Of a stretch of DNA of 64,000 nt, positions 1-64,000 are shown piece by piece. Every line of letters starts with the position of its first letter. Position 1 is the first letter of the stretch. The translations under genes were made by a program, and so were the position numbers. Below the pieces are notes generated by a model. That model was not told where the DNA came from, ran no database searches, and was given only the letters and a program-made list of their open reading frames with translations. This stretch comes from Pseudomonadota bacterium (GTDB taxonomy: Bacteria; Myxococcota_A; UBA796; GCA-2862545), in assembly GCA_023954855.1 (NCBI GenBank), contig JAGSGY010000003.1:1-64000 (forward strand), in the 5' to 3' direction.

Positions 1-1481
1 AGGGGCGAGCGAGTGTGCATCGCCAGCACGGCGAGCGGAAGGCCGACCCCGAGGCCGTGAAGAGGGTCGAGGGGCGAAATGGTGAGGACAAAAGCGCCCA
101 AAGCGACCCAGGGTCCCACTGCCCGCTGCAGAAACCCGCGAAAGACGAGTTCCTGTCCGATCACGACGGCGACCAGCGGGAGCAAGAGCTCTGGCTGGAG
201 GGCGTCACCCAGTCGTGTTTGAGCGGCGGCCAACGCCGGGCGCAGGGGAACGGGAGCCAGCCCCCGCGAGGCCACACCTGCGGCGACTGCAGCGGCGGCG
301 GGCAGGGCGGGCCACCAGCTTGTGGACGGGCGGAGCCATGCATAGTCGTCGGCGTCTCGGGCGATGCGAAGTCCGGCAAGCAGGGTCAGCCCGACACCGC
401 CAGCTAGCGCCCCTGCGGGCCGGGAGAGGCTGTCCGTGAGGGTGGCGTTGCCAGCGAGTGCCCAGAGTTGGGGGCCGAGAATGGGGGCAAGCCATGCCGC
501 TGCGGCAATGCTGCTCATGACCACGAGCTCAGCCATAGGGCTACGGGCAGTCTCGCGGGTGGGGTCGTCGGAGAGGTCTGCGGCGGTGCGTTGCAGCAAG
601 AAGGCAGTGGTGAGGCAGGTGCTCAGGGTGGCGACGAGCGGAGGCGCCCAACCTGGCCAGGTCGAACCAGCGGTGAGTAGTGCTCCGCCAAGAGGGACCG
701 CTGAGCCGAGCAAAGGGTGGATGCGTCCGAGCATCCATGCGGCGATGCCCGCGGACATGAGTACGGCGGGGAGCACGCGTAGGCTGATGGTGGCACCGGC
801 GACCACGTCCTTGGCTCGCCGTACCAGGTAGAGCCCGAGCGCAACGGTCGTCGCAGGGACCCAGGGCAGAGGGAGAAGCCATGCCCCTGGCTCTACCGAG
901 CCGCTGAGGATGGCGATGAGCGCTGACAGGCAGGCTGCGCCCGCGCCGTAGCCCGTCCATGCGAGCCACTTGCCCACGGTGATTTCGCCCTTTGACACTG
1001 CAGCGGCGAGCAGGGTGGAGAGCGTTCGTCGCGCCCGCTCACCGGCGAGCGACTCCGACAGTGCGCCCATCATCACCGACGAAGAGATCAGCGCGAGCAA
1101 GAGTGTGCGGCCGGGAAGGTGAAGCGGGGCGGTGCGAATCTGTACGGTCACCGGTTTCGGGTCGAGCTTGTCGAGCCCGTGGCGGAGCGCAGGGGGCACT
1201 GGACCCGAGACGACGGTCCTGCCGTCTTCAGTGGTCTTGAGGCGGGTGCGGGCCTTCTCGACGACCTCGACCTCGCCTTGGAACCCTTCAGGGAGCGCGC
1301 CGCTCACCCGCGGAGCTTGCGGCTCCGCGAGCGTCACTCCAGCATCCTGAGGCCGAATCGGCACCGCGGCCGCCGGCATGAGCAAGCCGGCAGTGATGGC
1401 CCCGAACATCAGGCCACGCCAGCCCCGAAGCTCCATGCGGAGGTCACGCATGGCGATGGCGAGAATCGGACGGAGCCTCAT
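1..1481 (-). CDS. ABC-2 type permease fused to a CPBP intramembrane protease-like domain (partial)
   Basis: The frame is open from an ATG at 1481 to the window edge, so the C-terminus is cut (about 493 residues visible). The N-terminus has one membrane segment, then a roughly 100-residue extracytoplasmic stretch, then several hydrophobic segments, as in ABC-2/NatB-like exporters. Near 135-156 the translation reads QELVFRGFLQR, the first conserved motif (EExxxR) of CPBP/Abi proteases, followed by more hydrophobic sequence. Permease-CPBP fusions are known beside NatA-like ATPases. The first glutamate of the motif is glutamine here, so protease activity is doubtful. The ATG overlaps the stop of the upstream permease by 4 bp, indicating co-translation in a three-gene exporter operon. 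The substrate is unknown; Na+ or drug export is a guess from family. Confidence 0.8.
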   Translation of the reverse strand, partial: MRLRPILAIAMRDLRMELRGWRGLMFGAITAGLLMPAAAVPIRPQDAGVTLAEPQAPRVSGALPEGFQGEVEVVEKARTRLKTTEDGRTVVSGPVPPALRHGLDKLDPKPVTVQIRTAPLHLPGRTLLLALISSSVMMGALSESLAGERARRTLSTLLAAAVSKGEITVGKWLAWTGYGAGAACLSALIAILSGSVEPGAWLLPLPWVPATTVALGLYLVRRAKDVVAGATISLRVLPAVLMSAGIAAWMLGRIHPLLGSAVPLGGALLTAGSTWPGWAPPLVATLSTCLTTAFLLQRTAADLSDDPTRETARSPMAELVVMSSIAAAAWLAPILGPQLWALAGNATLTDSLSRPAGALAGGVGLTLLAGLRIARDADDYAWLRPSTSWWPALPAAAAVAAGVASRGLAPVPLRPALAAAQTRLGDALQPELLLPLVAVVIGQELVFRGFLQRAVGPWVALGAFVLTISPLDPLHGLGVGLPLAVLAMHTRSP

Positions 1482-2410
1482 GACTGAGCCCTCCCGAACC
1501 AAGCTGAGCAAGCGGCTCCAAGCACGAGCGACACCAGGAGCGGCACAACGGGTGATCCCGTCGCACTCAGGCTTGCGATGGGAAGAAAGTGAGTCGCCTC
1601 GCTACTCAATCCCATGCTGCCGAGCACAGAAACCGCAGACATGCTGACGGCCAGTGTGGTGGAGAAGCCGGACTTGATGGTGGAGCGGCCGGCAGATGCG
1701 ATGCCGATGGCCGTCGCACCCGCAGCGGCAGCCGCCCCATGTCCAAGGATGATGAGTGGTGCCTCGATGTCGAGCATGGCGTCCACGAGCGCAACACCGC
1801 CGGCGAAGAAAACGGCCAAACCAAGGCTTCCGGCAATAAAGCGAGCTGTGGCATGGGTCCAGCGGGGCACGGGTAGGGCGAGTTCGCTCTCGAGGGTGCC
1901 ATCACCGCGGTCGCGGGCCACCATTCCGGCACCGAAGACCACGCCGTACAGGGTGAAGAGAACCGCGAGCAGGCGGGCGATACGCAGTGCCAGCGGTTGG
2001 CTCTCGACGTTGGAGGGGCGCTGAGGATTGCTTGCGGGTCGCCATGCGGAACCGCGGGCTTCGCGGACCAGTGCCTCAAGCTGCTGAAGTCCGAGGTCGT
2101 CGGAGGTCGCCGTGATCTTCTCGTCGACGATGCTCGCCCAGACGGCCCCTCGGTCTAGTGCCAGTTGGGGGTCCTCGGTGCGGACCACAACAAATCCAGC
2201 TTCCTCAGCAGCCTCGGCCACCGGGTCTGTCGGAATGACCGCCACGGTTTGTGGGGTACGGATGGCGGCCATGACGGCCAGCGTGGCCATGAGCGTTCCG
2301 ATCACCAGCGCGGTTGGAAACACCAGCGAACGAACGACCATCCCTTCACGCGCGAGACGACGGAGCAGGCTGCCGGTGAGGAACGCTAGGGCGCGCAGCG
2401 TCTCGCTCAA
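1478..2410 (-). CDS. ABC-2 type transporter permease
   Basis: This 310-residue membrane protein has one N-terminal membrane segment (about residues 30-50), an extracytoplasmic loop of about 80 residues, and about five hydrophobic segments from residue 150 to the end. The central part contains a MVARDRGDGTLE segment of the kind seen at the cytoplasmic coupling region of ABC-2 permeases. It overlaps the ATPase gene upstream and the second permease downstream by 4 bp each, so the three should form one exporter of two permeases and one ATPase. Its substrate cannot be read from the sequence. Confidence 0.82.
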   Translation of the reverse strand: MSETLRALAFLTGSLLRRLAREGMVVRSLVFPTALVIGTLMATLAVMAAIRTPQTVAVIPTDPVAEAAEEAGFVVVRTEDPQLALDRGAVWASIVDEKITATSDDLGLQQLEALVREARGSAWRPASNPQRPSNVESQPLALRIARLLAVLFTLYGVVFGAGMVARDRGDGTLESELALPVPRWTHATARFIAGSLGLAVFFAGGVALVDAMLDIEAPLIILGHGAAAAAGATAIGIASAGRSTIKSGFSTTLAVSMSAVSVLGSMGLSSEATHFLPIASLSATGSPVVPLLVSLVLGAACSAWFGRAQS

Positions 2411-3138
2411 GTCTCTGGCTCAACGAGAGAGACAAACGCGTCATCGAGGTTGTCGGAGCCCGCGATGGTCTTGACCTCCTCGAGGGTCCCCTCAGCCACC
2501 ATGCGACCCGTGCGCATGACCCCGACGCGGTCTACGACCCGCTCCACTTCGCTCATGATGTGCGACGAGATCACGATGGCCCGCCCGGCCTCGGCTTGCT
2601 CTCGAACCAGTCCAAGCACGTCGCGCCGACCAGGCACGTCTAGGCCATCCGTCGGCTCGTCGAGCAGCAGTGCGGCAGGCTCGTGGACCAGGGCGCGAGC
2701 GAGCACGACGCGGCGCTTCATGCCTGTGGAGAGGTCGCCACAGGGGGTGTCGGCGTACGAGGTGGCTCCGAGTCGGTCGAGCAGCTTCGCGGTTGCGGCT
2801 TTGGGGTCGGCCACCCCCTGGATTCGCGCGAACAGCCTCACGACCTCGGTTGGCGTGAGCCGGTCGGGCAGGCCTGCTTCGGCAGGGACGTACGCGAGCT
2901 TGCGGCGCACGCCCAGTGGGTCGGATGCCCGGTCGACGCCGGCTACGGTCACGGTCCCGCTGGTGGGCTCGAGCAGGGTGGCGAGAATCCTCAATGTCGT
3001 CGTCTTGCCGGCGCCATTCGCACCGAGAAGTCCGTAGACCTCGCCGGGCTGAACCTTGAACGACAGGGAATCGACCGCGGTCATCTCTTCAGACCAGCTC
3101 TTGCGAAAACGCTTCACCAAGTCGGTGACTTCGATCAT
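2407..3138 (-). CDS. ABC transporter ATP-binding protein (NatA/CcmA-like)
   Basis: This is a complete nucleotide-binding subunit of about 243 residues. It has Walker A GANGAGKTT, a signature-like LSTGMKRR, Walker B LLLDEPTDGLD and a switch histidine in ISSH. It energises the two permeases downstream, which overlap it in a chain of 4-bp start/stop overlaps. I chose the ATG at 3138 because the family begins with MIEVxxLxKRF and a GGAG lies 5 nt upstream; a start at 3180 would add an unrelated arginine-rich stretch. A TACACT -10-like element lies about 18 nt before this ATG, consistent with a short leader. The closest functional group is the NatA branch (Na+ or drug export), with unknown substrate. 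Confidence 0.9.
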   Translation of the reverse strand: MIEVTDLVKRFRKSWSEEMTAVDSLSFKVQPGEVYGLLGANGAGKTTTLRILATLLEPTSGTVTVAGVDRASDPLGVRRKLAYVPAEAGLPDRLTPTEVVRLFARIQGVADPKAATAKLLDRLGATSYADTPCGDLSTGMKRRVVLARALVHEPAALLLDEPTDGLDVPGRRDVLGLVREQAEAGRAIVISSHIMSEVERVVDRVGVMRTGRMVAEGTLEEVKTIAGSDNLDDAFVSLVEPET

Positions 3139-3233
3139 CGGTACTCCGAAGTCGCGAGTGTAGCGAAAACGAGCCGACAAGGGATGACAAGGGGCTGGCG
3201 GATGGTGTCGAGGGGTTGGGATACACCGACTGC

Positions 3234-4403
3234 ATGGCGAACTTCATCCTCGATGAGCGCGCGAGTGCTCTCCTTCAACCGGTGCTTCCCCAGCTCGAGG
3301 CGGCGGCTAAGGTCCTGCCCTCGGGGCCGGCCATCCGGGTCAGTCTCGGAGCGGTCGACGGCTTCGGAGCGGCCTTTGGGCAGCAGTGGGTCCTGTCCGA
3401 CCGACTCGAGGGGCCCGACCTCCACCATCCCGACGAAGTGGAGGGAGCGGCACTCGACCGCTGGCGCCGCGCGATGGCCACGGTCCTCGAGGGCGTGGCA
3501 CTTGCGGGCCTGCACGAGCGATTTGGCGCACAGCACGAGGCCCATTGGTGGCGCGGAGTCGCGGTTGCGCTGGTCGAGCGCGCAGCCCCGTCACTCGGAG
3601 TGGGTGCGGCCGCCTACCTCACCGCGCTGGTGACTGGAGACCTCTCGGGACGCGGTGCAGCCCTGCTCTTCGCCGATGGCGATCCACTGGAGCGCATCGA
3701 AGCCTGGGTCGAGACCGCACCAACGGCCCCTGTGCTGCGGGACACTGTCGTGTACGCACTTCGTCCGGAGGGGACGCGAGCGCAGCTTCCGGTGGTGGCG
3801 CTGCCTCCTCCCCGCACCGCCCCATTCCGGCTCGAGGGCTGGTCCTTCGCTCGAGTGATGGCCCACGGCTGCGGTGGTCTGCTCGCCCAGCCGAACGTGG
3901 CCGGCCCAGACGTTGTAGGAGCACGCCCCGCCGTCGTTGTCGCCGTGGAGACCGCTGAACTCGCGCTCGTGCGGCCGGTGGTGGTGGGCGGCTGGGATCT
4001 CGCCAGTGTTGCCATTCCGGGGGGCATTCTTGGCGCTCGTGGAGTGGGCTTTCGCTTCTACGCAGATGGCCAGGTGGAAATCCTCTTCGCGGACGCGTTC
4101 GTCGGGCCCCTGCATGCCATCGAGTTGGCTAAGACCATGGGTCACTCGGGCATGACCGGTGGACGCTGGTCGCTGCTCGGTGCCGGCCACATGCGCTTTG
4201 GAAGCATCCGCGAGGTGCCCATCACCATGCATCAGCGTGACGGCTCGCAGGCTATGCCGCAGGTGGGCTTCGGCGTGAGCGAGTGGGTTGCTGCGATGGC
4301 GAACTCAGAGTGGTCCTTCGCGATGGAGGGAGGCGAGCTGCACCTCACCGGACGCGTGATGGACATGGCGGTACGGCTGCGCATGCGGCCCGAATCGGGT
4401 TAA
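3234..4403 (+). CDS. Hypothetical protein of unknown function
   Basis: I do not recognise this 389-residue protein. It has no signal peptide and no clear membrane segment. The N-terminal half is alpha-helical and alanine/leucine-rich; the C-terminal half is glycine-rich with alternating hydrophobic residues that suggest beta structure. I took the ATG at 3234, because an upstream start at 3216 adds only six residues and no ribosome binding site. Codon use and GC match its neighbours. It is divergent from the ABC exporter and 26 bp upstream of the sulfatase-fold gene, so it may be transcribed with that gene, but nothing gives a function. Confidence 0.65.
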   Translation: MANFILDERASALLQPVLPQLEAAAKVLPSGPAIRVSLGAVDGFGAAFGQQWVLSDRLEGPDLHHPDEVEGAALDRWRRAMATVLEGVALAGLHERFGAQHEAHWWRGVAVALVERAAPSLGVGAAAYLTALVTGDLSGRGAALLFADGDPLERIEAWVETAPTAPVLRDTVVYALRPEGTRAQLPVVALPPPRTAPFRLEGWSFARVMAHGCGGLLAQPNVAGPDVVGARPAVVVAVETAELALVRPVVVGGWDLASVAIPGGILGARGVGFRFYADGQVEILFADAFVGPLHAIELAKTMGHSGMTGGRWSLLGAGHMRFGSIREVPITMHQRDGSQAMPQVGFGVSEWVAAMANSEWSFAMEGGELHLTGRVMDMAVRLRMRPESG

Positions 4404-4429
4404 CCGCGACGGGTTTGGAGAGCAGCAGC

Positions 4430-6523
4430 ATGAAGACACCCCGCAACCTGATCCAAGGCCTCTCGGGCGGCATCCTCGGTGGAGCCCTCACCGGACTCGC
4501 CGAGGCGTCCTACTTGATCGCGACGGCGGGTGCGTCGGACTACCTCTCTCCGTTCTACGCGACCGCGCTGTACGGCCTGATCGGGGCGCCTCTTGGCCTT
4601 GGCGCCGGGCTCGCGCTCTCGGGTGTTGAGAAGGCGCGCGGTGAGGTCAGCGATGGCTTTGCTTGGGCGTGGGGCTTCTGCGGCGGAATGGCGCCCCAGG
4701 CTGCCTTCGTACTGCTCTACATCGTGCGCAAGGTCGTGTACCTTGAGCAGGGCATGCCGCCTCAGGGCCTGGCCGGCGTCGTCGGCGCGGTGGGCGTTCT
4801 CTCGCTTGTCTCATTGGTGCTGGCATCACGCCTGGTCTCTGGCCCCTTGAAAGCCATGCTGAACGCGAAGGGGCTTGCAGGTGGCTGGGGAGGTCTCCTG
4901 GTTCTGACGGGGGCCGTCGCCTTGGCGCCCCTCACCGACGACCCTCGGGCGGGCTTTGCCTCTGGGAAGAGCGTTCCCGAGGGAATGGCTGATCGCCCCG
5001 ACGTCCTCGTGATCATGGTGGACACCCTCCGCGCCGACTACCTCGGCGCCTACGGCAAGGAAGGCAACCCGACGCCCGCACTCGATGCTCTCGCGGCAGA
5101 TGCGGTGCTCTTCGAATCCGCCTTCGCGCAGGCTTCCTGGACCCGGTCCTCTGGTGCGACGCTGTTCACGAGCCGCATTCCGTCCAGTCACAACGCGGGC
5201 ACCAAGGCCGCCAGACTCTCCGGCGAAGCCGTAACCTTCGCCGAGCCTCTTCAGGCCGCCGGCGTCACCACGGGCGCGTTGATCAACAACATCAACATGA
5301 CCGGCACCTTCGGTTTCAACCAGGGCTTCGACTCCTTTCTCTACGAGAGCCCCGACTACCACTACTTCGCGACCGAGAGCGTGTTTGGCCTGACCATGTA
5401 CAAGGTCGTGCACAAGCTCTCAGAGCGACTTCCGCTCCCCAAGGTGGTCGAGAGCTTCTACCAGCCCGCCGAGGTGGTTCTCGAGGACACCAAGGCGTTC
5501 TTCGAGGCCAACGACGATGGACGCATCGCGCTGTTCACACACTTGATGGAACCGCACGACCCGTACTTCGAGCACCCCTCGCTCAACTCAGACGGTCCCG
5601 ACTTCAACGGTATCGGCTACGCGCGCGCCGAGCATGAGCATCCCGACATGGCGGATGCCGAGTACCTTCGCGAGGTCTACCTCGACGAGATCAAGTGGAT
5701 GGATGCGGAGCTGGCTCGGTTCTTTGGCTGGCTTCGCGAGACGGGCCGCTACGACGACCTGATGATCGTGATCACCGCTGACCACGGCGAGGAGTTCGGC
5801 GAGCATGGAGGCTTCTGGCATGGCACGACCCTCTACGACGAGCAGCTCCACATCCCCCTGATCATCAAGCTCCCGGGCAACGCGCACGCCGGGACCCGGG
5901 TTCCGTGGCAGGTCCGCTCGCTCGACGTGGCACCCACGATTGCCGCAGCCATGGGCGTCTCCGCTGACGACTCTTGGCAGGGCACGGACCTCTTCGCCGA
6001 CGTCGAAGGCTGGCTCGCTGAGCGGGCCCGCGCCGAGGCGGAGGCTGCTGAACTCGCAGCGCTCGAGGCCGAAGGCGACACCCCGCCCGCGCCGGTCGAG
6101 GTCGAAGAAGAGACCGCAGACGATGTGGCTGAAGAAGAGGCCGTCGAGCCCAGAAACTGGGAGCGCCTCGTGCTCGCCGAGGAGGACTTCGAGGGCAACG
6201 TCATCGCGGCCATCCGTAGCGAGGGTCTCAAGTACATCCGTGCTCAGGAGGGCGGTCCAAGAGGTCTCGTGCCGCAGGAACTCTTCGACATCCAGGTGGA
6301 CTCCCTCGAGACGAAGAACCTTCTTGAGTCGGGTTCACCCGTCGAAGGGGTGTACCCCGAGGACCACGCGAAGCGTCTGGACAGCTTGCTCAACGAGTCG
6401 GTTCTGGAAGCGGCCGCTGGCGGGCTGAGCGGCGGATCGGCCACCACCTCGGCGGCGGAGTGCGAGCGCCTCAAGGCCCTTGGCTACCTCGCGGCGGACG
6501 AGGACTGTTCCAAGCAGCCGTAG
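4430..6523 (+). CDS. Membrane-anchored sulfatase-fold (alkaline phosphatase superfamily) enzyme
   Basis: About five hydrophobic segments in residues 1-170 are followed by an extracytoplasmic catalytic domain. The domain opens with DVLVIMVDTLRADYLGAYG, where the aspartate is a metal ligand, and has a second metal site ADHGEEFGEHG near the end of the core. At the nucleophile position it reads SWTRSSGATLFTS, so it lacks the Cys/Ser-x-Pro-Ser-Arg sequence needed for formylglycine. The threonine may act as nucleophile, as in phosphoethanolamine or phosphoglycerol transferases. An Ala/Glu-rich acidic linker lies in the last quarter. The ATG at 4430 has GGAG about 9 nt upstream. A glycosyltransferase follows after 6 bp, so an envelope polymer or glycan modification role is plausible. 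Confidence 0.85.
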   Translation: MKTPRNLIQGLSGGILGGALTGLAEASYLIATAGASDYLSPFYATALYGLIGAPLGLGAGLALSGVEKARGEVSDGFAWAWGFCGGMAPQAAFVLLYIVRKVVYLEQGMPPQGLAGVVGAVGVLSLVSLVLASRLVSGPLKAMLNAKGLAGGWGGLLVLTGAVALAPLTDDPRAGFASGKSVPEGMADRPDVLVIMVDTLRADYLGAYGKEGNPTPALDALAADAVLFESAFAQASWTRSSGATLFTSRIPSSHNAGTKAARLSGEAVTFAEPLQAAGVTTGALINNINMTGTFGFNQGFDSFLYESPDYHYFATESVFGLTMYKVVHKLSERLPLPKVVESFYQPAEVVLEDTKAFFEANDDGRIALFTHLMEPHDPYFEHPSLNSDGPDFNGIGYARAEHEHPDMADAEYLREVYLDEIKWMDAELARFFGWLRETGRYDDLMIVITADHGEEFGEHGGFWHGTTLYDEQLHIPLIIKLPGNAHAGTRVPWQVRSLDVAPTIAAAMGVSADDSWQGTDLFADVEGWLAERARAEAEAAELAALEAEGDTPPAPVEVEEETADDVAEEEAVEPRNWERLVLAEEDFEGNVIAAIRSEGLKYIRAQEGGPRGLVPQELFDIQVDSLETKNLLESGSPVEGVYPEDHAKRLDSLLNESVLEAAAGGLSGGSATTSAAECERLKALGYLAADEDCSKQP

Positions 6524-6529
6524 GGCACC

Positions 6530-7657
6530 GTGTCGACGATTCTGCACATCGCTGCGTGCCCGTTTCCCGCCCCGCGGGGTTCGCAGGTCTTCATCGCCGG
6601 CTCGGCGCGAGGCCAAGTGGAGAGAGGGCACCGGGTTGCCGTGGCCTGCTACGCGAACGGCGAAGGGGAGGCGCCCGCGGGTGTCGAGTTGGTGCGGGCC
6701 GCTCGTGTGCCCTTTGCGTTCGGCGGAAGCGGGCCGCACCCCTCCAAGCTTGCCGCGAATCTGGCGCTTGCTCGGGCCGTGCGCCGCTGGTCGCTCGAGA
6801 ACAAGCCTGACCTGATCTGCGCGCACAATGCAGAAGGTCCGCTGGTCGCGCGCCTCGCTGGTGTGGCCGCTCCCGTGTTCTGGGAGGTGCACACGCGCAT
6901 GCAGACGGAACTCCCACGCTTTTTGCCGGGGACCGCACCCCTTGGCCGCCTGCTGGACCTTGCGGCGGCGCGCAGCTCAGACCTTGCGATCGCGTTGTCG
7001 GATGGAGGGGCACACTGGGTGCGCGAGCTCGGCATTCCGACGCGTCTCGCGCCTCCCGCCATGGATGTGCAAGAGGTCGAAGGGGCTTCGGCGTCGAGAG
7101 CTCGCGAGCGATGGCGTCTCGACGACCGGGTGTGGGCGGTCTACGCGGGCAATGCAGACCCGTACCAAGATCTCGGCTTGCTCATCGATGCCATGTCCCG
7201 CTGCGAACGCGTAGGCCTGCTACTCGTTGCGTCCGACACGAGCGCGCTAGCTCAGCATGCGCGTCAGCTCGGCATCCACGATGAACGCCTGCGCTTTGTC
7301 GACTCAGCTTCGTTTCGTGACCACATCGATGCCATCGACGCCGCCGATATCGGGGTGCTCGCCCGAGGTGTGTGCGAAGGCTTCCCCATGAAGCTGTTCA
7401 ATTACGCCGCACTGGGAAAGCCGACCGTCGCGGCGGGGGACTCGGCGCGTCCATTTCCAGGCGTGGTTGCGGTACCCGCGGGAGACGCCACCGCGCTCGC
7501 ACGCGCGCTTCAGACACTCGCGCAACAACCAGCGTTGCGCGAGCGACTCGGGCGAGAGGCTCTACGGGGCGCACGGGAGAGCTCGTGGTCGCGGCGGGCG
7601 GAGCGGGTCGAAGACATCCTCGATGCGTTCCGCTCGGGCGTCACGACATCGGCGTAA
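6530..7657 (+). CDS. Glycosyltransferase, family 4-like (GT-B fold)
   Basis: This is a 375-residue cytoplasmic glycosyltransferase. The N-terminal Rossmann half reads ILHIAACPFPAPRGSQVFI, typical of GT4-type acceptor domains. The C-terminal half has the sugar-nucleotide region IGVLARGVCEGFPMKLFNYAALGKPTVA, with the glutamate and K/L-F-xY-xA-xGKP signature of the family. The start is a GTG at 6530, 6 bp after the stop of the sulfatase-fold gene, so the two are probably one operon for surface glycan or lipid synthesis. Its last 17 bp overlap the convergent lipoprotein gene. Donor and acceptor cannot be predicted. Confidence 0.85.
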   Translation: MSTILHIAACPFPAPRGSQVFIAGSARGQVERGHRVAVACYANGEGEAPAGVELVRAARVPFAFGGSGPHPSKLAANLALARAVRRWSLENKPDLICAHNAEGPLVARLAGVAAPVFWEVHTRMQTELPRFLPGTAPLGRLLDLAAARSSDLAIALSDGGAHWVRELGIPTRLAPPAMDVQEVEGASASRARERWRLDDRVWAVYAGNADPYQDLGLLIDAMSRCERVGLLLVASDTSALAQHARQLGIHDERLRFVDSASFRDHIDAIDAADIGVLARGVCEGFPMKLFNYAALGKPTVAAGDSARPFPGVVAVPAGDATALARALQTLAQQPALRERLGREALRGARESSWSRRAERVEDILDAFRSGVTTSA

Positions 7658-8024
7658 ACGTGATCGGGTAGCGGATCGAACCGTCGCCGGCGGGGAAGTG
7701 CCAGAGCTTCGAGCCCTCCATCACGCAGGTCGTCAACGCTGAGACGTCGATGTCTTCCGGGAAGGTACTCGACACGACCTGTGCTTGAACCGCTCGGTGG
7801 TTCTGCAGGAGCCACTCGAACTCGACACGACCCGCGAGTTTCGGGTTCTCGCGCAGCTCGTTGCGGAAGCACTGCTCGATCACGCCGCGGTTCTCTGCCA
7901 GGACGTCGTCCATGGAGATGGGTTCGTCGGCAACCACGGCATCCGTGGCGATGGCAATCGGGGCGGGTGGGGCGCTCTCGGAGCCGCAGCCTGCCAGAAA
8001 CACGATGAGGAAGAGGGTCTTCAT
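7641..8024 (-). CDS. Lipoprotein with AgmX/PglI-type C-terminal domain
   Basis: This small lipoprotein (127 residues) begins with a signal peptide ending in a lipobox (FLAGC, Cys at about residue 13). A Pro/Ala-rich linker follows, then a domain with a CFRNELRENPKLAGRVEFEW segment and a later Cys. That pattern is the AgmX/PglI C-terminal domain common in Myxococcota, where relatives are tied to gliding and TonB-like energy transfer. The ATG at 8024 is chosen for the signal peptide; there is no Shine-Dalgarno, but a TACGAT element ends exactly 6 nt upstream, suggesting a leaderless message. It overlaps the convergent glycosyltransferase by 17 bp. Gliding is not implied by this gene alone. Confidence 0.8.
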   Translation of the reverse strand: MKTLFLIVFLAGCGSESAPPAPIAIATDAVVADEPISMDDVLAENRGVIEQCFRNELRENPKLAGRVEFEWLLQNHRAVQAQVVSSTFPEDIDVSALTTCVMEGSKLWHFPAGDGSIRYPITFTPMS

Positions 8025-8030
8025 GCGGGC

Positions 8031-8036
8031 ATCGTA
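8031..8036 (-). promoter_or_regulatory. Putative -10 element of a leaderless promoter
   Basis: TACGAT on the minus strand ends exactly six bases before the ATG at 8024, and no purine-rich ribosome binding site precedes that ATG. This is the spacing expected when transcription starts at the A of the start codon. No clear -35 is visible. Confidence 0.4.
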
Positions 8037-8064
8037 GCGCAAGTCCGTCCAAGCCGGGTGCGTT

Positions 8065-9519
8065 TCAGTCTTGGGTGGGAAAGCGCAGCACAAAGCGGGC
8101 GCCGCGCGAGGTGTTCTCGGCATGTACGCTGCCCTCATGCGCTTCCACGATGGCGCGAGTGAGCGCGAGTCCTAGGCCCGTTCCGACGGTGGCCCCTCGG
8201 CTGGTGTAGAAGCGGTCGAACACATGGTCGATGGACTCTTCGGGGAGCCCGGGTCCGTCGTCTTCGACCTCGAGGACGACGTCGGCGGACTGGCGGGTGA
8301 GTCGCACGGTGACTTGGCTATCCGCGAACGAGAGCGCGTTCTCGAGCACGTTGCGGAGGGCCGTCTCGATGCTCGACGGTCCCCCGAACAGTGTGCTGTC
8401 GATCAGCTCCTGGTGCACCGCGATGTGGGCATGTCGTTCATCGGACTGCACGGTGTCCAGCAGTCCTGCGACGAGGGCCCGCAAGTCGATGGACAGGCGC
8501 TCTTCGGCCCTTAGCCCCGCCTCTGCTCGAGCCAGCTCGAGGAGCTGCGTGACGAGGGCGTCTAAACGCCGTGATGAGTCATCCAAGATGCGTGCGATGC
8601 GCGCCACGCGGCTTTCGGTGAGAGTTGCCGACCCAGCCAGAGACTCCGAGGCTGCTCGAATCGCCGCCACGGGGTTCTTCATCTCGTGGGCAAGGTCGGC
8701 GACAAAGGCCTCGTTCTGTTCGGAGGTAGAGCGGACCTCGGCCAGCAGCTGGTTGAACGCGCCAGCCAGCTCCCCAAACTCGTCCTCTCGAGGAAGCTCC
8801 ACATCCTCGGCAGAGAGGGGGCGGTCGACGCGGGCGAGCACCTGACGGCGCAGGTCCTCAAGCGGACGCACAATCCGCCCTCCAAGCCAGGCGCCAGCCA
8901 TGAGGGCTGCAAGCGCCACCAGCAGCGACACTTTGAGGAGCTGAAAACGCGCGTCATAGAGAGCGCGAATGGGCAGGCGAGAGGCCTTCTGGGCGTACAC
9001 CACGCCCTGCGCGGACTGTCGGGCCGAGTGACAGACCAACACGCGCTGGTCTGCATTCTCGATACAACCGCTCACGTGAACCTGAGTGCGGGCTCGGGTG
9101 ACTTCGCTGCGTTGGGCCATGGGTGGGCGCTGTTCCTCGAACTCATCGAGGTCGAGGCGTGCTTGTTCCTGAAAAGCGGTGTGCACGATTCGCCCGGTCC
9201 ACGTGGTCTCGCCAGAGTGGTCGGCGCTGGCCAAGATGGCCCCGTCATGGCCGATGATGGTCACGCGCGTGCGGGTGCTCCTGGCCTCGAGTTCGGCCAC
9301 CTCATCGGGCGTCTCGCCCTCGTTGAGCGCATCGCTTGCCCGGTGGCTGACGCCCGAGAGGGTGAGCCCGATTCGCTGACCGACCGTTGCATCTGCGAGA
9401 TCCGTCGCCCACACCGCCAAGACCGGAAGTGCCGCGACCATGAGGACCACGAGAACCGCGCGGAGGCGGAGGCTACGTCGCCGCACCATCGAGCTCGCGC
9501 GACCGCGCAATCCACTCAT
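8065..9519 (-). CDS. Sensor histidine kinase (two-transmembrane, HAMP)
   Basis: This is a 484-residue sensor kinase. Membrane segment 1 spans about residues 21-38, an extracytoplasmic sensor region 40-195, membrane segment 2 196-213, then a HAMP linker. The HisKA domain has the phosphorylated His278 in [14 protein letters not shown], and the HATPase domain has an N-box, DDGPG and [11 protein letters not shown]. The periplasmic part contains cysteines at about 152 and 163 that may form a disulfide. The start codon overlaps the stop of the OmpR-type regulator by 4 bp, so the two are a co-translated cognate pair. Overall layout resembles CreC-type kinases, but the signal is unknown. Confidence 0.92.
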
Positions 9520-10211
9520 CCGGGGTCGCGCCAGCGGTATCCAGCGCCGACCACGGTTTCGATCGAAGCGAAGGAGGCGTCGACCTCTTCGAGCTTGCGG
9601 CGAAGGCGCCGCACATAGGTGTCAACGATGCGCTCGGCGACGACGCTGTCATCTCCGCGCATGCGCTCCATCAGCTGAGTGCGGGAGTAGACGACGCCGG
9701 GGCGGCCGGCGAGCACCTCGAGCAACCGAAACTCGGTGACCGTGACGCGGATGACGGTGGTGCTGTACCGCACTTCGAGCCGCTCGGAGTCCAACATCAG
9801 CAGACCGCGTTCGATGCGCGGCGTCTGCTGTGGAGGCCCGGCCGCGAGGGCTTCGCGGCGGAGAAGTGCAGCAGCGCGGGCGAGCAAGATGCGGGTCGAG
9901 AAGGGCTTTGCGACGTAGTCATCGGCCCCCAACTCAAGGCCGAGCGCTTCGTCGATCTCGGAATCTCGACTCGTCAGCAGCACGATGGGGGTGCGGACCC
10001 CGCCTTCGCGTAGGCGGCGCGTGAGGCTAAAGCCGTCCACATGCGGCATGTTTACGTCCGAGACGATGAGCTCTGGCTTGTGCTGATCAGCCGCGGCCAG
10101 ACCTTCGCGTCCGTCCGCTGCGACAGACACGCGATGACCCGCATCCTCGAACGCCATGGCGAGGGCGTCGAGAAGGCTGCGGTCGTCATCGATGAGCAGT
10201 ACGTGGGCCAC
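9516..10211 (-). CDS. OmpR-family response regulator
   Basis: A receiver domain covers residues 1-115, with acidic pocket D8-D9, phospho-acceptor D52 in [11 protein letters not shown], and a lysine in AKPFS. A winged-helix DNA-binding domain fills residues 130-231, ending TVVGAGYRW as in OmpR/PhoB proteins. It is the first gene of the pair, and its sensor kinase follows with a 4-bp overlap. The start is GTG at 10211. There is no Shine-Dalgarno; instead TAGTAT ends 6 nt upstream inside a short palindrome, so the message may be leaderless and the palindrome a place for autoregulation. Confidence 0.92.
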
Positions 10212-10217
10212 GTCGGG

Positions 10218-10223
10218 ATACTA
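10218..10223 (-). promoter_or_regulatory. Putative -10 element of a leaderless promoter inside a small palindrome
   Basis: TAGTAT on the minus strand ends exactly six bases before the GTG at 10211. It lies in the palindrome GGATAGTATCC (10216-10226). There is no ribosome binding site upstream of the GTG. Confidence 0.4.
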
Positions 10224-10256
10224 TCCGCTGGGGGAGGGACGCTGCCGTCGAAGAGC

Positions 10257-11441
10257 GTGGATCTGCTGGTCATCGGCGCAGGGGTGGTCGGCCTGACGGT
10301 GGCTCGATCCGCTATTCTTAGGCATCCAACGCTACGTGTTCTGGTTGTGGACAAGGAGCCCTTTGTCGGCGCACACGCGAGTGGCCGCAACTCCGGCGTG
10401 CTGCATTCGGGCGTCTACTACAAGGCGGGGACCCTAAAGGCGCGCTTCTGCGTCGACGGCAACCGCGCTTGGCGTAGCTGGTGCGAAGAGGCCGGCGTCG
10501 CTGTGCGCAGCTGTGGAAAGGTCATCGTCGCCCAGACGGAGGCCGACGTTGCCAAGCTGGAGACGCTGCACTCCCGGGGAACGTCTTCAGGCGTACGTCT
10601 GGAGTGGCTGGACGGTAAGCAACTCGAGGCCATCGAACCGGCGGCCCGAACCCACCAGAGGGCGCTGTGGTGCTCCGACACGGGTGCCTTCGACCCAGAG
10701 GAGGTCATGCTGGCGCTTGCGGATGAACTCGCTGCGCGAGGCGTCGAGATCCGTCTCGACTGCGGGTTCGAGCGACGCGAAGACGACGCCGTGGTCGTGG
10801 GGGGCGAGACCGTGAAGGTCGGCCATGTCGTGAATGCAGCGGGGCTGCAGGCCGACAAGGTGGCTCGCCTCTGGAACGCAGGTGAGCACTACCGGATCCT
10901 GCCGTTTCGGGGGCTGTATCTGTACGGAGAGCCGGAGATTCAGTTCAGAACGCACATCTATCCGGTGCCCGACCTCACGATGCCGTTTCTCGGCGTGCAC
11001 TTCACCGTGACGCGTGGCGGGAGGACCAAGATCGGGCCCACCGCGATGCCTGCCTTGTGGCGGGAGCAGTACGGCGGTCTCAGTGGCTTGGTGCCCGGCG
11101 AGATGCTCCAGATCGGCGCGGACCAACTCGGTATGCTCCTCTCTGATCCGACCGTTCGGCGCCTTGGGATGAGCGAGCTGCGCAAGCTCTCGCGCTCTCA
11201 GCTTCTCGCCGATGCGCGCGCCCTTGTGAACGGGCTAGACGCGCGGCAATGGACGTCGTGGGGGCGTCCAGGCATTCGTGCACAGCTGCTGGACCTAAAG
11301 ACGAGGCGGCTGCACATGGACTTCGTGGTGGAGCCAGCCGAGCGATCGACGCATGTGCTCAATGCCATCTCCCCCGCCTTTACCTGTGCGCTGCCGTTCG
11401 CCGACCATGTGGTCGAGACCTACTTGCCCTTCGGTCGCTGA
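10257..11441 (+). CDS. lhgO: L-2-hydroxyglutarate oxidase (FAD-dependent, DAO family)
   Basis: The enzyme oxidises L-2-hydroxyglutarate to 2-oxoglutarate with FAD. The N-terminus shows the dinucleotide-binding LLVIGAGVVGLTVARSA. Then comes HASGRNSGVLHSGVYY, the SGRNSGVxHxGxYY signature of LhgO/YgaF. Later segments FRGLYLY and KIGPTAMPALWRE also match the family. Length (about 394 residues) is normal. I chose the GTG at 10257 because it starts the FAD-binding strand directly; the frame is open upstream but that part would run into the divergent regulator gene. The ribosome binding site is weak. Its last 22 bp overlap the convergent TIGR02757 gene. Confidence 0.9.
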   Translation: MDLLVIGAGVVGLTVARSAILRHPTLRVLVVDKEPFVGAHASGRNSGVLHSGVYYKAGTLKARFCVDGNRAWRSWCEEAGVAVRSCGKVIVAQTEADVAKLETLHSRGTSSGVRLEWLDGKQLEAIEPAARTHQRALWCSDTGAFDPEEVMLALADELAARGVEIRLDCGFERREDDAVVVGGETVKVGHVVNAAGLQADKVARLWNAGEHYRILPFRGLYLYGEPEIQFRTHIYPVPDLTMPFLGVHFTVTRGGRTKIGPTAMPALWREQYGGLSGLVPGEMLQIGADQLGMLLSDPTVRRLGMSELRKLSRSQLLADARALVNGLDARQWTSWGRPGIRAQLLDLKTRRLHMDFVVEPAERSTHVLNAISPAFTCALPFADHVVETYLPFGR

Positions 11442-12283
11442 CCGCCTCTTCCGACGGTGCAGAGTCGCCGCAGGGCGCACTCGGGACACACGGCTTCGCT
11501 GAATTGGCTCGTGCAGCTTCCGCTGATCCCGAGGTGTGCGAGAGCGAAGTCGAATCGAACGGGGTCGTCAGCATCCCAAGCGCCGAGCGCTGCGGTGATG
11601 GCCTCTGCGGTGCGCCAGTTCGCCGTCGCTCTGTCCGTCAGACCGACCAATCTCGCGATGCGATGCACGTGGGTATCGAGGGGAATGACGAGGGTTGCCG
11701 GAGGAATGTGGGTCCAGATCCCGAAGTCGATGCCATCGGATGGGCGCACCATCCACCGCAAGAACATGCACCAGCGCTTGCAGGCCGAGCCGCCGGCTGG
11801 TGAGGAAAGAAAGGCCTTGCGGCCGCGGGTGAGGGGGCCCTCGCAGTGCTCTTCAGCGGCCGTGGCGAGGACCGCTACACCCTGGGTCAACGCCGCGCGA
11901 GCTGTCTCGCCAGCGAAGGCGCAGGCAAGGGTCCCGTATGTGTCGAGGACATCGCGCAGGGCGGCGGTGATCCCCACAAAGTCATCGGGGCGAATCCATC
12001 GGTAGTTCAGGGTCTTGAGGGCACCTGGCTGGCTACCGTCGAACGTGTCGACCCACCGTCTCGGACCCCCGTGTGCGTCTGCCTCGGCGAGCAACAGCTC
12101 CAGCGGCTTGGCGAAGCTTGCGACCCGACCAAAGGCGAGCTGAGAAGCGAAGAAGGCTGCAACCTCGATGTCTCGGGGGTCCTGGTAGCGGTGTGGGAAG
12201 GCCACGGGATCAGCCGCTCGCCGCACATCCACGTCGGTGGAGTGCAGCAAGGCATGCAGCGCCCGACCCACGTCCTCGGTCAT
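11420..12283 (-). CDS. TIGR02757 family protein (DUF2400), HhH/Fe-S-like
   Basis: This 287-residue protein matches TIGR02757 by its order of motifs: DPRDIEVAAFFASQLAFGR near residue 36, KRWCMFLRWMVRP in the middle, and PLDTHVHRIARLVGL. A C-terminal cysteine set of spacing C-x8-C-x2-C-x5-C resembles the 4Fe-4S loop of HhH-GPD DNA glycosylases. The biochemical role of the family is not established; a nucleic-acid function is inferred from fold resemblance. The ATG overlaps the stop of the upstream quinone-reductase fusion by 4 bp, so the two are co-translated. Confidence 0.85.
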   Translation of the reverse strand: MTEDVGRALHALLHSTDVDVRRAADPVAFPHRYQDPRDIEVAAFFASQLAFGRVASFAKPLELLLAEADAHGGPRRWVDTFDGSQPGALKTLNYRWIRPDDFVGITAALRDVLDTYGTLACAFAGETARAALTQGVAVLATAAEEHCEGPLTRGRKAFLSSPAGGSACKRWCMFLRWMVRPSDGIDFGIWTHIPPATLVIPLDTHVHRIARLVGLTDRATANWRTAEAITAALGAWDADDPVRFDFALAHLGISGSCTSQFSEAVCPECALRRLCTVGRGGQRPKGK

Positions 12284-13557
12284 TGGCGAATGCCGTCCAG
12301 TGCATCAACGAGGGCAAAGTCAAGCGCGGTGATGGCGTCCGCATCGTGGGTGCGAAGCCGGAGCGTGACACGGCTGTAGCTGTTGTGAATGTCCGGGTGG
12401 TGGTTGAACGCCTCGGCCTTGTCGGCCACGTGTGTGAGGTACGCCATGGCGTCGCCAAAACTCGCGAAGTCGAGGTCGCAGACCAAATGGTCCTCTTCCA
12501 GACGCCAGCGAGTGCGGCCCTTCAGGTGCTCGCCGACCTGTTCGGCCGAGAGACGGGTGGCCTCTGGCGGTGCGGGGAAGGGGGGCTCGGCGTGCCCCGC
12601 GACGGGTAGCGCTCCCTGCTGCACGGTGTTGACCGGGAAAAAGTCACGAGGCCCGCCGGGGATAATGCGCTTGGGGTTGATCGACTCGTGGCTGCGGTAG
12701 TAGTGCTCGATGATGTGGTCGAGGTGGCAGGTCTCCGCCACTCCCGGAACCGCGTAGACGCGCTGGGTGTGTGCGTAGAGGTTCGGGTAATCGCGAATCG
12801 CGCGGCGATTGCACTTGAAGTGGCCGAAGTAGACGGCATCAAAGCGAAACAGGGTCGTGAACAGAAACAGATCCGCTTCGGTGAGCTGGCCGCCGACCAG
12901 CCACTGCTTGCCCTCAAGCTCGCGCTCGAGCTGGTCGAGCTCGGCGAACAACGAGGTGAACGCCCGTGTGTATGCGGCCTGGGATGTCGCGAATCCGCAG
13001 CGGTACACCCCGTTGTTGACCGAGTTGTAGAATCGGGCCGTCAGTGCGTCAACCTCAGCTTCGAGCTTCGCCGGGGTCAGGCTCGCCGGGGCGCCGAACG
13101 CGGGTGCGAGCACCCGGTCGAACATCCGAACAATCTCCCTCGATTCGTTGTTCACAATGGTCCGAGTTTCCCGGTCCCAAAGCACCGGCACAGTCACGCG
13201 GCAGGTGACGTCGGGATTGGCGACTCGGTAGATGTCGCGCAGAAAGTCCGCGTGGTTGACTTCATCCGCCCCACAGCCGTCCCGGGTCGAGAAGTGCCAG
13301 CCCTCCTGCGTCATGTAGGGGTCGACCACCTGTGCCGAGACGACATCCTCGAGCCCCAGCAGGCGACGCGCAATCAGCGTCCGATGGGCCCATGGGCAGG
13401 CGTAGGACACGTACAAGTGGTAGCGGCCAGCCTGCGGCGGATGCGGTCCCGACTTCTGAATCTGACCTCGAAACACGGACTCAGACCGCTTGAACTCGCC
13501 GGACGCATCGGTCGTCCAGAGCCTGTACGCCCACTTGCCGTTGATCAACTTGCCCAC
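12280..13557 (-). CDS. Fusion of glutathionyl-hydroquinone reductase (Xi-class GST) with a pterin-4a-carbinolamine dehydratase domain
   Basis: Residues 1 to about 315 form a glutathionyl-hydroquinone reductase of the YqjG/ECM4 type. C54 in YACPWAHRT is the catalytic cysteine, and ADLFLFTTLFRFD, CNRRAIRDYPNL and GPRDFFPVN are family segments. Residues 336-425 form a complete PCD/DCoH domain with FNHHPDIHNSYSRVTLRL and THD near the end, matching the dehydratase active-site pattern. The first part would reduce glutathionyl-hydroquinones; the second would recycle 4a-hydroxy-tetrahydropterin. Both halves look intact and the frame is continuous. The GTG at 13557 has GGAGG 5 nt upstream. I do not know this fusion as a described enzyme. 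Confidence 0.88.
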   Translation of the reverse strand: MGKLINGKWAYRLWTTDASGEFKRSESVFRGQIQKSGPHPPQAGRYHLYVSYACPWAHRTLIARRLLGLEDVVSAQVVDPYMTQEGWHFSTRDGCGADEVNHADFLRDIYRVANPDVTCRVTVPVLWDRETRTIVNNESREIVRMFDRVLAPAFGAPASLTPAKLEAEVDALTARFYNSVNNGVYRCGFATSQAAYTRAFTSLFAELDQLERELEGKQWLVGGQLTEADLFLFTTLFRFDAVYFGHFKCNRRAIRDYPNLYAHTQRVYAVPGVAETCHLDHIIEHYYRSHESINPKRIIPGGPRDFFPVNTVQQGALPVAGHAEPPFPAPPEATRLSAEQVGEHLKGRTRWRLEEDHLVCDLDFASFGDAMAYLTHVADKAEAFNHHPDIHNSYSRVTLRLRTHDADAITALDFALVDALDGIRQ

Positions 13558-13584
13558 GGTGACCTCCGCCCGTGCACTACCACT

Positions 13585-15291
13585 TCAGCGTGGCTCGCAC
13601 CGCGAGAACACCGCGTTGCAGATCAAGCGCATCCGCCGTCCGGCCTCCACGGTGATTCGGCCTGCGACGACCGTGCCTCGCTCGGGGAAAGTGGCCTCAA
13701 CGACGTAGACGCCCGCCGGTACGCGGCCCGGCGGGTAGCTTCCCTGGTCACCGACCAGTGTGACCGCACTGTGGTCTCCACCGACGGACACGACGCCGGT
13801 GAGACGCCGTGGTGCGCTGGGCGCAACGGGCGTTGGAGAGTCGGTGGGCTGTGCCGGCTGTGCAGTGGGGCTGGCCACCCGGGACGGCTCGGGTTCTGCC
13901 TCCGCGTCGGAGGGCTCGGGAATGTCGATCTCGGACTCGCCCAGCTCGGGGACCGGTTCGAGAACGGAGCGGGCCGGCGCCGAGGGAGAGCTTGGAGCTC
14001 GGTTGATCGTGACGATGCGCTCGGGCGGGTTGAGAGCGAAGGTGGTGAGGCCGCCGATCGCGAGGAGGGAAGCGACGAGGAGCACCACCGAGGCGATGGC
14101 CCATGCCCGCGCTGCGACCGTGCCCTCCGGCGTGAGATCCCGGGTCGCCAGCGCGGTCAAGGTCAGAGGTTCCGGCTCCGCGGGGGGCGGCTCCACGAAG
14201 GCGGGTATGGGCTGCTCGTCGGTGTAGGTGCGGACGAGCTCACCGGTCACCTCTGGCGGCAGTCCGAGTGCTGCGGCCACACTGGGCGCATCGGCCACCG
14301 ACTCCTCTTCATCGCCGCTGGCGACGCCCTCTTCGACAATGGTGCCGGAGAGCCGGTCGAGGGGGAGTCGTCCCGTCCGCTCGACCACCATTGGAACCGT
14401 TCGCTCCGCCCAGTCTCGGAGTGACTCGCCTCCCACTTCGCGGCGCGCCTCCGAGGCCATGCTCTCGACATTTCGCGAGGGCGGGCGGTCCTCGGGATCA
14501 TAGGCGAGCAAAGAGCGCACGAACTCGACCACGCTGGGGACCTTGCCGCCGGTCGTCGCGCTCAGCTGCTCCATGCCTTTCTTGATGCGCTGGTGGTGCC
14601 GGACGGGGTTGCCCGAAGCTCGACCGAACGGTGCGCCCACCAAACACTCGAACAACAGAGCGCCAATGCTGTAGACATCGCCGGCGGGCGAGTCCACGCC
14701 GTCCAGGCGCTCTGGGGACACGTATTCCCACGAGCCGAAACCCCGGCTGGTGGTGTTCGCTTCGCGGCGTTCGAAGTCGGCGGTTGCGATGCCGAAGTCG
14801 AGGACCTTGGGCCCTCCGCCAGCGGGGATCTGCACGTTCGACGGCTTGATGTCGCGGTGAAGGATGCGCAGCGGTCTGCCGTCGGGGCCAGGGGTGTTGT
14901 AGGCGGTGTAGAGGGCTCCAGCGAGCTCCGAGGCGATCTCCAAGGCAGCTGCGGGTGGAAGTGGCCCTGTGGTCTCGATGCACTGCTTCAGCGTCGCGCC
15001 CGACACGTACTCCATGACGATGGTCCAGTGACCGTTGAGCTGGACCAACCCATCCACTTGCACGATCGCACGATGACGCACCATCCCAAGGATTCGCGCC
15101 TCATCGCGCAGCCGTCGCATGATGTCGTCGGCCCGCTTGTGCTGAGCGTGGAGCATCTTGAGAGCGACCTGCTTCGAGAAGCCGCCTCCACCGAGGAGCT
15201 CGGCCCGGTAGACGGTGCCGAAGCCTCCTTGGCCGATTGGGGCCACCACGCGGTAACAACGGCCTCCGCCGCCTCCCCCTAGGGCATCCAT
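13585..15291 (-). CDS. Membrane Ser/Thr protein kinase (Hanks type)
   Basis: A cytoplasmic kinase domain fills residues 12-290: glycine loop IGQGGFGTVY, K45, catalytic HRDIKPSN (D147) and DFG (D165), and an SPERLDG segment. A proline- and acid-rich linker follows, one membrane segment at about 405-430, and an extracytoplasmic C-terminus that ends in a PEGA-like beta region (GVYVVEATFPERG) and two cysteines. The layout is that of bacterial PknB-like receptor kinases. The start overlaps the end of the upstream secreted-protein gene by 13 bp, so the two are likely co-expressed and perhaps partners. Confidence 0.9.
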   Translation of the reverse strand: MDALGGGGGGRCYRVVAPIGQGGFGTVYRAELLGGGGFSKQVALKMLHAQHKRADDIMRRLRDEARILGMVRHRAIVQVDGLVQLNGHWTIVMEYVSGATLKQCIETTGPLPPAAALEIASELAGALYTAYNTPGPDGRPLRILHRDIKPSNVQIPAGGGPKVLDFGIATADFERREANTTSRGFGSWEYVSPERLDGVDSPAGDVYSIGALLFECLVGAPFGRASGNPVRHHQRIKKGMEQLSATTGGKVPSVVEFVRSLLAYDPEDRPPSRNVESMASEARREVGGESLRDWAERTVPMVVERTGRLPLDRLSGTIVEEGVASGDEEESVADAPSVAAALGLPPEVTGELVRTYTDEQPIPAFVEPPPAEPEPLTLTALATRDLTPEGTVAARAWAIASVVLLVASLLAIGGLTTFALNPPERIVTINRAPSSPSAPARSVLEPVPELGESEIDIPEPSDAEAEPEPSRVASPTAQPAQPTDSPTPVAPSAPRRLTGVVSVGGDHSAVTLVGDQGSYPPGRVPAGVYVVEATFPERGTVVAGRITVEAGRRMRLICNAVFSRCEPR

Positions 15292-16097
15292 GCGGGCATC
15301 CAGGCATCGGGGGCAGCAGCGACCCCGCCCAACCCCAAGGCGGTGAAGGTGAGCGCCTCGAAGGCGAAGAACTGCCGGTTTGCGCGCCGCTTTACGGTGT
15401 GGAGGTCCTCATACGCGGTGCTGGGGTCTCGAAATTGCCCACGGCTTCCCAGACTGGCTCCGAGAAACGCCAAGCCACCCGCAAGCGCCACCGCTCCAGC
15501 AGATCCAGCCACGACACGCCGAACTGGGAGCGTTCTCTTTCCACGGACGGAGCTCGGCGGTGGCATGCCCGGCATCAGGTACCCGCTGTAGTGGATCGCG
15601 TCCGCGTCGCCGACCTGAAACACCGCGGGCAGGTCGCGCGGACGAAGGTCGCTGGCCTCGCCGTCAACCCAGGTGGGTTGCTCGAGCCGCAGAGGCGAGA
15701 GACGTGGGGGACCTGCATCCGCCGCGCGCTCAAACTGTACCCGGAGGGGGTGGCCGGCAGGCGCGATCTTGGGAGGTAGGTCGTAGTCGGGGTCCAGCGC
15801 ATGAGCTCGGCGGAAGCTCGTGACGGTACGCTCCTCGCTGCCGACTGCGAAGCCGTCGAGTGCCTCGAGTCGGTGGTAGGCCGCGGCATCTTGGGCGCTC
15901 ACGACCGCTTCGAGGCAGCTGAGCGCGATTCGGGCGTTGTCCCGGGCTGCGTTGAACGTGTCGAGGTCCATGGCGTAGAAGGCGACCACGGCGGTCTCGT
16001 AAGCCTCGGTCAGATCGGACGAGGAAGACGGGCATGGCGCGGCCTGGGCCAGACTTGCTGACAACAGGGTGATGAGTGCGAACAGCGGCACGCGCAT
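15279..16097 (-). CDS. Secreted hypothetical protein upstream of the Ser/Thr kinase
   Basis: This 272-residue protein has a clear signal peptide (cleavage after AQA, about residue 19). A helical region rich in Ala/Asp resembles TPR-like helices, and two hydrophobic segments follow (about 195-213 and 243-262). I do not recognise a family, though short secreted TPR-like proteins often accompany kinases in Myxococcota. Its stop lies 13 bp inside the kinase gene. No Shine-Dalgarno precedes the ATG at 16097; TAACCT ends exactly 6 nt upstream, a leaderless arrangement. Confidence 0.7.
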   Translation of the reverse strand: MRVPLFALITLLSASLAQAAPCPSSSSDLTEAYETAVVAFYAMDLDTFNAARDNARIALSCLEAVVSAQDAAAYHRLEALDGFAVGSEERTVTSFRRAHALDPDYDLPPKIAPAGHPLRVQFERAADAGPPRLSPLRLEQPTWVDGEASDLRPRDLPAVFQVGDADAIHYSGYLMPGMPPPSSVRGKRTLPVRRVVAGSAGAVALAGGLAFLGASLGSRGQFRDPSTAYEDLHTVKRRANRQFFAFEALTFTALGLGGVAAAPDAWMPAWMP

Positions 16098-16103
16098 GCG
16101 CTC

Positions 16104-16109
16104 AGGTTA
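16104..16109 (-). promoter_or_regulatory. Putative -10 element of a leaderless promoter
   Basis: TAACCT on the minus strand ends exactly six bases before the ATG at 16097, with no ribosome binding site. It probably drives the secreted-protein/kinase pair. Confidence 0.4.
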
Positions 16110-16150
16110 GCACCCCGATGGTGAGCTATACGACCGATGGAGGTCCTCTC

Positions 16151-17152
16151 ATGTCTGCCGTTGCCGGTCTTCGTCGCCACTGCCTGGCTGCCGCCCGTAC
16201 CGCAGGGGCCCTCGCACTTTGTGTGGCGATGGCGCCAGCCGAGGCGGCGGTCACCGATCTTCCGGCCTTTGGCTGGGACTGGGAAGCAGGCCATGTCTAC
16301 TTCCTCGAGGCGAGCGTCGCGGGGGTGCCCATCGCCTTGTCCAAGGATCAGAATCGCGACGTTGTCGTGCAGGGATTCACGATCCAGCTGGCGCTCAAGT
16401 GCGGTTCACCGGAGCGGGAGTCCAAGCGTCAGTACGAGGTGCGGTGCGATGTTCAGGACTTCGCGCTGCAGGCCAAGCCCCGTCCGAGCGACGCAGGCCG
16501 TACCCAAGACGTGCTTGAGGAGATGGACGACAAGATCTCGGGTGCCTGGCTCCAGATGCGCTTTCACGACAACGGAAGTCTGGTGAACTTCCAGCTCGAG
16601 GGCCTGAAGACCCACAACCGCAAAGAAAACCGCATGGCCGAGAACATGCGGCTGATCTTGCACCGCGCTGTGGCCGGACTGGACCTTCGCCTTCCCACAC
16701 GTCCGATTGACCGCGAGTTCGGCGTGTGGGGCCAGTACGAGTCGGTCATCACGATGTACCCGTCCGGCACCGGCACCGCGGGTGCGGCTGAGATGGTGCA
16801 CCTCGTCAAGCAGCGCGTCGGGGACAGCATTGCGATCGAGACCGCTGGACGTGCAGCCATCTCTCCGTCGGGAGGCAACGACACCTTCGACACACGCATC
16901 GAGTCCCGCACCGTCTTCAACATCGACGATGGCTACATGGTGGAGCGCATCTGGGTTGCTGAGGGGTGGGCCACCGCGGGTTCCGCATCGGCGGAAGCCG
17001 GCCAGAGGCCGTACGCGCAGGCAGGGCGCCTGTTTGTGATCCGCGACAACGAAGAGATGCCGGTGTTCATGAACACCGAGGAACTCGGCCCGAGCCCAAC
17101 GAAGCTCTCGGATCCGGAGGCGACTGGTGGAGTCCTTCCCAACGAAATGTAG
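16151..17152 (+). CDS. Secreted hypothetical protein
   Basis: This 333-residue protein has a long signal peptide (cleavage near AEA, about residue 33). The mature part is beta-rich with repeated VxxRIESRTVFNIDDGYM-like strands. It looks like the secreted DUF6263-type proteins, but I cannot assign a family with confidence. The ATG at 16151 was chosen because GGAGG lies 7 nt upstream; the frame is open further 5' without a better site. A TATACG -10-like element lies about 18 nt before the ATG. The Trm112-like gene starts 26 bp inside its 3' end, so it heads the operon that runs through the HEAT-cyclophilin gene. Confidence 0.7.
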   Translation: MSAVAGLRRHCLAAARTAGALALCVAMAPAEAAVTDLPAFGWDWEAGHVYFLEASVAGVPIALSKDQNRDVVVQGFTIQLALKCGSPERESKRQYEVRCDVQDFALQAKPRPSDAGRTQDVLEEMDDKISGAWLQMRFHDNGSLVNFQLEGLKTHNRKENRMAENMRLILHRAVAGLDLRLPTRPIDREFGVWGQYESVITMYPSGTGTAGAAEMVHLVKQRVGDSIAIETAGRAAISPSGGNDTFDTRIESRTVFNIDDGYMVERIWVAEGWATAGSASAEAGQRPYAQAGRLFVIRDNEEMPVFMNTEELGPSPTKLSDPEATGGVLPNEM

Positions 17153-17321
17153 GTTGCCCGCCGAGGCACTCGATCGGCTGATCTGCCCGATGTGCCGCGT
17201 GTCAGTGCGCGAGAACGAGGGCTGGATGGTGGGCGCGTGCGGACACCGCTTTCCCATTGTGAACGGCGTGCCGCACATGGCCGAGGAGTTCGCAAAGAGA
17301 GAGGTCTCCGATGTGGGCTAG
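17127..17321 (+). CDS. Trm112-like zinc-binding protein
   Basis: This small protein (64 residues) contains LICPMCRVSV near residue 19 and a later CGHRFPIVNGVPHM, the two halves of the Trm112/UPF0434 domain. Bacterial relatives are often linked to methyltransferases. Only three of the four usual cysteines are visible (CPMC and ACGH), so a histidine may complete the zinc site. The GTG at 17127 has GGAGG 6 nt upstream and overlaps the previous gene by 26 bp. Its end overlaps the HEAT-cyclophilin gene by 11 bp. No methyltransferase gene lies nearby. Confidence 0.75.
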   Translation: MESFPTKCRLPAEALDRLICPMCRVSVRENEGWMVGACGHRFPIVNGVPHMAEEFAKREVSDVG

Positions 17322-19212
17322 CCTGCTCATCGGCCTGGCTCTCGCCGGTAGCCAAGACATTCGCGAGGCCGAGTGGCGCCGGGATGTCGGGGCGCTGGTC
17401 GAGCACCTCGAAGGTGCTGACGCGAAGGAACGAGCCGAGCTTGCCCGCTCACTGGGACGCAGCCGCTCGGCGGAAGCTCTGGAGGCCCTGAGCACACTCG
17501 TGCGCGACGAGAACGTTGAAGTCCGGCGCGCAGCGCTCGCCGCCTTGGCTTGGGTTCCCGGTGGCGAAGGTGCCCTTCGTGAAGCGCTCACGGTGCTTCC
17601 GCTACATAGCGGCTGGGGGCTCGAAGACGTCTCGGGTGAGCTGCGAGGTATCGCCTACTGGGCTCTCGGGCATCACGGTGACAAACAGGATGTGGACCGC
17701 CTGATCGCCGGCCTCTCTGAGTCCGGTGCGGCTGCTCTGGGCGCCGCCCAGGGGCTCGGACGGATGGGACGGGACGGCGTGGCCTCGGCCAAGCGCGCGC
17801 AACCGGCGCTGCTTCTGCTTGCGTCCCGCGACCTCGGCAAGGCTCCAGCTGCCGCGGCGTATGCGCTGGGGCGGATTGGCTGCGACCCGGAGCATGCTCC
17901 GAAGGCAGCGCTGCGCGCCCAAGAGGCCCCCGAAGCCGAGAGTCGCGCATTCCTGGTCCGTGCCGCAGCTCCAGGACTGGATGATGCGGGTCTTGCCCGT
18001 CTCGTGGGTACCGCCTTGGGTGATCGCGACCCGGTGGTCCGAACCGCGGGGCTCTCGGCGGTTCGCGAAGGGCTCGACGCGGACCTTGTCATCCCAGCTC
18101 TCGCGGATCCGAGTCCTTGGGTGCAGAGTTCAGCAGTGCGCGCTCTCGGGAAGCTCGGTGGCGCGGGGCACGAGGCCTTGTTGGAGCGCGCTGCCCTCGC
18201 CAATCCCCATCACGCCGCAGAGGCCGTCGACGCGCTCCTTGCGTCAGGGGCGACGGCCCTCGAAGAGTGGAGTTCCGGGCCCGTGCCGGTCCAAGCGGCA
18301 GTCGCAGCGCACGCTACGCCAGAGCGCGCTGTCGAGCTCACGCTCGAGTCGAAGCACGCAGCCGTTCGATCGGCAGCGGCGGGGGCCTTGCTAGGCGTGG
18401 AAGCGCGTGAGCCCAAGCTCGCGCTCGAGCTTGGAACCCGGCTGTCGGGAGCCGCGGACCCGATTGTGAGGGCGGTGGCCATGACGGTCCTAAAGGATGG
18501 AGACCCCGCTTCCGTGGACCGCCTGCTCCTTGATGTCTTGCGTGTCGAGTCCGACGCGGACGTCCTGACCGAGGGGCTCGGGTTGCTGGTTGAACACGCC
18601 GGGGACTGGAAGAAGGTCCCGGAGGAACTCGCGGTGATTCTTCGTCGCGCCGGCACGCTCGGAAGCTCGCGGCTCACGACCGCCGCGGCCTCACTGGGCC
18701 AACTCGCTGCCGTCGAGCTTCCCGAACCGAAGGCAGATGAACGCCTATCCCTTCCTCTCTCGCGGGTGGGCCTAGTCCGAAGCGCGATCATCGAGACGAC
18801 GCGAGGCGAGATTGTCGTGGAGCTCGACCATAAAGTCGCGCCCTTGGCGGTCTGGAACTTTGCCCGTCTTGCGGACACCTCGTTCTACGATGACGCCTTG
18901 TTCCACAGGGTCGTTCCTGCATTCGTCGTCCAGACCGGCTGTCCTCGCGGCGACGGCTGGGGCGGCCCGGGCTGGACTCTCCCCGATGAGGTCAGCGACC
19001 TGCCCTATATCGAGGGCGCGCTTGGCATGGCCCGGAGCGACCGAGACACCGGCGGAAGTCAGTGGTTCATCACCACGACAAGCCAGCCGCACCTTACCGG
19101 CGACTACACCCTGTTCGGGCGCGTGACTCGCGGAATGCCCGTAGTCCGCAGCTTGGGCCAGGGAGACCAGGTGCTCGACATCCGAATCGAGCGCGTCCGC
19201 GAGGGCCAGTGA
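17311..19212 (+). CDS. Exported HEAT-repeat protein with C-terminal cyclophilin-type peptidyl-prolyl isomerase
   Basis: A short signal-like N-terminus (LLIGLALAGS) leads into HEAT/PBS-lyase-type repeats over about residues 25-480 (units such as VEVRRAALAALAWV and PWVQSSAVRALGKLG). A cyclophilin domain covers 491-633, with FHRVVPAFVVQTG carrying the catalytic arginine, then GGSQWFIT and YTLFGRV. The role should be folding assistance or proline isomerisation at the envelope, with the HEAT array as a docking surface. It overlaps the Trm112-like gene by 11 bp upstream, and its stop overlaps the RNHCP gene start by 4 bp. Such fusions occur in several phyla. Confidence 0.87.
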   Translation: MWASLLIGLALAGSQDIREAEWRRDVGALVEHLEGADAKERAELARSLGRSRSAEALEALSTLVRDENVEVRRAALAALAWVPGGEGALREALTVLPLHSGWGLEDVSGELRGIAYWALGHHGDKQDVDRLIAGLSESGAAALGAAQGLGRMGRDGVASAKRAQPALLLLASRDLGKAPAAAAYALGRIGCDPEHAPKAALRAQEAPEAESRAFLVRAAAPGLDDAGLARLVGTALGDRDPVVRTAGLSAVREGLDADLVIPALADPSPWVQSSAVRALGKLGGAGHEALLERAALANPHHAAEAVDALLASGATALEEWSSGPVPVQAAVAAHATPERAVELTLESKHAAVRSAAAGALLGVEAREPKLALELGTRLSGAADPIVRAVAMTVLKDGDPASVDRLLLDVLRVESDADVLTEGLGLLVEHAGDWKKVPEELAVILRRAGTLGSSRLTTAAASLGQLAAVELPEPKADERLSLPLSRVGLVRSAIIETTRGEIVVELDHKVAPLAVWNFARLADTSFYDDALFHRVVPAFVVQTGCPRGDGWGGPGWTLPDEVSDLPYIEGALGMARSDRDTGGSQWFITTTSQPHLTGDYTLFGRVTRGMPVVRSLGQGDQVLDIRIERVREGQ

Positions 19213-19745
19213 GCACCGAGGAGGCCAAGTCCCTCCTCGCCAGGGTGCGCACGCGCGCGGACGCTAAAAAGCTCGGCCGCTGGCTCGACGAGCAGCCCGG
19301 TGACACGCTTCGGCGGGCCATCATCGCGGAAGCGCGAGCGCGTGGTGTTGAGCTCCCTCCGCAGGCCCTTGAGTGGCCAGGCAAGCGATTGCTCCGTCGC
19401 GCGCTGGGGCGTGATGCCGCTGCGCAGGTGCGAAGCAACCCGATTGCCGTCGACGAGACCTTCGCGTGTGCGAACTGTGCTCGCGTGGTCCCATTCGGCG
19501 GACGCACGGCCCGAAATCACTGCCCATGGTGCTTGCACAGTCTGCATGTCGATGTCGTGCCGGGCGACCGAGCGGCAGACTGTGGCGGGCTGCTCGTTCC
19601 CGTAGGGGCCAAGTATGCGCACGGTCAGTGGACGCTTCGGCATCGTTGCGCGGTGTGTGGTGCTGAGCGCAGGGTACGTGCGCTCGAGGATGCAGAGGTC
19701 CCCGACGACCCGGCTGCGCTTCGCGGAGTGGCGAGCCGTGGATGA
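19209..19745 (+). CDS. RNHCP domain protein
   Basis: This 178-residue protein has a lysine/arginine-rich helical N-terminal region and a C-terminal RNHCP domain. The domain has CANCARVVP, then RNHCPWCLHSLHVD, ADCGGLLVPVG and HRCAVCG, giving the paired cysteines of a zinc-binding fold. Function of the domain is not established. The start is the GTG at 19209, which overlaps the stop of the cyclophilin gene by 4 bp (GTGA); a longer reading would enter that gene. TilS starts 8 bp inside its 3' end. Confidence 0.8.
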   Translation: MSTEEAKSLLARVRTRADAKKLGRWLDEQPGDTLRRAIIAEARARGVELPPQALEWPGKRLLRRALGRDAAAQVRSNPIAVDETFACANCARVVPFGGRTARNHCPWCLHSLHVDVVPGDRAADCGGLLVPVGAKYAHGQWTLRHRCAVCGAERRVRALEDAEVPDDPAALRGVASRG

Positions 19746-20610
19746 GGTCGTCGCGAGAGTCGGCGCGGTGGGCGCGACCCTTTGGAAACCTGGAGCCCGA
19801 GTGGTCGTCGCATGTAGCGGAGGGGCGGACTCAGTGTCCCTGTTGCACATCCTGCTCCGGGCGCAGGAGGTGCATGGTGCCGAACTGTCCGTGGTGAGTG
19901 TGGATCACGGGCTGCGAGAGGGGAGTGCCGCCGACGCCGCCTTTGTCACCCGGCTCTGTGCCGAGCTCAGCGTCAGCTGTGCGGTTGTCCAAATCAAGTC
20001 GGGCGCCTCCGAGGCCGAGGCGAGGGCAGGGCGGTATGCCGTCTTCGCCGAGTTGGAGGCCGATCACATCGCGCTGGCCCACCATGCGGATGATCAGATC
20101 GAGACCATCGTGCTGAACCTGCTGCGGGGAACCGGTCCGCGCGGCCTAGCAGGCATGAGGGGCGTACGAGGTCGGTACGTGCGCCCTCTGCTCCGAGAAC
20201 GAGGTGCCACACTCCGCGGCTGGCTTCGCGAGAAGGGACTTTCAGCGCGGCAAGACCCGACCAACGACCAGCCCCGCTTTCTTCGGAACCGGATTCGCCA
20301 CGAGCTGCTGCCCCTCGTCGAGGACTTGCGCCCCGGAGCCCCCGTCGGCTGGCTTGAGACCGCGCGGCTACTGCGGGAACAGGACGGCTTGGTGTCGCGA
20401 CTCGCCGAGCGGCTTGGCCCACCCCCATGGGAACTCGGCGCGCTGCGCGAGCCCGCGGTCGTTCGAAGGGCAGTGCTAAACCACTGTCCGGGAGCCCTCA
20501 ATCGCCATGCCGACGCCGTGCTCGAGGTGATTCGGGCGGCGGCAGGCACGGTGAACCTGCCAAAGGGGCGGATTGCACGGGTTCGGAAGGGTTGGCTCCA
20601 CGTCGACTGA
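19738..20610 (+). CDS. tilS: tRNA(Ile)-lysidine synthase
   Basis: TilS converts C34 of the CAU-anticodon tRNA-Ile to lysidine using lysine and ATP. The PP-loop SGGADS lies near residue 32, then VDHGLR, AHHADDQIETIVLNLLRGTG and PLL as expected, and FLRNRIRHELLP. At 290 residues it is a short form, without the full C-terminal domains of the E. coli enzyme. The GTG at 19738 has GGAG 9 nt upstream and overlaps the RNHCP gene by 8 bp; an ATG at 19690 is possible but adds a basic stretch. TilS next to ftsH is a common arrangement. Confidence 0.9.
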   Translation: MDEVVARVGAVGATLWKPGARVVVACSGGADSVSLLHILLRAQEVHGAELSVVSVDHGLREGSAADAAFVTRLCAELSVSCAVVQIKSGASEAEARAGRYAVFAELEADHIALAHHADDQIETIVLNLLRGTGPRGLAGMRGVRGRYVRPLLRERGATLRGWLREKGLSARQDPTNDQPRFLRNRIRHELLPLVEDLRPGAPVGWLETARLLREQDGLVSRLAERLGPPPWELGALREPAVVRRAVLNHCPGALNRHADAVLEVIRAAAGTVNLPKGRIARVRKGWLHVD

Positions 20611-20661
20611 GGCGCGGCACGCCGTTCCTTCGGGTGTTATCCAACACTGCTGTACTGACCC

Positions 20662-22527
20662 ATGCAGTCGCGGACGAGGCCTATGCGGAACATCTGGCGC
20701 GGAAACTTTATTCTCTTCGTAGTGCTGCTCGGCGTGCTTGGTGTGATCGTCACCCAAGGTCCGCTTCGCACCGAGAAACCGGTAGAGCTGACGTTCAGTC
20801 AGGTCGTCGCTGAGGTTCGGGCTGAGAATGTGCGCGAGGTGGTCTTCAAGGGCCAGCAGCTTCGCGGCACCTTCCTGTCGGACGGAGGCGTGGAGAAGAC
20901 CTTCATCTCGACTGGACCGACCGATGTGGCGCCGTACCTCACGTTGATGGAGGAGCACGGCCTCACTCCGAACCACGAAGAGGTCGAAGACGAGAGCTTG
21001 TGGGTCACCGTGCTGCTCTCGTTCCTGCCGCTGGTCGTGATGGCCGGTATCCTCGTCTGGTTCTTGCGGAACCTTCAGAGCGGTGGCGGTCGGGCCATGA
21101 CGTTCGGGAAGTCCCGGCACCGCATGCTCTCCGACGCGGTGCGTCCAGTGACCTTCGAGGATGTGGCGGGCATCGAGGAGTGCAAGGACGAACTCTCCGA
21201 GATTGTCGACTTCCTAAAGGATCCGGGCCGATTCACACGCCTGGGTGGCCGCATTCCCAAGGGCGTGCTGCTCATGGGACCTCCGGGCACCGGCAAGACC
21301 TTGCTCGCGCGTGCGGTCGCTGGAGAGGCGGGTGTCCCGTTCTTCTCGATCTCGGGATCGGACTTCGTGGAGATGTTCGTCGGCGTTGGCGCGAGCCGCG
21401 TTCGCGACCTCTTTCAACAGGCGAAGGAACAGTCACCCTGCATCATCTTCATCGACGAGATCGATGCGGTCGGACGTCATCGTGGCGCCGGTCTCGGTGG
21501 CGGCAACGACGAGCGTGAACAGACCCTCAACCAGCTGCTCGTCGAGATGGATGGCTTCGAGAGCACCGACTACGTCATTCTCATCGCGGCTACGAACCGA
21601 GCCGACGTTCTCGACCCCGCACTGCTGCGGCCGGGCCGCTTTGACCGCCGCGTGATGGTGCCCGCGCCCGACGTGCGAGGTCGCGAGGCGATTCTTGCGA
21701 TTCACAGCAAGCGCATCCCCCTCGAGGAAGGCGTGGACCTCGGTGTGATTGCAAAGGGCACTCCGGGCTTCTCGGGTGCTGATCTTGAGAACCTCGCAAA
21801 CGAAGCCGCGCTCCTCGCCGCTCGGAACCGCAAGGAACAGGTGGGCCAGTCCGACTTCGAGGCCGCTCGCGAAAAGGTGATGATGGGACCCGAGCGTCGC
21901 TCCCTCGTCATGAGTGAGCATGAGCGTCGCAACACCGCCTACCACGAGGCTGGTCATGCCATCGTGGCCTATCTGCTGCCGGGACATGACCCCGTGCACA
22001 AGGTCACCATCGTGCCTCGCGGGCGCGCACTCGGCGTCACCATGACCCTTCCCGAGGAGGACCGCCTGTCGCACACGCGTCGCACACTCTTGCAGCGCAT
22101 GGCCATGGCGATGGGCGGGCGCGCGGCCGAGGAGGTTGCCCTCAACGAGATCACCAGCGGTGCGGCGAATGACATCGAACAGGCCACCCGCATGGCTCGC
22201 TTCATGGTGTGCGAACTCGGCATGAGCGACGAACTGGGCCCTGTCAGCCTTGGGCAGGGCAAGACCCAGCCCTTCGTGGGCCGCGAGATGGGTCGTCCGC
22301 AGAGCTACTCCGAGGAGACGGCACGCCGGATCGATGTAGAGGTCCGCGCCATCGTCAGCCGGGCCTACGACGCTGCAAAGGAAATCCTCGAGAAGAACGT
22401 GCATGTGCTCGAAGTCGTCGCCAACGGGCTGATGGAGAGCGAGTCTCTCGATCGCGTCGAGTTCGAGAAAATCGTCGATGACGCCGGTCCATCGCTACCC
22501 GATGGCCTGGGGTGGATGGGCGCGTGA
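20662..22527 (+). CDS. ftsH: ATP-dependent zinc metalloprotease FtsH
   Basis: FtsH is a membrane-bound AAA+ protease for membrane and regulatory proteins. Here membrane segment 1 is at about residues 15-32, a periplasmic domain follows to 110, and membrane segment 2 is at 115-135. The AAA module has [19 protein letters not shown] and the second region of homology [19 protein letters not shown]. The zinc site is HEAGH with a downstream acidic residue. At 621 residues it is near normal. An ATG at 20683 is an equally possible start (MRNIW). The folP GTG overlaps its stop by 4 bp. Confidence 0.96.
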
Positions 22528-23327
22528 GCGATTTGCCCGTCCTCATGGGCATCGTGAATGTGACGCCCGATAGTTTCTCGGATGGTGGGGTCTACAACTC
22601 CGTGCGGGCCGCGGTGGCACATGGGCACCGCCTGTTCGAGGAAGGGGCGCAGTGGCTCGATGTGGGCGGTGAGTCGACGCGTCCAGGTGCGGAGCCGGTG
22701 TCTCCCAGCGAAGAAATGCGCCGCGTAGTCCCGGTGATCGAAGGACTCGTCAGCGCGGTGCCGAACGCCATTGTCTCGGTGGATACGCGACGTGCTGTGG
22801 TTGCTGAGGCAGCGCTGAACGCCGGAGCGCGTATCGTGAACGACGTGAGTGCTCTCGACGACCCCCCCATGGCAGAGCTGGTCGCCTCCCGCGGTGCGCA
22901 GGTGGTGCTGATGCACATGCGTGGCCAGCCGAAGACCATGCAGCAAAAGACCCAGTACGTGGATCTGATGGGCGAGATCGAAACCCACCTACTCGAGCGT
23001 GCACGCCGCCTCGAGGTGATGGGCATGGCACGAGACCGTATCGTCCTTGACCCTGGCGTTGGCTTCGGGAAGGCCCTCGAGGCCAATCCATCGCTCATCG
23101 CCGCCGTTCCTCGTCTTCGCGGCCACGGCTATCGTGTCCTGATCGGCGCCTCCCGCAAGCGGTTCATCGGGGCATTGACCGGGGTCGGCGTGGCCTCCGA
23201 ACGCGTCCACGGCTCCGTCGGGGCGGCACTCGCTGCGGCTGCTCGCGGCGCGGACATTCTTCGAGTGCACGACGTCGCGGCGACCCGCCAAGCGCTCCAG
23301 GTCTTCATGGCCGTGGAGCACGCATGA
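22524..23327 (+). CDS. folP: Dihydropteroate synthase
   Basis: FolP joins p-aminobenzoate to dihydropterin pyrophosphate in folate synthesis. It has the MGIVNVTPDSFSDGG signature at the N-terminus, GGESTRPGAEPV, a VSVDT strand and an IVNDVSAL segment, and ends with the SRKRFIG region. Length (267 residues) is typical. I placed the start at the GTG at 22524, which overlaps the ftsH stop by 4 bp; a GTG 12 bp earlier is possible. The cdaA gene overlaps the end by 4 bp. ftsH-folP-cdaA is a conserved order in deltaproteobacteria and relatives. Confidence 0.95.
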   Translation: MSDLPVLMGIVNVTPDSFSDGGVYNSVRAAVAHGHRLFEEGAQWLDVGGESTRPGAEPVSPSEEMRRVVPVIEGLVSAVPNAIVSVDTRRAVVAEAALNAGARIVNDVSALDDPPMAELVASRGAQVVLMHMRGQPKTMQQKTQYVDLMGEIETHLLERARRLEVMGMARDRIVLDPGVGFGKALEANPSLIAAVPRLRGHGYRVLIGASRKRFIGALTGVGVASERVHGSVGAALAAAARGADILRVHDVAATRQALQVFMAVEHA

Positions 23328-24130
23328 CGGTCTTACGCGACTGGATTGCGCACTCGCCCTTCGGGACGGCGACCTGGGTCGACTACGTCGACGTGCTTTT
23401 GTTGGCGTGGCTGATCTACGCGGCGCTGATGCTGATTCGCGGAACGCGGGCCATCCGCAGCTTGCTCGGCCTCGGCATCCTCGCGCTGATCTACCTGGGC
23501 GCCTATCTCTCTGGTCTCTCGACGGTGCACTGGCTGCTCGACCATCTGTTCGTGTACCTGATCCTGGCTGTCCTGATCCTCTTCCAAGAGGACATTCGCC
23601 GCGCGCTGGCGCAGGCCGGAGCAACCTTCGCGCGCCGCGGTCGCACCTCCGAAGTCAACCTGCGGGAGGAGGTGGTCCAAGCCGTGTTCTCGCTGGCCGG
23701 CCGCCGTATTGGTGCGATCATCGCTATCGAGCGGACTGCCTCGCTTTCTCCGTTCCTCGAGGGAACCCACCTCATTGATGCCGCGGTCTCTACGGAGCTC
23801 CTGCAGGCCATCTTCCATCCAAGCAGCCCCATTCACGACGGCGCAGTCGTGATCTCAGACGGACGCCTCGCCGCGGCGGGCGTCTTCTTTCCCATCACGG
23901 TGAGCCCGGACGTCTCGAAGGCTTTCGGCACTCGGCACCGTGCTGCAATGCGCGTCACCGACGAGACCGACGCCATCTGCTTGGTTGTCAGCGAGGAGCG
24001 GGGCACGGTCGCCATCGTCGAGGGCGGTCACATGATTCCCGTCGCCGACGCCAAAGAACTTCGCGAGCTTCTCCAGCAGGAACTCGAGCGCGAGGTGATT
24101 CCCGAGTCGGCCGAGGTGGTCGTTGCTTGA
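23324..24130 (+). CDS. cdaA: Diadenylate cyclase CdaA (c-di-AMP synthase)
   Basis: Three membrane segments in about residues 18-85 are followed by a DAC domain. The motifs HDGAVVI and GTRHRAAMRV (DGA and RHR) form the active site that joins two ATP into cyclic di-AMP. Length is 268 residues, as usual for CdaA/DacA. The gene overlaps folP by 4 bp and cdaR by 8 bp and is followed by glmM. In Firmicutes CdaA, CdaR and GlmM interact physically; the same order here suggests the same control of c-di-AMP by membrane and cell-wall state. Confidence 0.95.
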   Translation: MTVLRDWIAHSPFGTATWVDYVDVLLLAWLIYAALMLIRGTRAIRSLLGLGILALIYLGAYLSGLSTVHWLLDHLFVYLILAVLILFQEDIRRALAQAGATFARRGRTSEVNLREEVVQAVFSLAGRRIGAIIAIERTASLSPFLEGTHLIDAAVSTELLQAIFHPSSPIHDGAVVISDGRLAAAGVFFPITVSPDVSKAFGTRHRAAMRVTDETDAICLVVSEERGTVAIVEGGHMIPVADAKELRELLQQELEREVIPESAEVVVA

Positions 24131-25076
24131 CCAACTGAAGAGCGCTCTTTCATGGGTGGTTGCCAATCCACACTACAAGGCGTTGTCGCTCCTGATTGCG
24201 ATGGTGGCCTGGCTCTGGGTTCAGGGAGAGGAGGTCATTCAGGTCCAGGCACGCGTCGAGGTTCACTGGGAGCTTCCCGAGGGCCTCGTCACGGTCGCAC
24301 CTCTTCCAAACACTGTGCTCGTGACGGTGCGAGGCGCGCGTAATGTTGTGCGTCGCGCGGAAGAGGCGAAGCCGCGAATGACTATCGACCTCGCAGACGT
24401 CGGTGTCGGCGAGCACCGAATTGAGTTCTCGATGGCGTCTATCGCGGGCCTGCCCGCCGGCGCCGAGTTGGTGTCGCACACTCCGTCCAGCGCCGGCCTG
24501 GTACTCGACACGCTCGCGGCCCGCAAGGTGCGCGTGAAGCCCGTTCAGGTCGGCGAGCCCGACCGGAATGTCACGATCGCGGGCCTGACGCTAGAGCCTC
24601 AGGTGGTCACCATCCGAGGGCCCAAACAGTCCATCTCAGACCTGGTCGAGTTGCCGACACTTCCCATTGATGTCACCGGCATGCTCGAAGACCAGCAGGT
24701 CAGCTACGAGATCGAGCTCCCGAACGGTGCCCAGGTGGTCGGTGTCTCCCAGCTCACGGCTCACGTCGACGTCGAAGCACGCCTGACTCGCCGCACCTTC
24801 GCGGAGGTCCCGGTCTATGTCTGGCAAAAGCCGGGCTGGCGACCGATTACCGAGTCCGTCCAAGTCGTGCTCGAGGGACCTGCGGGCGAGCTGCGAGGCC
24901 TACCCGCCGATGGGGTGATGGCCTTCGTACACCTCCCCGAGTCGACCAGTCGTCTGCGCTATGCTGTCCAGTTTGGCCCCATCGAGGGACTTCGTCTCCG
25001 GGTCGCACACTCTGGCTCAGAAGAGATCCACGCCCTGTCCGTGGACCCCCAAGAGGTCGAGGTCTACCTTCCATGA
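24123..25076 (+). CDS. cdaR: YbbR-domain protein, CdaA regulator CdaR
   Basis: One N-terminal membrane segment (about residues 20-35, ALSLLIAMVAWLWVQG) anchors an extracytoplasmic part made of about three YbbR repeats of 80-90 residues, for example PNTVLVTVRGARNVVR and LEPQVVTIRGPKQSI. CdaR binds and tunes CdaA. Length is 317 residues; Gram-positive relatives have four repeats. The likely start is the TTG at 24123, 8 bp inside cdaA, because it directly precedes the membrane segment. The stop overlaps glmM by 4 bp. Confidence 0.88.
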   Translation: MLDQLKSALSWVVANPHYKALSLLIAMVAWLWVQGEEVIQVQARVEVHWELPEGLVTVAPLPNTVLVTVRGARNVVRRAEEAKPRMTIDLADVGVGEHRIEFSMASIAGLPAGAELVSHTPSSAGLVLDTLAARKVRVKPVQVGEPDRNVTIAGLTLEPQVVTIRGPKQSISDLVELPTLPIDVTGMLEDQQVSYEIELPNGAQVVGVSQLTAHVDVEARLTRRTFAEVPVYVWQKPGWRPITESVQVVLEGPAGELRGLPADGVMAFVHLPESTSRLRYAVQFGPIEGLRLRVAHSGSEEIHALSVDPQEVEVYLP

Positions 25077-26353
25077 TGAAGTTCGGAACAGACGGAATTC
25101 GTGGCCCGGCGGGTGAGTGGCCTGTGACCGTCGAGGGGGCCCTTCGCGTGGGACGCGCGGCAGCCCGCCTCGCAGACGGCAAGCCGGTCGTCGTGGCGGT
25201 GGATCGGCGTCCGAGCTCTGGTGCGCTCGAAGCGGCAGTCATCGCGGGTGTCACCGACATGGGTGCTGTAGCTCGGCGTGCCGGCGTGCTCCCGACGGCG
25301 GGGCTCTCCGAAGCCCTAGCCTGTGGCCTTGGCGGGGCAGGTGTCATGCTCACCGCGAGCCACAATGCCGCGAGCGACAACGGGTTCAAGATCCTCGGCC
25401 CCGGAGGAGCGAAGCCAAGCGATGCCACCGTCGCGACGATCGAGGCGTGGCTCAACGCAGACGAGCCGGGCGGTCGACTGGCCGCCGTCGAGGATGTGGG
25501 TGAGGCGGCCCTCGGTGCACACATCAAGGCCCTTGAAGCCCGCATCAACCTTGAGCGCTTCCACTCGGTGGCGCTGGGTCTCGACCTCGCCAACGGGGCG
25601 GGCGTAAGACTCTGGCCATGGCTTCAGTCACTGGGGCCGGCGTGGTCGGCTCTCGGGGTTGGCGAAGGGGTTGAAAACGACGACTGCGGGGCTGTTCATC
25701 CCGAGCGACTCGGTGTCCTAGTGCGCGAATCCGGAGCCCGTGCAGGAGTGGCCGTCGACGGCGATGCCGACCGGTGTGTGTTGGTCGACGAGCAAGGACG
25801 CAAGGTGCACGGCGATGTTCTCGCTTGGTGGCTGACCCGGGCAGCCAAGCTCCCGTCGCTGGCGGTCACAGTGATGACGACGCATGCCTTGGAGGCGGCG
25901 CTGCCGATGGTCGATGTGACGCGCACACCCGTCGGCGACCGACACCTGCATGCGGCGATGCAGCTGCATGGCATCGCAATCGGCGTTGAGGAATCGGGAC
26001 ACGCGCTCTTCGAGGATGGGCTTCCCACCGGCTGCGGATTGCTCACGGGTCTCCGTGCCCTGTCGACGCTTCTCGAGTCGGACGTTCCAGTGTCCGAGCA
26101 ACTGTCGGCCTTCGTTCCGTGGCCTCGCTTCACAGCCAAGGTACGGGTCACGGCCCGCCCGCCGCTCGACGACGTCGAGGCGGTGCAGCAGGCCATCGCC
26201 GAGGTCCTCCCGAGTCTTGATGGCGGGCGTACTCTGCTGAGGTATTCCGGAACCGAGCCAGTCCTGCGGATTCTCGTCGAAGGGCCGACATCCGCCACGG
26301 TTCAGGCCGCCGGCGAACATCTCGTCGCTCGAGCCACACAGGCGCTCGCGTGA
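25073..26353 (+). CDS. glmM: Phosphoglucosamine mutase
   Basis: GlmM converts glucosamine-6-phosphate to glucosamine-1-phosphate for UDP-GlcNAc. KFGTDGIRG is at the N-terminus, MLTASHNAASDNGFK holds the phosphoserine, DGDADRC binds magnesium, GVEESGHALF binds sugar, and RYSGTEPVLRILVEG binds phosphate. Length is 426 residues, slightly shorter than the usual 445. Overlaps of 4 bp on both sides place it in the cdaA-cdaR-glmM unit. The ATG at 25076 immediately after the first one is an alternative start. Confidence 0.95.
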   Translation: MMKFGTDGIRGPAGEWPVTVEGALRVGRAAARLADGKPVVVAVDRRPSSGALEAAVIAGVTDMGAVARRAGVLPTAGLSEALACGLGGAGVMLTASHNAASDNGFKILGPGGAKPSDATVATIEAWLNADEPGGRLAAVEDVGEAALGAHIKALEARINLERFHSVALGLDLANGAGVRLWPWLQSLGPAWSALGVGEGVENDDCGAVHPERLGVLVRESGARAGVAVDGDADRCVLVDEQGRKVHGDVLAWWLTRAAKLPSLAVTVMTTHALEAALPMVDVTRTPVGDRHLHAAMQLHGIAIGVEESGHALFEDGLPTGCGLLTGLRALSTLLESDVPVSEQLSAFVPWPRFTAKVRVTARPPLDDVEAVQQAIAEVLPSLDGGRTLLRYSGTEPVLRILVEGPTSATVQAAGEHLVARATQALA

Positions 26354-27816
26354 AGTACGTCTCGACGGCGGCCGAAGTCCGTGAGCTCGACCGCCGTGCG
26401 ATCGAGCTGTTTGGGATTCCTGGCGTGGCGCTGATGGAGACGGCAGCCCACGGCGTTGCGCAGTCCATTCACCGCCACCACGCCGAGGCGGCCGCCAAGG
26501 GCGTCGTGTTCGTTTGTGGTCCAGGCAACAACGGCGGCGACGGCTATGCGGCCGCGCGGTGGCTCTACAACTGGGGCTACAAGGTGGCCGTCGTGCAGCT
26601 CGACGAGCCCACGACCCCAGATGCCATCACCCAGCGCGAGGCGGCGTTTCGGGTTGGGGTGCCGTTTGCGAAGAATCTCGGTCAACCCGGGCTCATCGTC
26701 GATGCGGTGTTTGGGACGGGACTGACCCGTCGCATCACAGGACGCTACGCCGAAGCCCTCGGAGCGATGGCGGGCTTGGACGTGCCGTGCGTGGCGGTCG
26801 ATATCCCCAGTGGCGTCGACGCGAACACCGGTGCCTGCCTGGGCCCAGTGGTACCCGCTATGCGGACGGTGACCTTTGCACGGGCCAAGCCGGCCTTTCT
26901 GTGCGGTGAGGGCGCTGATCTCTGCGGTGTCGTCGAGGTCATCGACATCGGCCTTGCGCCAGGTCCTGAACTCGCTTCTGCCGAGATACCGGAGCCGGGT
27001 GACCTCGAGTTTCCGCGCCGTGCCCAAGGTGCACACAAGGGCAGCAGTGGTCATCTGGTCGTGGTGGCGGGATCGGAGCGCATGACGGGGGCTGCGCTCT
27101 TGGCGTGTCGAGGCGCACTCGCGGGTGGGGCGGGGCTGGTCACTCTGGTCGCTCCTGGCGGCTGCGGTCCGCGTCTTGCCGCTCTGCCTCCCGAGGTCAT
27201 GTGGATTTGCCCGAATGAAGGGCCGGTGCTCTCAGACATTCCCGAGCCGGCCCTCGCGATGGCCTCGGCGGTGGTGGCTGGCCCCGGTCTCGGCGGCGGA
27301 GCGCCAGTTGGGCGCTCCTTGGGAGCGGCGCTTCGGAAGGTCTGGGAGTCTCATGCCGGCGGCGTGCTCTTCGATGCCGACGCGCTGCCGTATACGTTGG
27401 GTTTAGGGGCGGGTCCCCGAGTCATTACGCCCCATCCGGGAGAGGCCGGGCGCCTTCTGGGCTCGAACTCCGCCGAGGTGCAGGCGGATCGGTTCGCCGC
27501 CGCACGGGCACTGGCCGCCGGCGGCAAGGTCGCTCTCCTCAAGGGACGCTTCTCGCTCGTCGCCAAGGAGGGACGCCGCGTGTCCGTCAATCCCACCAAT
27601 CACCCGGCTCTCGCGAGCGGGGGCACAGGCGACGTCCTTGCGGGACTCGCTGGCGCGCTGCTCGCGCGCGGCCTCGACGACTGGTCTGCGACGCGCACGG
27701 CCGCCTACCTTCACGGCCGAGCCGGGGAGATCGTGGGGGCCGACTGTGCTGGCCTCGGAGGTGCGAGCGCGGTCGTGGAAGCCCTCCCTCTGGCCCTCGC
27801 CGAACTCGTCCCGTGA
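26350..27816 (+). CDS. nnr: Bifunctional NAD(P)HX epimerase/dehydratase
   Basis: This 488-residue enzyme repairs hydrated NAD(P)H. The N-terminal epimerase domain (about 1-215) has CGPGNNGGDGYAAAR and a VDIPSGVDANTG segment. The C-terminal ADP/ATP-dependent dehydratase domain (about 220-488) has AHKGSSGHLVVVAGS, TPHPGEAGRLL and ASGGTGDVLAG. The GTG at 26350 overlaps the glmM stop by 4 bp. In related genomes acpS and pdxJ often sit between glmM and this gene; they are missing here. tsaE follows after about 40 bp. Confidence 0.94.
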   Translation: MKYVSTAAEVRELDRRAIELFGIPGVALMETAAHGVAQSIHRHHAEAAAKGVVFVCGPGNNGGDGYAAARWLYNWGYKVAVVQLDEPTTPDAITQREAAFRVGVPFAKNLGQPGLIVDAVFGTGLTRRITGRYAEALGAMAGLDVPCVAVDIPSGVDANTGACLGPVVPAMRTVTFARAKPAFLCGEGADLCGVVEVIDIGLAPGPELASAEIPEPGDLEFPRRAQGAHKGSSGHLVVVAGSERMTGAALLACRGALAGGAGLVTLVAPGGCGPRLAALPPEVMWICPNEGPVLSDIPEPALAMASAVVAGPGLGGGAPVGRSLGAALRKVWESHAGGVLFDADALPYTLGLGAGPRVITPHPGEAGRLLGSNSAEVQADRFAAARALAAGGKVALLKGRFSLVAKEGRRVSVNPTNHPALASGGTGDVLAGLAGALLARGLDDWSATRTAAYLHGRAGEIVGADCAGLGGASAVVEALPLALAELVP

Positions 27817-27858
27817 CATCGCCTTGACGAGCGAGGTTCGCCGGAGCATGCATTGGCC

Positions 27859-28305
27859 ATGATTGTTCGTTGCCCAAATCCTGAGGACACAGAGGCCCTT
27901 GGTGCGTCTCTGGGTCGGCACGCCATGCCGGGAACGGTCGTGGCCCTTTCCGGCGACTTGGGCGCCGGCAAGACGGTGTTTGCACGGGGCGTCGGGGCAG
28001 GGCTCGGGGTGACGACTCGTGTGCAGAGCCCGAGCTACATCATCGTTCAGTCCCACGAAGGCGGGCGCTTGCCGTTCGCGCACGCCGACCTCTACCGGCT
28101 CGGCGATGCCGACGAACTCGAGCAGCTCGGACTCGACGACGTCCTCGATGCCGGTGGAATGGTCCTGATTGAGTGGGCAGAGCGCTTCCCAGAGGTGCTT
28201 CCTACCGACCACGTGGTCTGCGTCATCCGAGAGGTCGCCGACGGGCGCGCCGTCGAACTCAGCGCGACCGGTCCGTCGGCTCAGCAACTGCTGGAGAAGC
28301 TGTGA
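27859..28305 (+). CDS. tsaE: tRNA threonylcarbamoyladenosine biosynthesis ATPase TsaE
   Basis: TsaE is the ATPase partner of TsaB/TsaD in making t6A37 of tRNA. The Walker A GDLGAGKTVFARG lies near residue 33, followed by QSPSYIIVQ and the HADLYRL motif, and a LIEWAER segment. Length (148 residues) is normal. I prefer the ATG at 27859. A TTG at 27853 with GGAG 6 nt upstream is an alternative that adds two residues. The next gene starts with a GTG overlapping its stop by 4 bp. Confidence 0.93.
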   Translation: MIVRCPNPEDTEALGASLGRHAMPGTVVALSGDLGAGKTVFARGVGAGLGVTTRVQSPSYIIVQSHEGGRLPFAHADLYRLGDADELEQLGLDDVLDAGGMVLIEWAERFPEVLPTDHVVCVIREVADGRAVELSATGPSAQQLLEKL

Positions 28306-28982
28306 AGCGCCGTCTCGCTCGTCTCGCCGTCGCCACTGCTCTCGTGGTAGCGGCGGTGGCCCGGGGGTCGATCTCCGCCCCCCGCGGACCGGTCGGTGGC
28401 GTCGAAGTGGTGGTGGACGGCGAGGCCGTGTGGGTTCACCCCGACGGCCGCTCCGTAGATGCTGTGCTTTTGGCGGCTGGGCACCCGCTGTTGGGGGTTG
28501 GCCTCCAAGTGCCACCGGGTGAGTACCTGGTTCGTCGGGGAGACGGCTGGGCGATTGAGGCGTCGGCGCAGCCACTTCCCCTTGGGGCGCAGGTCGATCT
28601 GAATCGCGTACCTGTGGCGACGCTTCTTGGACTTCCCGGCATTGGTCCAAGTCGGGCAGCCGCCTTGGTCGGCGCCCGTCCGTTTCGGAGCACGGAAGAC
28701 ATCGTTCATGCGCGTGGAGTGGGCCCTGCCGCCCTGGCGAAGCTCGAGGGGCTGGTGTCGGTTCAGGAGGGGGCATTCAAGCCGCTCGCGCCGCCAATCG
28801 ACGTAAACTGCGCGAGTGAGACAACACTCTTGGGGCTGCCCCGCGTCGGTCCCGTGCTGGCCAGACGCATCGTGGCGGCGCGTCCGTTCTCCAGTCTCGA
28901 CGGCCTCGTTCACGTGAAGGGCATCGGCCCTGCGACGCTTGACCGGCTTCGCTCGACGGCGACCGCGGGTCGCTGCCCATGA
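28302..28982 (+). CDS. ComEA-like helix-hairpin-helix protein with N-terminal membrane segment
   Basis: A signal-anchor (about residues 6-22) precedes a 90-residue region of unknown fold, then two (HhH)2-type units: VDLNRVPVATLLGLPGIG and IDVNCASETTLLGLPRVG, each followed by a second hairpin. This is the fold of ComEA, the surface DNA receptor of natural transformation, although the duplication and the preceding domain are not the simple ComEA layout. DNA binding outside the inner membrane is therefore an inference. The GTG at 28302 overlaps tsaE by 4 bp, and the cysteine desulfurase overlaps the end by 4 bp. Confidence 0.8.
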   Translation: MKRRLARLAVATALVVAAVARGSISAPRGPVGGVEVVVDGEAVWVHPDGRSVDAVLLAAGHPLLGVGLQVPPGEYLVRRGDGWAIEASAQPLPLGAQVDLNRVPVATLLGLPGIGPSRAAALVGARPFRSTEDIVHARGVGPAALAKLEGLVSVQEGAFKPLAPPIDVNCASETTLLGLPRVGPVLARRIVAARPFSSLDGLVHVKGIGPATLDRLRSTATAGRCP

Positions 28983-30049
28983 TCTACCTGGACCACAACG
29001 CCACCTCCCCGATGCTCCCCGAGGTGCTTGCGGTGATGCAGCCCTGGTTCGGTGTGCCGGCGAACGCCGGGTCGGTGCATCGGCTCGGACAGAGGGCGAC
29101 TGTCGCCCTCGAGGAAGCCCGTGAGCACGTGGCGGCACTGGTGGGTGGCGAGAAGGATGGGGTGGTCTTCACCTCAGGAGCCACGGAGGCCAACCACGGC
29201 TTTCTGCGGGGGGCACATGCACGTCATGGCGGGCGCATTCGGTGTTCCCGCGCGGAGCACCCCTCCGTGTGGGCCGCCGCGGAAGCGCTCGGCATGGAGC
29301 CGCTGCAGCTGGACGCGTCGGGCCGGGTGCAGGTGACCGTGGGGCCCGGGATCATCAGCGTGCAGGCGGTGAACCACGAGACTGGGGTCATCCAACCGAG
29401 CCCTGTGGGAGCAGGGGACATCGTCCACGTCGACGCCACCCAAGCGGCTGGGCGTATTCCGCTCACTATGCAGGGCCTCCAGGGGCTCACGCTGTCTGCT
29501 CACAAGCTCGGCGGCCCGCCAGGAATCGGTGCGCTGGTCCTGCCGAGCTCGGATGACTTTCCTCCGTGGGTCCACGGTGGCGGCCAAGAGAGAGGTCGAC
29601 GCGCCGGAACGGTCCCCACTGTGCTCGCCGTAGGCTTCGGTGAGGCCTGTCGCCTTGCTAGGGTGGAGATGGAGTCCCGAACGGCGCTCTGGAATACACT
29701 CCGGCCGCTCGTGGAGGCAACGGTGCGCTCTGTGGGTGGGCACGTCGTCGGTGACGACGCAGACCGGGTCGCGAACACCGTGTGCGCCTCGTTTCCTGGG
29801 CTGCTGGGTGAGGCCGTCGTACAGAGCCTCGACCTTCGAGGCGTCTGTGTGAGCTCGGGTGCAGCCTGCTCTTCGGGCTCCACGCAGCCTTCGCCGGTCT
29901 TGGTCGCGATGGGTCATGCGGAGCCGAGGTCAGGCGTCCGCGTCTCGTTTGGACCGCGAACGACGGTCGGCGAAGTTGAGGCGGCTTGTGTGGCGATGGG
30001 TGAGGTCGTTCAAGCCCTGCGCGAGGCCGCCAACTGGCACCTGGACTGA
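28979..30049 (+). CDS. Cysteine desulfurase (class V aminotransferase family)
   Basis: This is a PLP enzyme that takes sulfur from cysteine. It starts IYLDHNATSPMLPEV, has VFTSGATEANH, the PLP lysine in SAHKLGGPPGIG, and the catalytic cysteine in SSGAACSSGS near residue 300. Length is 356 residues, a little short for IscS and close to NifS-like forms. It ends a long chain of 4-bp overlaps that begins at tilS, so it may supply sulfur for tRNA thiolation or Fe-S clusters; no iscU or mnmA lies in the window. Confidence 0.92.
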   Translation: MIYLDHNATSPMLPEVLAVMQPWFGVPANAGSVHRLGQRATVALEEAREHVAALVGGEKDGVVFTSGATEANHGFLRGAHARHGGRIRCSRAEHPSVWAAAEALGMEPLQLDASGRVQVTVGPGIISVQAVNHETGVIQPSPVGAGDIVHVDATQAAGRIPLTMQGLQGLTLSAHKLGGPPGIGALVLPSSDDFPPWVHGGGQERGRRAGTVPTVLAVGFGEACRLARVEMESRTALWNTLRPLVEATVRSVGGHVVGDDADRVANTVCASFPGLLGEAVVQSLDLRGVCVSSGAACSSGSTQPSPVLVAMGHAEPRSGVRVSFGPRTTVGEVEAACVAMGEVVQALREAANWHLD

Positions 30050-30080
30050 GGTGCTTTCGCGCGGGCGGTTACGTTGCCGT

Positions 30081-30767
30081 ATGGTCGCCCTTCTATTGCT
30101 CGCATTGGCAGTCGGCTCTGAGCCGATTCCTGTCCCTGTCGAGTCGCTCCCGCCACAGCTCTCGGCGGAGCGTCTCCAGGGCATCCGTGCCTACCGACGC
30201 CGCCACCTCAGTCTGGTGACGGAGCTGCAGTACCGCGCGGTTCCGCAAGTGACGCCCGCGGCCTCGGGCGCAGATCCATTTGCGACCTCGGACGTCTTTG
30301 TGCGGGAGTTTCGATCGGTGGCCATCTACCAGGGGGCGCTCCGCATTGGCGTACCACCCGCGCTTGAGCTGCTGGGCCGCCCAGACCTTGCAGTCGACAC
30401 TGCGCGTCGGGTGCAGCGAAACCGTCGCTGGGGAACCACCCTGTACACGCTGGGCGGGGTAGGGGGTCTCACCGCGATAGGGGGCTTCTACGCCATGCAT
30501 CGCTCGCGTGGAGGCAGTACACAGCCGCTCGCAGGCGCTTCCGCGGTGGCCGGTCTGACCGCGATGGGCATCGGCTTCGTTGTCGGCACTTTTCCTGCGA
30601 CCCGAGGCCGCCGCCTCGCCTTCGACCCGACAATGACGCTTCCCACCGAGGACATCGAGGCTGAACTCGATGCCTACAACGACGGACTTCGACTGGAGCT
30701 TGGGTTGAGGCCATCGGACGTCGTTCTCTTCGAGCGCCCACCCGCGCCTAGCGTCGGGCCCCACTGA
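30081..30767 (+). CDS. Secreted or membrane hypothetical protein
   Basis: This 228-residue protein has a short signal-like N-terminus (VALLLLALAVGSEP) and two hydrophobic segments in the middle (about 117-135 and 148-168), then a charged tail. No family is recognised. I chose the ATG at 30081 because it starts the signal sequence; the open frame upstream lies inside the desulfurase gene. No Shine-Dalgarno is seen; TACGTT ends 5 nt upstream, so this may be another leaderless gene. The last 20 bp overlap the convergent gene at 30748. Confidence 0.6.
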   Translation: MVALLLLALAVGSEPIPVPVESLPPQLSAERLQGIRAYRRRHLSLVTELQYRAVPQVTPAASGADPFATSDVFVREFRSVAIYQGALRIGVPPALELLGRPDLAVDTARRVQRNRRWGTTLYTLGGVGGLTAIGGFYAMHRSRGGSTQPLAGASAVAGLTAMGIGFVVGTFPATRGRRLAFDPTMTLPTEDIEAELDAYNDGLRLELGLRPSDVVLFERPPAPSVGPH

Positions 30768-31449
30768 CCTTCTGAGCGAGGTAGCGCGCGGCCTTCTGGA
30801 AGTCCCAACCCGTCTGACTGCGAAGCCGGCTCACCGCGCCGGCGAGCCCGACCTCGTCCACCCAGCCTGCCAGGGTCTCGACATCGGGAAGACCGTCGCC
30901 AGCGGGGCGGGGCGGCGCAGGCTTCGACACGACCTGGGGCTTTGGGGCGTGCCGTGGCGCGGGGCTAGGCGTCGGCGCGCGGGCCTGCTTGTCCCGCATG
31001 GCCTGGGCCAGGGCAACCGTCGCCATGCGGCTCTCGAGGTTCTGCTGCTGCTGGGCGAGGTGGGGGGCGGGCTGCGGCGTAGACTTGTTCTTGCGCTTCT
31101 TCTTCCGGCCCCTGGCTGTGGACTGCTGTGGGGCCGGGGCGGCGTCGAAGAATGCGGCCTCAGCTGTGGGCTCGGCGGCGGATTGGGCTGCCACCGGTTG
31201 GGGCTTGGTGCGGTTCGCAGGTCGCAGCTTACGGGGGCCGAACTGCGGGTCATTCCAGCGTTCGGAGGGCCAATACATCTCTGGAAGAGTGCGCCGCGGG
31301 TAGTCCATCTCGGAGGGCCACTTCACCTTGTGGGCCTCGAGCTGCAGCGGAACCCAGCGGCGCACATGCGACGGGGCGGCTGGGCCAATGGGGGCGGGGG
31401 TCGCCGAACGCCACCTCCGTTCTTGTCCACGATCGATCGCAGCGAGCAC
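30748..31449 (-). CDS. Hypothetical protein with low-complexity linker, probably with an N-terminal membrane anchor upstream of the listed start
   Basis: The protein has an aromatic/proline-rich segment (YPRRTLPEMYWPSERW), an Ala/Pro/Lys linker with a RGRKKKRKNKS block, and a C-terminal helical region (TLAGWVDEVGLAGAVSRL). It is not recognised. The only ordinary start codon is the GTG at 31449, which has no ribosome binding site and cuts a hydrophobic stretch. The frame stays open upstream to about 31506, where three ATC codons follow GGGGAGG at a spacing of 2, 5 and 8 nt; the extra residues read as a 20-residue membrane segment. A rare ATC start is possible. It overlaps the convergent gene by 20 bp. 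Confidence 0.55.
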   Translation of the reverse strand: MLAAIDRGQERRWRSATPAPIGPAAPSHVRRWVPLQLEAHKVKWPSEMDYPRRTLPEMYWPSERWNDPQFGPRKLRPANRTKPQPVAAQSAAEPTAEAAFFDAAPAPQQSTARGRKKKRKNKSTPQPAPHLAQQQQNLESRMATVALAQAMRDKQARAPTPSPAPRHAPKPQVVSKPAPPRPAGDGLPDVETLAGWVDEVGLAGAVSRLRSQTGWDFQKAARYLAQKVSGARR

Positions 31450-31582
31450 CAGCAGGCCGACGCCGGACGTGCCGACGAGAGCGGTAATACCGAGAGCGAG
31501 TTCGATGATGATGGCCTCCCCAATAGTGGGTAGGCACCAGCATACCCCTCGGCGAGTGGGGGTCAGCGAATGGCGCGACTTC

Positions 31583-33238
31583 TCAGGCGGACTCGGGGTA
31601 CACAGCCGGGGTTCGAGCCTCGGCGGGACGGCCGATGAAGCGAATGATGGCGAGCGCCGTCACGATACCCACCGGAAGGCAAAGCCACGGCGAGTAGCCA
31701 AAGCCGGCTGGGACGTAGCCCACGAAGATGCTGATCGCCCCGGTGGTCAGCGCGTAAGGGAGCTGGGTGCGGACGTGGGTGATCACGTCGACGCCAGCGC
31801 CCAATGCCGAGAGCACCGTCGTGTCCGAGATGGGCGAAGCATGGTCTCCGAGACAGCTTCCGGCGAGGACTGCGGCAATCGACCCCAGGGCGACCGGACC
31901 GAGTGTCGGATCAGCCGCCACCGAGATCTCGACGACGGTCGGCAGCAGAATCGACATCGTTCCGAAGCTGGTGCCCGTCGCGAAGGCGGTGCCGGCAGCC
32001 AGCAAGAAGGCAACCGTGGGAAGGGCAGCGATGGGCAATGTGCTCGTCAGGTTCTCGGAGAGGAACTGGGCTGCGCCGGTATCTTTGACGGCGCCGCCGA
32101 GGGTCCATGCGAGGTAGAGGACCACGAGGGCCTCGAAGACGGGCTGAATGCCACCCCACACGGCGGGTCCCACCTCTTTGGGCGCGAGTCCCCGCGAGAG
32201 GACCGAGAGGAGAATCGCAAGACCCAGACCGGTTCCGCTGCCCCAGAGCATCGCATTGTAGGGGTCGGCACCACCGATGATCTCGAAGAGTCTCGCCCCG
32301 CTGAGTTCAGGTCCAAGGGCCTCCGAGCCCTTGATGTAGAGGTACGCGAAGGTCACGCTGACAAGCGCCCCGACGGCCGCGGCGGCCACCCACCACCGGC
32401 TCTCTCCGGTCTGTGCCTCATGGACCTCTTCGCGATGCGGCAGAGAGAGCGCCTCGCACTCAGCCTCCCACATCGGGCCGAAGTCCCGGCCTGTGCTAGC
32501 GACACCGCCGACGAAGGCGAGTGTGTAGATGGCGTAGAAGCGGAATGGAAGAGCTGCCAGGAACAGCGCAAATGCGGTCATCGCCACGCCCGTGCCCTCA
32601 AGCCCTTCGGCGATGAGGCCGACTTCAAAGCCCACCCAAGTGGAGACCACGGCCAGCGATGCGACCGGGGCCGCTGTGCTGTCGACGACGTACGCTAGCT
32701 TCGCGCGCGAGACCTTGTGGCGGTCGTAGAGCGGGCCCATGGCGCCGCCGACCACCAGGCAGTTGGCGTAGTCGTCAAAGAAGACGATGGCCCCAGAGAG
32801 CCAGCTCGCAACGACGGCACCGCGCCGTCCTTTCGCGACCTTCTCGACTTTTCTGACGAGGTCGCGGGTCGCCCCCGCCTTGTAGATGACGCCCACCATG
32901 GCGGCGACGCCCAGCGAGAACAGCGTGATCTTCGAATTGTCGTGCGTGAAGAGCGCCTCGAGCACAGGCTTCTCGGTGTAGTCCCCGAGCAGGGCCGAAA
33001 GCAGGTGACCGACCGCCACCCCGATGCCGCCGAGTACGTCGAACTCTGCAGCGACAATGCTGGCGAGAAGGGCCCCCGCCACCAGCGATGGAACGACCTT
33101 TCGAGTGACCAGGGCCAGCCCAATGGCCACGAGGGGCCCAAGCAACGACCACGGGCCACCGTGCTCAGCAGTCTCGGCAGCGGTGGCAACGCTGGGTAGC
33201 AGAAGCCCCGCGCCGAGGGTCAGGCGCCCCAGCATCAC
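31583..33238 (-). CDS. Na+/H+ antiporter, NhaC family
   Basis: This is a 551-residue secondary transporter with about twelve hydrophobic segments. The signature IVFFDDYANCLVVGGAMGPLYD is characteristic of NhaC-family antiporters. KLAYVVDSTAAPVASL and a late GSCLGDHASPISDTT also match. It would export Na+ in exchange for H+. A hydrophobic first segment that looks like a signal peptide precedes the core. Its start overlaps the stop of the AGCS symporter by 4 bp, so Na+-coupled uptake and Na+ extrusion are co-translated. Confidence 0.92.
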   Translation of the reverse strand: MMLGRLTLGAGLLLPSVATAAETAEHGGPWSLLGPLVAIGLALVTRKVVPSLVAGALLASIVAAEFDVLGGIGVAVGHLLSALLGDYTEKPVLEALFTHDNSKITLFSLGVAAMVGVIYKAGATRDLVRKVEKVAKGRRGAVVASWLSGAIVFFDDYANCLVVGGAMGPLYDRHKVSRAKLAYVVDSTAAPVASLAVVSTWVGFEVGLIAEGLEGTGVAMTAFALFLAALPFRFYAIYTLAFVGGVASTGRDFGPMWEAECEALSLPHREEVHEAQTGESRWWVAAAAVGALVSVTFAYLYIKGSEALGPELSGARLFEIIGGADPYNAMLWGSGTGLGLAILLSVLSRGLAPKEVGPAVWGGIQPVFEALVVLYLAWTLGGAVKDTGAAQFLSENLTSTLPIAALPTVAFLLAAGTAFATGTSFGTMSILLPTVVEISVAADPTLGPVALGSIAAVLAGSCLGDHASPISDTTVLSALGAGVDVITHVRTQLPYALTTGAISIFVGYVPAGFGYSPWLCLPVGIVTALAIIRFIGRPAEARTPAVYPESA

Positions 33239-35325
33239 TTGCCTTGGACCGCGTCAAACTCGCCGTTGCGCAGTCGGGTCATGTAGTCGTCGAGCGCGCG
33301 CTTCACCTTCGGGGCGAGGAAGTACACACCGAGGATGTTCGGGAAAGCCATGCCGAGAACCATGAGGTCCGAGAAGGTCAGCACGTTGTTGAGCGGGACC
33401 GCGGCGCCAAACACGACGGCGAACAGGAACACGATCTTGTAGGGGATCGATGCGCCGTCCCCGAAGAGGAAGGTCGCACAGCGCTCGCCGTAGTAGCTCC
33501 ACGAGATCATCGTCGAGAAGGCAAACATCACGACCGCGAAGGAGAGCACGATCGGGAACCACTCAAGGGCGCTTCCGAAGGCCTGCGAGGTCATCAGCAC
33601 GCCATCCCCGATGCTCTTGTCTTCGTAGACGCCCGTGACGACGACGACGAGGCCGGTCATGGTGCAGACCAGAACGGTGTCGATGAAAGGCTCGAGAAGG
33701 GCGACGAGGCCCTCGCGAACGGGGTAGTGCGTGGCCGCCGCAGAGTGGGCAATCGATGCCGAACCAACGCCAGCTTCATTCGAGAAGCTCGCTCGCTGGA
33801 AGCCAATGATTAGTACTCCAATCAAGCCACCCATGCCCGCCTCGGGGGTGAAGGCCTCGGTGACAATGGTGCCGAAGGCTCCAGGCACCGCGCTTGCGTT
33901 CACGGCGAGGATGTAGAAGCCGGCGAGGATGTACACGCCGCACATGATCGGCACGATGAAGCTGGTCGCCGTTCCGATACGGCGAATGCCGCCGATGATG
34001 ACCAGACCGACACAGAAGGCGAGGATGACGCCGTACAGCCAGGCGTAGTCCTTCAGCAGGGGAACCACATCAGCAACCGCCGCGTAGGACTGGTTGGCCT
34101 GGAACATGTTGCCGCCACCGAGGCTTCCGCCGATGCACATGGCTGCGAAGGTCCACGAGAGCACCTTTCCGAACGGCTTGGCGCCGAGCTCGGTCAGGCC
34201 CACGTCGAGGTAGTGCATCGGTCCGCCGGAGACGGTGCCGTCTGCCTTCTCGGTTCGGTACATCTGACCGAGAGTGCACTCGGTGAACTTCGAGGACATG
34301 CCGAGGACGGCAGCGACCACCATCCAGAACACGGCGCCGGGCCCACCGGCCTGAATCGCCAGGGCCACACCTGCGATGTTGCCAAGGCCAACGGTGGCCG
34401 AGAGAGCCGACGTGAGCGCCTGGAAGTGGCTGATCTCGCCGGGGTCGTTCGGATCGTCATAGCGACCCGTCGTAATCATGATGCCGTGCCAGAAGCCACG
34501 GATGTTGATGAAGCGCATCCAGAACGACAGCACAAGTGCGCCCATGACGAGCCAGGCCACGACCGCGGCGACCGATGTGTTCTCGGGATTCGCAAGGGCT
34601 GCGCCGTCCTTGACGACTGCCGTGCCCTGCAGCTTCAGGGTGCCTTCTTCGTCGGCTTCGAGGACCTTCGCCTCTCCCTGCTCTGCGAGCACGGTCATGC
34701 CGGCCACAACGGGCACGGAGACGTGGGAAAGCTCGACATCAGCAGCGAGCACCTTGCCGGCCGCCACGTCCACCTGAACCGGGAAGGGGGCGAGGGTGGT
34801 GACGGTCACTGCCGCACCGTCTTCCGGCGCTTCGAGGCCGAGAGCGGCGGTGTCAACGTCCTGCTCGGGCAGGCGCGCCTGTAGTCCGGCATCCGTAGAG
34901 CTGACCTCCACCGTGAGTGAGCCCACGGTCTGCGAGACCGCTTCGGCGAGGACTGGAGTGACCGAAGCGACCTTGGCGTCCCAGAGAGGCGCAAACTCGT
35001 AGCCTTCGGCCGAGTAGTCGACGACGGTGTGCGGCGCGTCTGCGAAGGTCACTGTACTTCCGACGCCCTCGCCCAGGGACAGCGTGTTGTCCCAGAACAT
35101 CAGGTCGAAGAACATCACCGATGCGAGGGGGCCAACGACCCACTTGCCGAACTGCTCGTCTGCGGCGTTGATCGCCGCCATGACTCCACCGGACTCCTCC
35201 GCTTCTGGAGCTGCCTCGGGGGTTTCCGCTGCGGCTTCTTCGGCGACGGGAGCAGGCTCATCCTGGGCGAATGAGGGCGTCGCAACGAGCAGCCCTCCCA
35301 GAGTGAGGGTGAGTAGGCGCAGCAT
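33235..35325 (-). CDS. AGCS-family (alanine/glycine:cation) symporter with large extracytoplasmic insertion
   Basis: A signal peptide (cleavage near SFA, about residue 20) and an acidic Ala/Glu/Pro stretch precede a hydrophobic segment (64-78). Residues 80-250 form a soluble, beta-rich-looking domain, and the AGCS core follows with ATVGLGNIAGVALAI, GGPMHYLD and GFQRASFSNEAGVGSASIAHSAA. Normal members have 450-540 residues; this has 696. The insert has no domain I recognise. The ATG at 35325 has GGAGG 4 nt upstream. NhaC follows with a 4-bp overlap. Substrate is probably a small amino acid with Na+. Confidence 0.9.
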   Translation of the reverse strand: MLRLLTLTLGGLLVATPSFAQDEPAPVAEEAAAETPEAAPEAEESGGVMAAINAADEQFGKWVVGPLASVMFFDLMFWDNTLSLGEGVGSTVTFADAPHTVVDYSAEGYEFAPLWDAKVASVTPVLAEAVSQTVGSLTVEVSSTDAGLQARLPEQDVDTAALGLEAPEDGAAVTVTTLAPFPVQVDVAAGKVLAADVELSHVSVPVVAGMTVLAEQGEAKVLEADEEGTLKLQGTAVVKDGAALANPENTSVAAVVAWLVMGALVLSFWMRFINIRGFWHGIMITTGRYDDPNDPGEISHFQALTSALSATVGLGNIAGVALAIQAGGPGAVFWMVVAAVLGMSSKFTECTLGQMYRTEKADGTVSGGPMHYLDVGLTELGAKPFGKVLSWTFAAMCIGGSLGGGNMFQANQSYAAVADVVPLLKDYAWLYGVILAFCVGLVIIGGIRRIGTATSFIVPIMCGVYILAGFYILAVNASAVPGAFGTIVTEAFTPEAGMGGLIGVLIIGFQRASFSNEAGVGSASIAHSAAATHYPVREGLVALLEPFIDTVLVCTMTGLVVVVTGVYEDKSIGDGVLMTSQAFGSALEWFPIVLSFAVVMFAFSTMISWSYYGERCATFLFGDGASIPYKIVFLFAVVFGAAVPLNNVLTFSDLMVLGMAFPNILGVYFLAPKVKRALDDYMTRLRNGEFDAVQGK

Positions 35326-35491
35326 CGAACCTCCGGTAGATCTTCGGCAATCCACGCTCGCGCAGGCGTCGTGGAGCCGGGGTCGGATAGCTCGATAGGC
35401 CAGTCTGGCAAGCGACTGTTGGCCTTCGACGGTAGCTTGACGCGATGGGCGCAACGTGGGGCGGAGGCCGATTCCGCGTTAGTCCGCATCG

Positions 35492-36340
35492 ATGCTGCTT
35501 CCCTATGTGAACCGCTTCCAGCGCTGGCGCCTCGGCCGGGCAGGCTTTCGCGACCGCGCGATCGACACCCCGGAGTGTCGGGTCCACGCGCTTGACTTCG
35601 AGGGCAGGGGGGATTTGCCACCTCTGGTGGTCGTTCACGGGATCTGTGCCGAGGGTGCGCAGTTTGCCGACACGCTCTTGGCCCTCCGCCCGCACTTCTC
35701 CCGGATCATCGTTCCGGACCTGCCCGCACACGGCCGCTCGGGCGACCCGAGGGGCGGACTCTCTGCGGACACGCTGTCCTCGTCGACCATGGTGGCGATG
35801 GACGCTCTGATTGACGACTCGGCGCTCGTCGTGGGCAATAGCCTCGGCGGACTGGCGAGCGTCCGGTATGCCCTCGAACGGCCTCACAACGTGCGCGCGC
35901 TCTACCTGTCGTCTCCCGCGGGGGGCTACCAAGAGCCAGACGTCTTTCAGAGCTTCTTGAAGCGCTTGCACCTCACCAGTTGGCGTGAAGGTGTCGCGTT
36001 CGTCTCGCGAATCTACGGGGCGCCACCGCTGCACCGCTTCTTCATCGGGGGCGGTGTCCGCTCCTTGTTCTCACGTCCGACGATGGCGAACTTCGTGCAA
36101 GCGCTGTCGGCGGACGACCTGCTTAGCCCCGAGCAGATCCGCTCCCTCCAGATGCCTGTCCGCCTGGTCTGGGGCGGACGCGACCATCTACTGCCCTACG
36201 AGCAGTTCGAGTTCTACCGAGAGCATCTTCCCGAGACCGCTGTGTTCGAGGAACCCGCGCACTGGGGCCATTGCCCCTATCTGGACACCCCGAAAGAGCT
36301 CGCTCGATCGATTCTCGACTGGGCCGAGGCCGAAGCCTAG
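35492..36340 (+). CDS. Alpha/beta hydrolase
   Basis: This 282-residue hydrolase has VVVHGICAEGAQF for the oxyanion region, nucleophile serine in GNSLGG (about residue 118), an acid in WGGRDHLLP and the histidine in HWGHCP. A cap region with aromatic residues lies between strands 6 and 7. It has no signal peptide, so it should be cytoplasmic. It is transcribed away from the AGCS/NhaC operon, with 166 bp between. It ends 4 bp inside the convergent porin gene. The substrate is unknown; esterase or meta-cleavage hydrolase-like activity is possible. Confidence 0.86.
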   Translation: MLLPYVNRFQRWRLGRAGFRDRAIDTPECRVHALDFEGRGDLPPLVVVHGICAEGAQFADTLLALRPHFSRIIVPDLPAHGRSGDPRGGLSADTLSSSTMVAMDALIDDSALVVGNSLGGLASVRYALERPHNVRALYLSSPAGGYQEPDVFQSFLKRLHLTSWREGVAFVSRIYGAPPLHRFFIGGGVRSLFSRPTMANFVQALSADDLLSPEQIRSLQMPVRLVWGGRDHLLPYEQFEFYREHLPETAVFEEPAHWGHCPYLDTPKELARSILDWAEAEA

Positions 36341-37785
36341 CTCCAGCAGACCCAAGAGCCACCGCCCTCGCTGGCCATGGCTTCCTCCCGCGACCCGTCT
36401 TCGTAGCCCCAGCCGCAGTAGGAACCATCGTCCTGGGGCTCGAGCTCGAAGGTGACGGCGTTGCCGCTCGGCATGGTGGCTTGCACCTGGGCAGTGCCCT
36501 CGGCGTCGTTGCGGTCCACCAGGGTTGCGTCGATCCGAGTTCCAGCCGGGTGTGCATCCGTCGACTCGGTGACCTCGAAGTAGGCGCCGTCACCCTCGAT
36601 GTTCAAGGTGACGCCAGACAGGGCTCCCGAGCCTGCGTAGGCTCCGTCCAAGTCCGTCGAGACCGCACTCGTGAAGGTCGTGGTGCTCTTCTGTCCGCGA
36701 ACGGGGTAGCGGACCTGGAGCCAGAGACGGGCCGTGTCGTTGTTGTAGGCCCGACCGCCGGTCTCTTCGCGGTGCACGAAGCCCACGCCGACGTCGACGC
36801 CGGGTGCGAGGTCTCGCCAAGAAGCGCCGGCGTGGAGGATCAGCACGTCGCCGTTGTCAGAGACACCCATGGCATCGTCGAAGGAGGCGGCGCGTACAGC
36901 GGGCTCGATGCCTCCGATGCCTTCACCCACTGGGATGAAGTAGGAGAGCTGTGCCGACCAGGCGAACTGGCTCGTGTTGGCGGACACATCGGGAGCGATG
37001 ACATTCACGTTGCCGGGCGTGATGCTCAGCAAGTTGGCTTCGCCCATGATGTTGAAGTTCGCGACGCGAAGAAGAACGTCACCGCCCGTTGCGAAGCGGT
37101 TGCTCGTCAGGCCTGGGGCGTAGAAACTCGCAAGTCCTACGCCGAAAGCCGTCTCTCCGGATGGATCCCAGCTGCGGTAGATGTTGCCCTTCGCGAACTC
37201 GAGGCGGGCTGCGGCGAGGATCGAGTTGTCGTTGTTGCCGAAGATGTCGCCGCCGCCGTTAAACGCGCCAACGCGAGCCCGCAAGCCGGAGCTGTGCTGC
37301 CAATCGAAGAGCCCGCCGACTTCACGGTTCGGGGCAATCCAGCTGTGGCCGACGGAGCGCTCCTGAAAGACGAGGTCGGTCGAGGACACGAGGGTGTCGC
37401 GGGAGAAGGGCACGCGCTGCGTGCCGAAGGTCACGGCGATGTCGCTGGCCCCCGCGGTGTGGTCGAAGCCCGCGTAGGCGTCGATGAGCCCGATGTCGCG
37501 CTCTTCCTCGCTGAGGCGGTCAAAGGGGGCGCCGAGCCCAAGGGTGAGCTCGTAGCGAACGAACTTGACCTCACCTTCAACGCCGGCACGGGCACGCTGA
37601 ATCGAGAAGCCCATGTCGTGCTCGGGGTCGCCGTAGCTCGCGGGATCTGCCTGCGGGTCCTCATCCTGGTCGAAAGCGGTCACCCAGGTCTGCACCAGTG
37701 CAGTCGGAGTGGGTGGGGCAATGTCGCCCGCCATCGAGGGCGTGCTGAGCGCGAGTGCGAGAGAAACGATCGTCGAGCGGGTCAT
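36337..37785 (-). CDS. Outer membrane porin, OprO/OprP-like, with extra C-terminal domain
   Basis: The protein has a signal peptide (cleavage after SMA, about residue 19) and then alternating amphipathic strands over about residues 40-370. Segments include FGTQRVPFSRDTLVSSTDLVF and RARVGAFNGGGD, which fit phosphate-selective porins. The last 100 residues are different, with acidic, beta-type sequence ending GWGYEDG and WVCWS and two cysteines. The ATG at 37785 follows an AGGTG at 5 nt. Expression probably starts from a -10 (TATTCT) that overlaps the -10 of the divergent PHP lipoprotein gene. Its last 4 bp overlap the hydrolase. Confidence 0.82.
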   Translation of the reverse strand: MTRSTIVSLALALSTPSMAGDIAPPTPTALVQTWVTAFDQDEDPQADPASYGDPEHDMGFSIQRARAGVEGEVKFVRYELTLGLGAPFDRLSEEERDIGLIDAYAGFDHTAGASDIAVTFGTQRVPFSRDTLVSSTDLVFQERSVGHSWIAPNREVGGLFDWQHSSGLRARVGAFNGGGDIFGNNDNSILAAARLEFAKGNIYRSWDPSGETAFGVGLASFYAPGLTSNRFATGGDVLLRVANFNIMGEANLLSITPGNVNVIAPDVSANTSQFAWSAQLSYFIPVGEGIGGIEPAVRAASFDDAMGVSDNGDVLILHAGASWRDLAPGVDVGVGFVHREETGGRAYNNDTARLWLQVRYPVRGQKSTTTFTSAVSTDLDGAYAGSGALSGVTLNIEGDGAYFEVTESTDAHPAGTRIDATLVDRNDAEGTAQVQATMPSGNAVTFELEPQDDGSYCGWGYEDGSREEAMASEGGGSWVCWS

Positions 37786-37835
37786 TCGTACACCTGTCAC
37801 GTGCGTGGAGGGGTTGCGGGGCCTAGAATAGCCCC
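37786..37835. promoter_or_regulatory. Divergent promoter with overlapping -10 elements
   Basis: Only 50 bp separate the starts of the porin (-) and the PHP lipoprotein (+). TAGAAT at 37824-37829 reads forward and ends exactly 6 nt before the plus-strand ATG. TATTCT at 37830-37825 reads in reverse and would give a leader of about 30 nt with AGGTG for the porin. The two elements share five bases in a near-palindrome (CTAGAATAG). Confidence 0.45.
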
Positions 37836-40800
37836 ATGTCCAGAACCTGCATCCCCGTCGTCTCACTCCTCGCCCTCACTGCCCTGGGTAGCTGCGCTTC
37901 AGAGCCGCAGACCTTTGCCCGTGCAACGCCGATTGAGGACCTCTCACAGGCGATCGGCGGGCCTAAGGCGCTCGCAGCTGAGGGCGACTTCATGCTCGAG
38001 AATGACCAGGTGCGCGTGGTCATCACTGGCGCGCGGAACAGTATGGGCCCCAGCCTCTACGGCGGTTCGCTCATCGATGCGGATCTTCAATGGGGCGATC
38101 CCGCACGCCAGCACGGCAACGGAAACGACCAGCTCGCTGAGATGTTCCCGACGGTGAACCTCAACGTCGCGCGGCCTCTCGACGAGAGCGACGTCTTCAT
38201 CGTGAACGACGGCGCGGATGGCAACCCCGCGGTCATTCGCGTCGTGAGCGCCTACGAGCCCTTCATCACCTTGTTGGGGGCCCTCTGGGGCATCGTCGGT
38301 GCACCCGACTTCCACATGGTGACCGACTACGTCGTCGAGCCGGGCAAGCCCTGGGTCACGATCAAGACCAGCGCCGTGTTCGGAGAGACCTCCCTCGAAG
38401 ACCTTCCCGCACCGGATGACGGCGAGTCTGTCGACTACGGCGTGGACACCCTGCCGGCCTTGGACTGGGCCATCGAGAGCGGCGTGGTCATTGGCGACTT
38501 CTACTTGCAGGGCGGCTCGATCGACGTATTCGCGCCTGGCGACGGCTTCGACGAGGATGGCTTGGTGTTTGAGGCCTTCGAGGCCGGACAGAACACCTTT
38601 CAAGAGCCCTTCTCTTTCCCGTACCTCGCGGGCACGGGTGACGGCATCAGCTACGGCATCGCGCCTGCGGAAGGAAACATCTTCGTTCCGCTGTTCACTG
38701 CCTCTCAAACCGTCGCGTTCGGTGGTGGCAAAGAGGGCGACGGCACCGATGACCGCTTCCCAGCAGGAACTGCGCTGACCTACGAGCGCTACTTCTTCAT
38801 TGGCCACGGCGATGTCGGCTCCATCTTCGATGGCTACGCTGAAGCTCGCGACGTGCCGACCGGCAAGCTCTCCGGAACGGTCGCAGAGCAGGGGACAGGG
38901 CTTGGTCTCTCCGGCATGCACGTCTTCCTGTTCGAGCCCGGTGGTGAGAACCCCGTCCTGCAGTGGGAGACCGACGTTGATCCCCGCGATGAGACGGCGG
39001 ATGGCTCGTTTGCGGGCAAGGTTCCGGTGGGCGACTGGGAGTTGCTCGCGCACCGGCACGGGCGTCCCGATGGAGAGCGCCTGTCCATCTCGGTGGCCGA
39101 AGGCGAAGACGTCGCCGTTCGACTCGAGTCCCCTCGTCCCGGCCTGTTCACCTACACCGTGCGCGATCAGACTGACCAGACGGTCCCCGCCAAGGTCACC
39201 ATCTTCCGTGCCGACCAGGGAGCGCCGTCGCGCGACCCTGACCTCGGCGACGGCTTCGAAGCGTTGACAGCTGGCTACGGTCGTCCGGAGATGGTCCTGT
39301 TTCCCATGTACGGGTACGGCGAAGTGGAGCTCCCCGACGGCGACTACATTGCAGTGGCTTCGCGTGGCCTCGAGTACGAGATCCACGTCTCGGAGCCGTT
39401 TGTGATCGACAGCTCACGGACCCATCACACCGACTTCCAGGTCATCCACGCGATCGATTCCGACGGCTGGATCTCAGCAGACCTCCACGTGCACGCGCAG
39501 CCCTCGCACGACTCGGGTGTGCGCCTGCATGACCGCGTCCGCACCATGGTCAGCGAAGGCGTCGAGTTCTTCGTGTCCACCGACCACGACTACATCACGG
39601 ACTACGGGCCGGTCGTGGAAGACCTGCAAATGGAAGAGTTCGTGAAGACCGCTGTGGGCGTCGAGACGACAACCATCGAAATTGGCCACTTTCTCTCGTT
39701 CCCGCAGCAGAGCAACTTCCTGGGTCACGCCGGCGGCGCCTACGACTGGACCGACCAGACGCCCGACGACATCGTCGAGCAGCTGTACGAGATGGGTGAA
39801 GATGCCGGCTACGACCCAATCGTCTTCGTGGGCCACCCGCGCGACGGCATTCTTGGCTACTTCGACCAGTACGGCCTGAACCCGTACGGCGGCCAGCCGG
39901 GGGTCGATGATGAGCCCGGTGTGGCGAAATTCTCGCCGGGCCTGACGTCGGCGACGAACCCGCTCCTCAACGGCGACAACTTCACCTTCGACGTCGACGC
40001 GCTCGAGCTGCTGAACGGCAAGCGCCTGGCCTGGTTCCGCACGCCGACGCAGCCCGAGATGGACGCGTTCAAGGCCGATCCCGACTCGCAGCCCATCTAC
40101 GAGTGGATGACCCGTACGATGGAGGAGCAGGACGAGCTGGAGAACGGCATCTACAAGCTGGGCTACGGCTTTGAGGGCGAGATCGACGACTGGTTCACGC
40201 TCCTCAATCTCGGCTTCCGCCACACCGCCCTGGGCAACTCCGACACGCACGGCTGGACGAGCACCGAGTCCGGTTGTCCACGCAGCTACATTCTTAGCGA
40301 CACGGACACTCCAGCCCTGATCGACGACCAAGCCATCGCCGATGCGGTGCGAAACCACAAGGTGGTGGCCTCGTACGGTCCGTTCGTGCGTTTCTGGGCC
40401 AATGAAGGCGAGATTGGCGACCAGATCAGCACTGAAGGCGGAGCCGTCGAGTTCACCATCGAGGTGCAGGCACCGACCTGGATTGGCGTCGACCGCGTCG
40501 AGTTCTACGAGAACGGCACGCTCGTCGAGGAATTCCCCGTGGACCCGGCCGTCGACTCGATGCGCTTCCTCGAGACCTTCGAGCGTGAGGTCGCCGAGGA
40601 TGCCTGGTTCACGGTCATCGTGACCGGCGAGTCGGACCTCGCGCCGCTGTTTTCACCCGTGGAGATTCCGTACGTGCCGCTCGAGGAGGTCGTGACCGAG
40701 GCCCTGGGTGGAGTCAGTGCGGTCTCCAACTTGCTCACCGCGGCAGAGCCTTTCCCCCGCGTGTACCCGATTCACCCGTACGCGCTCACCAACCCGATCT

Positions 40801-40883
40801 GGGTGGACGTGGACGGGGATGGATGGGATGCACCGGGTGTGCCCGGTTGGCTCGAGGAGCCGGAAGAGCCGGCGGCCCGCTAG
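37836..40883 (+). CDS. Large lipoprotein with PHP-type metal-dependent domain
   Basis: A lipoprotein signal (LTALGSC, Cys at about 20) leads a 1015-residue protein. Residues 30-340 are beta-sandwich-like and unrecognised. Residues 345-530 look like two carboxypeptidase-regulatory or Ig-type modules (KLSGTVAEQGTGLGLSGMHV, LFTYTVRDQTDQTVPAKVTI). A PHP-type domain follows: DLHVHAQPSHDS, STDHD, VGHPRDG and GNSDTHGW supply the metal ligands. A beta domain closes it. Action is probably phosphoester or related hydrolysis outside the cytoplasm. No ribosome binding site is near the ATG; TAGAAT lies 6 nt upstream. Sharing a promoter with an OprP-like porin suggests linked roles, perhaps in phosphate scavenging. 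Confidence 0.82.
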   Translation: MSRTCIPVVSLLALTALGSCASEPQTFARATPIEDLSQAIGGPKALAAEGDFMLENDQVRVVITGARNSMGPSLYGGSLIDADLQWGDPARQHGNGNDQLAEMFPTVNLNVARPLDESDVFIVNDGADGNPAVIRVVSAYEPFITLLGALWGIVGAPDFHMVTDYVVEPGKPWVTIKTSAVFGETSLEDLPAPDDGESVDYGVDTLPALDWAIESGVVIGDFYLQGGSIDVFAPGDGFDEDGLVFEAFEAGQNTFQEPFSFPYLAGTGDGISYGIAPAEGNIFVPLFTASQTVAFGGGKEGDGTDDRFPAGTALTYERYFFIGHGDVGSIFDGYAEARDVPTGKLSGTVAEQGTGLGLSGMHVFLFEPGGENPVLQWETDVDPRDETADGSFAGKVPVGDWELLAHRHGRPDGERLSISVAEGEDVAVRLESPRPGLFTYTVRDQTDQTVPAKVTIFRADQGAPSRDPDLGDGFEALTAGYGRPEMVLFPMYGYGEVELPDGDYIAVASRGLEYEIHVSEPFVIDSSRTHHTDFQVIHAIDSDGWISADLHVHAQPSHDSGVRLHDRVRTMVSEGVEFFVSTDHDYITDYGPVVEDLQMEEFVKTAVGVETTTIEIGHFLSFPQQSNFLGHAGGAYDWTDQTPDDIVEQLYEMGEDAGYDPIVFVGHPRDGILGYFDQYGLNPYGGQPGVDDEPGVAKFSPGLTSATNPLLNGDNFTFDVDALELLNGKRLAWFRTPTQPEMDAFKADPDSQPIYEWMTRTMEEQDELENGIYKLGYGFEGEIDDWFTLLNLGFRHTALGNSDTHGWTSTESGCPRSYILSDTDTPALIDDQAIADAVRNHKVVASYGPFVRFWANEGEIGDQISTEGGAVEFTIEVQAPTWIGVDRVEFYENGTLVEEFPVDPAVDSMRFLETFEREVAEDAWFTVIVTGESDLAPLFSPVEIPYVPLEEVVTEALGGVSAVSNLLTAAEPFPRVYPIHPYALTNPIWVDVDGDGWDAPGVPGWLEEPEEPAAR

Positions 40884-40893
40884 GCGCGGACGA

Positions 40894-40935
40894 AAGAACC
40901 CCGCCGGCTCGAACGAGGGGGGCGGGGCCTTCGAA
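40894..40935 (-). terminator. Putative terminator between convergent genes
   Basis: CCCCGCC at 40899-40905 pairs with GGCGGGG at 40921-40927. Read on the minus strand, the stem is followed by TTCTTTC, so it best serves the dehydrogenase gene at 40951-42264. The 15-nt loop is long, which lowers confidence. Confidence 0.4.
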
Positions 40936-40950
40936 CAATCGCGAGGGTCG

Positions 40951-42264
40951 CTAGCGGCTGAGCTCAATCTGCCGGATGGAGCGGATGGCTCGCGGATCCC
41001 CGGCGAGGTCCTTGGCGCGCTGCACGAGCGCTTGAAGCTCTTCCGTCTTGAGTGGACGGTCGAGAACCGACAGGTCGTAGGCCACGCCGTTCGGGAAGTC
41101 GAGGTGGGTCGAGCCAAGGTTGGAGGCCTCGGCCTCGTAGATGGCGTCGTCCACGGCCTTCTTCGTTCCGCGCGCGGTCGAGTGGACCACCGCAAGAATA
41201 GCGCCACCCGCGGCGGAGCCCGCAACGGCGAGCTGGGCCTTCGGCGAGAACACGCAGTCGCGAATCGAGCCAAAGCGCGAAACGGCGCCCATGGTCTGGC
41301 TGACACGACGTGCGATGCGCGGCTGCGCCTCCTGCGTGGCCGCGCCGATGTGGGGCGTACAGGTGATGCGCATCTGCCCGGCGTAGGGGTTCTCCCAGGC
41401 CTTCGCGCCTGGCGTGGGCTCCTCGGGGTAGACGTCGACGGCAGCACGGCGAACCGCCCCGTCTTCGACGGCTTTGAGGAGCGCGTCGGCGCTATGAAGG
41501 TTGCCGCGAGCCAGGTTCAAGAACAGGCGCGGCGACGGCATGGGGCGATTCTTCGCGAGCATTCCCAGGAAGGGGTCGAGCAAGAACGCGTTGTCGCGGC
41601 CCTGCGGGTCGCGGGCACTCGTGTGCACCGAGACGATGTCGCTGGACTTGAACAGCTCTTCGATAGAGTCGACCGGGTCCCAGCCCATCTCGGCGCCGAC
41701 TTCGGTGGCGACGAGACGTGCATCGAAGAAGCACACCTCAAGCCCCATGGCTTCGGCGGCGCGGGCGACCTGGCGACCAATGTTGCCGAGTCCGAGGATG
41801 CCGAGACGCTTGCCTCGCACCTCGAAGCGACCGACCGCGGTCTTTTCCCACTTGTGCTCGCTCATGAGCACGTCGGTCTCGTAGAAGCGGCGCGACAGCG
41901 CGATCATGTGGCCGATGGCCATCTCGACGACGCTGCGCCCATTTGAGACGGGGTCGTTGTAGACCATCACGCCATGGTCGGCGCATGCCTCTTTGTCGAT
42001 GCTGTCATCGCCGATGCAGCAGAGCTGAATGGCCGACAGCTTCGGGCACGACTCCACCACGCGACGCGTAATGGGCACCCGGCTGCGCTTGAAGACCACT
42101 TCGGCACCGTAGTCCTGAATCGCCTTGATCAGGCTGTCTTCATCAGGGACTTCGGAGAGGCGAAGTGCCTCGATTCCGACCAACGCGAGGCGCTCATCGA
42201 GCGTCTCGTGTGGGTTCTCAACCACGAGGGCCTTGGTGTATGGACCAGTGTGGATTCGCGGCAT
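40951..42264 (-). CDS. D-isomer-specific 2-hydroxyacid dehydrogenase, SerA-like
   Basis: This 437-residue NAD-dependent dehydrogenase has GKRLGILGLGNIGRQVARAA as nucleotide-binding loop, NLARGNLH with the active arginine region, a VDVYPEEP segment, and the catalytic histidine in TPHIGAAT. The last 60 residues look like half of an ACT-type domain (YDLSVLDRPLKTEELQ). The closest function is 3-phosphoglycerate dehydrogenase of serine synthesis, but another 2-hydroxyacid substrate is possible. The ATG follows the NYN gene stop by 1 bp, so the two are one transcript. Confidence 0.85.
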   Translation of the reverse strand: MPRIHTGPYTKALVVENPHETLDERLALVGIEALRLSEVPDEDSLIKAIQDYGAEVVFKRSRVPITRRVVESCPKLSAIQLCCIGDDSIDKEACADHGVMVYNDPVSNGRSVVEMAIGHMIALSRRFYETDVLMSEHKWEKTAVGRFEVRGKRLGILGLGNIGRQVARAAEAMGLEVCFFDARLVATEVGAEMGWDPVDSIEELFKSSDIVSVHTSARDPQGRDNAFLLDPFLGMLAKNRPMPSPRLFLNLARGNLHSADALLKAVEDGAVRRAAVDVYPEEPTPGAKAWENPYAGQMRITCTPHIGAATQEAQPRIARRVSQTMGAVSRFGSIRDCVFSPKAQLAVAGSAAGGAILAVVHSTARGTKKAVDDAIYEAEASNLGSTHLDFPNGVAYDLSVLDRPLKTEELQALVQRAKDLAGDPRAIRSIRQIELSR

Positions 42265-42265
42265 C

Positions 42266-44062
42266 TCAGGCCTCGTCTTCGGTCTTCTTCTTGGTGGTGC
42301 GACGGCGACGCGGGGCCCGCTTGGGCTTCTCTTCCGCAGCGGGCTCCTCGGCGGGCGCCTCTTCGGCGGCTGGGGCCTCTTCAGCAGGCGCCGCTTCGAC
42401 AGCGGGCTCCTCGACCAGGAGGAGATCCTCTGCGGCAGCGGCCTCCGCCTTCGGCGCGGCCTTCGCCGTGGCCTTCTTCTTGCGGGTGCGCTTCTTCGGC
42501 TTCGGCTTCTCTTCGACCGGGGCCTCTTCCGCGGCGGGGGCCTCGGGCTCGGCGGCCGGAGCCTCTTCTTCGAGGATCAGCGCGTCGTCATCGGACGAGA
42601 TCTCGAGGATCTTGTCGAGGTCCGAGGCGGCAGTCTCCGCATCAGGCATAGGACGCTCTTCGGTTTCCTCGAAGACCAACAGGCCGTCGAGGTCGAGGTC
42701 GTCCATCGAGGTCGCGGGCGCGGCCTTCGAGGCCTTGGGCGCATCGTCGCCACCCTCGGCAGGAGGTGCGGCGAGCCAGGCAAGGGCCTCTTCGACTTCG
42801 CGCGCGCGGTCTGCGTTGCCCAAGAAGAGCTCGGCGAGGACGGCCGGCGGAGCGAGCTCCTCGCCCGATGCGCGAAGCTCGGTGAGGTAGATGCCCATCG
42901 CGGCTTCGTTCAGCTTCTCGGCGTTGCGGTCGAGGGTGAACGGGGCCTGGAAGGTCCGAATCGGCGTGCCATCGCGATGAATCAGCACATTCGCCTTGAG
43001 CAGAGCGTCGAACACGCCGTTGACGCTCTCCTTGGGCAAGTCGGGGTGGGTACGGCGGAGACGCTTGCGCACATCCTCCTGCACGAACTTCGCAGTCACA
43101 CGGCGACGGCGCTTGCGGCGGTCCTCGACGACGGTCTCGAGGGTCTCGAGTAGCGTCCGGCGAGTGGGCGCCGAGAGCGGATCAAAGCCACGGCTCGCAA
43201 GCAGCTTCGCAGTTGCGTGCGCGCTCTCGGGCATGTAGGCGTCGATGTACGGCCCGCCCGACGGGGCAGGGGCCTTGCGCTCACCGTTTCCTCCGGAAGG
43301 AGCGGAGCTCTCGCCCTCGACCAGGTCGACGCGGTAGCCGCCCGACTTGGGGTCGCGAACGACGTTCAGGCGGCCAGCGTCCTGCGCCGCTTCGAGGAAG
43401 CGTGCGAAGGACGAGAAACGAAGATCGCTCTCGGAGAAATCGGGGCTGCGGCGAAGCATCGCGCCCTTGAGCACGCTCGCCAGCGGCGGATCCGGGTTCT
43501 CGCGCTGCAGGCCCTGGATGGCTGCGGCGGCGAGGTCGAAGGCGGTCTCGCGGGTCATGCGGCGGTTGCCACGTCCACGGTCGTTCGACTGACGGCGACG
43601 GTTGGTCGCGATGTTGTCGTAGAAGAAGAACTCGTCGCAAGCGTCGATGAGCAAGCGGCTCGTCGACGAGCGGCAGCCGCAGCCGATGACGCGCTTGTTG
43701 TGCTCGCGCAGTTTCTGAGCAAGCGGCGTAAAGTCACTGTCTCCCGACACAATCACGTAGGTCGAGATGTAGTCGCGTGTGAGGGCAAGCTCGAGACAGT
43801 CGACGACCATCGCGATGTCGGCGCGGTTCTTGTCCTGCATGCCGTGCGAGGTCAACTCGTACATGGTCACGTTGGCGCGAAGCAGGTCCTGCTTGAAGCG
43901 CGCGAAGCGTCCCCAGTCGGCGTAGCTTCGGGCGACAAGAATGCGTCCCTTGTCCTTGACGCGGGCCATGACGGCATGGACATCGAATCGTCCGAGGCCG
44001 TCCTTTTCGGTGCCCGCTGCAATGTTTTCAAAGTCGATCAGTACCGCTAGGGTCTCTTCCAC
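42266..44062 (-). CDS. NYN-domain (LabA/DUF88-like) protein with OST-HTH/LOTUS domain
   Basis: This 598-residue protein begins with an NYN nuclease domain (about 1-155): LIDFENIAAG, ADWGRF, NRADIAMVVD and SGDSDFTPL supply the acidic metal-binding residues. An OST-HTH/LOTUS domain is at about 180-255 (LASVLKGAMLRRSPDFSES). A second helical region at 290-430 may be another winged helix. From about 430 the protein is an Ala/Glu/Pro tail with KPKKRTRKKK and KRAPRRRRTTKKK basic blocks. RNA binding and cleavage are likely. I chose the GTG at 44062, with GGAG 6 nt upstream; a longer reading would enter the divergent MoxR region. A SerA-like gene follows after 1 bp. Confidence 0.85.
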   Translation of the reverse strand: MEETLAVLIDFENIAAGTEKDGLGRFDVHAVMARVKDKGRILVARSYADWGRFARFKQDLLRANVTMYELTSHGMQDKNRADIAMVVDCLELALTRDYISTYVIVSGDSDFTPLAQKLREHNKRVIGCGCRSSTSRLLIDACDEFFFYDNIATNRRRQSNDRGRGNRRMTRETAFDLAAAAIQGLQRENPDPPLASVLKGAMLRRSPDFSESDLRFSSFARFLEAAQDAGRLNVVRDPKSGGYRVDLVEGESSAPSGGNGERKAPAPSGGPYIDAYMPESAHATAKLLASRGFDPLSAPTRRTLLETLETVVEDRRKRRRRVTAKFVQEDVRKRLRRTHPDLPKESVNGVFDALLKANVLIHRDGTPIRTFQAPFTLDRNAEKLNEAAMGIYLTELRASGEELAPPAVLAELFLGNADRAREVEEALAWLAAPPAEGGDDAPKASKAAPATSMDDLDLDGLLVFEETEERPMPDAETAASDLDKILEISSDDDALILEEEAPAAEPEAPAAEEAPVEEKPKPKKRTRKKKATAKAAPKAEAAAAEDLLLVEEPAVEAAPAEEAPAAEEAPAEEPAAEEKPKRAPRRRRTTKKKTEDEA

Positions 44063-44273
44063 GTTGTTCTCCGCGAATGTGTCGCGTGTTGTTGTTTCCC
44101 CGTGGGAGGCCGCCTTTGCCGGAGCAGACGCCTGTGGGCCACGGGGCGTGGGGTCAGCTCGCGACGAGCCACACCGCCGCCAGCCGCATAAGCGGGCAGA
44201 CAGACCCGCACAAGGTGAACCGCACTGCCGTCTGCAGTGAGGACACCCACCCGCGGGCCGGGAGACGACGTTC

Positions 44274-45107
44274 ATGGCCGAGTTTGCACAATTCTCTGGA
44301 ACGGACCGATACATCGCCGATGAGGCACTGATGGCTTCGGTCAACGCGGCTCTGGTGCTTGAACGCCCACTCCTGGTCAAGGGTGAACCTGGCACAGGAA
44401 AGACACTTCTTGCCCACGCCGTCGCAGAGACGCTCGGTCGCCCGCTGTACAGCTGGCACGTGAAGTCGACAACGAAGGCCGAGGAGGGTCTGTACACCTA
44501 CGATGTGGTGCAGCGCCTCAACGACAGCCGCTTCGGCGACGCCGACGTCAGCAACATCCGCAACTACATCAAGTACGGCCCAGTGGGACTCGCCTTCGAC
44601 TCGGACGAGCCTGTCGTCCTACTCATCGATGAGGTCGACAAGGCTGACATCGAGTTCCCGAACGACCTGCTTCGCGAGCTCGATGAAATGGCGTTTACGG
44701 TGCGCGAACTTGAGGAGACCGTCCGCGCAAAGCAGCGCCCCCTGGTCATCATCACGTCGAACGCCGAGAAGGAACTGCCGGACGCTTTCTTGCGCCGGTG
44801 CGTGTTCCACTTCATCGATTTCCCCGATCGCGAGCGCATGGAGCGCATCGTCCACGTGCACCTTCCCACGCTTGGCCCGGATCTCATGAAGGCTGCGCTG
44901 GACCGGTTCTTCGCCTTCCGAAAGGTGGCCGGACTCCGCAAGCCGCCGTCGACCTCCGAGCTGGTGGACTGGCTGACGGTTCTCGTCGCGTCGGGGCTCG
45001 ATCCCGCATCGATCACCGAAGGCGACCCCTTCCTGGGTGTGCTGTTTAAGGGTGAGGCGGATCTCGCCGCTGCCGTCGACAAGCGGCGCGGCCGGAAAAG
45101 CTGGTAG
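44274..45107 (+). CDS. MoxR-family AAA+ ATPase
   Basis: This 277-residue ATPase has Walker [17 protein letters not shown], Walker B VVLLIDEVDKADIEF, a sensor ITSNAEKELPDAFLRRC and a C-terminal helical lid. MoxR proteins act as chaperones that remodel partners, often with a VWA protein, which follows 4 bp downstream. The ATG has GGGAG about 10 nt upstream. The 211-bp region between this gene and the divergent NYN gene must hold the promoters for both; I cannot place them firmly. Confidence 0.92.
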   Translation: MAEFAQFSGTDRYIADEALMASVNAALVLERPLLVKGEPGTGKTLLAHAVAETLGRPLYSWHVKSTTKAEEGLYTYDVVQRLNDSRFGDADVSNIRNYIKYGPVGLAFDSDEPVVLLIDEVDKADIEFPNDLLRELDEMAFTVRELEETVRAKQRPLVIITSNAEKELPDAFLRRCVFHFIDFPDRERMERIVHVHLPTLGPDLMKAALDRFFAFRKVAGLRKPPSTSELVDWLTVLVASGLDPASITEGDPFLGVLFKGEADLAAAVDKRRGRKSW

Positions 45108-45111
45108 GGCC

Positions 45112-46263
45112 ATGTTTGTCGACCTGCTCTTCAATCTGCGCGCCCAGGGCCTCGTCGTTGGCGTCGGCGAGTGGACGGGCTTCCTAGACGCCGTGGGCCG
45201 GGGGCTCGCGACCGATCTAGACGGCATGTACCACTTGGGTCGCGCTCTGCTCTGCCGGAGCGAGAGCGACTTTGACGGCTTCGATCTCGCCTTCGCGAAG
45301 ACCTTTCAGGGCATGGAAATCGCCGACGACCTGCGCGAGAAGCTCGAGGAATGGCTCCGCGATGCCAAGGAGCGCACAGAGGGCGAACGCGTACCGCACG
45401 AGTTCGAGTCGATGGAGGACCTGCTCGAGGCGTTTCGCGACCGTCTCGAGAAGCAGAAGGAGCGACACGACGGCGGAAACCACTGGGTTGGCACGGGTGG
45501 CACGAGTCCGTTCGGAAACTCGGGCCGCGCCGCCAATGGCATTCGCGTAGGGGGTTCTGCAGGGGGCCGAAGTGCGGTCGCAACCGCCATGGAGCGGCGC
45601 TGGGAGGGCTACCGAGGAGACCGGACCCTCGACCTGCGCGAGCTCAAGGTGGTGCTGCGACTACTCCGCAGCCTGGCTCACGACGGTCCGATGGAGCTGG
45701 ACCTTCCCGGGACCATCGATGCGACGTGCCACAACGCGGGCGACATTGAGCTGGTCGAGAAGCGCGAGCGACGCAACCGGCTCAAGCTGGTACTGCTGAT
45801 GGATGCCGGAGGGTCCATGGCTCCTCATGCTGAGCGGGTCGAGAAGCTGTTCTCCGCGGCCTCTCAGATGAAGGACACCTTCAAGAGCTTCGAGGCCTAC
45901 AGCTTCCACAACTGCGTCTATCAGTGGCTGTACAAGGACATCGAGCAGCTCGATCGTGTGGCGACCTCCGAGATTCTCGCGAAGCTCACGCCCCAGCACC
46001 GCATCATCCTCGTCGGTGATGCGTCGATGGCGCCTTACGAACTCTTCTCCAGCTATAGCTGGCCCTCGACTACGACAGACGCGGGCATTGACTGGCTTCG
46101 CCGGATCAAGCAACGCAGCCCGGCGGCAATCTGGCTCAACCCCGATCCCCAAAGGTTTTGGCAGCATCCGACCGTCTCGGCTATCGGCCGGATCTTCCCG
46201 ATGTTCGACCTGTCGGTTCAAGGCCTCAAGGACGGCATCAAGAAGCTTCGGGTGCCGCACTAA
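45112..46263 (+). CDS. VWA domain protein (CoxE-like)
   Basis: This 383-residue protein has a charged helical N-terminal half (residues 1-170, a Gly/Ser-rich linker at about 145-180) and a C-terminal VWA domain. The metal-dependent adhesion site begins LLMDAGGSM, and later HNCVYQWLY and LVGDASM continue the fold. CoxE-like VWA proteins are clients or partners of MoxR ATPases. The ATG at 45112 comes 4 bp after the moxR stop, so the pair is translated together. No third partner gene is seen; a tRNA gene follows. Confidence 0.88.
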   Translation: MFVDLLFNLRAQGLVVGVGEWTGFLDAVGRGLATDLDGMYHLGRALLCRSESDFDGFDLAFAKTFQGMEIADDLREKLEEWLRDAKERTEGERVPHEFESMEDLLEAFRDRLEKQKERHDGGNHWVGTGGTSPFGNSGRAANGIRVGGSAGGRSAVATAMERRWEGYRGDRTLDLRELKVVLRLLRSLAHDGPMELDLPGTIDATCHNAGDIELVEKRERRNRLKLVLLMDAGGSMAPHAERVEKLFSAASQMKDTFKSFEAYSFHNCVYQWLYKDIEQLDRVATSEILAKLTPQHRIILVGDASMAPYELFSSYSWPSTTTDAGIDWLRRIKQRSPAAIWLNPDPQRFWQHPTVSAIGRIFPMFDLSVQGLKDGIKKLRVPH

Positions 46264-46285
46264 AGCTCTTGCCAGACCGGCTCGA

Positions 46286-46301
46286 GGCCGATAGATCGGC
46301 C
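46286..46301. repeat. Short perfect inverted repeat upstream of tRNA-Gln
   Basis: GGCCGAT at 46286-46292 and ATCGGCC at 46295-46301 form a 7-bp inverted repeat with two bases between, 7 nt before the tRNA gene. No T tract follows, so it is not a clear terminator of the VWA gene. It could be a processing or regulatory hairpin. Confidence 0.35.
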
Positions 46302-46308
46302 GCGTTGA

Positions 46309-46383
46309 TGGGGCGTCGACAAGTGGCAAGTCACCGGGTTTTGGTTCCGGCATTCGAAGGTTCGAATCCTTCCGCCCCAACCA
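46309..46383 (+). tRNA. tRNA-Gln (anticodon TTG)
   Basis: A full cloverleaf is readable: acceptor TGGGGCG pairs with CGCCCCA, the anticodon stem CCGGG/TCCGG encloses the loop TTTTGGT with TTG at 46341-46343, and the T arm has GGTTCGAATCC. The discriminator is A at 46380 and CCA at 46381-46383 is encoded. It reads CAA, and by wobble CAG. It is a single tRNA gene between the VWA and NUDIX genes, followed at once by a strong terminator. Confidence 0.95.
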
Positions 46384-46390
46384 CTTAGAT

Positions 46391-46432
46391 GTCGCCCCTT
46401 CGATCCGCTGTTCGAAGGGGCGACCTCGTTTT
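46391..46432 (+). terminator. Rho-independent terminator of tRNA-Gln
   Basis: A perfect 13-bp stem (46391-46403 with 46412-46424, GTCGCCCCTTCGA and its complement) with an 8-nt loop is followed by CTCGTTTT. This is the strongest terminator in the window. Confidence 0.9.
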
Positions 46433-46479
46433 CGGCGGTGAGGTCAGGCGTCGTGCTCTCGGTTCCAGACGTTGAATCG

Positions 46480-47052
46480 ATGCGGGTGGCCGACTTCGAG
46501 AGTCGGCTCGCCGCGACTCTGCAGGAATCCGTGCCCAAGACGCGTTGGCGGGCAGCCTCAGTGGCGGTGGTGCTACGCGATGGGCCCGAAGGATGTGAGG
46601 TGCTGCTCACACGGCGCACCCGGAGGGCAGGGGACCGATGGTCCGGGCACATGGCCTTCCCTGGCGGCCTGGCTGAGGAGCTCGATGAGGGGCCTGTAGC
46701 CACCGCTCAGCGCGAGGCGATGGAAGAAGTGGGGCTTGCGCTTGGCGACCCCATCGGAAGACTTCGTCCGCTATGGACGGCGACACCTGGCCGCCTTCGC
46801 CCCCTGCGTGTGTTTCCGTTTGTGTTCAGCGTCACCGAGCCCGTGCTTGTGTTGGAGGAGCGTGAAGTCGCCGAGGCGCTGTGGATTCCTTGGGAGCATC
46901 TGGCGAGTCGGCGCCATCGGGTGTGGAGACGCCATCGAGTGGGCCCCATTCGCATGCCGCTTCCGAGCATCGAGCTCGGGCAGCGTTTGGTCTGGGGCCT
47001 GACGCTCGGCATGATTGACGATCTCGCCCGAACGATGAACAGGCCGCGGTAG
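46480..47052 (+). CDS. NUDIX hydrolase, CoA-diphosphatase-like
   Basis: This 190-residue enzyme has LLTRRTRRAGDRWSGHMAFPGG, close to the CoA-pyrophosphatase pattern before the NUDIX box. The box itself runs GGLAEELDEGPVATAQREAM with EEVGL, one residue longer than the usual spacing between the first G and E. It would hydrolyse CoA or a related nucleoside diphosphate derivative. The ATG at 46480 is likely; a GTG at 46438 just after the terminator is an alternative, and neither has a clear ribosome binding site. Confidence 0.82.
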   Translation: MRVADFESRLAATLQESVPKTRWRAASVAVVLRDGPEGCEVLLTRRTRRAGDRWSGHMAFPGGLAEELDEGPVATAQREAMEEVGLALGDPIGRLRPLWTATPGRLRPLRVFPFVFSVTEPVLVLEEREVAEALWIPWEHLASRRHRVWRRHRVGPIRMPLPSIELGQRLVWGLTLGMIDDLARTMNRPR

Positions 47053-47111
47053 GCTGTGGTGAGGTCCGGTTGCACACTACGCGACGGGCCGTCAGAGGCG
47101 GTTCGAAGACG

Positions 47112-48101
47112 ATGACCCATGGCTTTATCCGAGTCGTGCATCCCGATGAGCACGGCAGGCGATTGACGCTTGCGCTGCTTGAGCACGCGTCCGCCCTGTA
47201 TTCCCGCCCCGTACTCTTCAGGGGGATGCTCGCCACGGGCTCAGACGTTGGCATGCGGTCCCACATTGAGGATCGGCCCAACGCCAGACTCAGTTGGCGC
47301 TCGCGATCGGGCAACGAGCCGGTCGGCTTTCGGAACCACAAGGGCCGCACCGACTACAACTACGTCACGGGTACCTCCGGGTCCCTGCGGGAGTTCTGCG
47401 ACGCGATCTTCGAGCGGCAGGAGGACGTCTACACCCACGTTGGCCAAGTCTCAAGCGGGTTTGTGGGCCTGAAGCGACATCCGTGGGGAGAGGCCTTTTT
47501 CACGAGGCTGCGCGCCGAGATTCTTGTCGACGACTGGTTCCAAATTCCCGACTGGGAGCTTCCTGGGCATGCCTTCATTGGGCACAACCGCGAGAACTGG
47601 GGCGATCCACGGCACGGGGCGCCCGGCAGCGATTGGCACATGTTCCCGAGCGCCAACCTGTTCGTGATGCTGGCAGGGGAGAAACGGTGGATGACGCGTC
47701 CACCCCAGTCTGGAGACCAACTCACCCACCTCGACGAGGTCATTCATCCATCCGGCGGGCGCGAGGCGCCCCATGGCTCCCACGCCTTTGACACCGTGCA
47801 GGTCCTGCCGGGGGACGTTCTCTTCAATCCACCCTACGAGTGGCACAAGGTGCTCAATGCTCGGGGCGTCTCCCTCGGGGTCGCGATGCGCATCGTTGAC
47901 CGAGCCTACGTGTCTGCGTTGGCGGGGAGTGCGCCGATGCGGGCCCATGTCGGCGGGAGCGGCGTGTTGGGCCCCGACGGCGCGCACTTGCTGACCTCGC
48001 TTCGGATGGCGTCCCGCGATCCAGTTCGCGCGGCGATGTGCCTCAATGCGGTCGAGTTCATGGTCTGCCGGGCTGCTCGCTTCGGTGCACTTGGGCCCTA
48101 G
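47112..48101 (+). CDS. JmjC/cupin-8-like protein
   Basis: This 329-residue protein has the cupin-8 (JmjC-like hydroxylase) pattern: SDWHMFPSANLFVMLAGEKR, followed by LTHLDEV and PGDVLFNPPYEWHKVLN. In active 2-oxoglutarate oxygenases the first motif is HxD; here the aligned residues are H-M-F, so the acidic iron ligand is missing, while the distal histidine (WHKV) is kept. Function may be altered or non-enzymatic. The ATG at 47112 is preferred; a TTG at 47070 with TGAGG 5 nt upstream is an alternative. Confidence 0.75.
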   Translation: MTHGFIRVVHPDEHGRRLTLALLEHASALYSRPVLFRGMLATGSDVGMRSHIEDRPNARLSWRSRSGNEPVGFRNHKGRTDYNYVTGTSGSLREFCDAIFERQEDVYTHVGQVSSGFVGLKRHPWGEAFFTRLRAEILVDDWFQIPDWELPGHAFIGHNRENWGDPRHGAPGSDWHMFPSANLFVMLAGEKRWMTRPPQSGDQLTHLDEVIHPSGGREAPHGSHAFDTVQVLPGDVLFNPPYEWHKVLNARGVSLGVAMRIVDRAYVSALAGSAPMRAHVGGSGVLGPDGAHLLTSLRMASRDPVRAAMCLNAVEFMVCRAARFGALGP

Positions 48102-48201
48102 CGGTGTGAGCGATATGTGCCGCCGGTGTCGGTCTGGTGAACACGCTGGCCCCACTCAACCCCGCCGAATAGTCCGCCCTTCCTCATGAGCGGAGGTGCC
48201 C

Positions 48202-49158
48202 GTGTACGGCGAGATGATCCTGTTCACCGGAAACGCGAACCCAGCCTTGGCTCGGCGTGTCGCTGATCGACTTGGTCACCCCATCGCCCCGGCGAACATC
48301 AGTCGGTTCTCCGACGGTGAGACACGGGTTGAGCTGCATCAGAACGTACGCGGACGCGACGTCTACTTGATTCAGCCCTCCTGTGCGCCAGCGAATGACA
48401 GCCTGATGGAGCTGCTGATCATGGTCGAGGCGTGCAAGCGCTCGTCGGCCGGTCGCATCACCGCCGTCATGCCGTATTTTGGCTACGCCCGTCAGGACCG
48501 AAAGGTGGCCCCGCGCGCGCCGATCACCGCCAAGCTGGTGGCCGACCTGCTTCAGGCTGCCGGCGTCGACCGTGTACTGACCATGGACCTGCACGCTGGG
48601 CAGATTCAGGGCTTCTTCAACATCCCCGTAGACAACCTCTATGGCGAGCCGCTGCTCTACCGCCACGTGCGGGAGACGCTGCTGACCCCCGACACGGTGA
48701 TGGTCTCTCCGGATGCAGGTGGCGTGGAGCGGGCGCGAAGCTACGCAAAGCGCCTCGGCACCGGTCTTGCGATTATCGACAAGCGCCGGGCGCGTCCGAA
48801 TGAGTCTGCCGTGATGCACATCATTGGTGACGTCAAGGGTAAGCGAGCCATCCTCGTCGACGACATGATCGACACGGCTGGGACGCTGACCAAGGCCGGG
48901 CACGCCGTCGCGGAAGCGGGCGCGAAGTCAGTCTACGCCCTCGCTACTCACTCCGTTCTGTCCGGTCCCGCTGTGCAGCGCATCGCCGACAGCGTCTTCG
49001 AGAAGGTGGTCGTCACCGACACCATCCCTCTCTCGGACGAGGCCAAGGCGCTCGACAAGATTCAGGCCCTCTCGGTGTCCAGCATCTTTGCCGAGGCCAT
49101 CCGCAGCATCCACTTCAATGACTCCATCAGTCGATTGTTCCTCGCCGAGCACGACTGA
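48202..49158 (+). CDS. prs: Ribose-phosphate pyrophosphokinase
   Basis: Prs makes PRPP from ribose-5-phosphate and ATP. The sequence has [45 protein letters not shown], the flexible-loop KRRARPNES region, and the PRPP-binding [14 protein letters not shown]. Length (318 residues) is typical. The GTG at 48202 lies 5 nt after GGAGG; the GTG at 48196 overlaps that site and the ATG at 48214 is too far from it. prs followed by rplY, pth, rpsF, rplI and dnaB is a conserved order in deltaproteobacterial relatives. Confidence 0.96.
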
Positions 49159-49199
49159 CGGGCATTGCATGCGTGCCGGCGTGGATGTTGTCGCAGTCT

Positions 49200-49228
49200 T
49201 TGACAGTCGGCCATGTCCCCGTTAATTC
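49200..49228 (+). promoter_or_regulatory. Putative sigma-70-type promoter before rplY
   Basis: TTGACA at 49200-49205 is a perfect -35. After 17 bases comes TAATTC at 49223-49228, a weak -10. It lies in the 235-bp gap between prs and rplY, with about 165 bp of untranslated leader remaining. Confidence 0.35.
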
Positions 49229-49393
49229 CGGCGCGCTTCGAGCTCCCGTTTCGGGATGCTCTGAAAACAGTCCGCACAACTGTCCCGGTCGCAACGCGGC
49301 CCGATGTCCAGGGGATAGCGATGTGGCCGGCTTTGTCCGCCCGCAAGCTCTCTCTACATGACGTCGCATGGACGGTCCCGAGGAGAGCTCTCA

Positions 49394-49975
49394 ATGGACA
49401 CCACCCTCACCGCAACCGCGCGGGACAATGCCGGAAAGGGCACTGCCCGCAAGGCACGCGCCGCAGGCCAGCTTCCCGCCGTCATCTACGGCCCGTCGTT
49501 CGAGCCCCGCTCGTTCAACCTGGACCCTGTCGCGTTCGATACCATCTTCCGCATCTCGCGGGACCCGAACACGGTCATTACCCTCGACTTCGATGGTGAC
49601 TCCGTGCCGGCCGTCGTCCGCGAGACGCAGCGTCACCCGCTGTCGCGCGAGTTCCTCCACGTGGACTTCCTCCACGTGACCAAGGACCTTCCGATCGTGG
49701 TGCCCGTGCGCGTCTCGACCGCTGGTCGCCCTGTCGGTGCCGCGCTCGGTGGTCGGATTCGTATCATTCGCCGGACCCTCAAGGTTCGCTGCACGTACGA
49801 CAACATCCCCGAGTCGCTCGTGATCGATGTCGCTCCGATGGACATTGGCGACATGCGCCGCGCCTCCGAGATCGTGTTGCCTGAAGGTGTCGAGCTCGTG
49901 CTCGACAACGACATCAACATCGTCACCGTCTACGGCAAGAAGGGCGGCGCCAAGGCCGCTGTTGCTGAGGCCTAG
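49394..49975 (+). CDS. rplY: 50S ribosomal protein L25 (CTC-type)
   Basis: This 193-residue protein binds 5S rRNA. The N-terminal L25 domain starts TLTATARDNAGKGTARKAR, with LPAVIYG and HPLSREFLHVDF. A C-terminal TL5/CTC domain (about 95-185) is present. The longer two-domain form is typical for this type of organism. The ATG at 49394 has GAGGAG 8 nt upstream; a start at 49358 would lack one. pth follows after 9 bp. Confidence 0.95.
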   Translation: MDTTLTATARDNAGKGTARKARAAGQLPAVIYGPSFEPRSFNLDPVAFDTIFRISRDPNTVITLDFDGDSVPAVVRETQRHPLSREFLHVDFLHVTKDLPIVVPVRVSTAGRPVGAALGGRIRIIRRTLKVRCTYDNIPESLVIDVAPMDIGDMRRASEIVLPEGVELVLDNDINIVTVYGKKGGAKAAVAEA

Positions 49976-49984
49976 GCGGAAACA

Positions 49985-50584
49985 GTGCATCTCGTCCTCG
50001 GTCTTGGCAATCCCGGTCGCCGCTACGCGCAGACCCGACACAACGTCGGTTTTGTCGTGGCGGACCGTCTTGCTGAGCGCTGGGGAGAGAGTCTCGAACG
50101 CAAGCAGTTTGGGGCCCTCGTGGGCTCTGCTCGCGTTGGGACTTGCCCGGCGGTCATCGCCAAGCCGCAGTCCTTCATGAACCTGTCCGGCCAGCCGGGA
50201 GCCTCGCTCAAGGGGTTCTACAAGCTGGAGAACGAGCAGGTTGTCGTGGTTCACGACGAACTCGATCTGCCCTTTGGACAGGTTCGAGTGAAGAAGGGCG
50301 GCGGGCACGGTGGCCACAATGGGCTTCGCGACTTGCAGCAGAAGCTGGGCGGAAACGGATTCATCCGTGTCCGCGTCGGCGTCTCTCGGCCTCCCGCCGG
50401 ATGGGACGTCGCCGACTATGTGCTCGGGAAGTGGACGGGCGAGGAGTCTTCAGGTCTCCCCGCCGTCGTGGACCGCGCATGTGATGCAGTCGAGGCGGTC
50501 CTCGCGGACGGCCCGATCGCAGCCATGAACACTTTCAATACCCGGCCAGGGCGTGTCGCCCCGGACGGGTCTTCGTCTTCCTAG
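49985..50584 (+). CDS. pth: Peptidyl-tRNA hydrolase
   Basis: Pth releases tRNA from peptidyl-tRNAs that drop off the ribosome. [21 protein letters not shown] holds the catalytic histidine (about H20); [22 protein letters not shown] and [11 protein letters not shown] are all present. The start is the GTG at 49985. It ends 34 bp before hppA and lies between rplY and hppA. The last 15 residues are low-complexity and beyond the normal fold. Confidence 0.95.
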
Positions 50585-50618
50585 AACCCACGCGGGCCAT
50601 CGAGCCCTGGGAGTCCTT

Positions 50619-52754
50619 TTGGAAAACATTATCTACGCCGTACCGGCAGCGGGCCTTCTCGCTCTCGGTTTCGCGTACATGAAGGCCAGCTGGGTCGCCA
50701 AGCAAGAAGCTGGCGACGCCGAGATGGTCGAGATTGCCGGACTGATCCGTGAAGGCGCAATGGCCTTCATCTTCGCCGAGTACAAAGTGCTCGCGGTGTT
50801 CGTCGCCATCGTTGCTGTGCTCCTCGCGGGCGCCAACATGTCGGGCGAGAACCAGAGCCCGATCATTGCCGGCGCCTTCGTGCTCGGCGCGGCGGCCTCC
50901 GCTCTTGCCGGCTACGTCGGCATGCGCGCAGCCACCACGGCCAACGTCCGCACCACCTTCGCCGCCCGTACGGGACTGGTGAAGGCCCTCGACGTCGCCT
51001 TCTCGGGCGGCGCGGTCATGGGCATGAGCGTCGTCGGCCTGGCACTCGCCGGCCTCGGTGGAACGTTCATCGTTCTCTCGAAGTTCCTCTTCCCCGGTGA
51101 GATGGCCACCACGCTCAACGTGCTGACCGGCTTCTCGATGGGCGCTTCGTCCATCGCGCTGTTCGCTCGCGTTGGCGGCGGCATCTACACCAAGGCCGCT
51201 GACGTCGGCGCCGACCTCGTCGGCAAGGTCGAAGCTGGTCTCCCCGAAGATGACCCGCGCAACCCCGCGGTCATCGCCGATAACGTTGGCGACAACGTTG
51301 GCGACGTGGCTGGCATGGGCGCCGACCTCTTCGAGTCCTACGTGGGCGCCATCATCGGCGCCATGGTCCTCGGCCTTGGCTTTGAAGCCTCGCAGGGCGC
51401 AACGCCGGACATGGGCGCGATTCTCTTGCCGCTGCTCATCGCCGCTGCAGGCATTATCGCCTCGATCCTCGGCACCACGGTCGTGAAGACCAAGGAAGGC
51501 GGCAACCCGCAGCACGCCCTCGACACCGGAGCCTTTGGCGCTGCTGGCCTCATGGCGGTCGCGACCTTCGGCCTCGCCAACGTGTTCTGGCCCGCGGCCG
51601 GCACCAATGGCGTGCTCTGGTACCACGTCGGCGCTGCGACCGTCATCGGCCTCGCCTGCGGCGTCGCTGTCGGCATCATCACCGCCTACTACTGCTCGAT
51701 GGACAAGGCTCCGGTCAACTCCATTGCCGAGCAGTCCAAGACGGGTGCCGCGACCAACATCATCGCTGGACTCGGTGTGGGCATGCGCTCCACCGCACTC
51801 CCGATTCTCTGCATCGCTGCGGGCGTCATCGGCGCGAACGCCGTTGCCGGTCTCTACGGTGTGGCCATCGCTGCACTCGGCATGCTCTCGACCACCGGCA
51901 TCCAGCTGGCCGTCGACGCCTTCGGTCCCGTCGCGGACAACGCGGGTGGCATCGCCGAGATGACGCATCAGGCTCCCGAGGTGCGCGAGCGCACTGACAA
52001 GCTCGACGCTGTCGGCAACACCACTGCCGCCATCGGTAAGGGCTTCGCCATCGCCTCGGCTGCCATGACCGCTCTGGCGCTCTTCGCAGCCTTCGCGCAG
52101 CAGTCTGGCATCGCCTCGAAGGGTATCGACATCTCGATCCCCGTCGTTATGGGCGGCCTCTTCGTCGGCGGCATGCTGCCGTTCCTCTTCTCGGCCATGG
52201 CCATGGATGCAGTCGGTGAGGCTGCCATGGAGATGATCGAAGAAGTTCGTCGTCAGTTCCGTGAGATCGACGGCCTGCTCGAGGGCAACGCCAAGCCTGA
52301 CGCCGCCAAGTGTGTCGAGATCTCGACCAACGCGGCGCTCAAGCGCATGGTGATGCCTGGCGCGATGGCAATCACCACGCCTGTCGTCGTCGGCTTCGTG
52401 TTCGGACCCCAGACCCTCGGTGGCGTTCTCGCCGGCGTGACGGTCACGGGTGTGCTCATGGCTATCTTCATGTCCAACGCCGGTGGCGCCTGGGACAACG
52501 CCAAGAAGTCCTTCGAGGGCGGCGGCTTCAAGATGGCAAGCGGCGAGATCCTTCCCAAGGGCTCCGAGGCGCACAACGCGTCCGTCGTTGGCGACACCGT
52601 CGGCGACCCCTTCAAGGACACTGCCGGTCCTTCTCTCAACATCCTCGTCAAGCTGATGAGCGTGGTGGCCTTGGTCATCGCTCCCCTCATCGCTGGCAGC
52701 ATTGGTGGCCAGCCCCCGGGAACGGGTCTGCTCGGCGCCATGCTGGGTCTCTAA
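50619..52754 (+). CDS. hppA: Membrane-bound ion-translocating pyrophosphatase, K+-dependent type
   Basis: About sixteen membrane segments over 711 residues, with the pyrophosphate site [20 protein letters not shown] (about 230) and the late [16 protein letters not shown]. The segment [13 protein letters not shown] has alanine and glycine at the two positions that are Lys and Thr in K+-independent enzymes, so it should need K+. Such enzymes pump H+ or Na+; the ion cannot be decided here. I placed the start at the TTG at 50619, with GGGAG 5 nt upstream and [12 protein letters not shown] directly after. It interrupts the usual pth-rpsF order. Confidence 0.93.
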
Positions 52755-52763
52755 AACCTCCGC

Positions 52764-52783
52764 GGGGGCGGACAGCCGCCCTC
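52764..52783 (+). promoter_or_regulatory. Hairpin in the hppA-rpsF intergenic region
   Basis: GGGGGCGG at 52764-52771 pairs with CCGCCCTC at 52776-52783 around the loop ACAG, giving eight pairs with one G-T. No T tract follows. It lies 23 nt before rpsF and could be a leader structure for the ribosomal-protein genes or an hppA 3' hairpin. Confidence 0.4.
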
Positions 52784-52806
52784 CAAAAGTCCATGTGGAG
52801 GACTTC

Positions 52807-53310
52807 ATGTCTCTCAACGAGTACGAACTCGTCCTTATCGTTCGGCCCGACGCCGACGATGCAACCGTCTCCGAGCTGGTGGACAAGGTTGAAGCTGTCA
52901 TCAGTGGTGATGACGGTCACATCCTGCACCGCGACGACTGGGGCCAGCGCAAGCTTGCCTACCCGATCGCCAAGCACCAGAAGGGTCACTACTTCATCAT
53001 TCACAACCTCTCCAAGCCCAGCACGCTGGTCGAGGTCGAGCGCGTCATTCGCATCACCGAGGGAATCCTGCGTTTCCTCGCCGTGAAGCGTACCGATGCG
53101 GTCGACGTGGAGATGCGCGTGAAGGAAGCTGCCGAGCAGGGCCGCATCCGCGAAGAGGAGGCCAAGGCTCGCGCCGAAGCCGAGGCTCGCGCTGCAGAGG
53201 CTCGTGCCGCCAGCGAGGCCGAGCGCGCTGCGAACGCACCCGCTCCGGCTCCCGCTCCGGCTGCAGAAACCGCCAATGAGGACGCCGGCGCCCCCGCCGG
53301 TGCCGAGTAA
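52807..53310 (+). CDS. rpsF: 30S ribosomal protein S6 with Ala/Glu-rich extension
   Basis: The S6 domain fills the first 95 residues: YELVLIVRPDADDATV, DDWGQRKLAYPIAKHQKGHYF, and a helix with ILRFLAVK. The remaining 70 residues are charged and alanine-rich (EEEAKARAEAEARAAEARAA), then Ala/Pro-rich; such tails on S6 vary between species. The ATG at 52807 has GGAGG 6 nt upstream. rplI starts 9 bp after the stop. The rpsR gene (S18), the binding partner normally found between rpsF and rplI, is not there. Confidence 0.95.
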   Translation: MSLNEYELVLIVRPDADDATVSELVDKVEAVISGDDGHILHRDDWGQRKLAYPIAKHQKGHYFIIHNLSKPSTLVEVERVIRITEGILRFLAVKRTDAVDVEMRVKEAAEQGRIREEEAKARAEAEARAAEARAASEAERAANAPAPAPAPAAETANEDAGAPAGAE

Positions 53311-53319
53311 GGAGCAACC

Positions 53320-53763
53320 ATGCGCGTCATTCTCAAGGCAGAGGTTCCCCACCTGGGGGACGCCGGAGACATCGTCAAGGTCGCTGCCGGCTACGGTCGC
53401 AACTTCCTGATTCCGCGTGGTCTCGCGATTCCCGCTTCCGAGGGCAGCGTTGCTTCGCTCGAGCATCAGCAGCAGGTGGCCAACGCCATCCGCCGCAAGA
53501 AGCTCGCTGCGAACAAGGCCCTTGCCGAGCAGATCGCTGGCACCGCCGTTAGCATTCGTCGCGAAGCTGGCGAAGACGACAAGCTCTTCGGCTCCGTCAC
53601 CAACCGTGACATTGCCGAGGCGCTCGCCGCCGAAGGCATCGAGCTCGATCGTCGTCTCATTCAGCTCGACGAGCCGCTGCGGGCCATTGGCCTGTTCACG
53701 GTTCCGGTGCGCCTGCACCGCGAGATCGAGTGTGCGGTTCGCGTCTACGTGATCCGCTCCTAG
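53320..53763 (+). CDS. rplI: 50S ribosomal protein L9
   Basis: This 147-residue protein has the L9 N-terminal domain VILKAEVPHLGDAGDIVKVAAGYGRNFLIPRGLA, split by a long helix (about 45-75), and the C-terminal domain KLFGSVTNRDIAEAL and LFTVPVRLHREI. It sits at the base of the L1 stalk. The ATG is preceded by AAGGAG 6 nt upstream. A hairpin that can act as terminator follows 15 bp after the stop, so the ribosomal block may end here before dnaB. Confidence 0.96.
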   Translation: MRVILKAEVPHLGDAGDIVKVAAGYGRNFLIPRGLAIPASEGSVASLEHQQQVANAIRRKKLAANKALAEQIAGTAVSIRREAGEDDKLFGSVTNRDIAEALAAEGIELDRRLIQLDEPLRAIGLFTVPVRLHREIECAVRVYVIRS

Positions 53764-53778
53764 TTCGACGAACTAGCT

Positions 53779-53810
53779 GGCCCAGGGTCCCGTTCGGGGC
53801 TCTGGGCCTT
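53779..53810 (+). terminator. Putative terminator after rplI
   Basis: The 30-nt segment 53779-53808 folds on itself as a 13-bp stem with two G-T pairs and the tetraloop GTTC (outer arms GGCCCAG and CTGGGCC). It is followed by TTCGTGTGT, a poor T tract. Confidence 0.55.
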
Positions 53811-53869
53811 CGTGTGTCTGGGCTTGACGACGTGCAAGCTGCACCCTCGATGGGATAGGGGTGGGGTCC

Positions 53870-55231
53870 ATGTCGCAGCGTCCCTACCCAAGTTCCGAAG
53901 AGTCCGAGCGCGCCCTGCTCGGAGGCCTGATCCTCGATCCAAATCGGATTGACGAAGCCGCGCACCTAGTCAGTTCTGATGACTTCCACCGAGACGATCA
54001 CGGCCGGTTGTTTGAGCTGCTCTCTGATCTTCGAGCCAAGCGCGTCGACATCGACCTGATCGTCGTCTCGGAGTGGATCCAGCGCGAAGAGAAGGCTGGC
54101 GCCTACGGTGGCGTCGCCTACGTCGTGTCCCTGACCCGCGAAGTGCCGGCCACGGCGAACCTGACGCACTACGCCGCGGTCATTCGCGAGAAGGCGGTAC
54201 TTCGCCGGTTGATCGAGCGGACCGAGCACTACGCCGAGCGCGCGTTTGCACAGCCCGCGAGCGTCACAGAGCTTGTGAGCGAAGCTGCGAAGGAGATTCA
54301 GGAGCTCGCCGCAGCAGGGGACCAGAAGGGCTGGAATCGGATCAGCCTCATTCTCGATGACGAAGTCATGGCCATCGAGAAGCGGCAGGAGGACGGCGGC
54401 GAGGTCGCCGGCGTCTCCACGGGATTCATCGATCTCGATGCCAAGCTTGCGGGGCTGCACAGGACGGACTTGCTCATTCTCGCGGCGCGCCCAGCGATGG
54501 GTAAGACCTCCCTTGCGCTGAACCTCGCCCAGAATGCAGCGCTCAAGGCCGGTGTCGGGGTGGGGATCTTCTCCCTCGAGATGCCTCGTGGACAACTCGT
54601 CTCTCGCATGCTTTGCACCCTCGGCGAGGTGGATGCCACCCGCGTGCGGAAGGGGCGTCTGGACATGGACGACTGGGAGCGCCTCAATGACGCCTCGGAT
54701 CAGCTGCGTGAGCTCCAGATTCATATCGACGACACGGGCAACCTGACGATGACGGAGCTGCGCGCGCGGGCACTTAGTCTCGCAACCAAGGTTCCGAACC
54801 TCGGCTTGATCGTCATCGACTATCTGCAGCTGATGAAAGGGGACCCGAAGGTCACCTCCCGCGAGCAGCAGATCAGTGCGATCTCGCGAGGACTCAAGGG
54901 CCTCGCGAAGGACTTGGATGTCCCAGTCATTGCGCTGTCGCAGCTCAATCGCGGCGTCGAGAGCCGACAGAACAAGCGGCCGCTCGCCTCGGACCTCCGT
55001 GAGTCCGGAGCCATTGAGCAGGACGCCGATGTCATCCTGTTCATCTACCGCGATGAGGTCTACGACCCCGACACCGCCGAGCCAGGTGTGGCCGAGGTGA
55101 TCATCGCGAAGCACCGCGCCGGACCCACGGGAACGGTCAAGCTCGCATTTCAGGGACAATTCACGCGCTTCGACAATCTCGCGAGCGCCGATAATCATCT
55201 CGCCGGACTCTCTGGCGGGGCCTTTGATTAA
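53870..55231 (+). CDS. dnaB: Replicative DNA helicase DnaB
   Basis: DnaB unwinds DNA at the replication fork. The N-terminal helical domain begins with SSEESERALLGGLILDP. The RecA-type core has Walker A ARPAMGKTSLALNLA, GIFSLEMPRGQL, Walker B LIVIDYLQLM, ALSQLNRGVE, and DLRESGAIEQDADVILFIYR. Length is 453 residues, as expected. I prefer the ATG at 53870; a GTG at 53861 is an alternative. It closes the conserved prs-to-dnaB cluster and is followed by a hairpin. Confidence 0.96.
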   Translation: MSQRPYPSSEESERALLGGLILDPNRIDEAAHLVSSDDFHRDDHGRLFELLSDLRAKRVDIDLIVVSEWIQREEKAGAYGGVAYVVSLTREVPATANLTHYAAVIREKAVLRRLIERTEHYAERAFAQPASVTELVSEAAKEIQELAAAGDQKGWNRISLILDDEVMAIEKRQEDGGEVAGVSTGFIDLDAKLAGLHRTDLLILAARPAMGKTSLALNLAQNAALKAGVGVGIFSLEMPRGQLVSRMLCTLGEVDATRVRKGRLDMDDWERLNDASDQLRELQIHIDDTGNLTMTELRARALSLATKVPNLGLIVIDYLQLMKGDPKVTSREQQISAISRGLKGLAKDLDVPVIALSQLNRGVESRQNKRPLASDLRESGAIEQDADVILFIYRDEVYDPDTAEPGVAEVIIAKHRAGPTGTVKLAFQGQFTRFDNLASADNHLAGLSGGAFD

Positions 55232-55246
55232 GGCTTTGCAGACGTC

Positions 55247-55272
55247 TTGCTCGCCCACATTGGGGTGAGCAA
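55247..55272 (+). terminator. Hairpin downstream of dnaB
   Basis: TTGCTCGCCC at 55247-55256 pairs with GGGTGAGCAA at 55263-55272 (one G-T pair). No T tract follows, so it may slow or end transcription only with Rho or on the other strand. Confidence 0.4.
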
Positions 55273-55314
55273 CGGCACCACGCGCGCCACCGAGACTCGT
55301 CACACGCGCGCCCC

Positions 55315-55343
55315 TTGACCCGACCGTTTGCTTCCGGTAGCAA
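55315..55343 (+). promoter_or_regulatory. Putative promoter of the FHA gene
   Basis: TTGACC (55315-55320) and TAGCAA (55338-55343) are 17 bp apart, about 100 bp before the FHA gene start. The -10 is weak. The rest of the 215-bp gap after dnaB shows nothing else I can name. Confidence 0.3.
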
Positions 55344-55446
55344 GGGACTCCTAGCCAGGAACGCCTGGGATCGATTCGTGGGCTGCCCCACGGGTTGCTT
55401 CGCGATACAGTTCCGGCCTCACGAGTATCAGGAGAAGGCCACCCCC

Positions 55447-56475
55447 ATGGACAACGCTGAGCTTCTGTCCGAATTCCAGGGCCACGTCACTAAGTTCGAG
55501 AAGTTCTACGGCTTCATCGAAAAGGCAAAGAGCCAGGCCGGGAAATTCGCCCCAAAGGTCGTCGAAAAAGTCATCTCGGATAACACCGAGAAGATGATGG
55601 TCTGTGTACAGGACATCATCCCGCTAATCGGCGACATCGAGACACACATCGCAGGGCTTGGCGACAAGCGCGAGACCACGTTGGGAGGGCGGCAAGAGTC
55701 GCAGTTCGCCATCGAGGAACTCGAACTTCGCCTCGCAATCGAAGACATCTCGCAAGAGTCCTTCGATCAGTCTTCTGCCGACCACCAAGCGAAGGTCGAC
55801 GGCATCGATGGAGCTGTAGCCGACATCGACTCGGAGCTCGAGGCCTACCAAGGTGCGCTCTCGAAGTGGAGCGAGCTCGGCAACGCCTCCGGCGTTCTCG
55901 AGCCGCAACCCGAGCCGGAGCCGGAGCCGGAGCCGGAGCCCGAGGTTGAGGACGAGCCGGTCATCGAGGTCGACGACGCCGACGAGCTCGAAGGCTTTGA
56001 CGACGGCGACGCCCCCGAGGCGCACGTCGAGCAGGTCTCCATCCAGGATGACATGTCGGCCGTCTTCGACGACATGGGTGACATCGAAGTCGGCGAAGAC
56101 GACGATCTCGAGATCGAAGTTGGCGAAGCCGAGGACGATGATGGCGACGACGCTGCCGCGGGCGATGACGACCGTCTTCGCCGCGCCGTTCTGCTCTACC
56201 AGGAGGGTACTGCCGAAGAGCAGATTCACCCCTTCAACGGTGAGCTCATGTCGCTCGGTCGCGGTCGCGACAACGACGTGCAGGTCAAGAACGACAGCAA
56301 GGTCTCGCGCTACCACTGCAAGCTGTATCGCAAGGACGGCAACTTCTACATCGAGGACAACCGGTCCGCGAACGGCACGCTGGTCAACGGCGAGTTGATT
56401 ACCGAGCGCCGCCTGTTCGGCGGTGAAGAAGTCATCATCGGCGAGACCTTCTTCCGCTTCCGCATCCTCGACTAG
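55447..56475 (+). CDS. FHA domain protein with coiled-coil and acidic Glu-Pro linker
   Basis: This 342-residue cytoplasmic protein has a helical N-terminal half (residues 1-145, probably coiled coil), then an (EP)n hinge at about 153-170 and an acidic stretch to about 240. A C-terminal FHA domain covers residues 255-340: LGRGRDNDVQVKNDSKVSRYH and NRSANGTLVNG are the phosphothreonine-binding loops. It should dock on Thr-phosphorylated partners, such as targets of a Hanks-type kinase. The ATG at 55447 follows AGGAGAAGG. The HisKA-only gene overlaps its stop by 1 bp. Confidence 0.86.
   Translation: MDNAELLSEFQGHVTKFEKFYGFIEKAKSQAGKFAPKVVEKVISDNTEKMMVCVQDIIPLIGDIETHIAGLGDKRETTLGGRQESQFAIEELELRLAIEDISQESFDQSSADHQAKVDGIDGAVADIDSELEAYQGALSKWSELGNASGVLEPQPEPEPEPEPEPEVEDEPVIEVDDADELEGFDDGDAPEAHVEQVSIQDDMSAVFDDMGDIEVGEDDDLEIEVGEAEDDDGDDAAAGDDDRLRRAVLLYQEGTAEEQIHPFNGELMSLGRGRDNDVQVKNDSKVSRYHCKLYRKDGNFYIEDNRSANGTLVNGELITERRLFGGEEVIIGETFFRFRILD
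55912..55941 (+). repeat. Tandem hexanucleotide repeat coding Glu-Pro
   Basis: GAGCCG is repeated four times perfectly from 55912 to 55935, then once as GAGCCC. It lies in frame in the FHA gene and codes a flexible or rod-like hinge whose length could vary by slippage without frameshift. Confidence 0.8.
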
Positions 56476-56813
56476 TGGAAGCTCCCGTCCTGTCGATTGC
56501 AGACGCCGGCCAGCGCAGTGATGTGCTGGCCGCTCTTCGTGAGGCTGGGCTCGATTGGACGGTCGTCGCGCCCGCCGAAGTTCCGGCAGATGCCGCGGTA
56601 GTCCTCTCGGATGCCCACCGGGCGTCGCCGGCGATGCGAAAAAAGCTCCGGCACGACGTCCGCACCCCGCTCGCCGTATTGCTGGGGCAGGCCGATCTAC
56701 TCGAACTCGAGCCGCTGACGGCGCGCCAGCTCCGCTGTGTGGAGACTGTGCGCCGACACTGTGACCGACTTGAGCAGATGTTGGCAGAGATCGCTCGCGA
56801 CGTCGCGCCTTGA
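56475..56813 (+). CDS. Small HisKA-only protein (dimerisation/phosphoacceptor domain without ATPase)
   Basis: This 112-residue protein holds a HisKA-type helical hairpin at about residues 54-108: RHDVRTPLAVLLGQADLL with His60, Asp61 and Thr64, then a second helix ETVRRHCDRLEQMLAEI. No HATPase domain follows; the stop at 56813 is clean. Residues 1-48 have a hydrophobic-strand/helix pattern like the first half of a receiver fold, but lack the acidic pocket. It could receive or remove phosphate, or dimerise with a full kinase. The GTG at 56475 overlaps the FHA stop by 1 bp; an HTH-receiver gene lies 78 bp downstream. Confidence 0.72.
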   Translation: MEAPVLSIADAGQRSDVLAALREAGLDWTVVAPAEVPADAAVVLSDAHRASPAMRKKLRHDVRTPLAVLLGQADLLELEPLTARQLRCVETVRRHCDRLEQMLAEIARDVAP

Positions 56814-56830
56814 ACTTGTCGCCAAACGGT

Positions 56831-56859
56831 GTGACTAGAGCCGGCCGGTAAGGTAATCT
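56831..56859 (+). promoter_or_regulatory. Putative promoter of the HTH-receiver gene
   Basis: GTGACT (56831-56836) and TAATCT (56854-56859) are 17 bp apart, about 32 bp before the ATG at 56892, in an AT-richer patch of the 78-bp gap. Confidence 0.35.
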
Positions 56860-56891
56860 GCAAATACTAAAGCCCGCCGCGAGGACTTCGC

Positions 56892-57500
56892 ATGGCCCGT
56901 AGGAAGAGCAACGTTGATGGCCCGGTGTACTACACGACCTACCAGGTCGCGAAGTTCCTCGGCGTGTCGTTGCCCACGGTCGTCAACTGGGTCAACTCCG
57001 GTCTCCTGTCGGCGCATCGCACGCCGGGCGGACACCGGCGTATCGCTCGCAATGACATCATCGCGTTTGCACGGCAGCAGAACTACCCGCTGTCTCGTGA
57101 GCTTCTCGGTGAAGAGGACGGCGCACAGCGCATTCTCATCGTGGATGATGAAGAAGACTTCGCCGAAATGGTGCGCGACTACTTGTCGCTCAAGGGCGGG
57201 TTCGAGGTCGAGGTCGCCGATTCCGGCTTCTCAGCTGGGTACACCGTAGCGAGGTTCAAGCCCCACCTCATCCTGATGGACCTGATGATGCCGGACATGG
57301 ATGGCTTCGAGGTTCATCGCACGCTCCGCGACGACGAGGACACCAAGCACATTCCCGTGCTCGCCTGTACGGCCTACCGGGACCCGGTCGTCGATGCACG
57401 CGTCTCTGAAGAGCGCTTTGACGGCTTCATCGAGAAGCCCGTGAAGCTCACCCACCTGCTCGGCCTGATTCAGGACAAGCTGGGCGTCACGGCAGGCTGA
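56892..57500 (+). CDS. Response regulator with N-terminal MerR/excisionase-type HTH and C-terminal receiver
   Basis: Residues 13-62 form a MerR-like/excisionase helix-turn-helix (YYTTYQVAKFLGVSLPTVVNW and RTPGGHRRIARNDI). Residues 79-200 form a receiver with D85-D86, phospho-acceptor D130 in LILMDLMMPDMDGFE, and a lysine in FIEKPVK. The order is the reverse of OmpR-type regulators. It would bind DNA or other HTH partners in a phosphorylation-dependent way. GAGGA lies 6 nt before the ATG. No full histidine kinase is adjacent; the HisKA-only gene upstream is the nearest possible partner. XdhC follows after 8 bp. Confidence 0.88.
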   Translation: MARRKSNVDGPVYYTTYQVAKFLGVSLPTVVNWVNSGLLSAHRTPGGHRRIARNDIIAFARQQNYPLSRELLGEEDGAQRILIVDDEEDFAEMVRDYLSLKGGFEVEVADSGFSAGYTVARFKPHLILMDLMMPDMDGFEVHRTLRDDEDTKHIPVLACTAYRDPVVDARVSEERFDGFIEKPVKLTHLLGLIQDKLGVTAG

Positions 57501-57508
57501 CGAACGCA

Positions 57509-58351
57509 GTGCACGTCTTTGAGGCTGCGGCTGAGGCTGTTCGGACTCGCAGACCGGCTGCGATTGCGACGGTGATCTCAGTCGGAGGGTCCACGCCACG
57601 CGGCGTGGCGAGCCGGATGCTGGTCTACGCAGACGGGTCAATTGTCGGTACGATTGGCGGTGGTGCTGTCGAGCTCACGGTCATTCGCGAAGCCATCGAG
57701 GCTATCGAGTCTGGAGAGAGTCGTCGCTGGTCAGCCCACCTCACACGAGACCTGGGCATGTGCTGCGGTGGAAAGATGGAGGTCTACGTGGAGCCTATCG
57801 CCATGCGCGAACCGTTCGTTTGCTTCGGTGCAGGTCATGTCGCCAAGGCGCTGGTTCCGATGCTGGTCGCGCTCGACTTTGACGTCACCGTAGTCGACTC
57901 TCGGGACGAACTTCTGACCGAGGAGCGCTTTCCCGGCGTCCAGCGCGAGCTGATTGAGCCCGTGGACTTTGCCGCTGGGCTCACCGGACATCCGGACGCC
58001 TACTGGCTCGTGGTCACCCATGACCATGCGGTAGACCAAGACCTCGTGGAGAACCTCCTTCCGAAGGCCTGCGCTTGGCTGGGCATGATCGGCTCCAAGG
58101 GAAAGGTGGCACGCTTTCTCGTGCGCTACCGCGCCGCCGGCGTAGATGAGAGCCTGTTCAGTCGGCTTTCTGCTCCGGTCGGACTGGATGTCGGCGCCGA
58201 GACCCCAATGGAGATCGCTGTCGCCATTGCCGCTGCTGTGATCCGCGTGAGACGTCGCTCAACCGCCGATCCCATCCCCTTGTCGAAGCACCCTCTCGAT
58301 GCGCGCGGTGGTGATGGCAAGGCCACAGCCCCAGCGCTCACTCGTGGGTAG
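57509..58351 (+). CDS. XdhC/CoxI family protein
   Basis: This 280-residue protein has the XdhC N-terminal domain (RRPAAIATVISVGGSTPRGVASRMLV, with IGGGAVE) and a C-terminal Rossmann domain (FVCFGAGHVAKAL, VVTHDH, WLGMIGSKGK). XdhC proteins help insert or sulfurate the molybdenum cofactor of xanthine dehydrogenase and relatives. A LTRDLGMCCGGKMEVYVE segment is conserved in the family. No molybdenum hydroxylase gene is in the window, so its client is elsewhere. It starts with GTG 8 bp after the HTH-receiver gene. Confidence 0.9.
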   Translation: MHVFEAAAEAVRTRRPAAIATVISVGGSTPRGVASRMLVYADGSIVGTIGGGAVELTVIREAIEAIESGESRRWSAHLTRDLGMCCGGKMEVYVEPIAMREPFVCFGAGHVAKALVPMLVALDFDVTVVDSRDELLTEERFPGVQRELIEPVDFAAGLTGHPDAYWLVVTHDHAVDQDLVENLLPKACAWLGMIGSKGKVARFLVRYRAAGVDESLFSRLSAPVGLDVGAETPMEIAVAIAAAVIRVRRRSTADPIPLSKHPLDARGGDGKATAPALTRG

Positions 58352-58388
58352 CTGCAACTCCCGCGGGCTTGCGGTACTGTCCGTGCCG

Positions 58389-60224
58389 ATGCTCGCCCTC
58401 CGCCGACCCCTGACTCTGCTCTGCATGCTGTTGCCTGCAGTGGCGCTCGCAGAGCCCGAAGATGACGAGCCTACGTCCGGGCTTCCCGAAGGCGGCGCGA
58501 TCGAGTTTGGCAGCTCCACCGAGGCCGCCGTTTCCGAGCCCGAGGCTCGCGCACCTGCCCAGACTTTCGCTGCGGGACACGAGTGGACCAGCACGGTGCC
58601 CATTGCGGTGCGAGACGTCACGGACGTCGCGGTGCATGCGCAGGACAGCACGCTGGTTGCCTACGTGGCGGGAGATGGGTCGGCCTGGCTCTCGACGGAT
58701 GGTGGCCTGCGCTGGAGACAGATCTTGCTCTCCGACACTGGACTGGGCGCTGACTCCGGGGACGAGGACCTGCGACGCGATGTCGAGGCCTTTATCGACG
58801 ACGTCGTTACGAGCTTCGATGACGGTGACTTCGAGAGCTACGACGAAGGCGATGCAGATGCCGAGGCGGCGGACGTGGCGAGTGACGTCGAGGCGGCCGC
58901 AGGCGAGGCGCAAGCCACGGCCGATGCCCTTCGGGGTGACCTCACCGCGGGAACAGCGCTCGTCGAGACCTCCGAGGCCGCTGAAGGTGCTTCGCGCGTA
59001 TGGTGGGGACCCGAAGGCGAACTATTCGTCGGGAGGCCGGATGGCCTGTTCTACTCCGAGGACAACGGCTCCCGGTTCGTCCGGGTGCTTGATGACCAGG
59101 TCCACGCGCTCAGCTATCTAGAGAGCCGAGGTTTGTGGGTCGCCGGCACGTCCAACGGGGTTCGCTGGGCCGTCGACCCACGTGGCTGGATCGACGCCGA
59201 GGACGCCACGACAGGCCTCAACGTTCGTGATCTCTCGGTCGGCCCGGAGGGCATGTACGCTGCGACCGATGCTGGAGTGTTCTTCGCCGCCGATGCCCAG
59301 ACGTGGGAGCCCATCGGCGACATTCGGCCCTACGTCGCTATCGCCGCAGACCCCGACTGGCCCGGCGGGTACTGGGTCGCTAGCGCGACGCAGATTCTGC
59401 GCTCAGATGACCGAGGTCAAACCCTCCGTCCATCGATCGGAGCCCCGCTCGCGGGCGTGGTCGATATCGAGTGGGTCAGCGGGGGACAGCTCATCGTTGC
59501 GACGCGCAGCGATGGTCCCTGGGAGAGTATGGATGGCGGCACGCGCTTCTCGCCGCTCGTCGAGGGACTCACCAAGCCCGACACCCGTGCCATTTCGCTC
59601 CGGGGACGGGCGCTGTATCTCGCATCGGAGGAGGGCCTGTTCCGTCGCGTCGTCGCGACCGAACAGGAGAGCGAGGTTGTGCCGTTTATCGCGTTGAGTG
59701 AGCTGCTGGAACACTCTATGACGCGGCCGGGCCTCGTCCCTCGTGGACCCACTTCGACGATCTTACGACGCTCGATGTTGCCGATGCTTCAGGTGGAAGG
59801 CCGCCTTCGCCGCGAGAATGCGCTGCGATGGAACGGCGGCACGACCACAGATGAGGCCGCCGATTGGACCATCGTCGCCCGAATGGTGTTTTCTCCGCGC
59901 GGCCGACGCGTGGACACCGTCGACACCGGCCTGACCTATGGCATCGTGACGAGCGGCATCGAAGGCATGGTCGACGATGGCCTGATCGGAATGATCGACC
60001 GCGGAGGGCGGCGCGACGCGCTTTCCTACCGTGCGTCTTTGGTCGAGCGCATCTCGAGTGTCTACGGCGCCCGAGTGGAGCTCGCAGGACGCTCACGCCA
60101 GGGGCTGACCCTGAATGAATCCGTCGACCTCGAGCTTCGGCTCATGGAGCTCGACGCAGAACTGGATCTCTTGACCGAGGGGGAGGTGTCCCGATGGACG
60201 CCAAGCCCCAAGGAGGACGGATGA
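58389..60224 (+). CDS. Secreted beta-propeller protein (YCF48/BNR-like)
   Basis: A signal peptide (cleavage near ALA, about residue 21) leads a 611-residue protein. Residues 60-440 contain repeated AWLSTDGGLRWRQIL, LFVGRPDGLFYSEDNGSRF and MYAATDAGVFFAADAQTW units, the Asp-box/YCF48-type propeller blades; an acidic Asp/Glu/Ala insert of about 70 residues interrupts the first. The last 150 residues are strand- and helix-rich, different from the propeller. Exact function is unknown. TACTGT lies 8 nt before the ATG, with no ribosome binding site. The HhH gene starts in its last 4 bp. Confidence 0.78.
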   Translation: MLALRRPLTLLCMLLPAVALAEPEDDEPTSGLPEGGAIEFGSSTEAAVSEPEARAPAQTFAAGHEWTSTVPIAVRDVTDVAVHAQDSTLVAYVAGDGSAWLSTDGGLRWRQILLSDTGLGADSGDEDLRRDVEAFIDDVVTSFDDGDFESYDEGDADAEAADVASDVEAAAGEAQATADALRGDLTAGTALVETSEAAEGASRVWWGPEGELFVGRPDGLFYSEDNGSRFVRVLDDQVHALSYLESRGLWVAGTSNGVRWAVDPRGWIDAEDATTGLNVRDLSVGPEGMYAATDAGVFFAADAQTWEPIGDIRPYVAIAADPDWPGGYWVASATQILRSDDRGQTLRPSIGAPLAGVVDIEWVSGGQLIVATRSDGPWESMDGGTRFSPLVEGLTKPDTRAISLRGRALYLASEEGLFRRVVATEQESEVVPFIALSELLEHSMTRPGLVPRGPTSTILRRSMLPMLQVEGRLRRENALRWNGGTTTDEAADWTIVARMVFSPRGRRVDTVDTGLTYGIVTSGIEGMVDDGLIGMIDRGGRRDALSYRASLVERISSVYGARVELAGRSRQGLTLNESVDLELRLMELDAELDLLTEGEVSRWTPSPKEDG

Positions 60225-61069
60225 CGAAGACCGCACTGATGGCCCTGAGCCTGCTAGCTGCCCCCCTGGCTTCGGCTGGCGAGTCGCTCGACTTGGATAA
60301 GGCGAGCGTCGAACAGCTCGCTTCCCTCCAGCACGTCGATGAAAGCGGCGCCAAGGCGATCGTCGAGCTTCGCGAAGCTCGCGGCGGGCACATCTCGAGC
60401 GTGGAAGCGCTTCGGGTGCTTCCCGGCATTGATGGCGCAGCACTCTCCGAGATCCGCGGCTCCACCGAGGTGCAGATTCAGGTCCCGATGGGTCGTGGAA
60501 AGACCTACTCATCCGCTGAAGAGGTGCTCGCAGAGTTCGACTCGGAGCCTTCGATTCAGCAGGTCCAGAGCTGGGCGACCCACTACGCGAAGCTGAACCC
60601 GGAGCTGGTCGATCGGTGGCTTCGCCAGTCACACACCTTCGCGATGCTCCCGATCCTGCAGCTCGAGTACCGACTGCACGACGACTGGGACCAGGACTTC
60701 AAGTACGTGACGGGTGAGGGGACTACACCCGGCCCAGGCGACACCGTCGAGAGTGTGCTCGAAGACGGCGGCACGGGTCAGGACAGCTACTACACCGTTC
60801 GTGCGCGCTGGGACCTCAACGAGCTGATCATGAGCTCCGAGTCGATCCGCGTCATCAACGAGTCCCAGGACATCGTGAAGCTGCGGGACAAGGTCCTCTC
60901 TGAGACCACTCAGCTCTACTTCGAGCGCCGTCGGGTCCAGGTCGACATGCTGCTCTCGCCGCCCGATGACATCGGAGGGCAGGTGCAGGGGCAGATCCGC
61001 CTCATGGAGCTGACTGCAAGCATCGACGCTTACACGGGCGGCCGATTCTCCGAGGCGTTGTCCCGCTGA
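60221..61069 (+). CDS. Exported helix-hairpin-helix (ComEA-like) protein
   Basis: This 282-residue protein has a signal peptide (cleavage after ASA, about 19), then one (HhH)2 unit (LDLDKASVEQLASLQHVDES and ISSVEALRVLPGID) at about 20-85. A 195-residue helical C-terminal part follows (RVINESQDIVKLRDKVLSE, YFERRRVQVDMLL). ComEA proteins bind DNA in the periplasm; this one has a large extra region not known from ComEA. The ATG at 60221 overlaps the propeller gene by 4 bp, so the two exported proteins are co-translated and may act together. Confidence 0.8.
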   Translation: MTKTALMALSLLAAPLASAGESLDLDKASVEQLASLQHVDESGAKAIVELREARGGHISSVEALRVLPGIDGAALSEIRGSTEVQIQVPMGRGKTYSSAEEVLAEFDSEPSIQQVQSWATHYAKLNPELVDRWLRQSHTFAMLPILQLEYRLHDDWDQDFKYVTGEGTTPGPGDTVESVLEDGGTGQDSYYTVRARWDLNELIMSSESIRVINESQDIVKLRDKVLSETTQLYFERRRVQVDMLLSPPDDIGGQVQGQIRLMELTASIDAYTGGRFSEALSR

Positions 61070-61140
61070 GGTCGCAGTTGAGTGACGGCTCTCCCGGAGC
61101 GTGATGGGCGGGTTACCTCGCCCCCCTCGCGGGAGGTCCC

Positions 61141-62676
61141 ATGCGGCATCAGACGGTCTGGATTCTCGACTTTGGCTCGCAGTACACCCAGCTCATCGCG
61201 CGACGCATTCGCGAGCTGGATGTCTACTGTGAGATTCGCCCTTGCACCGACGCAGCACCGGATTCGTTTCCGGACGAGCTGACCGGCATCATCCTCTCGG
61301 GTGGCCCGGCATCTGTGCTCGGCGACGACGCCCCTGCGTTCGATGACGCCTGGCTTCGCACGGGCCATCCGTTGCTCGGCATCTGCTACGGCATGCAGCT
61401 GTTGACTCACCTCGGCGGAGGTCACGTCGGTCGCGGTACCTCCCGGGAGTACGGTCGGGCCGACATCGAGTTGTCTGAGCGGCCGGGGCCTCTGTTCGCG
61501 GACTTCGACGCCAACGGCGGGAACCCCGTGTGGATGTCCCACGGCGACCACGTGGACGAGCCACCGGACGGATTCCGCGTGACCGCGCGAAGCCGAGGCA
61601 TCGTGGCCGGCATCGCCTCGGATGACGACCGAATCTTCGGCCTCCAGTTCCATCCGGAAGTCGTTCATTCGCTGAAGGGCAAGGAGCTCATTCGCCGGTT
61701 CATCCGCGAGGTGTGCGGTGCCACTGGCGACTGGACGCCGGGCTCCTTCATCCATGAGCAGGTCGAGCGGATTCGCGAGCAGGTTGGCGACAAGAACGTG
61801 GTCTGTGGCCTGTCGGGCGGGGTCGACAGCTCTGTCGTCGCTGCGCTCCTGCACGAGGCGATTGGCGACCAGCTGTACTGCATCTTCGTAGACAACGGCC
61901 TGTGTCGCGAGGGAGAGGCTGAGTCGATTCGCGCTGAGTTCCGAGAGTACAACCTGACTATCGTGGATGCCCAGGACCGCTTCCTCGACCGTCTGGCTGG
62001 CGTCACCGACCCCGAACGCAAGCGCAAGATCATCGGAGAGGTCTTCATTCGCGTGTTCGAGGACGAGTCCAAGCGGATCGAGAACGCTCCCTTCCTCGCA
62101 CAGGGCACGCTGTACCCCGACGTGATCGAGTCCATCTCGGTACGTGGCCCCTCGGCGACCATCAAGTCGCATCACAATGTCGGTGGACTTCCCGAGGACA
62201 TGGCCTTTGAGCTCGTGGAGCCGCTGCGGGAGCTGTTCAAGGATGAGGTCCGCGAGGTCGGCGAAGCCCTGGGTCTCTCCGAAGGGCGCGTCTGGCGTCA
62301 GCCGTTTCCGGGCCCAGGCCTGGCAGTTCGTTGTCTCGGGGAAGTTCGCCGAGACCGCCTCGCCACGCTGGCGCGTGCAGATGCCATCGTCCAGGAAGAG
62401 ATCGAGGCTGCCGGCCTCACGCGATCCATCTGGCAGTCGTTCGCCGTGCTCTTGCCCGTCCGCTCTGTCGGCGTGATGGGGGACGAGCGCACTTACGAAG
62501 AGGCTGCGGTCATCCGCGCTGTGCACAGTCAGGACGGCATGACCGCGGACTTCGTGCACCTGCCCTACGAGCTGCTGGGCAAGCTGTCCGCTCGCATCAT
62601 CAATGAGGTCAAGGGCGTGAATCGCGTCGCCTACGACATCAGCTCGAAGCCCCCGGGCACCATCGAGTGGGAGTAG
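61141..62676 (+). CDS. guaA: GMP synthase (glutamine-hydrolysing)
   Basis: GuaA converts XMP to GMP. The class I glutaminase domain (1-195) has [16 protein letters not shown], the nucleophile cysteine in GICYGMQLL and the histidine and glutamate in QFHPEV. The ATP-pyrophosphatase has [15 protein letters not shown], and the C-terminal dimerisation domain has [15 protein letters not shown] and ends PPGTIEWE. Length (511 residues) is standard. GGGAGG lies 5 nt before the ATG. It is transcribed alone, 72 bp after the HhH gene and 7 bp from the convergent TPR gene. Confidence 0.97.
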
Positions 62677-62683
62677 CCCTCCC

Positions 62684-63508
62684 TTAGGGGGCGTCGTCGA
62701 GTCGGTCGGGATCGAGGCCCAACCACTCACACGCCTCTCGTTCCAGCGCCGCACCGACCCACTCCACGAACTCTTCGTAGGTCGCTGCCTTGTCCAGGTT
62801 TCGCTGGAAGAAACGCATCGCCTCAGGACGGCCTTGTGGGTCCGGGGCCTCGGCAGGTGTGCCAAGCACGATGCCGCTGATCCGCGGTGAGAGTGGCGGG
62901 TCCTCGGCCTTGAGTTCGTCGAGGAACGGGGCGGGTTCTACCCGCATGGGAATGCCGGCCCAGAATTTCCGCAGCAGCGGCGCGAGGCCTTGAATCGCCT
63001 CTTCAATGGCAGAGGACCACTGGGCGTCGGTCCAGTGGTTCGGCAGTGGAAACGAGTGCGGGTCGAGCCGGTTGGCCATCATCAACGCGCCCACGGACTC
63101 CGTTCGGCGGTCCTGGGCTTCGAGAATCAGGCTGAGCTGATAGTGCGCGAGGGCATCTTCTGGTCGCCTACGTGCCACCTCTCGGACGACTTCTTCGGCC
63201 CCCTCAAGGTCGCAGATTTCGAAGCGGGCGAGCCCGAGACGTAGCAGCGATTCGAGATCATCTCCGACGAGCTGAACGTGCCGCTGGAACGCCATGACAG
63301 CGCCCTCTGGGTCATTGGCGTCGAGTAGCGCTTCTCCCAACAGATAGAGCCCGTCCGCATAGTCGGGCTCTTCGTCGAGAAGCTCTTCGGCCTCGAGAAT
63401 CGCTTCCTCGAAGTCGCCTTGGGCGAGTGACGTCCGCAGACCCTTCAGCCGAAGCTGAAGGCGTGTCTCGGGGTCGAGAAGCCAAGGTCCCGAGACGGCG
63501 TCATCCAT
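62684..63508 (-). CDS. TPR protein with degenerate zincin-type metallopeptidase domain
   Basis: The N-terminal 150 residues are TPR-like helices (FEEAILEAEELLDEEPDYADGL). The C-terminal part resembles the COG3824-type minimal metallopeptidases: LDELKAEDPPLSPRISGIVLG, then EWVGAALEREACEWLGLD. In active members the last segment reads with HExGH before HLGLD; here the three histidines are replaced by Arg, Glu and Trp while the glutamate and LGLD remain. It should be a catalytically dead form used for binding. The start codon overlaps the stop of the upstream gene by 1 bp. Confidence 0.75.
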   Translation of the reverse strand: MDDAVSGPWLLDPETRLQLRLKGLRTSLAQGDFEEAILEAEELLDEEPDYADGLYLLGEALLDANDPEGAVMAFQRHVQLVGDDLESLLRLGLARFEICDLEGAEEVVREVARRRPEDALAHYQLSLILEAQDRRTESVGALMMANRLDPHSFPLPNHWTDAQWSSAIEEAIQGLAPLLRKFWAGIPMRVEPAPFLDELKAEDPPLSPRISGIVLGTPAEAPDPQGRPEAMRFFQRNLDKAATYEEFVEWVGAALEREACEWLGLDPDRLDDAP

Positions 63509-64000
63509 CAGCGAAGCATGAAGAAGGCGCCGGCGGCGACGACAAGAAGCGCAAGGCCTCCGATCGCGACGAGGGCAAGCCCGGCACCAGCAGCCTTGGC
63601 GGCGGTTCCGCTCCCGCCTTCTTCGTCATCGTCGAAGTCAACCTGCGGACGCTCGGGAAGCGCGTTCAGCCCGCTGCCCACGCCCGCACCGGCGCTGACC
63701 CCGGCGAGTCCACCGCGGAGCGCGATTGCGAAGTGAGCGAACTCTGCGATGTCCTTGCAGAGGTCGATGTCGGTGATCATCCACTGCTCGAAGCTCTCTT
63801 CCTCTTGACGGCTATTCATGCGGCCGCTCTCGTAGAGAGGAAGGGGAGCGCGGTCGAGGACCGGCTGATCAGGTGCCACGTCGAACGGGACGCGCGCATT
63901 GTTGCGCAGCCAGCGCTTGACGGCGTAGCGCGCGGTGAGGGTGCCAATCGGAATGCCACCGAGCGGCGAGGCGAGTCCCTCCACTTCATCACCGGTGGTT
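63508..64000 (-). CDS. Hypothetical protein with C-terminal membrane anchor (partial)
   Basis: The frame is open to the window edge, so the N-terminus may be missing; a GTG at 63984 is the only start inside the window and the residues before it continue without break. The visible 160 residues contain an amphipathic region (GTLTARYAVKRWLRNNARVP), a short helical stretch (FEQWMITDIDLCKDIAEFA), an acidic linker (DFDDDEEGG), and a C-terminal membrane segment (LALVAIGGLALLVVAAGAFF) three residues from the end. It looks like a tail-anchored protein. No family is recognised. The TPR gene follows with a 1-bp overlap (TGATG). Confidence 0.6.
   Translation of the reverse strand, partial: TTGDEVEGLASPLGGIPIGTLTARYAVKRWLRNNARVPFDVAPDQPVLDRAPLPLYESGRMNSRQEEESFEQWMITDIDLCKDIAEFAHFAIALRGGLAGVSAGAGVGSGLNALPERPQVDFDDDEEGGSGTAAKAAGAGLALVAIGGLALLVVAAGAFFMLR

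Follow-up and report, generated by a model that had tools for sequence, protein, structure and literature searches.

An FHA-linked locus of uncultured Myxococcota-like bacteria encodes an apparently reduced histidine kinase that may serve as a phosphotransfer partner

The locus described here lies in a 64,000-nucleotide stretch of DNA (the window; positions 1 to 64,000 of contig JAGSGY010000003.1, assembly GCA_023954855.1) from a class of uncultured, Myxococcota-like bacteria. It encodes an FHA protein, a small protein with a HisKA domain and a response regulator with an HTH_17 DNA-binding domain. Comparison with relatives indicates that the small protein is a reduced histidine kinase, kept as a DHp hairpin, and that such reduction has occurred repeatedly at the locus. 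The reading that we favour, with a probability of roughly 0.55, is that the hairpin serves as the histidine phosphotransfer partner of the adjacent regulator and that the FHA protein is the anchor. It draws on the domain content of the proteins, synteny, orthology to full kinases, the invariant His and Asp of the hairpin, selection and receiver decay.

Organization and distribution of the locus

The three open reading frames are all on the plus strand and were found where an earlier reading of the DNA, made from the sequence alone (the sequence-only reading), had placed them. The FHA protein (55447..56475, 342 aa) was assigned by Pfam, AlphaFold2, Foldseek and conservation, the HisKA-only (or DHp-only) protein (56475..56813, 112 aa) by Pfam PF00512 and orthologues at the matching place, and the HTH_17-receiver response regulator (56892..57500, 202 aa) by Pfam and orthologue alignment. 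Upstream on the same strand, ribosomal protein L9 (53320-53763) and the replicative helicase DnaB (53861-55231), both assigned by Pfam and synteny, mark the syntenic place. The usual downstream neighbour encodes an XdhC-family protein (57509..58351, plus strand; Pfam PF13478/PF02625 and synteny); it is often on the opposite strand in relatives and is not considered part of the module. The window also contains, at 58299-60224, a reading frame for a protein of 641 aa that matches nothing in Pfam at E<=1. A promoter-like pair (TTGACC, 17 bases, TAGCAA) is located at 55310-55350, upstream of the FHA gene, and is partly kept in the upstream region of the congener in a two-genome upstream alignment.

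Relatives were searched for in 58 genomes of the window's family and order and then in 71 genomes of the class, and the neighbourhoods were fetched. The order L9-DnaB-FHA-[middle gene]-HTH/receiver-XdhC is syntenic across the class, with L9-DnaB not in the fetched flank of some loci of genus g15. A chance arrangement of the trio was rejected since the identical order recurs in dozens of related genomes. The sequence-only reading had set co-occurrence of the three genes elsewhere as a test of its proposed module, and the trio is indeed widespread among relatives in the class, but it is not a fixed unit, as the FHA and HTH-receiver genes often occur without the middle gene. The FHA gene is sometimes alone at the locus, the middle gene and the regulator are both absent in some genomes (g2, g4), and genome G006 (L213) has an FHA-DHp pair without an adjacent regulator. 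The gene neighbourhood is absent around HTH-receiver relatives in other phyla.

Two loci have features of their own. In L066 (G011), DnaB matches in two parts that are separated by an extra ~1.2 kb, at about 1173-2369, which would fit an intein or an insertion in the helicase gene. The L9-DnaB-FHA-kinase-regulator locus of the class is also carried by L106, on a metagenome-assembled contig titled Klebsiella pneumoniae (record CAMAWH010000003.1), and this title is almost certainly wrong.

The HisKA-only protein

The 112-aa protein matches HisKA over residues 58-106 (E=4e-10; 39.9 bits against a cut-off of 26.9). Pfam gives no HATPase_c (PF02518) match in it and, without that domain in the same protein, it is not a complete histidine kinase. 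The H-box residues H60 (codon 56652-56654), D61 and T64 are present, and the GTG start codon overlaps the FHA stop codon by one base (TAGTG), both as the sequence-only reading had described. Its claim of an intact hairpin is borne out by the AlphaFold2 model (mean pLDDT 75), a helical hairpin with predicted helices at aa 52-76 and 83-110. The hairpin (56628..56804) was delimited by the model and by profile comparison with kinases of known structure, many of which the DHp profile matches, including KdpD (E=4e-11) and HK853. Foldseek searches with the hairpin model gave weak matches, the best of which is DivL; HK853 is also among them. The first ~50 residues are modelled as a beta-alpha-beta-beta arrangement (strands at 5-7, 29-31 and 43-45, helix at 11-23) and belong to an N-terminal half (56475..56627) delimited by AlphaFold2 and by the longer relatives L062 and L094.

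There is no complete histidine kinase near the locus, again as first noted; the nearest one in the window, encoded on the minus strand at ~8071-8715, is ~48 kb distant. The genome has 60 HisKA matches and 66 HATPase_c matches, and the 112-aa protein is its only HisKA in an open frame of less than 250 aa that has no HATPase_c as a neighbour. A TcrA-like split kinase with an adjoining gene for the ATPase domain was considered, and no such gene is found at the window locus. Stand-alone HATPase frames occur genome-wide, unlinked to the locus.

In most of the 17 HisKA-only loci the DHp start codon overlaps the FHA stop codon or lies within 10 bases of it, an arrangement expected for coupled translation. 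Three loci (L063, L064 and L067) lack an ATG, GTG or TTG upstream of the His codon in frame with HisKA, and their sole start candidate is a CTG that overlaps the FHA stop codon (CTGA). At these loci, translation of the hairpin must begin at CTG or else follow a frameshift that appends it to the FHA protein. In the comparison of the window with G001, its congener, dN/dS is 0.16 for the DHp half and 0.37 for the N-terminal half, compared with 0.14 for the FHA gene, 0.07 for the regulator and 0.12 for DnaB (NG86 method, with synonymous sites near saturation). Purifying selection acts on the DHp half, whose dN/dS is similar to those of DnaB and the FHA gene.

Reduction of the middle gene

The middle gene encodes a full hybrid-type histidine kinase of 650-780 aa in two families, f2 (several genera) and f5. 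Pfam identifies a receiver, HisKA, HATPase_c and GGDEF in the f2 kinases and HisKA, HATPase_c and GGDEF in those of f5; GAF-like and second receiver-like stretches in the f2 proteins were seen by eye only. The N and G1 boxes are intact in the full kinases (the N box of L069 was read from the sequence). The full kinases align with one another over long stretches, and L235, a protein of family f9, aligns with them as well (E=1e-34). HisKA-only proteins of ~70-200 aa are found in 17 genomes, belonging to f1 (the window's family), to g20 of f2, and to L094 and L074 (the latter of f5); L094 is from g15, a genus otherwise with full kinases. In L082 (f2) and L184 (f9) the sequence after HisKA no longer matches HATPase_c, while L235 has an HATPase_c match just above the cut-off and N and G boxes that look damaged by eye. 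The middle gene is absent in the remaining lineages.

Since full kinases occupy the matching slot of relatives, the 112-aa protein of the window appears to be a reduced histidine kinase, a point that the sequence-only reading had not seen. A tree of the L9, DnaB, FHA and regulator sequences, read on the assumption that a lost ATPase domain is never regained, points to about six separate events in which the kinase domain was lost and the DHp kept. DHp-only forms have separate origins in f1, g20, L094 and L074, and degenerate ATPase domains in L082 and f9. The clearest case is L094, in which the N-terminal receiver of the kinase is fused directly to HisKA and the rest is gone (profile match E=7e-16); L062 of f1 has a weaker receiver-like N-terminus that aligns to full-kinase receivers at E=6e-5. 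The direct profile comparison between the window-type alignment and the full-kinase receivers was negative, so it is from L062 and L094 that the first 50 residues of the window protein are read as probably the leftover of the N-terminal receiver of an ancestral hybrid kinase.

The response regulator and its tie to the middle gene

The 202-aa regulator has an HTH_17/MerR-type DNA-binding domain at aa 13-63 (HTH_17, E=3e-14) and a receiver at aa 81-193 (Response_reg, E=8e-23), in agreement with the N-terminal HTH and C-terminal receiver first assigned to it. The receiver residues D85/D86, D130, T160 and K182 are all present. D130 (codon 57279..57281), the predicted phospho-acceptor, is invariant in orthologues that have the middle gene, and D130 and the sequence RTPGGHRR are near-invariant in an alignment of 21 orthologues.

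Each of the 31 loci with the middle gene has a receiver in which the acidic pair, Asp, Thr/Ser and Lys are intact. Among the 18 loci without it, ten have a degenerate receiver and an intact DNA-binding domain. All ten are in one clade (f4+f6), and the decay therefore counts as one event (a Fisher test of receiver decay was computed with 0/32, the correct count being 0/31). Such a direction would be predicted for a middle gene and a receiver that act as a pair. The other eight loci without the middle gene retain an intact receiver, which indicates that the regulator can work without this DHp; other kinases presumably serve the receivers there. Co-occurrence of the middle gene and the regulator is weak (p=0.07, computed with 32/33 where 31/32 is correct, and ignoring relatedness). 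A phospho-relationship linking the HisKA-only protein to the receiver, as the sequence-only reading proposed, is thus well supported: full kinases share the slot, and receiver decay is confined to loci that lack the middle gene.

The regulators with decayed receivers (L092, L095-L097, L100, L189, L191, L192, L214 and L217, of f4 and f6) appear to be response regulators converted naturally into phosphorylation-independent DNA-binding proteins.

The FHA protein

The FHA protein consists of an N-terminal three-helix domain (aa 3-148, confident helices in the AlphaFold2 model), an acidic disordered linker (aa 150-245) and a C-terminal FHA domain (aa 246-341; PF00498, E=9e-17) that is modelled at low confidence. 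The phosphopeptide-binding residues GR, SRxH and NG are conserved, which predicts phosphothreonine binding, and the best Foldseek matches are FHA domains of the GarA/OdhI type. The protein is class-specific: it is present in 64 of 71 class genomes and was found in none of 308 other genomes sampled from the phylum. The gene is retained whether or not the middle gene and the regulator are present. Its retention without the DHp, the regulator or both makes the FHA protein the anchor of the locus and means that its role cannot depend on those two alone.

The linker, acidic and otherwise variable, contains a motif at aa 201-207 (DDMSAVF in the window) in which D202, S204 and F207 are conserved or nearly so. 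This motif is a candidate phosphosite or docking motif. Second copies of the N-terminal helical domain, with no FHA match, are encoded at G000:C110:12402-12881 in the window's genome, where the copy is interrupted by an in-frame TAG, and at G001:C99:16300-16743.

Proposed function of the hairpin

The relay that we infer, in its phosphotransfer, direction, donor, coupled translation and FHA role alike, would run as follows. H60 would be phosphorylated by another protein, either the receiver of a hybrid kinase or, in trans, the ATPase domain of a kinase. The phosphate would pass from H60 to D130, or drain from D130, and with T64 in the window's version hydrolysis of the D130 phosphate would also be possible. 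The response regulator would then switch its MerR/excisionase-type DNA-binding domain. The FHA protein, made together with the DHp protein by coupled translation, would dock a phosphothreonine protein and recruit or sequester the DHp/regulator pair.

The ATP-using engine was apparently lost in several lineages and the hairpin kept, which suggests that the hairpin alone may act as a phosphate relay or eraser. Conservation of H60, the other test that the sequence-only reading had set, holds: the His is invariant in 32/32 middle proteins compared, and both it and the Asp at +1 are invariant in the DHp-only (17/17), full (13/13) and degenerate (2/2) forms. The residue at +4 is Ser in all 13 full kinases, and Thr or Asn (nine), Ser (five) or Gly (three) in the 17 HisKA-only proteins. 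In HisKA proteins, including CrdS of Myxococcus, D(+1) is needed for phosphorylation of the His and not for phosphatase activity, and Thr/Asn(+4) is needed for phosphatase and not for kinase activity; the phosphatase activity of CrdS depends only slightly on the His (PMC3510030). Since the His and Asp never change and the +4 residue varies, selection appears to keep what His phosphorylation requires. That Thr/Asn(+4) occurs in only nine of the 17 HisKA-only proteins speaks for transfer of a phosphoryl group via H60 rather than for a phosphatase-only role. The window protein, with T64, could be both phosphotransferase and phosphatase. The conservation of the His and Asp could partly be inheritance, in short, fast-evolving proteins.

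The main rival to phosphotransfer is that the hairpin is a dedicated phosphatase, in which an isolated DHp dimer would dephosphorylate D130-phosphate set by other kinases or by acetyl phosphate, with no need for phosphorylation of H60. This is a possibility that we rank second. The DHp of HK853 alone has phosphatase activity (PMC5727384) and that of EnvZ is likewise active in the account that the same paper gives of Zhu et al. 2000. The window protein carries the phosphatase residue T64, and Thr/Asn(+4) is found in 9/17 DHp-only proteins, in two independent lineages (f1 and g20), compared with 0/13 full kinases. However, the +4 residue is Ser or Gly in 8/17 DHp-only proteins, and both D(+1), which is dispensable for phosphatase activity, and the His, which is weakly needed for it in CrdS, are invariant here (PMC3510030).

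A further reading adds Ser/Thr kinases. The FHA protein would dock a Ser/Thr-kinase substrate and Hanks-type phosphorylation would gate the His-Asp step. In such a scheme a minimal (~70-110 aa) DHp relay would be both co-produced with and held by a phosphothreonine-reading FHA scaffold, and Ser/Thr signalling would decide the flow of phosphate from H60 to the regulator; we regard this extension as doubtful. The conserved binding residues and GarA/OdhI-like character of the FHA domain, the start/stop coupling of the FHA gene with the DHp gene and ~145 Ser/Thr kinase matches in the genome are consistent with it. No Ser/Thr kinase is linked to the locus, though, and the FHA gene persists where the DHp, the regulator or both are absent. 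The sequence-only reading had pointed to a Ser/Thr kinase at 13585-15291. This kinase is real and lies on the minus strand, but as one of ~145 Pkinase matches, 40 kb away, it was rejected as evidence for a link. Both the link of the FHA protein to Ser/Thr kinases and the joining of Hanks-type and two-component signalling, which the sequence-only reading also proposed, thus come down to the presence of the FHA domain, with no dedicated kinase at the locus.

The hairpin might instead be a non-catalytic adaptor that, by binding the receiver or by forming a heterodimer with the DHp of another kinase, sequesters or reads its partner, much as DivL acts on DivK-phosphate. DivL has lost its phospho-accepting His, unlike the present proteins, in every member of which the His and Asp are invariant, and an adaptor role is therefore unlikely. 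DivL is the best, if weak, Foldseek match, and reduced kinases can, by one account (PMC4211667), become sensors of the phosphorylation state of a regulator. It is very improbable that the HisKA-only genes are decaying, pseudogene-like leftovers of a kinase being lost, as the absence of the middle gene from several lineages, its greatly varying length, the fast-evolving N-terminal half and the three orthologues without an ATG, GTG or TTG start before the His might suggest, because the frame is open in 17 genomes with an invariant H-box, purifying selection acts on the DHp half (dN/dS 0.16), and the gene has been kept across the divergence of an entire family with start codons coupled to the FHA stop.

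Comparison with known systems

Response regulators of the HTH_17/BldC type with the identical HTH-receiver architecture occur as orphans in Desulfobacterota, Planctomycetes and others, where they do not have the FHA-kinase neighbourhood. An FHA domain and a histidine-kinase part work together in EspA of Myxococcus, so the combination of FHA with a histidine kinase is already known. EspA is one polypeptide with a full kinase, whereas separate genes are involved here, and the EspA family model scores the window's FHA protein at 35 bits, over the FHA region only, against a cut-off of 1400, which places the protein outside that family. In the TcrA / Rv0600c-Rv0601c split kinase of M. tuberculosis, the phospho-accepting domain and the regulator are separate small proteins; there the ATPase-domain protein is encoded next door, and none is found at the window locus. 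DHp constructs of EnvZ and HK853 resemble the window protein in that a DHp alone can act on a phosphorylated receiver (PMC5727384). These constructs are laboratory-made and not natural genes, and the Thr or Asn that they require is not conserved here.

P2CS-type surveys class stand-alone HisKA proteins without HATPase and receiver domains as phosphotransfer proteins (PMC4618731). Those are isolated and unstudied, whereas the proteins described here belong to a conserved series, and full kinases fill the slot in relatives; a literature search for named stand-alone HisKA systems returned survey mention only. HisKA-only proteins are thus a recognised, hardly studied category, and phosphotransferases with a dead ATPase are well known. 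The novel points are that reduction recurred at a single conserved locus, that the natural DHp proteins are very small, and that their genes are coupled to an FHA gene. Orthologous proteins from a single chromosomal position range from a ~780-aa hybrid kinase to a ~70-aa hairpin, with about six apparent losses of the ATPase domain, and this natural series makes the conversion of a kinase to a phosphotransferase or phosphatase directly testable. The series also supplies natural minimal DHp proteins, ready for use as partners of one regulator family, and the locus is a specific, though unproven, site at which cross-talk between FHA/Ser-Thr and His-Asp signalling could be sought.

The closest comparison is with ChpT and Spo0B. 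ChpT is an established DHp-type phosphotransfer protein with a dead ATPase domain (PMC9981736). Like ChpT and Spo0B, the window protein has a histidine-kinase-related structure, a DHp hairpin with a phospho-accepting His and no working ATPase, and it is predicted to be a partner of a response regulator; it thus belongs with proteins in which the DHp and its His are kept and the ATPase is lost or dead. ChpT and Spo0B keep a folded pseudo-ATPase, whereas the window protein ends after the hairpin and some of its relatives are only ~70 aa long. Coupling to an FHA gene and repeated reduction at one locus further set the present proteins apart. The 112-aa protein is most likely to be read as a ChpT-like phosphotransfer protein that has been reduced further.
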